DNA of 42,044 nt from a virus: IMG/VR virus record IMGVR_UViG_3300028802_000034, positions 1-42,044 of that record. The stretch is one strand, 5' to 3'. Below are positions 1 through 42,044 of the stretch, one piece after another; the first letter of the stretch is position 1; the number at the start of each line of letters is the position of its first letter. The position numbers were made by a program, and so were the translations under genes. The notes beneath the pieces are model-generated. The model searched no databases. It was not told where the DNA came from and worked only from the letters and a program-made list of their open reading frames with translations.

Positions 1-263
1 GCCGGGATCTCTGGGACGGCGCGATGCTGGCGATGAAGCAGCCGGAGAACAGCGACCCGATCGGTATCGGCCGCGTCGCCTTCAAGTACCTGCCGCATCT
101 GCTGGGCGGCACGCTGCTGATGATCCTGCCCTCCGGCCGCTTCATCTTCTACCGCAACATCCGGCAGGAGGAGGTGCCCGTGCTCGACGACGACGACAAG
201 CCGACCGGCCGCTTCACCGTCGAGATGATGTTCTCGCGCAGCTACGGCCGCATGAAGCTCTGG
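1..263. repeat. Terminal direct repeat, left copy
   Basis: Bases 1-263 match 41782-42044 with substitutions at positions 47, 50, 63, 64, 65, 104 and 137 and no indels (256/263 identical). Both copies lie inside the polymerase reading frame in the same frame. Confidence 0.95.
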
Positions 264-533
264 CCCGGCATCTTCGTCGAGAACGCGACGCAGGCTACCG
301 CTGCGGACTTCCTGCGCGGCACGCTGGTGCGGCTGGAGCAGCGCGGCCACTACACGCGCCTGCACACCCACGACGAGATCCTCGTCGAGTGCGCGCAGAG
401 CAATGCGGACTATGTCTCTGAGCACCTGCACAGGATCATGTGCGAAGGGTTCGACTGGAGCGAAGGCCTGCCGCTGATGTCGGCGGAGCAGGCGGGTTAC
501 TACTACACCAAACACGAGGAGACAGGACTATGA
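3..533 (+). CDS. Family A DNA polymerase, C-terminal part (gene continues from the right end of the window)
   Basis: This is the polymerase palm/fingers end of the gene that begins at 40176. The frame is open from base 3, and its first ~87 residues repeat the last residues of the right-end fragment almost exactly. Motif C of family A polymerases is visible as HTHDE (codons 363-377), whose Asp and Glu bind the catalytic metals. Joining the fragments at 42044/263 gives a 712-residue protein. The stop TGA overlaps the ATG of the next gene (ATGA), so translation is probably coupled. The residues that differ from the right-end copy (N/K and G/M, near bases 50 and 63-65) are conservative in-frame changes. 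Confidence 0.93.
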   Translation, partial: RDLWDGAMLAMKQPENSDPIGIGRVAFKYLPHLLGGTLLMILPSGRFIFYRNIRQEEVPVLDDDDKPTGRFTVEMMFSRSYGRMKLWPGIFVENATQATAADFLRGTLVRLEQRGHYTRLHTHDEILVECAQSNADYVSEHLHRIMCEGFDWSEGLPLMSAEQAGYYYTKHEETGL

Positions 534-784
534 GGACGATCATCGCACTGCTGCTGCTGACCACCACCGCGTTCGCGCAGGGCACGCTGACGCCTGCCGA
601 TCGCAGCATCCCCTATCCCGACGTCGTGCAGCGCCCGAGCGACGAGGCGATCAAGCGCGCGTTGCTGCGCGCCTACGAGCGCAACGGCTACAGCATGGTC
701 GGCGGCATGCGCTCGATCGATATGAGCAACGACGACTACAAGCTCGATCGCCCGGTGAGCACGAAGAAGGGGGATCGCAAATGA
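530..784 (+). CDS. Small exported protein with signal peptide (84 aa)
   Basis: The start ATG at 530 overlaps the polymerase stop and follows a good GAGGAG ribosome site at about 517-522. A longer in-frame start at 440 would lie deep inside the polymerase and is not preferred. Residues 1-16 (MRTIIALLLLTTTAFA) form a typical Sec signal peptide, with likely cleavage after AFA. The mature ~68 residues are polar, with no Cys lipobox and no recognised domain. A secreted protein in a replication operon could act in the periplasm, for example in superinfection exclusion or lysis control; that role is a guess. The gene overlaps the next one at ATGATG. Confidence 0.75.
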   Translation: MRTIIALLLLTTTAFAQGTLTPADRSIPYPDVVQRPSDEAIKRALLRAYERNGYSMVGGMRSIDMSNDDYKLDRPVSTKKGDRK

Positions 785-1251
785 TGCACGGCTACGACGG
801 CGAAACCCTCGCGAGCGCTCGCCAGCGGTTGCAAGCCAGCCTCGACGAGGGATTGTTCTGCCCGTGCTGCGGCCAGTACGCCAAGCGCTACCGGCGCAAG
901 ATGAACTCCGGCATGGTGCGGGCGCTGATCAACATTTACCGGCACGGCTACCGGGGCAGCTTCGAGTGGGTCTACATCCCCAACCTGTCGGCAAAGTCGC
1001 GCGAGGAAGGCAAGGTCGCCTATTGGGGCCTGCTGGAGGAGCGCCAAGAGCCGCGCGAGGACGGCGGCAGGGCAGGCTGGTGGCGCGTCACCCGGAGTGG
1101 CGAGGCGTTCATCCTGTATGGTCTGCGGATACCCAAGCTCGCCGTCGTCTACAACGGCGAGTGCATCGGCTTTGACCGCACCGAGATGGTCAACATCCAC
1201 GACTGCCTCGGCGATAAATTCGACCTGAATGAACTGCTGAGGGGACGATGA
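781..1251 (+). CDS. Conserved phage protein with an N-terminal Cys cluster (156 aa)
   Basis: The protein opens with FCPCCGQYAKRYRRK (residues 26-40), a CPCC knuckle followed by a basic patch, which suggests zinc binding and nucleic-acid contact. The remainder is a mixed, Trp/Tyr-containing domain ending near NIHDCLG. Similar CPCCGQ proteins of this size occur in many phages of alpha- and betaproteobacteria, usually without assigned function. It sits between the DNA polymerase and the helicase, overlapping both neighbours by 4 bp, so a replication accessory role is plausible but unproven. Confidence 0.75.
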   Translation: MMHGYDGETLASARQRLQASLDEGLFCPCCGQYAKRYRRKMNSGMVRALINIYRHGYRGSFEWVYIPNLSAKSREEGKVAYWGLLEERQEPREDGGRAGWWRVTRSGEAFILYGLRIPKLAVVYNGECIGFDRTEMVNIHDCLGDKFDLNELLRGR

Positions 1252-2660
1252 GACAGAAGAGCGAGCTGCGCCCCTACCAGAACCGCATTGCCGACCATCT
1301 CTACGCCCACGATGAGGCGCTCTGCGTCGTGCGCCCCGGCGGCGGCAAGACGGTGTCGGCGCTGACCGCGATCGAGGAGCTGATCCTCGACAAGGTGATC
1401 CGCCACGCCATCATCATCGCGCCGAAGCGCGTCGCGCGCTCGGTGTGGCCCGACGAGATCGAGCAATGGGCGCACGCGGCAGGCCTGACCTATCAGGTGC
1501 TGAAGGGTGGCCCGATGGAACGCGACATGCAGCTGCGATCGGCGCACCAGTACCAGCTGACGATCGTCGGCATCGACATCGTGGGGTGGCTGCTGGAGCA
1601 GCTCGAACGCTACGCCGACGACCACTGCCTGTTCGACCTGCTCGTGATAGACGAGGTCAGCAAGCTGCGGGATCCGACCGGCAAGCGCGCCAAGATGCTG
1701 GCGAAGCAGGCCAAGCGCTGGCGCATGCGCTGGGGCCTGACCGGCACGCTGCGCCCCAACAGCGCGCAGGATCTGTTCATGCCGGCGCGCGTCATCATGG
1801 ACGGCAAGCTGTGGGGCCGCTCGTTCTACGACTGGCAGAAGAAGCACTTCTACCCGCTCGACCGCAACGGTTACAACTGGGCACCGCTGCCCGACCACGA
1901 AGACCAGCTAAACGCTGAGATCTCGCCTTGGATCGTAACCCTCGCCGACGACGAGATGCCGCAGCTGCCGCAGCTCTCGGTCATCGTCGACCGCATCGAG
2001 CTGCCGCCAGCCGCCCGTGCCAGCTACCACGAGATGGAAGAGCGCCTCGCGATCGGCGACATAGTCGCTGCATCCGCCGCCGTCGCCACCGGCAAGCTGG
2101 CGCAGATCGCCAATGGCTTCCTGTACACGGAGGAGGATGGCGCGCGCGGCACGTCTGTTGTTGTTCACGACGAGAAGACCCAGTGGCTGAAGGACATCAT
2201 TGAGGAGGCGAGCGGCCCGACCATCATCATCTATGAGTTCCGCGAGGATCTGCGAGAGATCCGCAAGCTGCTCGGCGAGGATGTTCCGTACCTCGGCCCC
2301 GGCGTCATCGACAGCCGCAGCGAGGGCATCATCCGCAACTGGAACGTCGGCAAGATCCCATTCCTAGTCATGCATCCTGCTTCCGGCGGCCACGGGCTGA
2401 ACCTCCAGCACGGAGGCAGCGATATGTGCTGGATGTCGCCGACGTGGTCGCCGGAATTGTGGGAACAAACCATCGCGAGGCTGTATCGTTCCGGCCAGAC
2501 CCGTCCCGTCATGGTCCGCGTCTGCGTCGCTGCGAATACGGTTGACGTAATGAAGCTGAACCGCGTGCACGCCAAGATGAGCGCCCAAGAGGCATTCGAG
2601 CAGTACCTGCGTGACGCCCAATCGGAGAGGTCTCATGCTAATGAGCAACGATGCGTTTGA
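1248..2660 (+). CDS. SNF2-type DEAD/DEAH helicase (superfamily 2)
   Basis: This is an ATP-dependent DNA translocase or helicase of the SNF2-like phage group, 470 aa and full length. Visible motifs are a Q-like LRPYQ (residues 7-11), Walker A PGGGKT (30-35), Walker B DEVS (135-138), motif III TGT (165-167) and, near the C-terminus, SGGHGLNLQ followed by an RLYRSGQ arginine-finger motif. Phage proteins of this type normally sit beside polymerase and primase genes and are thought to help replication or recombination. The start overlaps the previous stop (ATGAG), indicating coupled translation in the rightward early operon. Confidence 0.92.
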   Translation: MRQKSELRPYQNRIADHLYAHDEALCVVRPGGGKTVSALTAIEELILDKVIRHAIIIAPKRVARSVWPDEIEQWAHAAGLTYQVLKGGPMERDMQLRSAHQYQLTIVGIDIVGWLLEQLERYADDHCLFDLLVIDEVSKLRDPTGKRAKMLAKQAKRWRMRWGLTGTLRPNSAQDLFMPARVIMDGKLWGRSFYDWQKKHFYPLDRNGYNWAPLPDHEDQLNAEISPWIVTLADDEMPQLPQLSVIVDRIELPPAARASYHEMEERLAIGDIVAASAAVATGKLAQIANGFLYTEEDGARGTSVVVHDEKTQWLKDIIEEASGPTIIIYEFREDLREIRKLLGEDVPYLGPGVIDSRSEGIIRNWNVGKIPFLVMHPASGGHGLNLQHGGSDMCWMSPTWSPELWEQTIARLYRSGQTRPVMVRVCVAANTVDVMKLNRVHAKMSAQEAFEQYLRDAQSERSHANEQRCV

Positions 2661-2811
2661 AGTTCATATGCTGTTTGCGTTGAAGAAGATAAGCCTTGCT
2701 CAATATCGGGCGCAACTAAAGGACTTGGGCTGGACCGATGACGAGATAGATGCTGCGCTGGACGACGACCAAAGCGACGACGAGGAAGTCGCACCGGAGC
2801 AGGACAAATGA
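2635..2811 (+). CDS. Small acidic protein, SHOCT-like C-terminal helix (58 aa)
   Basis: The start is placed at 2635, seven bases after the GGAG of GGAGAGG (2624-2630); an ATG two codons later is also possible. The gene overlaps the helicase 3' end by 26 bp in another frame. Residues KKISLAQYRAQLKDLGWTDD form a short amphipathic pair of helices with the pattern expected of a small oligomerising domain, followed by a strongly acidic tail. No function is recognised. Its last codons and the next gene's start lie in a 23-bp sequence that recurs at 3019-3041. Confidence 0.65.
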   Translation: MLMSNDAFEVHMLFALKKISLAQYRAQLKDLGWTDDEIDAALDDDQSDDEEVAPEQDK

Positions 2812-3041
2812 AAAGCGACAGCGAACTACAAAAGTTGCGGTACGACAACAAGGAACTGCGCGAAGCGATAGACCGTCTGTTAAGCGAGCGATCAACCCGC
2901 ATCGAGACGCTGGAGGCGGCGCTGCGGCGTGCCTATGGCTTCTTGCAGGACAAATCATTCATACCGGACAGTCTCACACGCGAATGCACAAAGGTGCTTG
3001 AAGAGATGGAAGCCGCACTCGCACCGGAGCAGGACAAATGA
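2789..3041 (+). repeat. Two exact 23-bp direct repeats forming gene-junction cassettes
   Basis: An identical 23-bp sequence lies at 2789-2811 and 3019-3041. Each copy supplies the last codons of one gene (encoding APEQDK and the stop), the GGAG ribosome site and the ATGA start of the next gene. The DNA encoding IE(T/A)LEAALRR is also nearly duplicated between the two downstream genes. The layout fits tandem duplication of a coiled-coil gene together with its translational coupling signal. Confidence 0.85.
2808..3041 (+). CDS. Coiled-coil microprotein, copy 1 (77 aa)
   Basis: The protein is almost entirely heptad-like: residues 1-45 carry regularly spaced Leu and Ile, including IETLEAALRRA. 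It has no catalytic motif. It shares the segment IE(T/A)LEAALRR with the next gene and ends in the same APEQDK as the previous one, which points to duplication and shuffling of a small cassette. Start and upstream stop overlap as ATGA, with GGAG 9-12 bases upstream inside the duplicated 23-bp end. It may tether or oligomerise replication proteins; this is inference from shape only. Confidence 0.65.
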   Translation: MKSDSELQKLRYDNKELREAIDRLLSERSTRIETLEAALRRAYGFLQDKSFIPDSLTRECTKVLEEMEAALAPEQDK

Positions 3042-3307
3042 GCGAACTTGTGCAACGGCTGCGCGACTATGCCAGCAACCTTGGTGGTGATCCCGAGGAC
3101 TATCTGACTTGGCAAGCTGCCGACCGCATCGAACAACTGGAGCAGGAATTGCGAAACATTGACTTTGCAACACTCAATCAGTGCGCCCGCATCGAGGCGC
3201 TGGAAGCGGCGCTGCGCAGGATGATCAATGATAGCATGTACAGGGACCACCCAGAGGCGACGGATATGGCCCGCGCCGCGCTGGGCGAGCCTAGGCCCGC
3301 TTCCTGA
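3038..3307 (+). CDS. Coiled-coil microprotein, copy 2 (89 aa)
   Basis: A Leu/Glu-rich helical protein with heptads across residues 28-62 (RIEQLEQELR, then IEALEAALRRM). The N-terminal MSELVQRLRDYA and the C-terminal region around DHPEATDMARAAL resemble small phage proteins often found in multiple copies in alphaproteobacterial phages. It is a paralogue of the preceding gene. The 3' end overlaps the convergent HTH gene by 17 bp, so the rightward transcript would be antisense to the regulator's 3' end. Function unknown. Confidence 0.65.
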   Translation: MSELVQRLRDYASNLGGDPEDYLTWQAADRIEQLEQELRNIDFATLNQCARIEALEAALRRMINDSMYRDHPEATDMARAALGEPRPAS

Positions 3308-3509
3308 CCGCCTTGGTCTCGCGGTCGATGAAGGCGCGGACCTTGTCGATCGTCTCCAGCGTCGGCGTCGACCCCATCTCCAGCCGGGAGATCAGGTGGC
3401 CGTTGTTAGCGGCCAGCAGGCCGAAGTTCGTTCTGTCGATGCCGGATAGCGCGCGATACGCCTCTATCTCGGCGAGCAGCTGCTCGGTGGCAGGGTGTAG
3501 TTTCTTCAT
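3291..3509 (-). CDS. Small helix-turn-helix regulator (72 aa)
   Basis: Residues 26-60 (from RTNFGLLAANNGHLISRLEM to VRAF) fit an XRE-like helix-turn-helix: a helix, a GHLISRLEMG recognition segment, and a TPTLETIDKVRAFI closing helix. The rest is a helical N-terminus and a basic tail. The ATG at 3509 is preferred over a GTG two codons upstream, with AGAAG about seven bases before it. It is the only leftward gene in the rightward early region and is divergent from the gene at 3590, the classic arrangement for a repressor controlling its own intergenic promoter. Whether it represses or activates cannot be told from sequence. Confidence 0.7.
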   Translation of the reverse strand: MKKLHPATEQLLAEIEAYRALSGIDRTNFGLLAANNGHLISRLEMGSTPTLETIDKVRAFIDRETKAVRKRA

Positions 3510-3527
3510 AACCACTTCTTAATGGTT
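3510..3527. promoter_or_regulatory. Inverted repeat at the HTH gene start: candidate operator
   Basis: AACCA at 3510-3514 and TGGTT at 3523-3527 form an inverted repeat with an 8-bp spacer. It starts immediately upstream of the HTH start codon and lies just before the rightward promoter. Such a position would let a dimeric HTH protein control both directions. The arms are only 5 bp, so chance occurrence is possible. Confidence 0.35.
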
Positions 3528-3536
3528 CAACCGCCA

Positions 3537-3582
3537 TTGTGCCAGTCCTGCGGCGCAGCTAATCTGGGCCGTCACAACAGGA
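3537..3582 (+). promoter_or_regulatory. Probable promoter and conserved leader for the 3590 operon
   Basis: TTGTGC (3537-3542), a 17-bp spacer and TAATCT (3560-3565) resemble sigma70 elements. The leader GTCACAACAGGAGC follows and ends in the ribosome site seven bases before ATG 3590. The same CACAACAGGAGC leader at the same distance follows the three much stronger TTGACA promoters at 4447, 34134 and 34109 (minus strand), which supports this weaker match. Confidence 0.5.
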
Positions 3583-3589
3583 GCAGCCA

Positions 3590-3874
3590 ATGTCCGTACC
3601 CGTCACGACAATCAATATCCACCACGTCGCCCGCCTCGCCGCCCGGTCGCAGCAGTCGCTCGGCGCGCCCGTCACCATCCGCTGCTGCGGGACCGGCGAC
3701 CACGGCGACACCGAGGTCACGATCTACTTCGGTGATCAGGATCTCGCCGACCGGCTCGTCACCGCGATCAACCACGCCATGCGGCCGATGCCCGCGCCGC
3801 CGACGCCCTCGGATGAGTTCGCCGCCTACGACGCCGCCGCCGCCATCTACTCGTACAAGGGAGGAATGCGCTGA
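3590..3874 (+). CDS. Hypothetical early protein (94 aa)
   Basis: A small protein with a compact alternating strand/helix pattern in residues 1-65 (NIHHVARLAARSQQSLGAPV, then TEVTIYFGDQDLADRLVTAI) and a Pro-rich linker before a short C-terminus. No domain is recognised. It is the first gene after the intergenic control region next to the HTH gene and has a strong GGAG site within the conserved CAACAGGAGC leader. Its stop overlaps the ATG of a 27-codon membrane microgene. It may belong to the immediate-early accessory set. Confidence 0.65.
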   Translation: MSVPVTTINIHHVARLAARSQQSLGAPVTIRCCGTGDHGDTEVTIYFGDQDLADRLVTAINHAMRPMPAPPTPSDEFAAYDAAAAIYSYKGGMR

Positions 3875-3957
3875 TGGACTTCCTCGCAGGGTTTGTCACC
3901 GTCGCCCTGATGGCGGCGCTGGTCATGTGCATCGTCGCCACCATGAAGGAGGGCTGA
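3874..3957 (+). CDS. Single-pass membrane microprotein (27 aa)
   Basis: A very short ORF, MDFLAGFVTVALMAALVMCI followed by VATMKEG. It has one hydrophobic segment of about 20 residues (3-22) and a charged KE end. It starts in the ATGA overlap with the preceding gene and has GGAGG at 3861-3865, seven bases upstream of the ATG. The next gene begins two bases after its stop, so the operon is gap-free here, which supports it being real. Small phage membrane peptides of this type may affect host membrane functions; no specific role can be assigned. Confidence 0.6.
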   Translation: MDFLAGFVTVALMAALVMCIVATMKEG

Positions 3958-3958
3958 C

Positions 3959-4138
3959 ATGAAGGACATCAGCCACACCCAGACGCCGGAGGTCAGGGCG
4001 AAACGCAAGCAGACGCTGATCGTGAAGCGCAACGACCCCGACTACGTCGAGACCGACGCCCGCCGGGCCGAGATGGAGAAGCTGCGTCGCGCGCAGCGCA
4101 AGCGCAATCTCGCCCGTATACTGGGGGTTAAGCGATGA
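3959..4138 (+). CDS. Small basic protein (59 aa)
   Basis: An Arg/Lys-rich protein running from MKDISHTQTPEVRAKRKQT to ARILGVKR, with about one third charged residues and a predicted long basic helix in the C-terminal half (RRAEMEKLRRAQRKR). The GGAGGG before 3959 lies in the end of the membrane microgene. The stop overlaps the next ATG (ATGA). The charge pattern suggests nucleic-acid binding, but no family is recognised. Confidence 0.6.
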   Translation: MKDISHTQTPEVRAKRKQTLIVKRNDPDYVETDARRAEMEKLRRAQRKRNLARILGVKR

Positions 4139-4404
4139 ACCGCATAGCCAAGGATCTCGGCAACCACTTCGAGCAGCGGCTGCGCCAGCTGATGAGCGAC
4201 ACCGCCGAGACCATGCTGGACGGCGACGTCGACGAGAGGGAGGCCGCCACCGTCATGCTGTCCATCCTGATGCAGGAAACGGCGCTGGGTGCCTGCTGCT
4301 GCAACCTGTCGCGGGACGCCTTCGCCGCGCTCTCGATCGAGGCGCACCGGCGGGCGATGCCGGAGGCCAAGCGCCGAGGCAAGGAGTACGCCAAAAGGCA
4401 GTGA
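4135..4404 (+). CDS. Helical hypothetical protein with CCC motif (89 aa)
   Basis: The sequence is predicted almost all helical: MNRIAKDLGNHFEQRLRQLM, an acidic turn (DGDVDERE), a hydrophobic helix around ATVMLSILMQETALGACCC, and a basic C-terminus. Three consecutive Cys at about residues 55-57 are unusual. It is translationally coupled to the preceding basic protein. No function is recognised. The next gene has its own promoter 43 bp downstream, so this may be the last gene of the 3590 transcription unit. Confidence 0.6.
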   Translation: MNRIAKDLGNHFEQRLRQLMSDTAETMLDGDVDEREAATVMLSILMQETALGACCCNLSRDAFAALSIEAHRRAMPEAKRRGKEYAKRQ

Positions 4405-4446
4405 TGGCTAGGAAGCCACTGGGAAGACCGCTGGTGCCTAGACTGC

Positions 4447-4494
4447 TTGACAGGGCTGTCTGTTGGTCTATAAGGGGTGGCATCACAACAGGAG
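4447..4494 (+). promoter_or_regulatory. Strong promoter with palindromic -35 operator and conserved leader
   Basis: TTGACA (4447-4452), a 16-bp spacer and TATAAG (4469-4474) form a near-consensus sigma70 promoter. The -35 overlaps a perfect palindrome, GACAG-GG-CTGTC (4449-4460). The leader CATCACAACAGGAGC follows, and ATG is 56 bp from the -35. The same design occurs at 34134 (plus) and 34109 (minus). A regulator binding the palindrome would compete with RNA polymerase at the -35. Confidence 0.8.
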
Positions 4495-4502
4495 CCACCC
4501 CA

Positions 4503-4700
4503 ATGCGCGTACAGATCCCCGCCTACACCGACCGCTGGATGATGGGCGACCGCTACGGCGACGTCGTCAAGATCTACTGGAGAAAAGGCCGCGCCAAGTG
4601 CGGCCCGGAGGATGCCGCCTACGAGGTGGTCAAGGTCAAGCTGGACAAGTCCGGCAAGACCCTCCCCTTCATGCTGCGCGACTGCACGGTGGTGTCATGA
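4503..4700 (+). CDS. Hypothetical early protein (65 aa)
   Basis: The ATG at 4503 is chosen because the conserved CAACAGGAGC leader places GGAG nine bases upstream and the promoter lies between this ATG and any earlier start. The protein (MRVQIPAYTDRWMMGDRYGD, then VVKIYWRKG) looks like a small beta-rich fold, with a basic centre and the final FMLRDCTVVS. It resembles small alphaproteobacterial phage proteins that begin with an IPAYTDRWM-like segment, but no function is known to me. It overlaps the next gene by 4 bp. Confidence 0.65.
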   Translation: MRVQIPAYTDRWMMGDRYGDVVKIYWRKGRAKCGPEDAAYEVVKVKLDKSGKTLPFMLRDCTVVS

Positions 4701-5164
4701 CCACCGTCCTGACCATGATCCGCGACGACGGCGGCCGCAGGGCCGCCGGGTTCGGCGCAGCCGCCAACGACTGCGTCGCGCGCTCGGTGGCGATCGCCTC
4801 TGGGCGGCCCTACGCGGTGGTCTACGGCGAGCTGGCGGAGATCAACGCCAAGATGCCCAAGACCAAGGCGCGGACGCACCAGCGCTCGGCTGTTGGCCAG
4901 CTGACCGCCGATCGCGGCATCTTCACCGAGAGCGTCCTGTTCAAGCGCTACATGGCCGGGCTTGGCTTCACGTGGGTGCCGACCATGAAGATCGGCACCG
5001 GGTGCCGGGTGCACCTGCGGACGTCGGAGCTGCCCAAGGGGCGGATCATCGTTCGCGTCACGCACCATCTGGCCGCCGTCATCGACGGCGTCCTGCACGA
5101 CACCCTCGACTGCAGCAGGGGCGGCACGCGCTGCGTCTACGGTTACTGGCGCTTCGACAAGTAA
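4697..5164 (+). CDS. Conserved phage protein with papain/C39-like Cys-His arrangement (155 aa)
   Basis: The N-terminal ANDCVARSVAIASGRPY (Cys26 at the start of a helix) and the C-terminal THHLAAVIDGVLHDTLD (His123/124, Asp130 or Asp135) have the order and local pattern of papain-fold cysteine peptidases, such as the C39 group (Cys on a helix, then His on a strand before Asp). This is a structural inference; no family name is certain. The start at 4697 overlaps the preceding stop (ATGA). It is the last gene before the terminator at 5163-5204. Possible roles are host-protein processing or cell-wall/ubiquitin-like amidase activity. Confidence 0.6.
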   Translation: MTTVLTMIRDDGGRRAAGFGAAANDCVARSVAIASGRPYAVVYGELAEINAKMPKTKARTHQRSAVGQLTADRGIFTESVLFKRYMAGLGFTWVPTMKIGTGCRVHLRTSELPKGRIIVRVTHHLAAVIDGVLHDTLDCSRGGTRCVYGYWRFDK

Positions 5165-5204
5165 AAAGACGCCCGGCGGTCTGGGGGGACTATTGCCGGG
5201 CGTC
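5163..5204 (-). terminator. Intrinsic terminator of the leftward late operon
   Basis: Arms GACGCCCGGC (5168-5177) and GCCGGGCGTC (5195-5204) form a perfect 10-bp stem with a 17-nt loop. On the minus strand the stem is followed directly by five U residues (complement of 5163-5167), so it terminates leftward transcription from the late genes. On the plus strand there is no U tract, although the hairpin sits just after the stop of the rightward operon and may act weakly both ways. Confidence 0.8.
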
Positions 5205-5314
5205 AGTAGCCGCATTCGCCCGTTCATCACAACAGGGCGACCGGATCCTACTCCGCCTAGCAGCCTTTGCAAATCTGCGGCTGCGTGGTGTCGACCGGCG
5301 GCATGACGTCGATG

Positions 5315-5533
5315 CTACTTGAAGAACCGAAAGGGCGCACCGCCGCCGCCGACCACGACACCGATCAGCGCGATCAGCGCCAGCAACAGGATGATCACCC
5401 ACACGCCCTGCTTCACCTTCTCCGGTATCGGGTGGATGAACGCCTCGATCACCCAGATCGCCAGATAAACCACCCCGGCTAGGCATATTAAACCAATTAA
5501 AAACCAGAGCACATTAATTGCCATGGCGGCCAT
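5315..5533 (-). CDS. Two-TM membrane protein, candidate holin (72 aa)
   Basis: Two hydrophobic segments are visible: roughly residues 6-30 (NVLWFLIGLICLAGVVYLAI...) and 42-62 (GVWVIILLLALIALIGVVV). They are separated by a short polar loop (HPIPEKVKQ), and the C-terminus is basic. Size and topology match class II holins. The ATG at 5533 has GGAGGGG eight to ten bases upstream. The gene is last in the late operon, next to a small lipoprotein and after a tail fibre, the usual place for lysis genes. No dual-start motif is obvious. Without a neighbouring endolysin the holin call rests on topology and position. Confidence 0.6.
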   Translation of the reverse strand: MAAMAINVLWFLIGLICLAGVVYLAIWVIEAFIHPIPEKVKQGVWVIILLLALIALIGVVVGGGGAPFRFFK

Positions 5534-5790
5534 TATGGTCCCCTCCTGTTGCCTGCGCAGCGCGCCACCTCGATCTGTGTCCGCGCGGTTTGCTTGCACT
5601 GCATCTCCGCGTTGATGGCATCGACATCGGCGCGCGAGTAGACGTCAGGATCGAACAGCTCCAGCCCGAGGCGCTGCCGGGCGCAGCCGCTCAGAAGCAC
5701 GATGGTGATCGCCAGCGCGGCGATCGTGGCGATCGTCAGCAGGGGACGCCGACGCATCCCGCTGAATAGGCGATCGCCGATCTGGGTCAT
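5533..5790 (-). CDS. Small lipoprotein, possible outer-membrane spanin (85 aa)
   Basis: After a basic start (MTQIGDRLFSGMRRRP) comes a hydrophobic segment (residues 17-35) ending in LLSGC, a good lipobox with Cys36 as the lipidation site. The mature part is about 50 residues with two further Cys. The start at 5790 overlaps the fibre gene stop by 4 bp, and the end abuts the holin candidate. A lipoprotein beside a holin is typical of Rz1-like o-spanins, but those are usually Pro-rich and overlap an i-spanin, which is not seen here. A superinfection-exclusion lipoprotein is the alternative. Confidence 0.6.
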   Translation of the reverse strand: MTQIGDRLFSGMRRRPLLTIATIAALAITIVLLSGCARQRLGLELFDPDVYSRADVDAINAEMQCKQTARTQIEVARCAGNRRGP

Positions 5791-7463
5791 CCCCCCGCCT
5801 CCAGCGCCTCGATCCGCGCCATCGCCTCCTGCAAGGCCTTGGTTACGGCGGCGAGCAGCGTCCACGGGTTCGGTGATTGCACGGCGTTGGGCGCGTCCTT
5901 CTCTGCCGTCGCCGCGCTCTTGACCATCGTGTCTTGCAGTTCATGGGCGATGAAGCCCCATTGCTCGACGTCGTTGGACTTAAACATCGGCTCTTCAGTG
6001 TGCGATCCGACTGGATTATAATCCGCGCCGGTGTATTTGATCGGACGCAGTGCCTTGACCGTGTCCCACATGCCGGGAAGGTCGATGACATCCTTCTTGA
6101 TGCGGTAGTCGGAGGTCATCCCGACGATGCCAAGGTGCTGGTCGTCGGCATACAGATGGAAGCCCCACGCCACGCCGTCCCAACTCAGATTGCTACAGAC
6201 GCTGCCGTAGGAGCCGGAAAAGCCATCCTTGCTCTGCCAGCCGTTGGAGAGTTGCACCTTGCCCCCGGACGTGACCGCCAGCGACGTGTTAGCCGAGTAG
6301 TTGAACAGGTTGAGCGTGCCGTCGGCTCTGTTCCAGAAGACCGCGCCCCTGCCGGTGCCGTCTTGGTCTTGAAAATACATAGTCGGATTGTTGTTGCTGC
6401 GGCTGTACAGAGCGCCGCCGACAGACAAAATGTCAAAACCTTGCACAGCGTAGGGCGTGTTTGCAGTGATATTACCGTTCGCTACAATGCCACCAGATAC
6501 ACCGATACCACCGCCGATGAAATTGAACTTGCCGCTCTCATAGGACAGGTATTTGGTGCCCGCACTTCCGAAGCGGTAGACGCCGTCCGTGGTGCTGCCG
6601 CCGAGGCTCTGAAATACGCCGTTAGACGCGATGAACGCGTATGTCGCTCCCGTGCTTTGACCTCGGAAGGCTGTGCCGTTATTGGCGTCGATGTAATTCC
6701 AGCCGGTGCTGGCACTATCGATAAAAAGACTGCCATAGATGCCGCGTGCGGTGAGCGGCGTTACCCCTGAAGAAGGTACGCTGATGGTAGCGCCATTGCC
6801 CATGTTCACATGACCATCGACGAGGCCTATCGTGAACGGTCGCAACGCGTTCCAAGGCCCCGTCGGATCACCATTGTTGGTCAGCAGCGTGTACATATTA
6901 CCGCCGTCGTTGCGGTAGATGACGCCGTAGCCGCCGTTCTGAAGCCTCACGCCATCGGGCGCACTGATGGCGAGCGTCCCGCTCATGGTGTCGCCGGTGG
7001 TGTTCACATAGCGCGTGTCGAGGTCGGCGAAGCCTGCGGGTTGCTGCACCCACGCACCCCACGTCCCGTAAGTCTTAACCCTGACGTATTTGGGGCTAGC
7101 GCCGCCGTCTATTACGCGGTTCTCCAGCACTAACGTGTCGGGATTTATCGCATAACAAATACCGACAAAATAGTTGGTGCTGTTTGGCGCGTTTGTTGCC
7201 CCCGGCGCGGAGAAAAACGAGCCAGACACGAACGGAAACGTGTCGTAGTTGGTGACTAGCTGGTCCCTCTCCTCGCCCTTCAGATTGGTCAGCGCATCGT
7301 GCGCGTTGTTTGCGCCGGTACCTCCGGCCACGATCGGGCGCGGCGTGTTCAGGTCCAGCTCCACGTCGCGCGTGAAGCCGTTGTAGACCGGGCTTTCGAC
7401 TGTCGTGTCGGTTACGACGTCGGGGAACGGCTGGCGGTAAATTCCAGAACCATCACGCGGCAT
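5787..7463 (-). CDS. Tail fibre with C-terminal S74 intramolecular chaperone
   Basis: This 558-aa protein is a receptor-binding fibre. The N-terminus (MPRDGSGIYRQPFPDVVTDT) matches the virion-attachment end common in phage fibres, followed by PIVAGGTGANNAHDALTNL and repetitive beta-rich shaft sequence. The C-terminal ~110 residues form a Peptidase_S74 chaperone: SDYRIKKDV carries the Ser and Lys of the self-cleavage site, followed by QWGFIAHELQ and a terminal coiled coil (MARIEALEAGG). In this family the chaperone trimerises the shaft and is then cleaved off. The part around DGVYRFGSAGTKYLSYESGK is clearly paralogous to the collagen-like fibre at 17444-19393. Confidence 0.9.
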   Translation of the reverse strand: MPRDGSGIYRQPFPDVVTDTTVESPVYNGFTRDVELDLNTPRPIVAGGTGANNAHDALTNLKGEERDQLVTNYDTFPFVSGSFFSAPGATNAPNSTNYFVGICYAINPDTLVLENRVIDGGASPKYVRVKTYGTWGAWVQQPAGFADLDTRYVNTTGDTMSGTLAISAPDGVRLQNGGYGVIYRNDGGNMYTLLTNNGDPTGPWNALRPFTIGLVDGHVNMGNGATISVPSSGVTPLTARGIYGSLFIDSASTGWNYIDANNGTAFRGQSTGATYAFIASNGVFQSLGGSTTDGVYRFGSAGTKYLSYESGKFNFIGGGIGVSGGIVANGNITANTPYAVQGFDILSVGGALYSRSNNNPTMYFQDQDGTGRGAVFWNRADGTLNLFNYSANTSLAVTSGGKVQLSNGWQSKDGFSGSYGSVCSNLSWDGVAWGFHLYADDQHLGIVGMTSDYRIKKDVIDLPGMWDTVKALRPIKYTGADYNPVGSHTEEPMFKSNDVEQWGFIAHELQDTMVKSAATAEKDAPNAVQSPNPWTLLAAVTKALQEAMARIEALEAGG

Positions 7464-7467
7464 TGCT

Positions 7468-9504
7468 TCACCTCATCAGGTATTCGTCGAAGGCGGGTCC
7501 GAGCAGCATGCCCGTGCCCTGCGCGATCCCGCGCGTGGTCCTGTTGACGGCCGCCGCCGGTGCCGCCGTGCCGCGAATATGCGACAGCAGCGCGTTGCGG
7601 AGCTGCGACACCTCGGCGGGATCCCGCGCCGCCAGTATACGTGCCATCGCCTCGCGCTGCGCCTGCTTCTGCGCCTCGATCATCTGCCCGAGGCCCCAGC
7701 GCCCGGCCTGCTCGACGGTGCCCGCGAGGTTGCGCGTCGGCACCGGCATGGTGGCTAGGCCGCTGGTCTTCTCGGCGGCCTGCGTGTTGGCGGTCTTCGA
7801 TCCCTGCACCACCTCCTGATAGGTCTCGCGGAAGTGCCGGTTGCGGGCGACGCTCTCGCGCACCGCATCCGCCGCTTCGGGACCGAAGATCTGTCCCAGC
7901 TTGTCGGCGTTGTAGCTCTGGGGGCCGCCGATAGTCCGCTCCAGCGTGGGCAGCGCCTGCGCGTCGGTGCCGGTGGTGCGGATGCGGCGATCGATGTCGG
8001 CGCGCGTGCCCTGCCGCAGTCGCAGGTTTGCCGATGGCGGGCCGGGAGGAGCCTCCCCCCTCGGCACGGCGTTGACCTGCATCAGGTCGCGCAGGTCTTC
8101 CGGCGGCAGCGCCTTCTTGCCGGTGTCGAGGACCGTGCTGCCGCGCTTCAGCTCTTCGCCTGCAATGGCATTAGCCTGATAGATGGCGTCGGCCTGCTTG
8201 ATGCCGGGGACGTGGTCTGCCAGATGCTTGTCGATGATGTTGCGCGCGTTCGTCAGTACGCCGGTCTCGTAGTTGGCTCCCTTGGCCTGCGCGGCCGGGA
8301 TCAGATCCTGATCGATGTGGTGCCGCACGGCGAGCCACGCCTGCGGGTCGCGATCAGGTTGCCCGGACCGGTTGGCACCGAGGCCCCGCGCCAGCAGCTT
8401 GTCCTGTACGCCCTTGAGGCTGATCCTAGATGTCTCTTCCAGCGCCGCCAGTTGGGCCATTGCCGCGTTGGTTTCGGCGGGCGGCAGCACCTGCCCCGCG
8501 AGGCGCGGGTCGTACTCTTCCTTGTTGATCCTGACCCGGTTGGCGTCCAGCTCCTCGCCGATCTTGCTGACGCGCGGCACCGGCCCGATCGCCGCCTCCG
8601 CGTCGGCCTGCAGCCTGCCGACCGTGCCGCGATCGCGCTCCAGCAGGGCTTGGGTGATGCCGGTGCGGTTCTCCCCGATGCCGAGATTGGCCGCTGCCGC
8701 CGTCGTCCGCATCGACGGCCCGGCGTCCGGCAGCATGGCGTCCGGCCCATAGCGCGGCAGATCCTCCAGCCCCTGCACGTCGGCGCGCCCGGCGCGGATG
8801 ATCGGTTCAGGGAACACCGGGTTGCGGTAATCCTTCCACTTGCTGTAGGCCGCTCCAGCGCCGCCGCCGATCGCCTCGCCGACCAAGCCACCGGCAGCGC
8901 CGAATGCGCCGCCGACGAGGGCGTTAACGGCGTAGTCCTTCGGGTTGCCGCTGTAGGTCTGCCCGGCCCCGCTGAGGGTGCCGAGGGCAGCGCCCTCCAG
9001 TGCGCCTTGCCCGGCGCGTAGTCCAATGTTGGCACCCTCCCGCGAGAAGCCGAGGCCGCTGCGCGCCAGCCCGACGCCGGTGCCGAGGCCACCGGCGATG
9101 TTGCCCGCGATGTGGAAGCCGGGGTGCCTCTTGCGCATCTCCTCCTCGGCCGCCGCCACCTTGTCGGTGCCCGCGCCCCAAGATGCCGAGCCGCCCCGCA
9201 GGTAATCGACCCCGCCGAGGGCGCGGTTCATCATGCCGAAGGTGGCGGCGTTGCCAGCGCCCATCCCGAACGTCGCGACGCGATCCTCAGCCCCGGCGAT
9301 TGCGCTGTCGGGGCCGCTGACCTTGGCCGGGCTGCGGACGCCTCTGGCCGTGCGCAGCGCCGCCCGCTCGAACGGGTCATCCGGCGGCTGGCCGTGCGGC
9401 GGCCCGCCGCCGGTCTGGGCCTTGATCCACGCCTCTACCGCATCGTCCTGCGCGGCCGGTTTGGTCTGCGCATTGATCCATGCGTCGACGTCGGGTTCAG
9501 CCAC
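7468..9504 (-). CDS. Large glycine/alanine-rich internal virion (DNA ejection) protein candidate (678 aa)
   Basis: The start is GTG (9504), with AAGGGAGG upstream and its G shared with the preceding TAG stop. Two short N-terminal repeats (DAWINAQT, EAWIKAQT) are followed by a long Gly/Ala-rich, weakly hydrophobic region at about residues 75-225. A helical, charged C-terminal half follows. The order after a lysozyme-domain protein and before the fibre matches podovirus internal/ejection proteins that form a conduit through the envelope. No enzymatic motif is seen and the family is not recognised with certainty. Confidence 0.6.
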   Translation of the reverse strand: MAEPDVDAWINAQTKPAAQDDAVEAWIKAQTGGGPPHGQPPDDPFERAALRTARGVRSPAKVSGPDSAIAGAEDRVATFGMGAGNAATFGMMNRALGGVDYLRGGSASWGAGTDKVAAAEEEMRKRHPGFHIAGNIAGGLGTGVGLARSGLGFSREGANIGLRAGQGALEGAALGTLSGAGQTYSGNPKDYAVNALVGGAFGAAGGLVGEAIGGGAGAAYSKWKDYRNPVFPEPIIRAGRADVQGLEDLPRYGPDAMLPDAGPSMRTTAAAANLGIGENRTGITQALLERDRGTVGRLQADAEAAIGPVPRVSKIGEELDANRVRINKEEYDPRLAGQVLPPAETNAAMAQLAALEETSRISLKGVQDKLLARGLGANRSGQPDRDPQAWLAVRHHIDQDLIPAAQAKGANYETGVLTNARNIIDKHLADHVPGIKQADAIYQANAIAGEELKRGSTVLDTGKKALPPEDLRDLMQVNAVPRGEAPPGPPSANLRLRQGTRADIDRRIRTTGTDAQALPTLERTIGGPQSYNADKLGQIFGPEAADAVRESVARNRHFRETYQEVVQGSKTANTQAAEKTSGLATMPVPTRNLAGTVEQAGRWGLGQMIEAQKQAQREAMARILAARDPAEVSQLRNALLSHIRGTAAPAAAVNRTTRGIAQGTGMLLGPAFDEYLMR

Positions 9505-11915
9505 TACTGGCCTCCCTTCTGCAGCAGGTCACGAACCACGCCAGCCTTCGGGTGGTTCGGGTTCTGTTGTAGCCACTGCTGCATCGTGGCGTTGTCGGGG
9601 ATGGCAGGCGCTGGCGCTTTGTTCGGGTTGGTCGCGTCGGTGTACTCCTTGACCCGGTCAGACAGCGCCCTTGCTTCCTGCTGCAGCGCCAGCATTCGCT
9701 TGACGCCCTCGCCTCTGGTGATGCCGCCAGCATCCAGCGGGATCAGCGTCAGACCTGCCACCTCGGAGCGCGCCAGCTTGTTCTTCGCCAGCCCCTCCAT
9801 GGTGTCGAAGATCAGCCGGTTGCCGCCGTCGGTCTTCGACAGCGCGAACAGGCTGTTTTTGAAGTGCTCGCCGTCGAAGTCCGACGCGGGGCCGCTGCCG
9901 GGTGCGCGCTGCGTCGGGATCATGCGGCTGACGCCAGCCTGCAGGGCCTGCAGCTCGTCCAGCCCATCGGTCTTGATGCCCCAATTGCCCAGCGCCAGCC
10001 TCATGACCGCGCCGGGGCCGGTGCCGACCTTGGCGGCGAGGGCGCGCATCTGCGCCACCTGCCGCAGCTCGTCGGCGGCGGCGTCGCCGGTCTCAAACGT
10101 CTTGACGAAGTGCTGGGACAGCTTCTGCTGCGCCTCCTCGTCGCCCTTCTCCTGCGGCTTGTTGTCGGAGTTGACCTTGATGTGGGTTCCGGCCGGGCCG
10201 TACTGGATCTTGCCGTCGCGCGTCATGGCGGCCGGGAGGCTGTCGGGGATGCCGTAGGCCTTGCGCTGTTCCGGCGTCAGCGGCGTCGGAACATCCGCCT
10301 CCAGCTCCCGGCGCGCCTTCTCGGCGGCGTAGATCTTCTCCGGCGCGTTCTGGTCGACCCACCGCTTGCGCAGGTCGTTGTACTCCAGCAGCGTCTGGTC
10401 GTTGACCGCCTTGATCTGCGCCTTGGCGTCCTCGACGTGCTTCATCGCCATGGCGCGGCCGGTATCCGACACGCGCGGATCCGAGGCGACGCCCTCGAAG
10501 TACCTGATCCGGTCGTTGGTCATCGGCAGCAGCTTGGGTGCCGGCGGCTGCTCCAGCCGCTGCGCGGGGGGTGCCTTGTGGATGACCGGCCCGGCGGGCG
10601 CGTCCGTGGCGACTGGCGGGACCGCCGCCGCCTGCGCGATCTGCGGACCCGGCACCGGCGGGGTTTGCGGGGCGATGGCGCGGGTGATGTTGTTGCGCTG
10701 CTGGTCGCGCTGCTGGACGCTGTCGACGACCGACTGCCCGACCGGCCCGCTCACGGTAGCGCCCGTCACCGGCGGCATGTCCGACTGCACGTCACCGGTC
10801 TTCCCGAGAGCCGCAGTCGGCGCGTAGGACATTGCCGATGTCGGCCCTGCCATTCCCGTCACTTCTGCCAAAAGGCTGTCCTGAGCCGCCGCAGGGCCAC
10901 CGGGAGGCTGTCCACGATCGGCGACGACGGCCGCGTTGGTGTCCCTCGGGTCGGGACCGCCGGGCATGGCGTAGTAGGCCATGATCTTGTCGGCCGCCGC
11001 CCGGCCGCCGAGGCCGCCGGCGTTGTTGACCGACAGGTTGTAGGCCGGGGCATTGCCGGTGCCCGAGAGCATCTTCACGGCCGTCCCTGCGCCCTGCTGG
11101 TGCGCCAGCGCCAGTTCCCCCGGTGTAGGCGGGCGGCCGAGGCCGCGCTCCAGCACGGCGGCATTGTCGTCGGTCAGCTTGTTGGCGGCGTCGATCGAGG
11201 CGTTGACGTCGGTGCGGCGATCGCCGCCCGGCCCGACCAGACCGTACTGCCTGCCGGTGCTGCGGATGAACTGGAACGGCCCGGCGGCCCCGGTCGGGGA
11301 CACCTCACCGGGGGTCTGCGCTTCCTTGCCCGCCAGCTGCCCGAGATAGGCGCGCCGGGTCGGATCCTGAATGCGCTCGCGCAGCGCCGCCGCCAGATAG
11401 GCGGGCGGCGGCCGGAACCCGGGCGGCGGCGCGCCCGGCGCTGGCGGAGCGGCAGCTGCAGCGGCCTGCGGCGGCTGCTGGGGGTCTTCCACGTCGAGCG
11501 ACCTCGTGGCGGCCGGTGCCATCGCCACCGCACCGCTGCCCGGCGCAGCCGCGCGGGGAGGCGTCGGAGGCGGCGGCGGCGTAACCGCCGCCGGCGGGGA
11601 AGGCGGCGGCGGTGCCGAGACCGGCGGCGTCTGCGGCAGCGAATACGGCGTCACCGATGGGGGCACGTCCGGCGGTGCTCCGCTGATGCGGCCCGCCTCG
11701 TAGCCGCGCGCCTCGTTCGCCTGCTTGTTGGTCTCGTAGTCGTAGTAGCGTTCCCCGAGCGCCTCGCCGATCGCGGACAGCCCCTCGCCGATGTTCTTGG
11801 GGGCGCGGCTCTGCCGCGCCGCCATTGCTGCGGCGATCTTGCGCCGCTGCTGGATGCTCTCGTAGGTCGGCGCGGCCTTGCCCGCCGGGTCGAAGATGAA
11901 ATCGAGCACGCCCAT
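9504..11915 (-). CDS. Virion protein with lytic transglycosylase-like domain (803 aa)
   Basis: This is a very large, modular late protein. Residues 80-175 are a Pro/Ala-rich disordered linker. At about 188-290, YLGQLAGKEAQTPGEVSPTG followed by AAGPFQFIRSTGRQYGL resembles the SLT/lysozyme fold, with Glu198 as candidate catalytic acid and SPTGAAGPFQF as the conserved substrate-cleft motif. Downstream are low-complexity and helical segments (DRIRYFEGVASDPRVSDTGR and beyond). In podoviruses such proteins are packed in the virion and open the peptidoglycan during DNA entry. It overlaps its neighbours by one base at each end (TAATG and TAGTG). Confidence 0.75.
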   Translation of the reverse strand: MGVLDFIFDPAGKAAPTYESIQQRRKIAAAMAARQSRAPKNIGEGLSAIGEALGERYYDYETNKQANEARGYEAGRISGAPPDVPPSVTPYSLPQTPPVSAPPPPSPPAAVTPPPPPTPPRAAAPGSGAVAMAPAATRSLDVEDPQQPPQAAAAAAPPAPGAPPPGFRPPPAYLAAALRERIQDPTRRAYLGQLAGKEAQTPGEVSPTGAAGPFQFIRSTGRQYGLVGPGGDRRTDVNASIDAANKLTDDNAAVLERGLGRPPTPGELALAHQQGAGTAVKMLSGTGNAPAYNLSVNNAGGLGGRAAADKIMAYYAMPGGPDPRDTNAAVVADRGQPPGGPAAAQDSLLAEVTGMAGPTSAMSYAPTAALGKTGDVQSDMPPVTGATVSGPVGQSVVDSVQQRDQQRNNITRAIAPQTPPVPGPQIAQAAAVPPVATDAPAGPVIHKAPPAQRLEQPPAPKLLPMTNDRIRYFEGVASDPRVSDTGRAMAMKHVEDAKAQIKAVNDQTLLEYNDLRKRWVDQNAPEKIYAAEKARRELEADVPTPLTPEQRKAYGIPDSLPAAMTRDGKIQYGPAGTHIKVNSDNKPQEKGDEEAQQKLSQHFVKTFETGDAAADELRQVAQMRALAAKVGTGPGAVMRLALGNWGIKTDGLDELQALQAGVSRMIPTQRAPGSGPASDFDGEHFKNSLFALSKTDGGNRLIFDTMEGLAKNKLARSEVAGLTLIPLDAGGITRGEGVKRMLALQQEARALSDRVKEYTDATNPNKAPAPAIPDNATMQQWLQQNPNHPKAGVVRDLLQKGGQ

Positions 11916-13327
11916 TATGCCGCCCTCAGAATGTTGCCCATCACCCGGCGGGTGTCGATGTGCTTGACGCCGCCGATCGTCTGAACCGCACCGCGATCCT
12001 GCCGCTCGACGTCCTGCGCCATCGGGCCGACGTGTCGCGCACCGTTCGGGTCACCCTTGTACTCGTACTCGTAGATCGGCAGCTCCTCGCGACCGTCATT
12101 GTTGTTGGCGGAGAACACCGTGCCGATCTTACTGATGTTCTTCTTGACGCGCCGGTCGGACGGCTTGATGGCCGCCGCACCGAGACCCATGATGCCGCCG
12201 AGCAGGGCGTTGGTGTTGGTCGACTGCTGCTGGTAGACGCCCATCTGGTTCTGGAAGTTCTGGTTGATGATCCCGGCGACGTCGGTGGTCGCGATCTGCG
12301 ATCCCGGAGTGTTAATGAAATTGGGCTGGCTGATCTGCGACCCCGACAGCAGCGCTGATGTCTCATTGATCGGCTGGTTGCGGTAGGCGTACTGCTCCTG
12401 CATGTACTGATTGCGCGCGGTCTGGTCGGCGTTGAACGCCGACTGCGCCTGCGACAGGTTCTGCGCCTGTCCTGCGTTGTAGAATTGCGCCTGCGTCGCG
12501 TTCTGCCCGAACCGCTGCCCCTGCGCCTGATTGGCAAACGTGCCGCGACCCAGCGCCTGATCGTAGGCCTGCTGCTGCGCGGAGTTCTCGAACCCGGCCT
12601 CCTTGGCGGCCATGTCCATCATGCGCTGCTGCTCGGTGCCAGCTTGGCCCACCGCCGCGAAGCGCGCGTCGTTGGACTGTCGGTTGTAGTCGTCCATCGC
12701 CGAGGTGTAGGCCTGCGAACCATAGCGAATGCCTTGATCCGCCAAGCGCTGCTCGATGTTGGTGCGCTCTCTCGACAGCTGCGGGTTCATGCGCGCCATC
12801 AGGCTGTCTTCGACGCGCTGACGATCGGCAGAGAAGTTGTCCGCAGGGCCGTAGCCGCGCACGATATTGCCCGCGTCGCCGAAGGTCGACTGGATCTGAC
12901 CGGCATCGGCGATCGAGGTCTGCGCGCCGGGGATGTTGCGGATGGTGTTCGGGTCGCCGCGCGCCGGTGCCGCCGACAGGTCGATGTTCTGGCCGAGGAT
13001 CGCGCCCATGCGCTGGGTCTGGTTGTTCGCCAGCGTCGCCATGCCGAGCTTGCTGGCGTCGGTCTGGGTCTTGATCGCCTTCTGCCCCTCCGACAGCTCC
13101 TGCGTCGCCGTCCGCAGCGGGATGTTGTAGGTGCTGTTGGTGGTCGGGTCGGTCCAGCTGTAGTTGCCTGTGGTGTCGTAGCGGATAGAGCCGTCGGGCG
13201 TGTTCTGGTTGACCTGATTGAGCATGGTGTTCGCAACCGCCGTCGACACGTTGGTGCCGGTGGCGGCTGCAGCCGTTGCTATCGGGTTAGGCGGTGTCGG
13301 CGCGTCGTTGCCACAACAGGAACCCAT
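11915..13327 (-). CDS. Gln-rich virion protein with C-terminal S74-like domain (470 aa)
   Basis: The N-terminus MGSCCGNDAPTPPNP is followed by long helical, Gln/Ala/Asn-rich sequence (for example AQAQFYNAGQAQNLSQAQSA). The C-terminus SDRRVKKNISKIGTVF, then LPIYEYEYKGDPNGARHVGP and MAQDVE, matches the S74/fibre-chaperone family, keeping the SDxRxK signature. Proteins of this composition occur in many podoviruses of Proteobacteria next to GNAT-like and internal-virion genes and are usually called tail or internal proteins. The start ATG at 13327 follows AAGGAAG. Whether self-cleavage occurs is unknown. Confidence 0.75.
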   Translation of the reverse strand: MGSCCGNDAPTPPNPIATAAAATGTNVSTAVANTMLNQVNQNTPDGSIRYDTTGNYSWTDPTTNSTYNIPLRTATQELSEGQKAIKTQTDASKLGMATLANNQTQRMGAILGQNIDLSAAPARGDPNTIRNIPGAQTSIADAGQIQSTFGDAGNIVRGYGPADNFSADRQRVEDSLMARMNPQLSRERTNIEQRLADQGIRYGSQAYTSAMDDYNRQSNDARFAAVGQAGTEQQRMMDMAAKEAGFENSAQQQAYDQALGRGTFANQAQGQRFGQNATQAQFYNAGQAQNLSQAQSAFNADQTARNQYMQEQYAYRNQPINETSALLSGSQISQPNFINTPGSQIATTDVAGIINQNFQNQMGVYQQQSTNTNALLGGIMGLGAAAIKPSDRRVKKNISKIGTVFSANNNDGREELPIYEYEYKGDPNGARHVGPMAQDVERQDRGAVQTIGGVKHIDTRRVMGNILRAA

Positions 13328-13338
13328 GGCGGTCTTCC

Positions 13339-13857
13339 TTACGCTGCTGCTTCTGTTCGGACATCACGCAGGTGATGGCCGTATCGCTTGCAGAACTTCG
13401 CCTCCAGCCAGTCTTCGTAGGTCAGCAGCGCGAGGACGCCGTCCTCGTTGCGGCCGCCGGCGCGCGGGATCTTGATCAGGCTGAAGTTCATCGCCGCCAG
13501 CATCCGCATCACATGCTCGCTGCGCGCGGATGTCCGCGTGATCAGCATCTGGCACCCGCAGTCGAGGAACGGGTACTGGAACATGATAGCCAGCGTCTGC
13601 GGCGTCAGCCAGCGCCGTCGCGGCCGCGCATCGATGCTGACCTCGATGGTGCCCGCCTCCGGGTGCCAGTTGAAGTAGACGAGGCCAGCGACCAGCTCCG
13701 GGACGCTCTCGTCGCCGGGGTCATCGACGACGCCGATCGCCTTCAGGTTCTTGTCGCCGAACCCCGAACCCCACTCGGTGAAACCCGAGGCGAGCTTGGA
13801 GCGAGCCACGAAGTCCGCGACCAGACGATCCTGATTGTAGAGATACTTCAGCGGCAT
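13339..13857 (-). CDS. GNAT-fold virion-region protein (172 aa)
   Basis: The sequence follows the GNAT-like proteins encoded in structural operons of alphaproteobacterial phages: an N-terminal helix (NQDRLVADFVARS), central strands (AIGVVDD, LVAGLVYFNWHPEAGTIEVS), a helix after RRRWLTPQTLAIMFQYPF, then CGCQMLITRTSARSEHVMRM and MNFSLIKIPRAGGRNED. Whether it binds acetyl-CoA is unclear because the pyrophosphate-binding loop (Q/RxxGxG/A) is not obvious. The ATG directly follows the TAG stop of the upstream gene in the same frame. It may acetylate a virion or host protein or may only use the fold structurally. Confidence 0.72.
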   Translation of the reverse strand: MPLKYLYNQDRLVADFVARSKLASGFTEWGSGFGDKNLKAIGVVDDPGDESVPELVAGLVYFNWHPEAGTIEVSIDARPRRRWLTPQTLAIMFQYPFLDCGCQMLITRTSARSEHVMRMLAAMNFSLIKIPRAGGRNEDGVLALLTYEDWLEAKFCKRYGHHLRDVRTEAAA

Positions 13858-14193
13858 CTACATCCCCGGCTGTTTCATCATCGGCTGCTGCATCGATGCC
13901 TGCGGCATCGCGTTCGCGCCCGGCTGCATCGCGCCGCCTCCCGGCTGCTGCATCAGGCCCCCCATCGGAGGCGCAGGCGCGGCCATCGGTGCCTGCTGCG
14001 GCATCGCTCCGCCGATCGGCGCGCCCTGCGGCGGTGCCCCCGGCACCGGCTGCTGCGGCATGCCGGGTGCCATGTTCATCTGCGGCATCTGCGGCAGCGG
14101 CGTCTGCGGCTGTGGCTGGTTGATCTGCATCAAGGCCTGCGTGATCGCATCGCGCTGCTGCTCAACGCCCGTGTTCTGATAAGGTGACGGCAT
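13858..14193 (-). CDS. Pro/Gln/Met-rich low-complexity late protein (111 aa)
   Basis: After an ordinary N-terminus (MPSPYQNTGVEQQRDAITQA) the protein becomes a Pro-Gln-Met-Gly-Ala sequence with repeated PQ, MPQ and GMPQQP units, and is probably disordered. Initiation uses GGAGGAGG, which also encodes the terminal glycines of the upstream gene, with TAG and ATG abutting. It ends in ATG TAG and the next gene's ATG follows in frame. A linker or assembly role in the virion is possible; there is no recognised family. Confidence 0.65.
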   Translation of the reverse strand: MPSPYQNTGVEQQRDAITQALMQINQPQPQTPLPQMPQMNMAPGMPQQPVPGAPPQGAPIGGAMPQQAPMAAPAPPMGGLMQQPGGGAMQPGANAMPQASMQQPMMKQPGM

Positions 14194-15543
14194 CTAGCCT
14201 CCTCCGCCTTGCGGGGTGAACACGGGCTGCTGGTTCCACTGTCTCGGGTCGTTGATTATGTCCATGCCCTGCTGCCGCAGCAGCTCCAGCGCGATTGCGT
14301 CACGCGCTTGGAAGCTGTCACCAGCCGGGTACTGCTGAATGTTCGGATTGCTGTTCGGGAAAAACGCCCCCGGCCCTGCCGGGGTGTTGCCCGCTGGCCG
14401 CGCGGAGCCGGGGGTGTAGCCGCCTACCGGAGTGGCTCCGTTGTCGAACACGTTATTGGTCGGTGACCGGCTGTAATCAGGTGCCCCGCCATAGTCGCCC
14501 GCCGACGTGAAGCCGCCGCTGGCCCCGGCCCCACCGCCGCCGCCGCCGTTCATGAGGCGCGTCCACCAACTGTTGTCGCCCGCATCGGTCGAGGCATAGC
14601 CGCCGCCACCAATATCCGGATAGCCGGGCAGCTGCGGCAGGTTTCCCGGCGTGGCGTAGTCTTGCGGCGGCTGCACCCCGCCCGGCGTGTTGTACAGCGG
14701 CAGTCGGTCGGCCTTCGGAAAGGCCGCAGGCTGACCCAAGTCCGGCGGGGTTGGCGGGCCTTGATAGGGCTCGTTCGGGTTGGAGAAGCCCTTCGGGATG
14801 ACGCCACTAAAGGGACGCCAGCCGCCTGCTCCATCAGAGATCATCGGCTGTCCGAGTACCTCTCGGACCTCGGGCGAACCGCTGCCGCCCCTCAGTGCCG
14901 AATAGGGATCGTTGTCAACCAGCGTCGGGAACTGGACCGGCGCAGCGCCGCCACCGGGATCGGGGTCATAGTACAGATCGCGGCTCACGGTGCTGGGGCC
15001 GGTGCCGCCGGGATAACCGGTGCCGGTGTAGTCGGGAAGATAGGACTGTGGCTGTGGCTGCGGCTGCGGCTGTGGCTGCGCCTGCGGCGTGTAGCCGTAG
15101 GACGGGCCGAGATCGGTCGGATCGGAGTAGCCGGGGACGCCCGCGTTGCGCATCGCCTCCACCCACCAATCGTTGCCGCCGCTCATCCCGCCTGTCCCGG
15201 CGGGACCACCGTCACTCTGCGGCGCATAACCACCACCACCACCGCCGCCCCCACCGCCTAACGGCGTGCCGCTGTAGGAGCTTAGGCCGCCGCCGGGGCT
15301 GTAGGTGCCGACAGGTGCAGGGTCGCCAAACGACGGGTAGCCGCCGACTGTGCCGTAGCCGCTGGAGGGCCCGTGCGTCTGGACGTCGATGTTGTGCTGA
15401 TCGGTCTGGTTCTGCGCGTAGTTTATGACGTCGCGGGTGTTCTGCGCCGCGTTCGCCATCGTATTGTTGTACGCCGCATTGGCCGCAGGCGTGTAGCCGT
15501 TGCCGTAATCGAAGTTGGCGTTGTAACCGCTGTAAAGAGACAT
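14194..15543 (-). CDS. Gly/Pro/Tyr-rich structural protein (449 aa)
   Basis: The start at 15543 (MSLYSGYNANFDYGNGY) has AGGAG nine to ten bases upstream; the frame stays open further upstream but runs into the preceding gene. The protein is dominated by Gly, Pro, Tyr, Asn and Ser, with runs of glycine (near residue 85 and near 330) and a (QP)n tract at about residue 160. It is probably disordered or fibrous. Such proteins occur between tail hub and GNAT genes in related podoviruses without assigned function. The ORF ends PQGGGG-TAG and is directly followed in frame by the next ATG. Confidence 0.65.
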   Translation of the reverse strand: MSLYSGYNANFDYGNGYTPAANAAYNNTMANAAQNTRDVINYAQNQTDQHNIDVQTHGPSSGYGTVGGYPSFGDPAPVGTYSPGGGLSSYSGTPLGGGGGGGGGGYAPQSDGGPAGTGGMSGGNDWWVEAMRNAGVPGYSDPTDLGPSYGYTPQAQPQPQPQPQPQSYLPDYTGTGYPGGTGPSTVSRDLYYDPDPGGGAAPVQFPTLVDNDPYSALRGGSGSPEVREVLGQPMISDGAGGWRPFSGVIPKGFSNPNEPYQGPPTPPDLGQPAAFPKADRLPLYNTPGGVQPPQDYATPGNLPQLPGYPDIGGGGYASTDAGDNSWWTRLMNGGGGGGAGASGGFTSAGDYGGAPDYSRSPTNNVFDNGATPVGGYTPGSARPAGNTPAGPGAFFPNSNPNIQQYPAGDSFQARDAIALELLRQQGMDIINDPRQWNQQPVFTPQGGGG

Positions 15544-15554
15544 TGTGTTCGCTC

Positions 15555-17447
15555 CTATACGACGACGCCTTCGCGCTCGAATGTTGCTGCGATGCTGATC
15601 AGCTCGACCAGCGGTTTGGATCGTTGTCCCACGGTTATCTGCACGACCGGCGCGTGGCTGAAGCCGGTGATGCCGATCGAGACCCAGCCGGTGTTCCGTA
15701 TCGTTGGCTTGCTCGGCTCGCCCTGATCCCACTGCGCGTAAGCGGCGCGCTGCGGCGCGGTTGGCACCGGCGACGGCGTCGGCTGCGTGGCCGACAGCGT
15801 CCAGTGCGTCGGGTTCGCCGTGCGATACGCCTCGAACGTGCCGGTCGCCGGGCTGCTGTGCGCCACCGCGCACTGCCAGTTGTCGTGCGTCAACGCATCA
15901 TAGGCCTTGTTGCCAACGGTGTAGGCATGCGACGGCACCCACAGCGGGTCAAACAGGCTGACACCCGGTCCCCATACACCCTGATCCCAGACGTCGAACG
16001 GTTCGGTGTCCGGCCCGGCGTTCGGTGGCGGCGGCAGCGTGATGACGTAATCGACGCACGCCGACAGCTGCGGCTGAAACGGCTCACCGTTGCGAGCGGA
16101 GAATGACGCTCGCGCCTGCCGCCACGTCGCTGTCTGCGAAGGTGACTGAAACACTTCCCAGCCGCCGACCAGCACTGCCGTGTACGGCCTGCCGTTGTCG
16201 TAGCCGGTGCGGTCGGCCTGCATGATCTGGCCGGTCTGCGTACCGAAGAACAAATCGCCGCGCATCTTCATGAAGCAAGTAGCGTCCCACCCGGTGAAGC
16301 GGCACCATGCGCCGGTGGCTTGGTTGACGACGGCGCAGAGCTGCTTGCCGGGCTTGCCGCCGGGCCACGTCACGAACATGCCGCCGAACTCGTCCCACTT
16401 GCACATCGTCCAAGGGAAGGCGCGCTTGGCAAGCGCCTCCTCCCGCCACATCGACTTGATCGGCCGCGTGATCGCCGCCAGCTCCAGCTCGGCGCGGTCC
16501 TTGTTGATCGCACCCGACGTCGGCATGATGCCGTCGATCGTCGCGATCAAGAGATCGCCGCCGACAAGGATGTGCGCGTTCATGCCCATTGGCGGCGACA
16601 TCTCGTAGCGGCCTTCCTGCCGCCAGTTGGCGGCATCGGCCGGGTTGCTGCCGGTGAATATCAGCAGCTCGCCGAGATCAGTGCAGAATACGAGCTTGTC
16701 ATCCGCACCATCCCCCGCGTCAATTGACCAAACCGCGCAAAACAGCAGCTTGCCGCCTCTGTTTGCCGCGCCCGACAGCGGGATCATCTCCAGATTGCCG
16801 CCGACAGCGTTGATCGGCAAATACCACGCGTTCATGCTGTTCTTCTCGATGAAGAACAGGTGCTCGCGGTACTTGCAGACGTAGACGAGGTTGGCACCGC
16901 CATCGACCTTCGCTCCGGGGTACTTCACAAGGTCGACGTCGATCGTCGACGGCTTGCCCGCTGGCGGCGCGTAGCCGTTGATCAGCACTTCCCAGTCAGT
17001 GCCGTTGTAGCGCAGCGGCGGATCACCGGCGTCGTTGACGACAATCAGCCACTCGCCGCCTTGGTTGGCGAATTGCGATGCGACGTGATTGCCGGATGTC
17101 TGGCCGGACTTCACCAGCACCGGCGCGGCGCTGACGTCGTAGATCTTCGACGCGTTGCAGGCGAACATCTTGTAAGCACCGAGACCGGTGGCGCTGACGT
17201 ACTCGAACGACGAGATCACCGGCGTCGTCTCTGGCAACTGCGCCCACAGCTCGTGCCCTCCGCGCAGCTTGCAGCCGCGCATCGTCGGTGCCCAATTGTC
17301 CATAATCAGCGCAGCGCCGGGCTGCATGTAGGTCTCATTCTCGTTCAATATGATGCCGCGCGTCGGCGCGGGAAACGTCACCGTCTCCAGATGCTGCGCA
17401 ATCTGCTGCTCGACAGCAACGCGGCGGAATAGCTGGTGCCTGCTCAT
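15555..17447 (-). CDS. Tail hub/nozzle-like beta-propeller protein (630 aa)
   Basis: The start at 17447 overlaps the collagen-fibre stop (ATGA). The N-terminal third ([20 protein letters not shown], then [20 protein letters not shown]) and the repeated blocks with [33 protein letters not shown] and [11 protein letters not shown] resemble the tail tubular protein B/nozzle class of podoviruses, where repeats form a propeller-like tube around the DNA exit channel. Near residues 500-555, [20 protein letters not shown]...WQC resembles the short carbohydrate-binding fold of CBM5/12-type domains and may touch cell-surface glycans. Function is inferred from order (after the adaptor gene) and repeat pattern. 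Confidence 0.75.
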
Positions 17448-19393
17448 GCTGCCACCTTCGGATCTGTGCGGCCTTCCAGCTCTCGCACGCGAGCGCGCAG
17501 CACCTTCAGCTCCTGCAAGATCACAGGCACATACTTCGAATAGTCCACGCCCCATAGCTCATCGTCAGTGCCTTCCTTGGCTTCCGGCGCGAGCGGCGCG
17601 CCCTCGACATGCACGACGACGGACGGCAGCACGTTGATCGCCTCCTGCGCGATCACGCCGTAGGCGCGCTCCTCGGTGTCGCGCCATTTGAAATCATAGA
17701 CGTTGGTTTCATCGATGATCGAGCCGCTGTCGAAGGCCTGCAGGTCTGTCTTTCGCCTGCCGTCCGATGATGTCACGTAGGACGTGGTCGATGCGCTGCA
17801 GTAGATGTAGCCGACGTTGGACCCGGCGGCGTTCTGGAACATGATCGGGTTGGTGCCGTCGGTCACTGGCCGGTAGCAAGTGCCGTACATAGTGCCGCCG
17901 CCCGGAAACGCGATCTGGTCGATGCAGCCGAATGGCGATGCGGCGCTGGAGCCGATAGTTTGGCTGGTTTTAACCCATAGCCAATTGCAGGCTATCTGGT
18001 TGTCGATGTTGATCCAGCCGCCGATGAAGTTGAACGCGCCGTTTTCGTAGCTGATGTAGTTGGTCCCGTTGGCTCCGAAGCGATAGCAGCCGTCGGTGGC
18101 GCTGCCGTTGAGCGCCTGCGTAATGCCGCCTTGCTCAATAGCGGCGCTGAGTGTGCCGTTGGCTTGCCGGAAGTAGGTGTGAAGACCGTCGATGTAGTTG
18201 TCGCCGGTCCCGCCATTGCCGATTATGAAAGCGGAGTAGGCGTTTGTTGCGTAGATGACTGACCGCGCCGTCGAGCCACTGTTGGTGTTGACCTGAAGGC
18301 CGACTTGAGACACAAGCCCCGCCGCCTCCGAGATGTAGGCCCAGTTAAGGGCCGCGTTGTAGGGCTGGAAGAAGACGCCGCCGCCGTTGGCGGCGCGAAG
18401 GATGACGTTGCTGCTCTCGAAGCCGATATGCTGCGCGTTCGCACCGGCAACGCCGATGCGCGCTGTGTAGACGTAGCCTCCTACGTTCAGGGTATCCAAG
18501 ATGTTCGTGGGTGCGCCGTTGATGTTGAGCGGGGTCCAGCCGTTACCGGCGGCGTTGATGGCCCCGATCCCGGTGACACCTGCATTGTCGTAGGCGATAA
18601 AGCTGGAACCGGCAGTTGTCTTCACACTGAGCGGGAAGCTGTGCGGCGTGCCGTTGACGTAAACCGCAGGCACGACCAGCGCGCCGGTCATGGTGTCGCC
18701 TGCCTTCAGCACCCGCAGATTATCGGCAGTTGCCATGGCGCTGGCATCGGCCTTCGTGGTGTCGCTGGGGTGCTTATGGTCGCCGCGCGCATAGAGCAGC
18801 GACACGCCCGGCGCGGCGACGCCGTCCATCAGCGGGTTGGCGTCGCTCGGCGTCCGTGTCGCGCCGTCTGCGCCTGCGGGGCCAGTCGCGCCGGTGTCGC
18901 CCTTGACGCCTTGCGGACCCTGCGGTCCAGTCGGCCCTTGCGGACCCGGTACCGTGCTAGCAGCTCCCGTCGCGCCAGTAGGCCCCGCAGGCCCCGCAGG
19001 CCCCTGCGGACCCGGCACCGTGCTGTCAGCTCCGGGCGGTCCCGCCGCGCCGTCAGCGCCGGGCGGCCCCTGCGGCCCTGGCACGGTGCTGGCGGCACCA
19101 GTTGCACCAGTGTCACCCTTGACGCCCTGCGGGCCGGTTGGGCCAACAGGACCAGTAGGACCAGTTGGACCCGGCACTGTGCTGGCAGCGCCAGTTGCAC
19201 CTGTCGGCCCGACAGGCCCTGCCGGGCCTGTCGCACCTTCTGGACCTGACGGGCCAATCGGACCTATCGGCCCCTGCGGCCCTGCCGGACCTGTCGCACC
19301 TTCTGGACCTGACGGGCCAATCGGACCTATCGGCCCCTGCGGACCTTGCAGGGCGACGTTGTAGACGGCGGGAGGCGGGCTTACGAAGGCCAT
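17444..19393 (-). CDS. Collagen-like tail fibre with S74 chaperone domain (649 aa)
   Basis: The start [16 protein letters not shown] (ATG 19393) has AAGGAGC at a good distance; an upstream ATG at 19414 is less likely. Residues ~17-178 are Gly-X-Y repeats ([10 protein letters not shown]...), interrupted four times by G(A/D)(A)STVPGP, predicting a collagen triple helix. Then comes [18 protein letters not shown] and a beta-rich shaft with [20 protein letters not shown], paralogous to the 5787-7463 fibre. The C-terminal S74 unit carries [10 protein letters not shown] (SDxRxK signature) and [14 protein letters not shown], with a final coiled coil. The two fibres may be alternative or joint receptor-binding proteins. 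Confidence 0.88.
19215..19340. repeat. Tandem 63-bp repeat in the collagen-like region
   Basis: Two adjacent 63-bp units, 19215-19277 and 19278-19340, differ at one base (G/A in the GCCGG(G/A)CCTG segment). Each encodes the same 21 residues around [19 protein letters not shown]. Such a repeat can expand or contract in 21-residue steps without breaking the Gly-X-Y register, changing fibre length. Confidence 0.9.
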
Positions 19394-20118
19394 GGCGCGC
19401 TCCTTCCACCCCACGAGCTGACCCGACGTCCGATGATAATCGGTGCCGGGCTGTCACTACCGGAGGCGAACGACAGCGCATCGGCGTAGGTGCCGAGATC
19501 TTCAGCGTAAGCACCACCCTTGCTGGCCTTCCATTGCCAGATCATACCGAGCATCAACAAACGCTCATCAAGACGGAAACTGTCGGCGTCATCCATGAAG
19601 CGGTCGCCGAAGCCGCCGCTGGCGAGCTTGATGCAGTTCTTGTCGAGGTAGGTGTAATGCGCGAAGACGCCGACAGGCATGACCGGAACTACAAGCATCT
19701 GCCCGCCTAGCTTCGTCCACTCGCCAAACGCGCTACTGTGGTTGGCGATGCGGTTCTGCACCCACTGGTCGGTATCCGGGACGAACGTCATTGGCTGCTG
19801 CATCGACGACGTTCGCCAGACGTTGGCCGTCAGCAACAGCCGCTTGAAATTTGCCGGTATCGGAAAGGCCGTCGTGCCGATGAACACACCCGTAGGATCA
19901 GGCGGCGGCGGCACATAGGCACCATCGCCGACCATGGTGTGGGTCTGGCGCAACTCGGTCCAGTCGCGGTTGTCGTATGCAATGCGCTGCGCCATCTCGT
20001 TGGCGAGCGACAGCATCTCCTGCATGGTGCGGTTGCCGGTGATGCCGGGTATCACGGCGCTGGGGATCGTGACCCCGACCACCGCGCAGACATCCTTCAC
20101 CACCGACAACAGCGTCAT
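19381..20118 (-). CDS. Head-tail adaptor / tail tubular protein A-like (245 aa)
   Basis: The protein starts [20 protein letters not shown], with a helical N-terminus continuing through [19 protein letters not shown] and [13 protein letters not shown] beta-rich centre follows ([41 protein letters not shown]) and then a helical C-terminus ([18 protein letters not shown]). This order matches the gp11-like adaptors of short-tailed phages that join portal and tail nozzle. It lies between head genes and the nozzle-like protein. One base separates it from the upstream gene; its 3' end overlaps the fibre start by 13 bp. Confidence 0.75.
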
Positions 20119-20119
20119 G

Positions 20120-20827
20120 TCAGGCCGCCTTCTGCTTCGCTTCGCGCGCCATTCGCGTCAGCGTCTTGCGGTTCAGCGAACCGTGTGGCGCGTGGCCGGT
20201 ATTGACCGTCACGAACTCGCGCAGTTCATCCAGCTCCATACCGTTGAACTCCGCGTCGGCGTCGGCCTCGCGTTGCTTCTTGATCACGAGATCCTCCTCC
20301 AGCACGGCGTTGCGCGCGCGCAGCGCCTCCAGCTCCGCCTGCAGCTGCAGGGTCGGAGCCGATGACTTGCTGTCGGCGATGTACTCCGTCGCCTTGTTCT
20401 TCATGTCACGGCCGCCGGGGCCGAGGTTCTTCAGCTCGCTGCCATCGATGTCGGCGAGCTGTTCGAGCGTATAGATGTTCTGCGCCCGCAGCTCGGCACG
20501 CCGACCGGCGGTCAGGAACGGCACGCGGTCGATCGGCGTCCCGGTCTTGGTCTGCGCGGCGTCGCGCTTGAACTGCTGGTACTGGTGCTTGAACCGCTCG
20601 GCGTAGGTCTGCTGCGTCTGCTCGCCGGTGTAGGGGTTGTCGACCCACCGCGTGACGGCGAGCGCCGGGAACACCTTGACGTCCTTCGAGCCGGGCGAGC
20701 GGATCTCGCACACCTCGATGTCCTCGAAGATCTCGCGGCCTTCCTTCAGTGTCTTGGCATCGTCTCGCTTCGCGATGTGCTTGAACAGCACCACCAGCGC
20801 GTCGTCTGGATCTCGATTGGCAGGCAT
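20120..20827 (-). CDS. Structural-operon protein with helix-hairpin-helix and coiled coil (235 aa)
   Basis: The N-terminal half is a beta-containing domain (DIEVCEIRSPGSKDVKVFPA) with the peptide TRWVDNPYTGEQTQQTYAER. Residues 113-145 (LRAQNIYTLEQLADIDGSEL, then GPGGRDMKNKA) have the helix-hairpin-helix look seen in DNA-contacting or oligomerising modules. A coiled coil follows (LQAELEALRARNAVLEEDLV) and the tail is basic (NRKTLTRMAREAKQKAA). Similar proteins stand next to the capsid gene in related phages, annotated only as hypothetical. It may be a minor head protein. The start has GGAAAG about 13 bases upstream. Confidence 0.65.
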   Translation of the reverse strand: MPANRDPDDALVVLFKHIAKRDDAKTLKEGREIFEDIEVCEIRSPGSKDVKVFPALAVTRWVDNPYTGEQTQQTYAERFKHQYQQFKRDAAQTKTGTPIDRVPFLTAGRRAELRAQNIYTLEQLADIDGSELKNLGPGGRDMKNKATEYIADSKSSAPTLQLQAELEALRARNAVLEEDLVIKKQREADADAEFNGMELDELREFVTVNTGHAPHGSLNRKTLTRMAREAKQKAA

Positions 20828-20856
20828 GTGTCTCTCTTTCCTTCGCTGAATTGTGC

Positions 20857-20907
20857 GGCGGTGCCTTCGTGGAAGGAAAGGAGACTAACCTACACGTCGG
20901 CACCGCC
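20857..20907. other. Long-loop stem in the gap after the capsid gene
   Basis: GGCGGTGCC (20857-20865) pairs perfectly with GGCACCGCC (20899-20907) across a 33-nt loop. It lies in the 124-bp gap (20828-20951) between the capsid stop and the following gene, the largest gap within the head/tail genes apart from the one at 31559-31755. There is no U tract, so it is not a standard intrinsic terminator. It could protect or process the abundant capsid mRNA. Confidence 0.4.
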
Positions 20908-20951
20908 ACGTTAACCCGGCTCGTGTTCGGCGCGCCGGATGCCGCAAGTTG

Positions 20952-21971
20952 TTATGCGCCCGGTGCGCTGTCGAACAACCTCCAATTGAATAGAGGATTT
21001 GTCATAGTAAGTTCACCCATCCACCCAATAAATTGCGCCACTGCATCCTTATCGATGGGCATTTGCCCATCACCCTCGAACAGCTTGTCGAAGTTGCGGT
21101 TCGGGTGGTAGCGCAGGCGCAGGCTGCTGGTGTCCAGACCGAACGTGGTGTTGGCAGGCATGTTGCTGCCGATACCGCCGTCGAGCACGATCTCCGCGCG
21201 TTTCCCGCCGCCGATATATTCGAGGGCCGTGAAGCCGAGCTTGCCGAGGGATGTGCTGTTGGTCTGGTGCTGGATCGCCACCGTCGCCGCGTCGTATGCC
21301 GCGTAGTGCTCGGGCGACATCAGCAGCAGGTCGGCGTAATCACGACCGCGCGAGCGCTGCGTCATGATGTAGTTCAGCATCGGGCGGATTGTGGCCGAGG
21401 TGACCTGCGTCGAACCGGCGAGGAACGAGTTGGCGTCGTATGCGCCGGTGCGCCAGATCACTGCCGAACCGCGATCGATGCCACCGTAGACGCCGGTGGT
21501 GTTGAGCACGGGCACCGCGACTGCGAGGCCGGTGATCTGCTTGTTGCCGTTGGCCGAGCCGTCGGAGTAGATGCCCGCATCCATGGCGTCTTCCAGAGCC
21601 TTCTCGGCTGCGGCGAGGTACGCCTCGTAGACGTCTTCGAGCTGGCTGTCGCCCTCGTTGTTGAGGATCTCCTGCATCGAGAGGATGATCGGGATCACGA
21701 CCATCTTGGGATCGTAGTAGGCGTCGTTGAACAGATCGATCGCCGGGTTGAGCAGCTGGTCGTAGCCGCTGTACCACTGCGCCGACTGCTTGCCGATCTG
21801 CAGCGTCTGCCGGATCTTCGGCCCGCTGTAGGTCTGCCAGAGGCCTTTGCGCCGCATGACGGCGAGAAGGGCGTTGTTGTTCGAGACCAGATCCTGATAA
21901 CCCGAAGAGCGGTCTTCGACCGCCATCGACAGGATCTGCTGGTATTGAGCAAGAGGAGCAATATTTGGCAT
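20952..21971 (-). CDS. Major capsid protein (339 aa)
   Basis: The sequence MPNIAPLAQYQQILSMAVED, then LLAVMRRKGLWQTYSGPKIR, FYDP-like YYDPKMVVIPIILSMQEIL, LEDAMDAGIYSDGSANGNKQ and TQRSRGRDYADLLLMSPEHY is characteristic of the major capsid proteins of alphaproteobacterial and Burkholderia podoviruses. An HK97-type fold is expected for the family. Length is typical. It has the strongest ribosome site of the late block (GGGAGG seven to twelve bases before ATG), consistent with high expression. It follows the scaffold-like gene, the usual order in tailed phages. Confidence 0.88.
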   Translation of the reverse strand: MPNIAPLAQYQQILSMAVEDRSSGYQDLVSNNNALLAVMRRKGLWQTYSGPKIRQTLQIGKQSAQWYSGYDQLLNPAIDLFNDAYYDPKMVVIPIILSMQEILNNEGDSQLEDVYEAYLAAAEKALEDAMDAGIYSDGSANGNKQITGLAVAVPVLNTTGVYGGIDRGSAVIWRTGAYDANSFLAGSTQVTSATIRPMLNYIMTQRSRGRDYADLLLMSPEHYAAYDAATVAIQHQTNSTSLGKLGFTALEYIGGGKRAEIVLDGGIGSNMPANTTFGLDTSSLRLRYHPNRNFDKLFEGDGQMPIDKDAVAQFIGWMGELTMTNPLFNWRLFDSAPGA

Positions 21972-21994
21972 TCATGCCTCCCAAAGGGTTCAGA

Positions 21995-23281
21995 TCAGTG
22001 CGCGCCGTTCATGCGAGAGATCGCATTGCGAACGGCATCGCGTGCGGTTGGACTTGCCTTCTTCGGCCGCTGCGACGCTCCGTCTGAGGGAGCCACGCCG
22101 GGAGCGCCGTGGATGGATTTGTCCGGGGTCCGGGTCTGAGCCGATGGGTTGCCGGTCTGAGCGGCGCGGGTGGCGGGGTAGAGTAATTCCGCCCTTTTGT
22201 ATGCAGTCTCCAGATCGAAGCCGAGCCGCAGCTCGCGCTCGATCGGGATACCTAGCTCGTCCAGCCTCGGATGCGTGTCGGCGAACTGGTCGACGGCGGA
22301 TCGCGTATGCTGGAACCTCTGGGCATCCTGCCACTGCTGCAGGGTGCGTTTCAAGCCATTTACCTCGGCATGCAGCGCCCCGATCTGCTGCCGGGCGGCG
22401 TTCTGGGCATTGCCCTGCTGCACCATCTTGAGCTGCTCGGGGCTGCTGGAGAGCACGTGGTAGGCGATGTCGCGCAGGTTCAGCGGACGGCCGTCGGGTG
22501 CCTTCAGGCCGAGGTTGTGCACGATCAGGTCAAGCCCGGCGATCGGGTCATCGCGCAGCTTGTCCTCCATGCTGACGTAGTTGGAGAGCGCCGCCTCCAC
22601 GGTGGTGCCGCCCTCGGCCGCCATGCGGCGAAACGGCTCCAGCGGCCGGTAGCTCTCCAGCGCCTGCTGGTACTGGTGCATGGCCTTGCCGAACTCGTTG
22701 TGCATCCGGTGCACCTCGCCGCGCACGCTCTCCGGGGCGGCGGCCCAGTCACGCTTGGCGTGCTCCGCCATGCGCTGCGGCGGCGCGGCGTAGGGTGCCT
22801 GCGGGTGCAGGCGCGCGCCCTGTCCGCTTGGTCCGCTTGGTCCGCTTTGCGGGTTTTGCGGATCTGACGGAGCCTGCCGGGGGGCGAACCGGCCGCGATC
22901 GCGGGGCTGCGCCAGCGTCTCGGCGGGCTGGTCGCCCGGCCGCTTCTTCAGGTCCAGCTTCGGCGTGTCCTCAGGCGGGTTGTTGTGTCCCGCCTTGGCG
23001 GTGGCTGCAGGCGCGTCAGGCTGGCGCTGGGACGTTCTGGCGTCCTTGTCGCGGGGTTTGTTGGCCCGCTCGAACGCCTCCTGTATGGCCTCCCTGCGGC
23101 TCTTGGGGCGGTGCTCGGAACCCTTGTGCTCGACCTCCGCTGGCGGTGCCTGCGGGCCTACCGGGTTCGGGCTGTTGGTCGGGTTCTGGTTGATCGCAAC
23201 CTCTGAGGGGTTTGCAGACCCCTGAGAGGTTTGACTTGACTGCGGCGCGGCGCTGGGCGGCGTGACTGTGACGTCGGACAT
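21995..23281 (-). CDS. Scaffold-like head assembly protein (428 aa)
   Basis: The ATG at 23281 (MSDVTVTPPSAAPQSSQTSQ) has AAGGAG eight to thirteen bases upstream; an earlier frame-open start would run through the palindrome at 23309-23331. The first ~150 residues are Pro/Ser/Gln-rich and disordered, and the C-terminal ~230 residues are helical and charged (ESVRGEVHRMHNEFGKAMHQ, ALHAEVNGLKRTLQQWQDAQ). It ends with a short basic helix (ARDAVRNAISRMNGAH) of the kind that binds capsid subunits in scaffolds. Position directly before the capsid gene supports scaffold function. No protease was found nearby. Confidence 0.78.
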   Translation of the reverse strand: MSDVTVTPPSAAPQSSQTSQGSANPSEVAINQNPTNSPNPVGPQAPPAEVEHKGSEHRPKSRREAIQEAFERANKPRDKDARTSQRQPDAPAATAKAGHNNPPEDTPKLDLKKRPGDQPAETLAQPRDRGRFAPRQAPSDPQNPQSGPSGPSGQGARLHPQAPYAAPPQRMAEHAKRDWAAAPESVRGEVHRMHNEFGKAMHQYQQALESYRPLEPFRRMAAEGGTTVEAALSNYVSMEDKLRDDPIAGLDLIVHNLGLKAPDGRPLNLRDIAYHVLSSSPEQLKMVQQGNAQNAARQQIGALHAEVNGLKRTLQQWQDAQRFQHTRSAVDQFADTHPRLDELGIPIERELRLGFDLETAYKRAELLYPATRAAQTGNPSAQTRTPDKSIHGAPGVAPSDGASQRPKKASPTARDAVRNAISRMNGAH

Positions 23282-23308
23282 GGGTTCTCCTTGGTGACTT
23301 AAATGCGC

Positions 23309-23331
23309 TGTACGGACAGCCTGTCCGTACA
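23309..23331. promoter_or_regulatory. Perfect 23-bp palindrome before the scaffold gene
   Basis: TGTACGGACAG (23309-23319) and CTGTCCGTACA (23321-23331) are exact reverse complements around one central base. The palindrome fills most of the 54-bp gap between the 108-aa gene and the scaffold gene, 28 bp before the scaffold ATG. The inner GACAG/CTGTC half-sites are the same as in the -35 palindrome at 4449-4460. It may be a protein-binding operator or an mRNA hairpin (9-bp stem, 5-nt loop). A third GTCCG half-site lies just beyond, at about 23350. Confidence 0.7.
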
Positions 23332-23335
23332 ATCA

Positions 23336-23662
23336 CTACGGACTGCGTGTCCGTTCGCCTGCTCTAAACCGTTGCACGGCCGTCTTGATTGACTGCCGAC
23401 GTTTTTCCTTGGCCTCTTTTGTGGCGCTGACACGAGTACGGGGCTTGGGCTTCTCGTTGCCGACCTCGATCAGCCCGAGCTGCTTGCCGACCGCCCTGAA
23501 GGCGCTCTTGCTCTCGTAGAACCGGCCGTCGACCTGCTCGGTCGGAGGCATGATGTCGCTGATGACGAAAGGCAGCGACACGTTTTCGCCCCGCCGGTTT
23601 TCGTTGATACGACGCTTCTTGACCCGCCAGCGGCCCGGCGCGAACTCCTCCAGCTCAACCAT
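23336..23662 (-). CDS. Basic hypothetical head-region protein (108 aa)
   Basis: The ATG at 23662 shares a base with the upstream stop (TGATG). The N-terminal half (LEEFAPGRWRVKKRRINENR, SLPFVISDIMPPTEQVDGRF, YESKSAFRAVGKQLGLIEVG) is a compact small domain, and the C-terminal third is strongly basic (KPKPRTRVSATKEAKEKRRQ). Similar 90-110-aa proteins occur beside capsid genes in Rhizobiales podoviruses. A capsid- or DNA-associated function is suggested by charge and position only. Confidence 0.65.
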   Translation of the reverse strand: MVELEEFAPGRWRVKKRRINENRRGENVSLPFVISDIMPPTEQVDGRFYESKSAFRAVGKQLGLIEVGNEKPKPRTRVSATKEAKEKRRQSIKTAVQRFRAGERTRSP

Positions 23663-25455
23663 CACAGGCTCGCGATCTGGTTTGCGCCTATGGCCGCCGT
23701 CACAGCGCTAGGCCAGATACATAGCTCGGTAATGTATCCGGTGTACGGTTCAGGGACGGCGCTCAGGCCAAAGAAAAGTTGACCTCCAAAATCGCCACTG
23801 CCGACATTCTGATTTGCGGTGTCCGCGCCACTGGGTGACGCGACAGATGCAATGTTGATGTGGCTGGACGCACCATTGTAAACGCACTGCGTGGCGTACC
23901 ATGTGTTCATGTTAGCAGTGCCAAATTGCAACGTACCGCCGCCCGCGTGCAGATAGAATGTTGCCGTATTGCCCGTGTAGCCAAAACGCGGAATGAGCGA
24001 CGTGCCGCAGAATATTCCGTTCGGTACGCCACCGGCTGTTTGCGCGGTCTGACGGGAAACAACAGACGCGGTAAACGGCTGTGCAAAAGCAGGGAAGGTT
24101 CCCTGTGTGCGGGATGGTATCGCCCCGTCAAAGAACAGCGCCGCCCGTCCTGTTGTCAAACCGGGAGGACTGATGGTGATGCGAGGCAACTGACCATTAA
24201 CGCCATACGTCATGTCGCTGCCTGTCGCCAGCTGATCGTACCAGAGCTGCACCACAGCGGTGCCGTGCGCCGCTATCCATGTGTTTAACGCGGCGTAATC
24301 CAGCAGCCCGCTTGGGAGAATGAAGATGTCGGTCGCGAAGTTGAAACTGTTGTCAGAAATCTTCATCGCCTTGGTAGTGCCCGCCCTTTGCGCGGCGCTG
24401 TAGGCACGCAAACCGTAGAAACAAATAGCTCCCGGCAGAATGTCGCCCGGCCCCTGATAGGCCGGGGCACCGGCAGTGATCGGCCCCACCGCTGTTGATG
24501 TGGCGTTCGCACTGCCAGCGCCATTGGTCGCCGTGACCGTCACGCTGACGTTGGTCGTGGCGTCTCCTGCCACCAGCAAATACGTGCTCGCCGTCGCACC
24601 CGATATTGCCGAGCCGTTGCGCAGCCACTGGTAGGAGTAGGTCGGTGAACCACTCCAAGTGCCGTTGGTCGTGGTCAGCGTCTGGCCGACATTGGTCGTG
24701 CCGCTGATGGCTGGCAGCACCGAATTGACGGGCACGCCAAGCACGGCCCCGGTCGCCGCCGACGTCGCGCTGGTATTTCCGGCTGCGTTGGTCGCGGTGA
24801 CCGTCACTGTGATGGCGGCACCGGCGTCAGCCGTCACCAGCGCGTAGGTGTTCGCCGTCGCGCCACTGATGTTCGTTCCGGCGCGCTTCCACTGATAGGT
24901 GTACGTGATCGGTGCCGTGCCGGTCCATGTACCTGATGTCGTCGTCAGCGTCTGGCCTACCGTCGCCGTGCCGCTGATAACAGGCAGCACTGTGTTGGCA
25001 GGCAGCACCAGCGGCGTGATCGGCCCGACTGCCGCAGACGTCGCACTCGCGCTGCCCGCAGGGTTGGTCGCCGTTACCGTCGCCGTGATGTTGGTGGTGC
25101 CGTCCGCTGTCACCAGCAAATAGGTATTGCTTGTGGCTCCGGCGATGTTCACCCCGCCGCGCTTCCACTGATACGCATACGTCGCCAGTGTGCCGCTCCA
25201 AGTGCCGACCGTCGTCGTCAGCGTCTGACCTACCGTTGTCGTGCCGCTGATGACCGGCGGCGTCAGATTGGCGGGAATAACCGCCGGGCCAAACAACGTG
25301 CCCGTGGTGTCGGTCACGGCAAGGCCGCCGGTCGCAACCGGCGTCACACCGAGACCAAAACCGTTTGTGGACACCGTCACCGGCAAGCCACCCATTGCTG
25401 TGGTGGCCTGCCTGACGGCAATCCCGTTAGGTACGGCGATAACGGGAAGTGCCAT
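23662..25455 (-). CDS. Decoration protein: three Ig-like repeats plus arabinofuranosidase-like/LamG-like domain (597 aa)
   Basis: After ~60 residues of N-terminus there are three bacterial Ig-like repeats (residues 66-146, 157-236 and 247-326), each with SGT..VGQTLTTT.GTWSG, YQWKR.G and ITATVTATN-type strands. Residues ~340-597 (CFYGLRAYSAAQRAGTTKAM, LDYAALNTWIAAHGTAVVQL, WYDQLATGSDMTY, GRAALFFDGA) match the alpha-L-arabinofuranosidase B-like concanavalin fold common in phage surface proteins. No catalytic activity is claimed; such domains usually bind glycans. Late-operon position before capsid and scaffold suggests a head decoration or fibre that sticks to cell or mucus carbohydrate. Confidence 0.8.
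   Translation of the reverse strand: MALPVIAVPNGIAVRQATTAMGGLPVTVSTNGFGLGVTPVATGGLAVTDTTGTLFGPAVIPANLTPPVISGTTTVGQTLTTTVGTWSGTLATYAYQWKRGGVNIAGATSNTYLLVTADGTTNITATVTATNPAGSASATSAAVGPITPLVLPANTVLPVISGTATVGQTLTTTSGTWTGTAPITYTYQWKRAGTNISGATANTYALVTADAGAAITVTVTATNAAGNTSATSAATGAVLGVPVNSVLPAISGTTNVGQTLTTTNGTWSGSPTYSYQWLRNGSAISGATASTYLLVAGDATTNVSVTVTATNGAGSANATSTAVGPITAGAPAYQGPGDILPGAICFYGLRAYSAAQRAGTTKAMKISDNSFNFATDIFILPSGLLDYAALNTWIAAHGTAVVQLWYDQLATGSDMTYGVNGQLPRITISPPGLTTGRAALFFDGAIPSRTQGTFPAFAQPFTASVVSRQTAQTAGGVPNGIFCGTSLIPRFGYTGNTATFYLHAGGGTLQFGTANMNTWYATQCVYNGASSHINIASVASPSGADTANQNVGSGDFGGQLFFGLSAVPEPYTGYITELCIWPSAVTAAIGANQIASL
24478..25260 (-). repeat. Three tandem Ig-like coding repeats
   Basis: About 80-residue units are spaced 90 residues apart. 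They share the motif order PxISGTxxVGQTL, TxGTW(S/T)G, YQW(K/L)R, and ATxxTYxLVxxD. DNA identity between units is visible in the GTCGTCGTCAGCGTCTG(A/G)CC segments, which would allow recombination to change repeat number. Confidence 0.8.
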
Positions 25456-25457
25456 GT

Positions 25458-25952
25458 TTACTTCCTACCCTTGCTCTTTTTGGGGGTTGGTTCTTCGCTC
25501 TTGGCCTTGCCGGGCCGGTGCACCTTCTTGGCGTCCCCAGCCTCGATCGCCTCCTCGATGTCCTCCTCCAGCTCGTCCTCCGCGTCGACGTCGTCAGCTT
25601 CCGGCGCTGGCAGGAACGTGAACGTCAGCACGTTCGAGTAGGCCGAGCCGTTGCGGACGCAGACGTCGACCGTGTCGGGGCCGTGCCACACGCTCATGTC
25701 GACGCCGGTCGAGACGACGTCGCCGTCGACCGTGGTCGGCTCGTCGTGCCCGGCGAACACGATCACGCTGGCATCGGTGAACCCGGTGCCCGCGATGTAC
25801 AGCGTGAAGCTGGCGTCGCCGATCGTGGTCTGGATCGGGTCGAGCGACGCCAGCTCTGGCGGCGTCTCGGACACCATCCCGAACGACGTGCCACGGTTCG
25901 GGTCGTTGTTGGCTGCGTGCAGCAGCTCATGCGGGGTGGGTTCGTCGCTCAT
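25458..25952 (-). CDS. IPT/TIG-like beta domain with acidic-basic tail (164 aa)
   Basis: The ATG at 25952 overlaps the previous stop (ATGA). Residues ~25-110 (SLDPIQTTIGDASFTLYIAG, TGFTDASVIVFAGHDEPTTV, TVDVCVRNGSAYSNVLTFTF) form an IPT/TIG immunoglobulin-like domain, recognisable from the GTGFT..S.IVF and PDTVDVCVRN patterns. The C-terminus is a very acidic stretch (DDVDAEDELEEDIEEAIEAG) followed by lysines. The neighbour at 25949-26836 also carries an IPT/TIG-like domain, so this is a small cluster of surface modules. A virion decoration or head-fibre role is likely. Confidence 0.72.
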   Translation of the reverse strand: MSDEPTPHELLHAANNDPNRGTSFGMVSETPPELASLDPIQTTIGDASFTLYIAGTGFTDASVIVFAGHDEPTTVDGDVVSTGVDMSVWHGPDTVDVCVRNGSAYSNVLTFTFLPAPEADDVDAEDELEEDIEEAIEAGDAKKVHRPGKAKSEEPTPKKSKGRK

Positions 25953-26836
25953 GTGAACGTCCAAGTTTGCGGTGCGGTGATGACCACGCCTCCGGTTACG
26001 ACAGTGACGGGCCAGCTACCTGCGGTCGCCTTCTTGGTGACAGCCGCCACGGTCAGCGACGTCGAGCTGACGAACGCCGTCAGCTGCGGCACGCCGTTGA
26101 CGTAGACCACGCTCTGCTTGGTGAAGCCGGTGCCGGTCGCGCCGAGCGTCGTGGTGCCGACGCCGGACACGCTGTTGCCGGGCGTGATGGCGGTCAGCGT
26201 CGGGTTGACCACCGGCGACAGGGTCGAGGCGTGGCTGGCGTTCGGCCCTGCCGAGAGCGAGGCCGCCGTCTGCGACGGGCCGGTTGCGACCGTCTTGAGC
26301 GCCCCGATCGGATTGAAGACGGCCGTTCCGACAGGCCACCCGGCGTCGCCGGCGGTGAACACCACCTCGGTGGCGGCACCCTCCGCAGCCACGCTGGTGC
26401 TGGCCGGGACCGGGCCGACCATGTTCGGCCCCTCGAACGGCGCGGTGTCCGTGCCGGGGTAGGTGTTCTCGGTTCCGCCGGACGTCGCGCCGGTGCCGCC
26501 CGAGAGGGCCGCCGTATTGGTGGCGAAGGCCAGCCGTGTCGGCGACAGCGTCGCCAGCGCCGCAGGCTCGTTGATGCTGGCGAACGCATTGGTGGGCGCG
26601 GGAATGCCGTCATCGTAGAACGGCGGCGGGTTCGCCACGGCCGACCACAGCCCGAGCGGTGCGGGAGGCGCGCCGCTGGCGAAGCCGCTGGCGGCGTTGT
26701 TGAGGCCGACACCGACGAAGTTGAGGTAGGTCAGCTTGGTCAGGTTGGTCGGGTTCGGCCCGGTAACGCCGGTGCTCGCGATGTTGGTCGGCGGCGACGG
26801 GGTCGGCGGGGTAACGGTGAGCGCACTCTGAGCCAT
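25949..26836 (-). CDS. Ala/Thr-rich virion protein with C-terminal IPT/TIG-like domain (295 aa)
   Basis: The start MAQSALTVTPPTPSPPTNIA (26836) has GGGAG eight bases upstream; an in-frame ATG at 26878 lies inside the upstream gene. Residues 1-200 are Ala/Gly/Thr/Pro-rich with few charges. Residues ~210-295 (PTLTAITPGNSVSGVGTTTL, GATGTGFTKQSVVYVNGVPQ, WPVTVVTGG) are IPT/TIG-like, the same class as the next gene. The composition fits an extracellular virion surface protein. It probably functions with the following two genes. Confidence 0.7.
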   Translation of the reverse strand: MAQSALTVTPPTPSPPTNIASTGVTGPNPTNLTKLTYLNFVGVGLNNAASGFASGAPPAPLGLWSAVANPPPFYDDGIPAPTNAFASINEPAALATLSPTRLAFATNTAALSGGTGATSGGTENTYPGTDTAPFEGPNMVGPVPASTSVAAEGAATEVVFTAGDAGWPVGTAVFNPIGALKTVATGPSQTAASLSAGPNASHASTLSPVVNPTLTAITPGNSVSGVGTTTLGATGTGFTKQSVVYVNGVPQLTAFVSSTSLTVAAVTKKATAGSWPVTVVTGGVVITAPQTWTFT

Positions 26837-26840
26837 GGTC

Positions 26841-28751
26841 TTACTCCCTCGGTTGGTAGTCATCACTGCGGGCAACATTGCCCATCACACTTCCTGCGCC
26901 GATCGCCCCGAGGCCGTACATCGGGATCTCCTTGAGCACCAGACCGCGACGCACGATCTCCTCGCGCGGCATGCCGGTCAGGCGGTGCGTGGTCTCGATC
27001 GAGCGGTTGATCGTATTGATCATCGGCCCGCCATAGTCGCTCTCGAACGGCGCGATGTTGTGGCCCATGCCGGGCTTCTTCTTCTCCGCCTTCGCCACCT
27101 TCTCCGCGTGGGCGGCCTCCTCCTTGATGGACTTCAGCCCGGCCCATGCGACGTCTTGGAAGCCGCGCGGGTCGGTGCCAGCCTTGGCGGCCTCCTCGTG
27201 CAGCACGCGCGTAGCCGGGCCATACCACTCCGGTATTGTCTCGCCGGGCAGGATCGCGCCGAACATCTGCTCGTCCATCGTGCCCGACATGCGGTTGCCG
27301 AGGTAGGCGTTGTCGAAGTCCGATCGCTTCGGGTTCTTCGCGGCGTCGAACGGCGTCATGCCGCGATCGATGTACTTCTGCGCCTGATCCATGTTGCCGC
27401 TGGCGAAGCGGCCGCCGACCGGGAACGACATCTCGTAAGCGCGCTGGTCGACGCGCTCGCCCTTCTTGCTGAGGTAGTTGGCGTAGTGCGACATCAGGAA
27501 GTTGTCGTAGGGCGACGCGCCGCCGGTGGTCGCGGCCATCATGCCGCTGAACTCCTTGCGGAAGGCGTCGCGACCGGCCTGCGGTCCCAGCTCTTTGACG
27601 TACTCGTCCTCCAGCTGCTTCATGAAGTACCAGTTGTCGCTGCCCTCTATGGTCTTGCCTCTGGCGTAACCGGCCTGCAGGCGCTCGCGCGCCTCGGGCG
27701 TGCCGTACATCTCGTCGAACTTCGCCTGCGTCTGCGCCTTCTTCGGGTAGGCCTCGACGCGGGTGTCGGGGAACGGGCCATAGTTCGCCGGGTCGACGTC
27801 GGCGCGCTTGGCCGGGTCGAAGTACGGCGTGTAGCCGTGCAGATCCATCTCGCGCTGGACCGTGTTGCGGTCCTTCTGGAACTGCTCCACCTGCGGCAGC
27901 AGCTTCTTCTCGAAGAAATAGCGCGGCGTGGCGTCCAGCTTCGCCGCCTCCTCGAAGCTGCTGTAGGGCACCTCGCCGAGCGGCTTCATCGACAGGTACT
28001 TGCCCGGCTTGTTGGGATCCGGCCGCTTCTCCATCAGCGCAGGCGGCCCGACCTCGGGGTACTGCTCGGCGTATTGTGGGTAAGTCTCCCACAACGCCTC
28101 CGCCTTGGCGCGCAGCTTCGGGTTCTCGTAAGTATTGATGCGCGAGATGTCCTGATGCGGTACCGGCGGCTGCGGTGCGCTCTTGGTGAACTCCTCGACC
28201 GACATCTCCTGCCACGGCGGTGGCGCACGCGTCACCGACGCGCCCTGCCGGAAGATGTTCGGCTTCTCCGGCAGCGGCCCGCGCCCGGCGGGCAGCTTGA
28301 CCTTGCCAGCCTCCGCCGGGCTGCTGTCGAGGAGCATGCCGGTGGTCGCGATCGCCTTGCCGAACGGGCCGCCGACCGCCATCAGGCCGACGTCGGTCGG
28401 CGACTGCGGCAGCATGTACTCCGACGCCACCACGCCGGTGGTGCGCTTGGGCGGCTCGGCGCGCCAGTTGGCGAACGGCATCAGCGATCGCTCGCCGGGC
28501 GCTGGTGGCGGCTTCGGCCGTTCGGGCAGGGCATTGTTCCACGGGTCGCCGCCGACAGCGCGGTAGCCGTTCTGCGCCGCGATCGCGCCAAGCTGCCAGC
28601 GCGCCTCCGGCGGCAGATCCTGCGCCATCGGCCCCAGCTCGGTCGGGTACTGCGGCGGCAGGCGCGGCGGTCCGGTACGCGGCGCGCCAATCGGGATGCC
28701 GAGGTCGCTGAAGCCGTAGTCATCGTCGCGTGCGAATGATCCCATGCTCAT
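26841..28751 (-). CDS. Large protein of unknown function between portal and decoration genes (636 aa)
   Basis: The first ~200 residues are Pro-rich and poorly conserved-looking, with one weakly hydrophobic stretch (VGLMAVGGPFGKAIATTGML, ~120-140). Residues ~300-570 form a helical domain with striking peptides: GSDNWYFMKQLEDEYVKELG, MMAATTGGASPYDNFLMSHY, NPKRSDFDNAYLGNRMSGTM and PEWYGPATRVLHEEAAKAGT. Their order (TxGGASPYDN, then KRSDFDNAYLGN) loosely recalls a helical family seen in phage head-gene clusters, but I cannot name it. The start overlaps the previous stop by 4 bp. It could be a packaged protein injected with the DNA. Confidence 0.65.
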   Translation of the reverse strand: MSMGSFARDDDYGFSDLGIPIGAPRTGPPRLPPQYPTELGPMAQDLPPEARWQLGAIAAQNGYRAVGGDPWNNALPERPKPPPAPGERSLMPFANWRAEPPKRTTGVVASEYMLPQSPTDVGLMAVGGPFGKAIATTGMLLDSSPAEAGKVKLPAGRGPLPEKPNIFRQGASVTRAPPPWQEMSVEEFTKSAPQPPVPHQDISRINTYENPKLRAKAEALWETYPQYAEQYPEVGPPALMEKRPDPNKPGKYLSMKPLGEVPYSSFEEAAKLDATPRYFFEKKLLPQVEQFQKDRNTVQREMDLHGYTPYFDPAKRADVDPANYGPFPDTRVEAYPKKAQTQAKFDEMYGTPEARERLQAGYARGKTIEGSDNWYFMKQLEDEYVKELGPQAGRDAFRKEFSGMMAATTGGASPYDNFLMSHYANYLSKKGERVDQRAYEMSFPVGGRFASGNMDQAQKYIDRGMTPFDAAKNPKRSDFDNAYLGNRMSGTMDEQMFGAILPGETIPEWYGPATRVLHEEAAKAGTDPRGFQDVAWAGLKSIKEEAAHAEKVAKAEKKKPGMGHNIAPFESDYGGPMINTINRSIETTHRLTGMPREEIVRRGLVLKEIPMYGLGAIGAGSVMGNVARSDDYQPRE

Positions 28752-28963
28752 GGCGGCATCATCTCCTGCAGCTGTGTGACGCTGACGATCTTGACGTCGA
28801 CGTTATCATTGCCGCCAGCGCCGTAGTGCAGCCGCAACACACCAGCGGCCTGCTGCGTCACCATCCGCACGAACGCCATGTTGACGAGGATCAGAGCATC
28901 GTCAGGCGATCGGCGGAAGGAGCGGAACGACGGCCGCGTGCCGATGTTGGAGCTGCTCGCCAT
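28748..28963 (-). CDS. Small late protein after portal (71 aa)
   Basis: The start MASSSNIGTRPSFRSFRRSP overlaps the portal stop by one base (TGATG). A central helix (DDALILVNMAFVRMVTQQAA) and two strands (VLRLHYGAG, VDVKIVSVTQL) make a compact alpha-beta unit. No family is recognised. Its tight coupling to the portal suggests a minor head component. Longer in-frame starts would run back through the portal gene and are not supported. Confidence 0.6.
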   Translation of the reverse strand: MASSSNIGTRPSFRSFRRSPDDALILVNMAFVRMVTQQAAGVLRLHYGAGGNDNVDVKIVSVTQLQEMMPP

Positions 28964-31281
28964 CAGTTCGGCCTCCGTGCTGGAGCTGGCCTCGCGATCG
29001 ACGCCATCTGGCGCTCGTTGGCGCGGTTCGCCATGTCCTGCTGCTTGGCGGCGTGCTGCTGCATCGTCATCTGCGCCTTCTGCCGCGCCAGATCCATGTC
29101 TTGGCTCTTCTCCAGCATGTGCGCCTGATGGCTCTCGCGGTTCTCCATCGCCTTCTGGTTCTGCACCTGCATCTTGCCTTGCTGGTCGCCCTGCTTGGCC
29201 TGCATCTCCGCCATCTTGATGGTACGCTCGTTCTCCAGCTCCCACTGCTTGTGCTTGTCCTTCTGCACCAGCTCCTGCGCCTTGAGTGCGGCGTCGGCCT
29301 TGTTCTTCTCCTTCACCGTCGCGTCCTTCATCTGCTCGATCTGCAGCGCGATGCGGTTCTGCGCGGTGGTCGGATCCTCGCTTGGTCCCTGCTCGCCCTT
29401 CACCTTCATCAGCTCGACCAGCGCGTCGATCTGGCCCTCCAGCGCGCGACCGGCGCGGAACGGAGCGGTGGCGAACTTCAGCACCTCGCCGCAGAACTCC
29501 GCCGTCTGCGGCTCGCCGGTCATCATCTGCGCCAGCTGCGGCAGCAGATTGCCGAGCACCTGCGTGAACTCGGTGCGGCGCTCCTTCTCCGCGTTCTCGT
29601 CCTGCATGATCGTGCTGTCGGTCTCGATGTCGAGCACGAACGATTTGGATTTGCCGTCTTTCAGGAAGTAGAGCACCTGATCGAGCGTCGCCTCCTCCTG
29701 CAGCTTCTGGTACTGCGACTGCAGCTGCGCCAGCTGCGTATTGACCTGCGCCATCGGATCCTCCGGCGGCTTGGTCGACGGTGTCGTCACGCCTTCCTGC
29801 TGCGGCGGTGCCAGCTGTTGCTGCTGCGCCTGCTGCATCAGCTGCTGCGCCTTCTGCCGGATCTGCTGCGCCTTCTGCTGCTGCATCTGCGACGTCGGCA
29901 GCTGCGTCTGGCTCATCTCGATCATGGTCTCGGGCTTGAACTGCTGCGTGATGATCTCGCTCGTGATCTCGACGAGGTCGCGCGCAAGGCGCACCAGCTC
30001 CTGCTGCTTGTCGCGGATCCTCGTAGAGCCGTACTGCGTCTTGAGCTGCTGCGCGCCGAGCGTCTCGTTGGGATCTGTCGCACCGCGCATGATGTCGGAC
30101 AGTCCCATTATCTGGTAGATGTCCTCGATCACCTGCTTGCGCAGTGCCACCAGCGCCGTGATGGTCTGCGCGATCATGTCGATCGGCAACCAGATGATGA
30201 CGTCCTTGCTGCCGCCGAACGCCGCCCAGTTGCTGATCGGGATCAGCATGCGACCCGGCGTGTGCGTCGTTACTGCGGCCTGTACCGCCTCCGCCAGTTC
30301 GCCGCCGCCTGCGGGATAGAAGCCCTTGGCCTCGATCGCGTCGCTCAGGGCGTGAATGCGACCAGTGAGTAGATTGATCTCGTCGAGCTGGTCCTTGTAC
30401 TGCATCACGTCAGGCACCGGGATCAGCGATCGCCGCTGCACCGTGCCGTACGCTGGCTTGGGACAGGGGAAGTAGTCCTTCAGCTTCAGGTGCGCGGCGT
30501 CCTCGTCGAGGATCTCGTCGACGGCTTCAGCGACCCACACCACGCGCTTCGCGCCCTTGTCCCAGATCTCCCAGAACTTGGCGCGTTCGCGATTGTCAGC
30601 GCCGCCGACGTTCTTGGCCTCCTTGTCGACCCTGTACTCGGCCTGCTGATAGGCGTCGCCGCTCGTTGCCTTGAACCGCTTGCGCGCCTCGCCACGCGTC
30701 AGGTAGCTGGCACCGGCGACCCACGTCACCTCACGCCAGTTGCGGCTGATGCTGTGCAGGAAGTCACGACGATCCTTGAAGTCGATACAGACGCGCTCGG
30801 TGTCGTAGTCGCCGCCCTCGGCGCTCTCGTAGCGCACCCACGCCACGCCGCGACTGTTCATGCTGAGGTCGTCGCGCACCAGCAGCATCAGGTCATTGAT
30901 GCGGGTCAGGTCGAACGACACGACGCAGCAGCGCTCCATCATCTCGGCAGCTGCCTGATAGACCGGCCTCCTGTCCTTGAACTTGGTGGCGACGACGGGG
31001 ATCGGCGGGCGCGCATAGATGCTCGGCTTGAGAACCTCGCAGTTGGCCCAGAACATCTGGAACTCCTTGTCGCGGCCGTAGCGCGCGAGCCGCTCAAGGT
31101 TGGCGAACTGCTTGTCGATGTGGTCGCAGTGATCATTCCAGCTCTCGAACGCGTCCTCGCTCTCCCTGATCAGGTTGAGCCACGCCTTGCTGCTCTTCGG
31201 CTCCAGCGCCGGGTTGAACTCAAGGTCGTCGTGCTTGACGTCATCGCCGACCGGCTTGTCGTTGTCAGGCTTACGCGCCAT
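28963..31281 (-). CDS. Portal protein (772 aa)
   Basis: This is the dodecameric DNA-entry ring of the head. The N-terminal region (WLNLIRESEDAFESWNDHCD, EFQMFWANCEVLKPSIYARP, PIPVVATKFKDRRPVYQAAA) and MNSRGVAWVRYE follow the large P22-like portals found in Burkholderia and Rhizobiales podoviruses. A long Gln-rich helical crown/barrel follows (about residues 455-520, QLPTSQMQQQKAQQIRQKAQ) and then an extended basic coiled-coil C-terminus. Length (772) fits the large class with a barrel. GGAGAGAAG precedes the ATG. Terminase genes lie upstream, as expected. Confidence 0.88.
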   Translation of the reverse strand: MARKPDNDKPVGDDVKHDDLEFNPALEPKSSKAWLNLIRESEDAFESWNDHCDHIDKQFANLERLARYGRDKEFQMFWANCEVLKPSIYARPPIPVVATKFKDRRPVYQAAAEMMERCCVVSFDLTRINDLMLLVRDDLSMNSRGVAWVRYESAEGGDYDTERVCIDFKDRRDFLHSISRNWREVTWVAGASYLTRGEARKRFKATSGDAYQQAEYRVDKEAKNVGGADNRERAKFWEIWDKGAKRVVWVAEAVDEILDEDAAHLKLKDYFPCPKPAYGTVQRRSLIPVPDVMQYKDQLDEINLLTGRIHALSDAIEAKGFYPAGGGELAEAVQAAVTTHTPGRMLIPISNWAAFGGSKDVIIWLPIDMIAQTITALVALRKQVIEDIYQIMGLSDIMRGATDPNETLGAQQLKTQYGSTRIRDKQQELVRLARDLVEITSEIITQQFKPETMIEMSQTQLPTSQMQQQKAQQIRQKAQQLMQQAQQQQLAPPQQEGVTTPSTKPPEDPMAQVNTQLAQLQSQYQKLQEEATLDQVLYFLKDGKSKSFVLDIETDSTIMQDENAEKERRTEFTQVLGNLLPQLAQMMTGEPQTAEFCGEVLKFATAPFRAGRALEGQIDALVELMKVKGEQGPSEDPTTAQNRIALQIEQMKDATVKEKNKADAALKAQELVQKDKHKQWELENERTIKMAEMQAKQGDQQGKMQVQNQKAMENRESHQAHMLEKSQDMDLARQKAQMTMQQHAAKQQDMANRANERQMASIARPAPARRPN

Positions 31282-31558
31282 TGCTTCTCTCCGCCTTGCG
31301 CCGCCGGTAGGCCGCGATGATGTCGTCTGCGGTCGGATCGAGGTGGACCATCGAGTTGGCGACGGCCGCCAGCAGGTAGCCGTCGAAGTCCTTCTCGTCG
31401 CGCAGCACCGCAGTGACCTCGCCCGCGAGGTCGAGGATACGCTGCCACGCCAAGACCTCTGGCGTCGGTATCGGCAGCACCAGCTGCACCGGCAGCGCGT
31501 CAGGCTCGATCGGCCGCACCGTCATCTCCGCGCCGTCGTACCAGACCGGCGCGAACAT
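31271..31558 (-). CDS. Small protein between the tRNA-like RNA and portal (95 aa)
   Basis: The ATG at 31558 (MFAPVWYDGAEMTVRPIEPD) is chosen as the longest ATG start that does not enter the structured RNA; ATG 31525 (84 aa) is possible, and neither has a strong ribosome site. The protein has a beta start (ALPVQLVLPIPTP) and a helical C-terminus (LAWQRILDLAGEVTAVLRDE, then TADDIIAAYRRRKAE). It overlaps the portal start by 11 bp. Function unknown. The weak initiation region may mean that translation is controlled by the upstream RNA structure. Confidence 0.6.
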   Translation of the reverse strand: MFAPVWYDGAEMTVRPIEPDALPVQLVLPIPTPEVLAWQRILDLAGEVTAVLRDEKDFDGYLLAAVANSMVHLDPTADDIIAAYRRRKAERSNGA

Positions 31559-31596
31559 CGGGTCACGATCGGCCGCGCCTCTACTGACGCGAAATG

Positions 31597-31681
31597 TGCG
31601 GGGAGCAGTGGGACTTGAACCCACCGGCTCCCCTGACGAGGGCGACGCACCGTTAGAGCATGTCATACGGTCAGATGCGTC
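31597..31681 (-). ncRNA. tRNA-like structure: acceptor/T-arm minihelix with upstream hairpin
   Basis: On the minus strand, GGGGAGC (31633-31627) pairs with GCTCCCC (31606-31600), enclosing GTGGG-TTCAAGT-CCCAC (31624-31608). This is a 7-bp acceptor-like stem stacked on a 5-bp T stem with a canonical TTCRANN T-loop, followed by GCA. It is the top half of a tRNA, with no D or anticodon arm between. Just upstream, ACCGT/ACGGT extended by GACGC/GCGTC (31681-31644) forms a second hairpin. The structure fills most of a 197-bp gap (31559-31755) in an otherwise gapless operon. It could be a tRNA 3' fragment (att-like), an RNase P/RNase Z processing signal, or a regulatory RNA. Confidence 0.45.
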
Positions 31682-31755
31682 GCAGGCACCGGAGCCATGC
31701 TCGGCGGAAGGTGCCACTGCGGCCTGTAAGTGTCGGCCTACCTCGCGTCTCAATC

Positions 31756-33120
31756 TCATAATTGGATGCCTCCGCGTCGCGGTGCCGAGGGCGGCGGGAT
31801 CACCCAGCCGCGCCTGATGGGTTCGACCACGCGCCTGACCGGCGCTGGCCTGTAGCCGAGCGCGAGGTAGCGGAACGCGTCGGCGATGTCGCTCGTCCAG
31901 TCGTGCAGCGGGTTGGCCTTGAACGCCTTCTTCTCGTCGTCCCACTCGCGCCGGTGCATCTCCAGCGCGGCGAAGCCGACCTCCTCGGTGCGCTCGTGGA
32001 AGACGCACAGTGGCAGCGCGCGTCGCGCGGCGTTGACGCCGTCGAGCACGCTCGCCATCGGCACCAGCAGCGGCTTGAGACCAAGCATGCTCATGGTCTC
32101 GACGCGCGTCCTGCCGCTGCCCCACTCCTTCACCTTGGCGTCGTGCGGCACGTAGTCGGTGCCGTGCTTCCAGCCGTGCTTGCCCTCGCGATCGAACAGC
32201 TCGTCGCGGATGTGCTCAACGCCGACACCGTTCATCTTGATGATGTCGTGTATCAGCACCTGCGCACCGACTACTTGGAAGGCCCACGCGACCGTGTCAT
32301 CGGACACGCCGATATCCCAAGCCCAGTTCATCGGCAGGTCAGGCTCGGCGTCGAACGCCATGATGCGGCCCTCGTCGCGCACCTGCGCGCACTCCAGCGC
32401 ATAGAAGCTGCCGAGCGTGCTCGCCGTGAAATCGCAGAGCAGCTCCTGCCGGTACATCGCGGTGCCGTGATCGAGGCCGTACAGCGCGACGTATTCTCGC
32501 AGCGCCTCGTCGAGCTGCGTCTGCGTCAGCACGCCGGTGTCCTCCGCCGTCAGCTTCTCGGCGAACCAGTCCGCTGTCGAGCGCGCGTGGTTCAGCATCG
32601 TGAAGGCGTGGTTGCGGCCGCGCGGCGTAGTGATGAACATCGCCCAGCCGTTGTTCTCGTTGAGCATCGGCTGGTAGTAGCCCCACGCGGCCGGGTTGCT
32701 AAGAGCGAACTCCGACATGGTGACGCCGACGCAGCTAGAGCCGATCGTCCTGTTGTACTGGTCGCTGCCGACGCACTGCCACGTCGAGCCGGTGCCCTTG
32801 AAGCGGATGAACATCTCGTGGTCGTTGGTGCTCTCGCGCATATCGTGCGGGAACGCCTCGTCGATGCGGCGGATGCCGGTGTGCGGATTGACGGCCGTCC
32901 AGATCGCGCGCCGCGCCATCGCGAACTCGGGGAGGGAATGCCAGTAATTGCCCGGCCTTCGGATTGACGAGACCGCAGCCCAGTGCAGCGCCACCTCGTC
33001 CTTACCGGCGCGGCGGTGCCAGACCGCCATCGCGCGCTTGCCGCCGTCTTGTAGGTACTTCCACAGCGCCAGCTGGTGAGGTCTAGGCTCCCAGTCGTTG
33101 TACGGCACTGTGATCTTCAT
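31756..33120 (-). CDS. Terminase large subunit (454 aa)
   Basis: The packaging motor ATPase and nuclease, complete. Walker A is seen as HRRAGKDE (residues 35-42) and a Walker B-like GVTMSEF at 132-138, with the Ser-Glu pair usual for this subgroup, followed by ALSNPAAWGYYQPML. The coupling motif is FITTPRG (162-168). The nuclease domain has WAWDIGVSDD (Asp269 and Asp274) and a C-terminal DWTSDIADAFRYL carrying further metal ligands. The ATG overlaps the small-subunit candidate stop (ATGA). The type of DNA end (cos or pac) cannot be settled from sequence, but circular permutation of the contig hints at headful packaging. Confidence 0.92.
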   Translation of the reverse strand: MKITVPYNDWEPRPHQLALWKYLQDGGKRAMAVWHRRAGKDEVALHWAAVSSIRRPGNYWHSLPEFAMARRAIWTAVNPHTGIRRIDEAFPHDMRESTNDHEMFIRFKGTGSTWQCVGSDQYNRTIGSSCVGVTMSEFALSNPAAWGYYQPMLNENNGWAMFITTPRGRNHAFTMLNHARSTADWFAEKLTAEDTGVLTQTQLDEALREYVALYGLDHGTAMYRQELLCDFTASTLGSFYALECAQVRDEGRIMAFDAEPDLPMNWAWDIGVSDDTVAWAFQVVGAQVLIHDIIKMNGVGVEHIRDELFDREGKHGWKHGTDYVPHDAKVKEWGSGRTRVETMSMLGLKPLLVPMASVLDGVNAARRALPLCVFHERTEEVGFAALEMHRREWDDEKKAFKANPLHDWTSDIADAFRYLALGYRPAPVRRVVEPIRRGWVIPPPSAPRRGGIQL

Positions 33121-33368
33121 GGCTTCTTCATTGCTTCTACAATGGTTCGGATGGTGAACTCGATCGGGCCGCCGTCCTCGCCGGTCAGCGGTTGCGCGGC
33201 CTTGCCCCAGCCGCGATCGAGCAGCTCGCGCGCAGCACTGACGCGTGCGCTGTCGGTGTCGCCGTTCTGCACAATGCCGCCGAGCGATTGAATGGACAGC
33301 TGGGTGTACGCGCGGGCCAGCGATTTGAGGTCCATCGTCAGCTTCTTTTTTGGTTTAACCTTCGACAC
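33117..33368 (-). CDS. Candidate terminase small subunit (83 aa)
   Basis: A small helical protein directly upstream of and overlapping the large terminase. The GTG at 33368 is preferred (GGAGGGG about ten bases upstream), giving MSKVKPKKKLTMDLKSLARA; an ATG at 33335 would shorten it to 72 aa and a TTG at 33389 would lengthen it. Helices at LKSLARAYTQLSIQSLGGIV and SARVSAARELLDRGWGKAAQ match a common phage family in this position. Members are shorter than classical TerS proteins (130-180 aa), so DNA-recognition function is inferred from synteny. Confidence 0.62.
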   Translation of the reverse strand: MSKVKPKKKLTMDLKSLARAYTQLSIQSLGGIVQNGDTDSARVSAARELLDRGWGKAAQPLTGEDGGPIEFTIRTIVEAMKKP

Positions 33369-33392
33369 TTGGCTGGAACCCCTCCCCAACGC

Positions 33393-33437
33393 AAAAAGGG
33401 CGCATAAGCCCCCGATTTGGGGAACTTACGCGCCCTT
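33393..33437 (-). terminator. Intrinsic terminator ahead of the late operon
   Basis: AAGGGCGC (33396-33403) pairs with GCGCCCTT (33430-33437), continued inward by TAAG/CTTA and CCCC/GGGG, with one mismatch and a two-base bulge. On the minus strand a U5 tract (complement of 33393-33397) follows the stem. It ends the leftward HTH operon but lies only 25 bp before the GTG of the small terminase candidate, leaving little room for a separate late promoter. Confidence 0.8.
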
Positions 33438-33459
33438 CAGGCGGCCGTCCAGACTGGAA

Positions 33460-33696
33460 CTAGTTGTCGCCCCGCTTCCAAGCCGGGACGATCGGACCGT
33501 CGCCATGGTGCACCATCGACCGCAGCAGCAGCACGGTGGCTACCGGGATCGACGCATCGCCGTCGAAATAGCGGTGGCTGGTGCGGGTCGAGACCCCCAG
33601 AAACCGCCCCGCCTGCGCCTTGTTGAGGCCGAGGCGGGCGATCGCCCGCCCGTACTCCACCGGCGACATGCGCCGGACCTGCCAGCTGGCGCTCAT
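33460..33696 (-). CDS. XRE-like helix-turn-helix protein (78 aa)
   Basis: Residues 12-60 (VEYGRAIARLGLNKAQAGRF, LGVSTRTSHRYFDGDASIPV, ATVLLLRSM) form a clear lambda-repressor-like HTH: helix 2 at LNKAQAGRFLG and recognition helix at STRTSHRYFDG. The protein is only this domain plus short tails, as in small phage regulators. The ATG overlaps the preceding stop (ATGA) and has GGAGG eight to twelve bases upstream. It is transcribed from the leftward 34109 promoter and sits immediately before the terminator and the late operon, so it is the best candidate for regulating the early-late switch or the shared operators. Confidence 0.8.
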   Translation of the reverse strand: MSASWQVRRMSPVEYGRAIARLGLNKAQAGRFLGVSTRTSHRYFDGDASIPVATVLLLRSMVHHGDGPIVPAWKRGDN

Positions 33697-34052
33697 GCCG
33701 CCACCTCCTTTCCGAACTTCTTGATGTCGCGCTTGCGGGCCTGCTCGACGCGCTTGACGGCGTGGCGGCGGGCATCCTCCAGAGAGGCGAACTCGACGTC
33801 GTTGAAGGCGGGGCCATACCGCCTGCCGTCGCGGGTCGGCGAGCCGTTCATCTTGAACACCAGCATAGGCTGGTCGTCCCGGCGCAAGCGATAGCTGTAG
33901 GCACCACCAGCTTCTTCGGTCAGTTCGGTGTAGGTCACCTGCCGGATCGTCCACTGGTAGCCGACGCTGCGATCCGCCTTGTCGTTGAAGCCGTGTTCGA
34001 CAGATCCGCCGTCGAGGATGGGGCCGAGGGTGGTGCTGCACTTCTTGGTCAT
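33693..34052 (-). CDS. Hypothetical protein before the HTH gene (119 aa)
   Basis: The start MTKKCSTTLGPILDGGSVEH at 34052 is set by the conserved CAACAGGAGC leader seven bases upstream; an earlier in-frame ATG (34076) lies at the promoter start site. The middle (YQWTIRQVTYTELTEEAGGA, YSYRLRRDDQPMLVFKMNGS) is beta-rich, then comes a helix (SLEDARRHAVKRVEQARKRD). No family is recognised. It is co-transcribed with the HTH regulator and may modulate it. Confidence 0.65.
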   Translation of the reverse strand: MTKKCSTTLGPILDGGSVEHGFNDKADRSVGYQWTIRQVTYTELTEEAGGAYSYRLRRDDQPMLVFKMNGSPTRDGRRYGPAFNDVEFASLEDARRHAVKRVEQARKRDIKKFGKEVAA

Positions 34053-34059
34053 GGGTAGC

Positions 34060-34109
34060 TCCTGTTGTGTGAACACCGCCGACTATAGACTGTCAGTCAG
34101 CCCTGTCAA
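34060..34109 (-). promoter_or_regulatory. Leftward promoter with conserved leader
   Basis: On the minus strand TTGACA (34109-34104), a 16-bp spacer and TATAGT (34087-34082) are near consensus. The spacer begins GGGCTGAC and contains a second GACAG half-site. The leader TCACACAACAGGAGC leads to ATG 34052, 57 bp from the -35. It is divergent from the 34134 promoter; the two -35 elements are 24 bp apart, so one bound regulator could affect both. Confidence 0.8.
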
Positions 34110-34133
34110 CTGGTCTTATACAACATTGACCGC

Positions 34134-34184
34134 TTGACAGGGTTGTCACTTAGACGATACAAGAGGTCATCGCAACAGGAGCCA
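34134..34184 (+). promoter_or_regulatory. Rightward promoter with palindromic -35 and conserved leader
   Basis: TTGACA (34134-34139), a 16-bp spacer and GATACA (34156-34161). The -35 overlaps GACA-GGGT-TGTC, a slightly weaker form of the 4449-4460 palindrome. The leader CATCGCAACAGGAGC leads to ATG 34191, 57 bp from the -35. The -10 is weaker than in the other two copies. Confidence 0.75.
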
Positions 34185-34190
34185 TCAACC

Positions 34191-34628
34191 ATGACCTTCC
34201 ACACCCACCAGTTCGCCTCCGCCGCCGACGCCCGCGCCTTCATGATCGGCGGCAATGCCACCATCACGATGGTCTCGCTCAAGACCGGCACCCGCTTCAC
34301 CTACAAGATCCGCGCCAGCGAGGATGGCGAGGTGTTCTTCGTCTCGCTGCTACGCGGTGCCGACAACACCGCCGACTACAGCTACCTCGGCCGCATCGCC
34401 CGCTCGGTGTTCTGGGCCGGTCGCAAGACCCCCAAGCCGGGCGACACCGGGCCGGATGCGCCATCCTCCAAGGCCTTCGCATGGGCGTGGCAGGCCCTGA
34501 TGCAGGACAGGCTCCCCGACGTGCTGGAGATCTGGCACGAGGGCCGCTGCGGCCGCTGCAATCGCAAGCTGACCGTGCCGTCCTCGATCGCCTCCGGGTT
34601 CGGACCGGAGTGCGCCGGGAAGATCTAA
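34191..34628 (+). CDS. DUF6011-containing protein (145 aa)
   Basis: The C-terminal 35 residues (EIWHEGRCGRCNRKLTVPSS, then IASGFGPECAGKI) are a typical DUF6011 zinc-ribbon: CxxC at GRCGRCNRKL and a final Cys at GPECA. The N-terminal 110 residues (FASAADARAFMIGGNATITM, SLKTGTRFTYKIRASEDGEV, YSYLGRIARSVFWAGRK) form the beta-domain that commonly accompanies DUF6011 in phage and mycobacterial proteins. Function of the family is unknown. It is a single-gene unit, under its own strong promoter and convergent with the next gene. Confidence 0.82.
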   Translation: MTFHTHQFASAADARAFMIGGNATITMVSLKTGTRFTYKIRASEDGEVFFVSLLRGADNTADYSYLGRIARSVFWAGRKTPKPGDTGPDAPSSKAFAWAWQALMQDRLPDVLEIWHEGRCGRCNRKLTVPSSIASGFGPECAGKI

Positions 34629-34629
34629 C

Positions 34630-35025
34630 CTAGCCTGCCTCAGCGCCGCCGACCTGCTCCAGCTGGTCGGCGGCGTCTGCTATTTGGGCCGCCTCCTCGG
34701 TCAGGGCGCGGATGCCCCGGATCTGCCGCGCCAGCGAGAACGCCTGCTTGGCGTAGGTGAGCCGGTCGCGATCGAGCGCCTCGACCCGCTTGTCGAGGAA
34801 GGCGACCATCGCCTCCAGCTCCCCGATGCGCTGCTTCTGGGCGTCCACCACGCCCTTCAGTCCAGCCGTCTGCTCATCCATGTCCCTGATCTCAGCCAGC
34901 GCACGGGTAAGCCTCTCGCGCCGGTCTGCGGTACGCTCCTGCAGGCTTGGCAGGGTCGCCACGACCGGCGGCTGGCTCAGGTCACCCTCGATCGCGTGCA
35001 GCAGGTTGTTATGTTGGTTCGTCAT
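34630..35025 (-). CDS. Coiled-coil protein (131 aa)
   Basis: The start MTNQHNNLLHAIEGDLSQPP at 35025 has GGAG nine bases upstream. Residues ~40-125 are one long predicted coiled coil (RERLTRALAEIRDMDEQTAG, ELEAMVAFLDKRVEALDRDR, LARQIRGIRALTEEAAQIAD). No catalytic motif. It is the first gene downstream of the iteron region, read away from it, so it may be controlled by the iteron-binding protein. It converges with the DUF6011 gene, one base separating their stops. Confidence 0.65.
   Translation of the reverse strand: MTNQHNNLLHAIEGDLSQPPVVATLPSLQERTADRRERLTRALAEIRDMDEQTAGLKGVVDAQKQRIGELEAMVAFLDKRVEALDRDRLTYAKQAFSLARQIRGIRALTEEAAQIADAADQLEQVGGAEAG
34645..34674. terminator. Hairpin at the convergent gene ends
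   Basis: GCCGCCGACC (34645-34654) and GGTCGGCGGC (34665-34674) form a perfect 10-bp stem with a 10-nt loop, 17 bp after the DUF6011 stop. It lies inside the 3' end of the convergent coiled-coil gene. There is no U tract, so it may assist rho-dependent termination or simply stabilise the mRNA end. Confidence 0.4.
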
Positions 35026-35159
35026 GTCGTCTCCTATGGTTTGCCGGGTCGTATTGCGCACAGCGCCAAGTACGCCGCAGTGGCGGAAACACCCGTCAAC
35101 CGCACGTACTCCTGCACTGTCGTGCTCGGTGAAATCGAGGCCCCGGAGGGGGTTTCAGG

Positions 35160-35351
35160 CTTACACGTCCTTACACGTACCTGTAAGCTAATTTCCTTAG
35201 TCATTTCAGTCTCCTTACACCACTTACATGACTTACATGTGTTTCCTAGACTAGTAGATATATGACGTAGACACGTAGACTATATTGACTATAGCGACAT
35301 ACATTTAGAGGCTTCCTAGAAAACGATAACTTACATGTAAGTTCATGTAAG
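35160..35351. repeat. AT-rich iteron array: candidate origin or operator region
   Basis: The motif (C/A)TTACA(C/T)G recurs at about 35160, 35171, 35214, 35223, 35232 and 35330, and inverted at 35183 (GTAAG) and 35344 (CATGTAAG). The last two copies form ACTTACATGTAAGTTCATGT-AAG, a palindrome plus a half-site. Between them 35240-35330 is markedly AT-rich, with repeated TAGAC and GACTATA. It occupies the noncoding gap 35026-35342 downstream of the primase/helicase gene. Repeats plus an AT-rich unwinding stretch fit a replication origin; a repressor-controlled promoter is the alternative. Confidence 0.6.
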
Positions 35352-37580
35352 AACGGTACGTACATACCCTCTAGTGGTCTTTCCGTCGATTTCGAACACC
35401 CCGCTGCGCCATCCGAGCAGGTGCATGATCTCCGCCAGCACCTTGGCATGCCCGTTGTGCAGTTGTCCGTTCGGCACCCGGAGAACATGCTCAAATATGA
35501 CCGCCGACGTCACCCGCTCCTCCTCTCCAACCAGATGCACGATGCCGTTCCCGACCTCGCCCACGCCCGGCACGGCCGATCGCGTCGACCGCAGCTCCGC
35601 CAGCTTGTCCTCCCACGGGTGCCGCAGGCGGCGCGCCTCCTGCTCGACACCCGCGCTCGCCCACATCTCCGGGTCCAGCGTCAGGCTCTCGCCGTCGGCT
35701 TCCAGCTTCGCCGCCTCGCCCCAGAGCTGGAGACGGGCCGCGCGCAGCTTGCCTATGTCGATCGAGCGCTCGACCCGGATCGGCCAGAACCGCCGGTTGC
35801 CGGTCGGCGACGACAGGTACTTCTCGCTGTTGGTCGTCGCCACCTCGATCGAGTGCCTCGGCTGCGACACCAGCAGGCGGCCGTAGGCTGGCCGCGCGCG
35901 ATCGATTTGTCGCGAGGCGTAGGCCTTGACCGCCTCCACCTCCCGCTTGCCGAGGCCCGCCAGATCCGCACTCTCGTGGATCCAGATGTCGGACAGCTGC
36001 TCCTGCACCTCCTTGCCGTGCTTACCGATGATCGGCTCGTCGCTGAAGTTGCCCTCTCCTGCCAGCACCAGCCACGCCGAGGACTTGTTGAGACCCTCCG
36101 GTGCCTCCATCGTCAGGATGGTGTCGAACTTGCAGCCGGGCTGCCTGACACGCCGCACCGCCGCGATCATGGTCTTGCGAACGACTGCCCGGTTCAGGGG
36201 CGTGTCGGCGCAATTGAAGAAGTCCACCGCCATGCGATCGAGCCGCTGCACGCCGTCCCAGCTGGCCTGCGCCTCCGCCAGCATGTCCGACACCGGGTTG
36301 AACTGGTTCTCTCGCGCCAGCTCCATGGCGGCGTCCAGCACATGCTTCTCGCCGAGGTCGAAGCCGTAGCGATCGCCGAGCCAGAACCGCAGGGCGCGCA
36401 GCGCCTTGTCGGTCATCTCCCCGAGGAAGGAAGGCTTCGGCTCGCCCGGCGCGGCCGCGTCGGACCTGCCGAGCCACAGCCTGCCGTGGAACGTATCCTC
36501 CGAGCACTCCACGCCACTGTGCTCGATCGCGAGGCGAGCATTGTACGCCGACGCCCTAGGCTTGCCCGTGACGTAGCGCTCGCGCCAGTCCGGCTCGTCG
36601 CCGAATAGCGGCTTCGCCGCCGCCTCGGCGTCGGCCTTCGCCGCCCCGATCGCGGGGCCGATCGTCTCCGACAGGTCCGGCTGCTGGTCAGGGTCCGGCG
36701 CGCGCCACTTGCTCCGCGCACCCGCGATCAGCTTCTCCAGATCGCCGTCACCCCAGCCTGCATCGCAGTACGGTGCCGTCAGGTCGTAGATCGCCTTGTC
36801 GGTCCAGCCCTTCGACACCAGCGACGCCGTCACCGCCAGCATGATGTTGTGCCACTGACCTGAGCCGTCCGGCAGGCTCTTCCTGCACTGCTCCAGCATG
36901 CTGCGGATGTCGGCCTCGTCGTAGCCGGGCGCTTCCCCCGGCTTGTGGGGTGCGGAGTTAGCGGCCTTTGCACCCCCCTCCTTCGGCTGCTTGTAGATGC
37001 GCTTGCCCCAGAGGTCGCCACACTCGTCGATATGACGACCGCCGAGCACCTCGACGCGGTGGTGCTGACCCTCGCCGACATAGCCGTAGTAGTACGCCGT
37101 CGACAGCACGAAGCTCTCGGGCGCGATCGCGCCGCCGAGCACGCCATTGAGCACCGCCACCAGATCCGCCCGCAGCTTCGGGATCGTCCCCCTCGCTGTC
37201 GGTGCCAGCACGCGCCAGCGCGGGCTCGAAGGCGTGTGGCTGGCGCTGGTGTAGATGATGCACTTGATGCCAGCCACGAGCAGCAGGCTGACCGCGACGT
37301 CGAACGATATTGTGCCGCCGTCGTAGTCGATCTCGACGCCGTGGATCTCGATCAGGTTCTTGTCGGTGCGGAGGCAGTTGTTCTTGCTGCGCTGATCGCC
37401 GAACCGCGCCAGCTTCAGCCACGGCAGCTTCTTCTTGCTGGTGTCGCGCATGTTGCGGATCTCGTCGGCGAGATCCTCCAGCGTCAGCGTGTCTTCGTAT
37501 TTCACGCTCGCGAACTTGTCGTCGAAGAACGTGACGAGGTGCTCGGGTTGCGCGGTGTCGGTCTTCTTGCTATTTGTCAT
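35343..37580 (-). CDS. Primase-polymerase / VapE-like helicase fusion (745 aa)
   Basis: The start MTNSKKTDTAQPEHLVTFFD at 37580 has AAGGA about nine bases upstream. The N-terminal ~200 residues have archaeo-eukaryotic primase features: VEIDYDGG (Asp85 and Asp87), YTSASHTP (His115) and PRWRVLAP. Residues ~225-300 (EADIRSMLEQCRKSLPDGSG, GWTDKAIYDLTAPYCDAGWG) resemble a primase C-terminal (PriCT) helical unit. The C-terminal ~350 residues match VirE/VapE-type P-loop helicases, with APEGLNKSSAW as the Walker A-like loop, DLAGLGKREVEAVKAYASR, and RFWPIRVE as a typical end motif. It probably primes and opens DNA at the adjacent iteron region. Confidence 0.85.
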   Translation of the reverse strand: MTNSKKTDTAQPEHLVTFFDDKFASVKYEDTLTLEDLADEIRNMRDTSKKKLPWLKLARFGDQRSKNNCLRTDKNLIEIHGVEIDYDGGTISFDVAVSLLLVAGIKCIIYTSASHTPSSPRWRVLAPTARGTIPKLRADLVAVLNGVLGGAIAPESFVLSTAYYYGYVGEGQHHRVEVLGGRHIDECGDLWGKRIYKQPKEGGAKAANSAPHKPGEAPGYDEADIRSMLEQCRKSLPDGSGQWHNIMLAVTASLVSKGWTDKAIYDLTAPYCDAGWGDGDLEKLIAGARSKWRAPDPDQQPDLSETIGPAIGAAKADAEAAAKPLFGDEPDWRERYVTGKPRASAYNARLAIEHSGVECSEDTFHGRLWLGRSDAAAPGEPKPSFLGEMTDKALRALRFWLGDRYGFDLGEKHVLDAAMELARENQFNPVSDMLAEAQASWDGVQRLDRMAVDFFNCADTPLNRAVVRKTMIAAVRRVRQPGCKFDTILTMEAPEGLNKSSAWLVLAGEGNFSDEPIIGKHGKEVQEQLSDIWIHESADLAGLGKREVEAVKAYASRQIDRARPAYGRLLVSQPRHSIEVATTNSEKYLSSPTGNRRFWPIRVERSIDIGKLRAARLQLWGEAAKLEADGESLTLDPEMWASAGVEQEARRLRHPWEDKLAELRSTRSAVPGVGEVGNGIVHLVGEEERVTSAVIFEHVLRVPNGQLHNGHAKVLAEIMHLLGWRSGVFEIDGKTTRGYVRTVLT

Positions 37581-37646
37581 GGGTCGGTCCTTTTTGGACG
37601 AGGGGTCGATGTCAGTATTGCTTGCTTGTCGGTTGGCACTACAGGG

Positions 37647-37674
37647 AAAGGGGTCGCTCACGCGGCCCCTTTTT
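37647..37674. terminator. Hairpin terminator overlapping the nuclease stop codon
   Basis: GGGGTCGC (37650-37657) and GCGGCCCC (37662-37669) form an 8-bp stem (one G-T pair) with loop TCAC. T5 follows on the plus strand (37670-37674), and U3 follows on the minus strand. The leftward VRR-NUC stop codon TGA is in the loop, so the ribosome would cover the hairpin while translating. It may partially terminate before the primase gene or act as an attenuator. Confidence 0.65.
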
Positions 37675-37951
37675 CGTTGAGGAGGGCGTCAATATCTGCC
37701 GATGTCCTGACGATGGCAACCACTGCACCTAGTGCGCTGTAGATGCGATGCCGCTGCATCTGGTGGATGCTGACGCGGCCGCCTGACGGCCGCTTCAATT
37801 CGCAGAAGATCACGCGGCCTCCCGGCAGCACGATCACCCGATCGAAGAACCCGCGCCTGCCGATCACCGTCGTCTTCTCCGCAATTCCGCCGGCTGCGCG
37901 GACGCGCATCACCAGCTCGGTCTCGATCGCGCTCTCCAGTGGCTTGACCAT
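37658..37951 (-). CDS. VRR-NUC domain endonuclease (97 aa)
   Basis: The single domain spans the protein: ESAIETELVMRVRAAGGIAE (Glu6/Glu10), GRRGFFDRVIVLPGGRVIF with Asp37, and CELKRPSGGRVSIHQMQRHR with Glu51 and Lys53. This is the PD-(D/E)xK arrangement of VRR-NUC nucleases, which in phages and FAN1 act on branched DNA. At 97 aa it is typical for stand-alone phage members. It is the first gene of the leftward replication unit, upstream of primase-helicase. GGGAG precedes the ATG. A Holliday-junction or flap-processing role is likely. Confidence 0.88.
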   Translation of the reverse strand: MVKPLESAIETELVMRVRAAGGIAEKTTVIGRRGFFDRVIVLPGGRVIFCELKRPSGGRVSIHQMQRHRIYSALGAVVAIVRTSADIDALLNEKGAA

Positions 37952-38008
37952 CTAATGGCTCCCGTGCAATAGATGCCAGACCATAACCGATATTCGCAGA
38001 AGGTAACC

Positions 38009-39271
38009 ATGTCCCAGCACTCGCCCCTCGTCGGCGGCTCGATCGCCGCTATGCGCCTCGCCTGCCCCGGCAGCTATCAGGCCACGCTCGCCCTTCCCGC
38101 CACCGCCGAGATCTCATCTGTCTATGCCGAGGAGGGCACGTTCGCCCACGCCTGCATGGACATCGTGATGAAGCACCGCATGCAGCACTGCGTGGCGTGG
38201 GCCGATGCCTACGACTACATGATGGCCGACGCCGTCAACCTCGTCGGCATGCACGTCCACGATCGCGAGGTGACGCTGTCGCACATCGAGGACATGATCG
38301 GCCCCGCGATCGATGCGCTGTGGGAGCTGGAGCAGACCTACGGCGGCGGCTTCAAGGTGCTCGCGATCGAGCTGCGCGTGCGCTTCCCCGCCGTCCCCGG
38401 CGCGTTCGGCACCATGGATCTCGTGCTCGGCAATTCCGACACCGTCCTGCACATCGACTGGAAGTTCGGCTCCGGCGTCCCGGTCAAGGCCGCCTACGTC
38501 CACGGCGACACCGAGACCGTCAACGCGCAGCTGCTGTTCTACGCGACGGCCGCCAAGCACAGCGCGCGGCACCTGTACCGGGGCCGCCCCAAGATGGCCG
38601 TCGCCATCATCCAGCCGCGCACCGCGACGCCGCTGACGCACACCACGATCGGCCCGAAGGACATCAAGTATTTCCGCGCCGACATCGAGAAGGCGATCGT
38701 CACCGCGACGTCGCCGAACCCGCCGCGCGCCCGGGGCGATCACTGCCGCTTCGCGCCGTGCAAGGTGTCGTGCCCGCTCTGGACCGGGCCGATGCTGGAG
38801 TTCATGGGCGTCACCGACATCACCGCGCCGGAGATCACGCCGACCGTGTTCGGCGAATACCTCGCCAAGGCCAAGGCGCTGTCCGACATCGCGGAGGGCT
38901 ACATCAAGGAGGTCAACGAGCAGCTGCACGCCTTTCTGGAGGCTGGCGAGCAGGTGCCGGGCTGGCGTCTGAAGGCCAAGGCCAAGCAGCGCCAGTGGGT
39001 CGACGAGGAGATTGTCGAGCACGCTCTGGAGGACGTCGGCTTCGACACCAAGGACATCTACACCCGCAAGCTGGTGACGTTTGCTGCGGCCGAGAAGACC
39101 GCCAAGCGCCTCGGCGTCAAGATCCCCGAGGAGCTGCGCGTCGCGCCGCCCTCCACCGAGACCACGGTCTGCCGCACCGACGACCCTGCGCCTGTCGTCA
39201 CCAAGGCAGTCGCATCCGACCAGTTCCGCGCCGCGCTGGCGCAGATTACGGCGACGACCACCAGCCGCTAA
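38009..39271 (+). CDS. DUF2800 / RecB-Cas4-like nuclease (420 aa)
   Basis: The ATG at 38009 has AAGG nine bases upstream and is preferred over an ATG 12 codons earlier. The N-terminus SPLVGGSIAAMRLACPGSYQ and YAEEGTFAHACMD (the conserved EGT-AH motif) identify DUF2800. The nuclease core is AFGTMDLVL followed by LHIDWKFGSG (Asp...D-x-K) and a QL-type motif in VNAQLLFYATAA. Cys19 plus DHCRFAPCKVSCPLW supply four Cys that could hold an iron-sulfur cluster, as in Cas4/AddB. Phage members are thought to be exonucleases for recombination. It opens the rightward replication operon, divergent from VRR-NUC. Confidence 0.87.
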   Translation: MSQHSPLVGGSIAAMRLACPGSYQATLALPATAEISSVYAEEGTFAHACMDIVMKHRMQHCVAWADAYDYMMADAVNLVGMHVHDREVTLSHIEDMIGPAIDALWELEQTYGGGFKVLAIELRVRFPAVPGAFGTMDLVLGNSDTVLHIDWKFGSGVPVKAAYVHGDTETVNAQLLFYATAAKHSARHLYRGRPKMAVAIIQPRTATPLTHTTIGPKDIKYFRADIEKAIVTATSPNPPRARGDHCRFAPCKVSCPLWTGPMLEFMGVTDITAPEITPTVFGEYLAKAKALSDIAEGYIKEVNEQLHAFLEAGEQVPGWRLKAKAKQRQWVDEEIVEHALEDVGFDTKDIYTRKLVTFAAAEKTAKRLGVKIPEELRVAPPSTETTVCRTDDPAPVVTKAVASDQFRAALAQITATTTSR

Positions 39272-39301
39272 TGCGTGGTCAATCTACCGGAGAACATAAC
39301 C

Positions 39302-40078
39302 ATGACTGACATTGTGAAAACCAACGCCAACCTGCCCGCCGACTTCGGCGCAAACCTGATGCGCGGCCTCGCCGACACCCGCGCCGCGATCGTCGTCGCC
39401 GACGGCAAGCCGTTCTTCCGCCTGCTGCGGGACGGAACCTACGTCTTCGGTGCTGGCAACGAGGAGGTGCAGGACGGCTCGCGCTGGGCCGTCAACCTCG
39501 CCTCGATGTGCCGTGGCTGGGTCTGCTGGATCGACGGCGAGCTGCAGGGGCAGGTGATGGCGAGCGTGCAGGCACCCCGCCTGCCGCAGCCCGCGCCGGT
39601 CAACGGCACGGCGTACGCCGAGCAGTTCGGCTTCGACATTGTCTGCCTGACCGGCACCGACAAGGGCGTCAACGCGCAGTACAAGAACAACAGCTACGGC
39701 TTCAAGAAGGCGTTCGACCAGCTCTGCTCCGACATCGCTAGCCGCTACGTCACCGACCAGCGCTACTACTGGCCGATCCTGACGTTCACGGCGGAGAGCT
39801 ACGACCACAAGCGCTACGGCGAGATATGGAACCCGATCTTCAACGTGGTGGCGTGGGCCGACGCCGAGGGCAACATCGCCGGTCAGGCCAAGACCGCGAT
39901 CGACGACGCCCCGGCGGCCGACGCCGCCCCCGCCAAGCCGGTCGCCAAGCGCTCCCGCAAGCCCACGCTGGCGGAGGAAGTGGCTGCTGATCCGGCCGTG
40001 CTGGAGGCGCAGACCGCCCGCGCGGCGGAGGCTCAGAAGCAGGTGCAGGGCCAGCGCCGCCGCCCGGTGGCCCGCTAA
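39302..40078 (+). CDS. Unrecognised protein paired with DUF2800, possible ssDNA-binding role (258 aa)
   Basis: The ATG at 39302 (MTDIVKTNANLPADFGANLM) has GGAG at ten bases. Residues ~20-195 form a beta-rich domain with aromatic-containing strands (FFRLLRDGTYVFGAGNEEVQ, GRWAVNL-like SRWAVNLASMCRGWVCWIDG, FGFDIVCLTGTDKGVNAQYK, YYWPILTFTAESYDHKRYGE). The C-terminus is an Ala/Pro/Lys-rich disordered tail ending in a basic RRRPVAR. In many phages DUF2800 is followed by a single-strand-binding DUF2815 protein. This gene has the position but not the clear sequence, so the SSB role is only suggested. Confidence 0.65.
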   Translation: MTDIVKTNANLPADFGANLMRGLADTRAAIVVADGKPFFRLLRDGTYVFGAGNEEVQDGSRWAVNLASMCRGWVCWIDGELQGQVMASVQAPRLPQPAPVNGTAYAEQFGFDIVCLTGTDKGVNAQYKNNSYGFKKAFDQLCSDIASRYVTDQRYYWPILTFTAESYDHKRYGEIWNPIFNVVAWADAEGNIAGQAKTAIDDAPAADAAPAKPVAKRSRKPTLAEEVAADPAVLEAQTARAAEAQKQVQGQRRRPVAR

Positions 40079-40094
40079 ATCCGCGAATTACCGG

Positions 40095-40130
40095 GCCGGA
40101 CCCCTATCGCACTGCAATTAGGGGTCCGGC
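40095..40130. other. Perfect 11-bp hairpin upstream of the polymerase gene
   Basis: GCCGGACCCCT (40095-40105) and AGGGGTCCGGC (40120-40130) are exact reverse complements with a 14-nt loop. There is no U tract on either strand. Located 17 bp after a stop and 46 bp before the polymerase ATG, it could be a processing site, an attenuator or a binding site for polymerase autoregulation. Confidence 0.6.
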
Positions 40131-40140
40131 TCGGACTTGC

Positions 40141-40166
40141 CGTTCAAATCGTTCAAACCGTTCAAA
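40141..40166 (+). repeat. Three tandem CGTTCAAA iterons before the polymerase start
   Basis: CGTTCAAA occurs at 40141-40148, 40150-40157 and 40159-40166, a strict 9-bp period with one variable base. The array ends four bases before the AAGG ribosome site of the polymerase gene. Binding of a regulator here would block transcription or initiation. An alternative is a second origin-like element together with the adjacent hairpin. Confidence 0.75.
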
Positions 40167-40175
40167 AGGCCAACC

Positions 40176-42044
40176 ATGTCCTACAGTCCAGCCTTCGACA
40201 TATCAGACATCGGGTTCATCGACTTCGAGACCCGGTCCAAGGCCGACCTGAAGGAGCTGGGTGCCTACGCCTACGCACTGGAGGCCGACGCGATCGTGCT
40301 GGCGTACGCCATAGGCCATTCCCCGGCCTCTGCGGTGGCCGTGGGTGAGTTCGGCCGCGCCCTGCACTGGGATGAGCTACCGCGTGAAATACACGCCCAC
40401 CACGCCCGCGTGGTGGCCGGGGAGGCCGTATGGTGCGCGTGGAACGCAGGCTTCGACAAGGCGGTCTGGAACTTCGCCACCGTCGACGGCTTCCCGCTCC
40501 TCGAACCGCGCCACATCATCGACGCCATGGCGCAGGCCACCAGCAACGGCCTAGCCGCCAACCTCGCCATGGCCGCCAAGCAGGCCAAGGCCGTCCTCAA
40601 GCTGGAGGAGGGCAAGGAGCTGATCAAGCTGTTCTGCGCCGGCGGTGACGCCACGCCGCAGAGCCACCCGGAGGCGTGGGGCACGTTCATCCGCTACGCC
40701 GTCGCCGACGTCGAGGCGATGCGCTCGGTGTTCTCCCGTACGCTGCAGCTGACCCGGCGCGAGTGGGAGGAGTATTGGGCGATGGAAGCCGTCAACGAGC
40801 GCGGCGTCTTCATCGACACCAAGATGGTCAGGAGCGCCGCCCGGCTCGCCGCCGAGGACAAGGTGCTGTCGGCGCAGGAGCTGCGCCGCCTGACCGGCGG
40901 CGAGGTGACCAGCGTCGACCAGATCCAGCGCATGATCCTCTGGCTGCTGCCGCGCCTGTCGCACGAATGCGCCAAGGTTCTGGTCAAGCGCGAGGAGGAG
41001 ATCAGCGAGGAGGGCGAGCTGGTTCGGCCGGCGAAGCTCGATTTGACCCGGCGCAAGGTCGAGCGCCTGCTGGCCATGGCGGAGGACGAGGGCATGCCGC
41101 CCGAGATCGTGCGCGTGCTGCAGATCCGCCTCTACGGCGGCAGCAAGACCCCGTCCAAGTTCAGGAAGATGGACCTGCAGGCCGTCGACGACGTGCTCTA
41201 CGGGCAATACGTCTTCAACGGCGCGCCACAAACAGGTCGCGCGTCCTCGCGCGGCGTCCAGATCCACAATCTGGCGCGCGACGTGCTGCCGTACGAGCAC
41301 GACGCCATCGAGGCGCTATTAAATACGATTAAATACACCGAATTAAACGTCCTCGGCGACGACACGCCGGTGTCCCGCAAGTTGTCGTTGCTGATCCGTC
41401 CCGCGTTCGTTCCCGGAGGGGACAGGGTGTTCGTCTGGTCCGACTGGTCACAGATCGAGGCCCGCGTGCTGCCGTGGCTGTGCGGGCCGGGCAGCTGGGG
41501 TGCCGTCCGGCGGCTCGACATCTTCCGCGCCGTCGACGCCGACCCGCGCGTGCCCGACATCTACACTCGCACTGCGGCCGTCCTGTCGGGCCTGCCGGTA
41601 GAGCAGGTGACGAAACCGATCAGGCAGCGCGGCAAGGTGGCGGAGCTGGCGCTGGGGTTCATGGGCGGCGTCGGCGCGCTGCAGAGCATGGCCGCCAACT
41701 ACGGCATGAACATCCCCGACAGCGAGGCCAAGGTCATCGTCGACCGCTGGCGCAAGGCCAATGCGTGGGCGGTCGACTTCAGCCGGGATCTCTGGGACGG
41801 CGCGATGCTGGCGATGAAGCAGCCGGAAAAGAGCGACCCGATCATGATCGGCCGCGTCGCCTTCAAGTACCTGCCGCATCTGCTTGGCGGCACGCTGCTG
41901 ATGATCCTGCCCTCCGGTCGCTTCATCTTCTACCGCAACATCCGGCAGGAGGAGGTGCCCGTGCTCGACGACGACGACAAGCCGACCGGCCGCTTCACCG
42001 TCGAGATGATGTTCTCGCGCAGCTACGGCCGCATGAAGCTCTGG
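40176..42044 (+). CDS. Family A DNA polymerase with 3'-5' exonuclease, N-terminal part (continues at base 264 of the left end)
   Basis: This is the replicative polymerase of the phage. Residues 1-100 hold a DnaQ-like proofreading domain: Exo I FIDFETRS (Asp16, Glu18), Exo II NAGFD (Asn90, Asp94), and Exo III in RYAVADVEA. The polymerase part has SSRGVQIHNLARD and motif A VWSDWSQIEARVLPWL (Asp423). Motif B is represented by RQRGKVAELALGFMGG, and motif C HDE lies in the left-end fragment. The open frame runs off the window after 623 codons; the joined protein is 712 aa, the usual size for phage polymerases of this type. ATG 40176 has AAGG eight bases upstream. Confidence 0.93.
   Translation, partial: MSYSPAFDISDIGFIDFETRSKADLKELGAYAYALEADAIVLAYAIGHSPASAVAVGEFGRALHWDELPREIHAHHARVVAGEAVWCAWNAGFDKAVWNFATVDGFPLLEPRHIIDAMAQATSNGLAANLAMAAKQAKAVLKLEEGKELIKLFCAGGDATPQSHPEAWGTFIRYAVADVEAMRSVFSRTLQLTRREWEEYWAMEAVNERGVFIDTKMVRSAARLAAEDKVLSAQELRRLTGGEVTSVDQIQRMILWLLPRLSHECAKVLVKREEEISEEGELVRPAKLDLTRRKVERLLAMAEDEGMPPEIVRVLQIRLYGGSKTPSKFRKMDLQAVDDVLYGQYVFNGAPQTGRASSRGVQIHNLARDVLPYEHDAIEALLNTIKYTELNVLGDDTPVSRKLSLLIRPAFVPGGDRVFVWSDWSQIEARVLPWLCGPGSWGAVRRLDIFRAVDADPRVPDIYTRTAAVLSGLPVEQVTKPIRQRGKVAELALGFMGGVGALQSMAANYGMNIPDSEAKVIVDRWRKANAWAVDFSRDLWDGAMLAMKQPEKSDPIMIGRVAFKYLPHLLGGTLLMILPSGRFIFYRNIRQEEVPVLDDDDKPTGRFTVEMMFSRSYGRMKLW
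41782..42044. repeat. Terminal direct repeat, right copy
   Basis: This is the right-hand copy of the terminal repeat; it ends exactly at the window end, where the left copy continues at 264. Removing one copy leaves a circle of 41,781 bp and restores an uninterrupted polymerase gene. Confidence 0.95.

Follow-up and report, generated by a model that had tools for sequence, protein, structure and literature searches.

As judged by sequence comparison, the gap between the terminase and portal genes of the analysed phage DNA (IMG/VR record IMGVR_UViG_3300028802_000034, 42,044 nt, here called the window) is occupied by a member of a real phage RNA family. This is based on its helices, on its recurrence at three genomic sites and on the conservation of a tRNA-like hairpin, P3. 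The entire structured RNA comprises 147 nt (31600–31746, minus strand), from the 5' strand of a closing stem (P_A) to the end of the T-loop hairpin; it was delimited by homology to the related locus L153, by two covariance models (R1 and R2) and by the architecture common to the members. Best explained, with a probability of roughly 45%, it would be a phage RNA gene whose product is released by a host tRNA enzyme, the P_A domain probably acting in trans. The first-pass annotation had recognised a minihelix in the gap (31559–31755). The minihelix does lie there, and the reading given to it is supported in part, but the RNA is larger and is found in some phages in the replication region.

The tRNA-like minihelix on the minus strand was confirmed at 31600–31633. 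It is not a chance product, since random windows matched in dinucleotide composition give only about 0.017 T-loop minihelices each, even when G-U pairs are admitted and the junctions may be loose. Among the window and 80 loci of TerL relatives it was the only one. This hairpin of acceptor and T-arm-like parts reads GGGGAGC-CG-GTGGG-TTCAAGT-CCCAC-T-GCTCCCC, followed by GCA, with the T-loop TTCAAGT at 31613–31619. The acceptor 5' strand directly abuts the T arm and every pair drawn in this way is Watson-Crick; read as a single helix (GGGGAG, bulged C, CGGTGGG), P3 has 13 pairs including one G-U. Across the family, in which it is the most conserved part, it takes the form of a 13–14 bp T-loop hairpin, GGGGAGC-C-GGTGGG-TTCRAGT-CCCACT-GCTCCCC-GC. 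All 13 pairs are formed in all seven distinct sequences (100% of cells paired), compared with about 60% for slid controls. Double compensatory changes were detected at two pairs, A-U/U-A/G-C at one and G-C/A-U at the next. The interpretation as the top half of a tRNA, with the D and anticodon arms missing, was thus borne out by a hairpin kept in relatives.

The T-loop TTC[AG]AGT on five paired stem positions was found in 7/7 sequences, which corresponds to the TTCRANN loop on a 5-bp stem of tRNAs; it fits the tRNA consensus TTCRANT, and the closing pair is G-C. A 3' CCA is not encoded after P3 in the members, where GCA, GCT or GACA stand instead, and a T run as sign of a terminator was absent 3' of the hairpin in every member. 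The stacked stem has 13–14 bp with one bulged C, versus about 12 bp in the acceptor/T stem of the minimal RNase P substrate. The 13th pair is placed like the G-1:C73 pair of tRNA-His. In agreement with the first-pass annotation, which had spoken of no normal tRNA, neither a complete tRNA fold nor a tmRNA was found with ARAGORN and Rfam. ARAGORN detected no cloverleaf with default settings and only noise with introns or lowered thresholds, and the Rfam tRNA model did not match. A full tRNA with a distant 5' strand or an intron was rejected, as nothing exceeded the ARAGORN noise. For tmRNA, the covariance models gave no match at E values up to 10 in the window region or up to 5 in four member loci, and ARAGORN -m found none.

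Relatives of the window were collected via TerL (80 loci, at most 65% identity). No T-loop minihelix was detected between TerL and portal in any TerL relative with a readable interval; conservation of the stem is therefore absent at the syntenic place, but it was found at other sites. The first of these is L153, brought in by the portal search, where 134 nt are homologous to the gap of the window (72% identity, E 7e-8); they lie in a 279-nt intergenic gap some 6 kb downstream from where portal starts. R1, the covariance model built from the window and L153, found L169 (E 1e-11), two more contigs of the L169 kind and the end-truncated L173 in 95 related records. When IMG/VR was scanned with a pattern, L185, L186, L187, L189 and further copies joined the family, and the models match L169, L183, L185–L187 and L189 at E values of 1e-9 to 1e-13. 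With R2, the model of the P3 hairpin alone, the known members were recovered at 4e-9 to 2e-13, and no credible new members were obtained in 99 records searched. In total, the family comprises 12 IMG/VR contigs and the window, with seven distinct sequences, from related soil phages. Only a minority of related phages carry the RNA; most sampled relatives are without it, many records being fragments.

The exact hairpin occurred in no viral or species genome searched. The P3 matches in INPHARED proved to be ordinary tRNA genes in the regions read. Matches of the P1 pattern in L165 and L167 were chance coding matches, and weak model matches in L170 and L218 were also attributed to chance. At L181 (about 5670–5694, minus strand) a pattern-matching T-arm with an upstream GGGG was seen, with no ARAGORN tRNA and without the anatomy of the family. 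A separate observation concerns L204 (Pseudomonas phage tf, HE611333.2), where an unannotated core resembling a hammerhead ribozyme was recognised by eye at about 410–640 (about 2694–2925 of the accession). It consists of CTGATGAG-TCCC..GGGA-CGAAAC, a long stem, GTC and CCCG/CGGG; at E 0.1 nothing in Rfam matched it. Directly after the core comes a tRNA-like gene that ends in CCA and contains a long insert; ARAGORN misses this gene. For the family itself, no Rfam family was above the cut-off for any member tested, and no description of such an RNA family was found in the literature search. Apparently, this phage RNA family with tRNA mimicry is undescribed in Rfam and in the searched literature.

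The RNAs of the members measure about 138–172 nt, and the 197-nt gap of the window folds better than its shuffles (z -2.6). In general, P_A encloses a small hairpin (P0) and the hairpins P1 and P2, and P3 follows after 1–3 nt. The 6–7 bases immediately before P3 pair with a strand 100–135 nt upstream to form P_A. In the window the 5' strand GCGAGG (31741–31746, minus) pairs with the 3' strand CCTCGT (31636–31641, minus). The variants ACGAGG/CCTCGT, ACGGAGG/CCTCCGT, TACGAGG/CCTCGTA, AACGAGG/CCTCGTT and CGAGGG/CCCTCG were found elsewhere, and a P_A with covariation stands directly before P3 in 6/6 other complete members. As P_A had been left out of model R1, it is an independent check. The single cases reach p values of 0.02 to 0.41 and are weak on their own in several members.

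Within P_A, P0 (GGCC-N10-GGCC; 31721–31738, minus) has a compensatory GGTC/GACC in L153, and hairpins with a GCAA loop occupy its place in L153, L185, L187 and L189. P1 (GGCACC ... GGTGCC; 31685–31715, minus) was identified by comparison with other members. P2 (GCGACGCA ... TGCGTCGC; 31642–31683, minus) is the 10-bp bulged hairpin described earlier as preceding the minihelix, and it proved real. The loops of P1 and P2 can, judged by their letters, pair with each other (J): GAGCATG in the P1 loop (31696–31702, minus) is the perfect 7-bp complement of CATGCTC in the P2 loop (31656–31662, minus). At the like place, L153 has GAGCCGT/ACGGCTC, L185 GGACAGC/GCTGTCC, L169 GAATGCAA/TTGCATTC and L189 AACGTATC/GATACGTT. 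Scored against dinucleotide shuffles, the combination of P1, J and P2 gives a Fisher p of 5e-5 over seven members, which owing to their relatedness are not fully independent. The values are 0.003 for the window and for L153, 0.05 for L169 and 0.08–0.11 for L185, L187 and L189. L186 is no better than shuffles for this scheme (p 0.46), and its fold may differ from it. Outside P3 the sequences of the family have diverged while pairing persists; compensatory changes are seen in P_A and J, and also in P3 itself.

Three genomic sites were found for the RNA. Only the window carries it between TerL and portal; in L153, L185, L186 and L187 it lies beside TIG/Hoc-like head genes, and in the L169 group and L189 in the replication region upstream of TerL. 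The RNA is co-oriented with the flanking genes in every member, and no more than about 15 nt separate the start of P_A from the upstream stop codon wherever such a stop was identified. The downstream genes differ among the three sites. These differences in neighbourhood favour a gene-like, trans-acting or generic role over regulation of a single gene; the earlier suggestion of an RNA regulating the 95-aa gene is disfavoured accordingly. In the L169 group the RNA precedes a gene weakly similar to the nucleotidyltransferase-like gene of the window. The latter (phrog_9528) is located together with a Cas4-like/DUF2800 exonuclease at 37973–40078 on the plus strand, opposite to the late genes. The TerL-portal interval itself is a hypervariable cargo site in L002–L081, with lengths from -4 to 1512 nt.

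Several known RNAs are comparable in part. RNase P cleaves acceptor-T-stem-loop hairpins and the natural phage RNAs M3 and C4 antisense RNA, and it also cuts some mRNAs (PMC11143913). In common with these minihelices and with M3 and C4, the family has a tRNA top half that lacks the D and anticodon arms, the location in a phage transcript and a plausible processing role (PMC11143913). It differs in the missing RCCA, in the 13–14 bp with a bulged C and in the large conserved junction domain upstream. An RCCA at the 3' side is preferred by bacterial RNase P. The phi29-type pRNA has a domain of about 100–140 nt, in which an end helix closes two hairpins with complementary loops; its sequence is divergent and its pairing conserved. 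P_A, P1, P2 and J resemble it as complementary loops inside a closing helix, weakly so in L186. In contrast, J is larger here (5–8 bp), an extra T-loop hairpin is present, TerL is ordinary and the position is not fixed; the Rfam covariance model of the phi29 pRNA gave no match. The ROOL and GOLLD RNAs are structured, phage-encoded RNAs with kissing loops and of unknown function (PMC12286853). The family shares these structural features, but measures 138–172 nt whereas ROOL and GOLLD reach about 600–800 nt or above and are often neighbours of tRNA islands, and their Rfam models did not match it. With tmRNA the family has a T arm and a pseudoknot-like pairing in common; here, however, the 5' and 3' ends form no acceptor stem. 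With the mascRNA of MALAT1, too, a structured RNA is immediately followed on its 3' side by a tRNA-like hairpin, whose T arm is weakly similar (15.6 bits, below the family cut-off). This animal RNA is cloverleaf-like, though, and has no homology to the phage RNA.

The preferred explanation is a released phage RNA. The RNA would be transcribed along with the operon in which it lies, whichever one that is, and its start just past a stop codon would leave it ribosome-free. As the comparison shows, it folds into a junction closed by P_A, with the small hairpin, P1, P2 and pairable loops, and into a 3' mimic of the tRNA top half with acceptor stem, T stem and TTCRA T-loop. P3 may serve as a handle for one of the tRNA enzymes of the host. 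Among these, RNase P ranks first, given its cleavage of acceptor-T-stem-loop hairpins and of the phage RNAs M3 and C4 (PMC11143913). The cut would be expected at the 5' base of P3 (...A|GGGG), possibly with RNase Z acting on the 3' side. By such cleavage the P_A-domain RNA would be released from the polycistronic mRNA and receive a 3' end that is both defined and structured, and the stable P3 hairpin would then form the beginning of the downstream mRNA. Arguments against the RNase P step are the lack of RCCA and a stem that, owing to one additional pair and a bulged C, does not have precisely the 12 bp of a tRNA. A role in trans is probable for the released RNA, given that the genes around the element vary from phage to phage. 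Packaging, anti-defence and mRNA stability are candidates for the role of the P_A domain, and an assembly via kissing loops, as in pRNA or ROOL, would be attractive by analogy of architecture.

Instead of a free RNA, the element could be a cis-acting part of the mRNA, an operon-internal stabiliser or processing site which splits upstream from downstream mRNA and affects half-life, 3' end protection, relief of coupling or translation. Its co-orientation with the genes and its location just past an identified stop codon and shortly before the next start are in line with this, as is the existence of mRNAs among RNase P targets (PMC11143913). A simple processing site, however, would not need a junction of 100–135 nt whose loop-loop pairing survives while the sequence changes, and the RNA is present in late structural operons and the replication operon alike; we regard a purely cis-acting element as rather unlikely. 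Still somewhat less credit is given to a full-length tRNA mimic or decoy acting in trans, which would be CCA-added or T-loop-modified and bind EF-Tu, TruB/TrmA, the CCA enzyme, a synthetase or a tRNA-directed defence nuclease. It would account for the most conserved part being a consensus tRNA T-loop, and for a sporadic, mobile distribution like that of an accessory gene. The CCA is not encoded, though, the stem has an extra base pair and a bulge compared with tRNA, and no partner gene was found adjoining the RNA.

Very improbable, and largely refuted, is the explanation of the gap as the N-terminus of a 162-aa protein with P3 as an incidental hairpin. TerL, the terminase large subunit (31756–33120, minus; phrog_2, E 6.6e-21), lies immediately upstream, and the portal protein is encoded at 28963–31281 (minus; phrog_12082, E 3e-178). 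A minus-strand frame is open from the ATG at 31759 to 31271, with an ATGA overlap with the TerL stop and a GGAGG just upstream; ORF starts overlapping the TerL stop (ATGA/GTGA) are frequent at this interval among relatives. Codon usage at 31559–31758 is nevertheless non-coding (-0.45 per codon; gene mean +0.27, sd 0.27), and coding-like at 31274–31558 (+0.375). The 162-aa frame as query yielded no relatives, no protein relative was found for its first approximately 50 residues, homologous DNA is intergenic elsewhere, and all forward frames contain stops in the homologous RNAs of L186 and L187. The gap is thus noncoding by codon usage, as first assumed, although one minus-strand frame runs through it. 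The downstream protein is related to proteins in L019, L098, L084 and others from residue 52–54 or so of the long frame (about 31599, just past P3). The start at 31558 proposed for the 95-aa gene is therefore doubtful; it probably lies upstream, as homologous coding sequence suggests, and the gene is listed here as 31271–31603 (minus). No good start codon was seen just after P3, where the homologous protein begins. In L019 the same interval contains an ORF of 196 aa together with a start codon, and the RNA seems to occupy their place in the window. Least credible of all is a host tRNA remnant or phage attachment site, in favour of which speaks a 3' half that looks like a tRNA 3' end. The exact 25-mer was found in 0/84,980 species genomes, the genome pattern matches (L191–L203) are tRNA-Sec or tRNA-Cys genes according to ARAGORN, no integrase was found among the window genes scanned, and the structure is conserved over 140–170 nt.

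Going beyond release by a tRNA enzyme, the family could represent a mobile class of trans-acting phage RNAs. In it, a loop-loop-paired domain, possibly self-assembling like pRNA or ROOL, would be joined to a tRNA top-half mimic which hijacks a host tRNA enzyme for RNase P release or even charging; such an RNA would act in packaging, in anti-defence or in host takeover. We consider this broad proposal unlikely in its entirety. Structured RNAs of unknown function are known in phages. A small phage RNA which fuses a loop-loop-paired junction to a tRNA top half, and which moves between operons of related phages with its fold kept, is apparently undescribed. It gives a testable case of a DNA phage that would use tRNA mimicry so that the host tRNA machinery cuts or binds its RNA, and a covariance model is at hand for finding further members.
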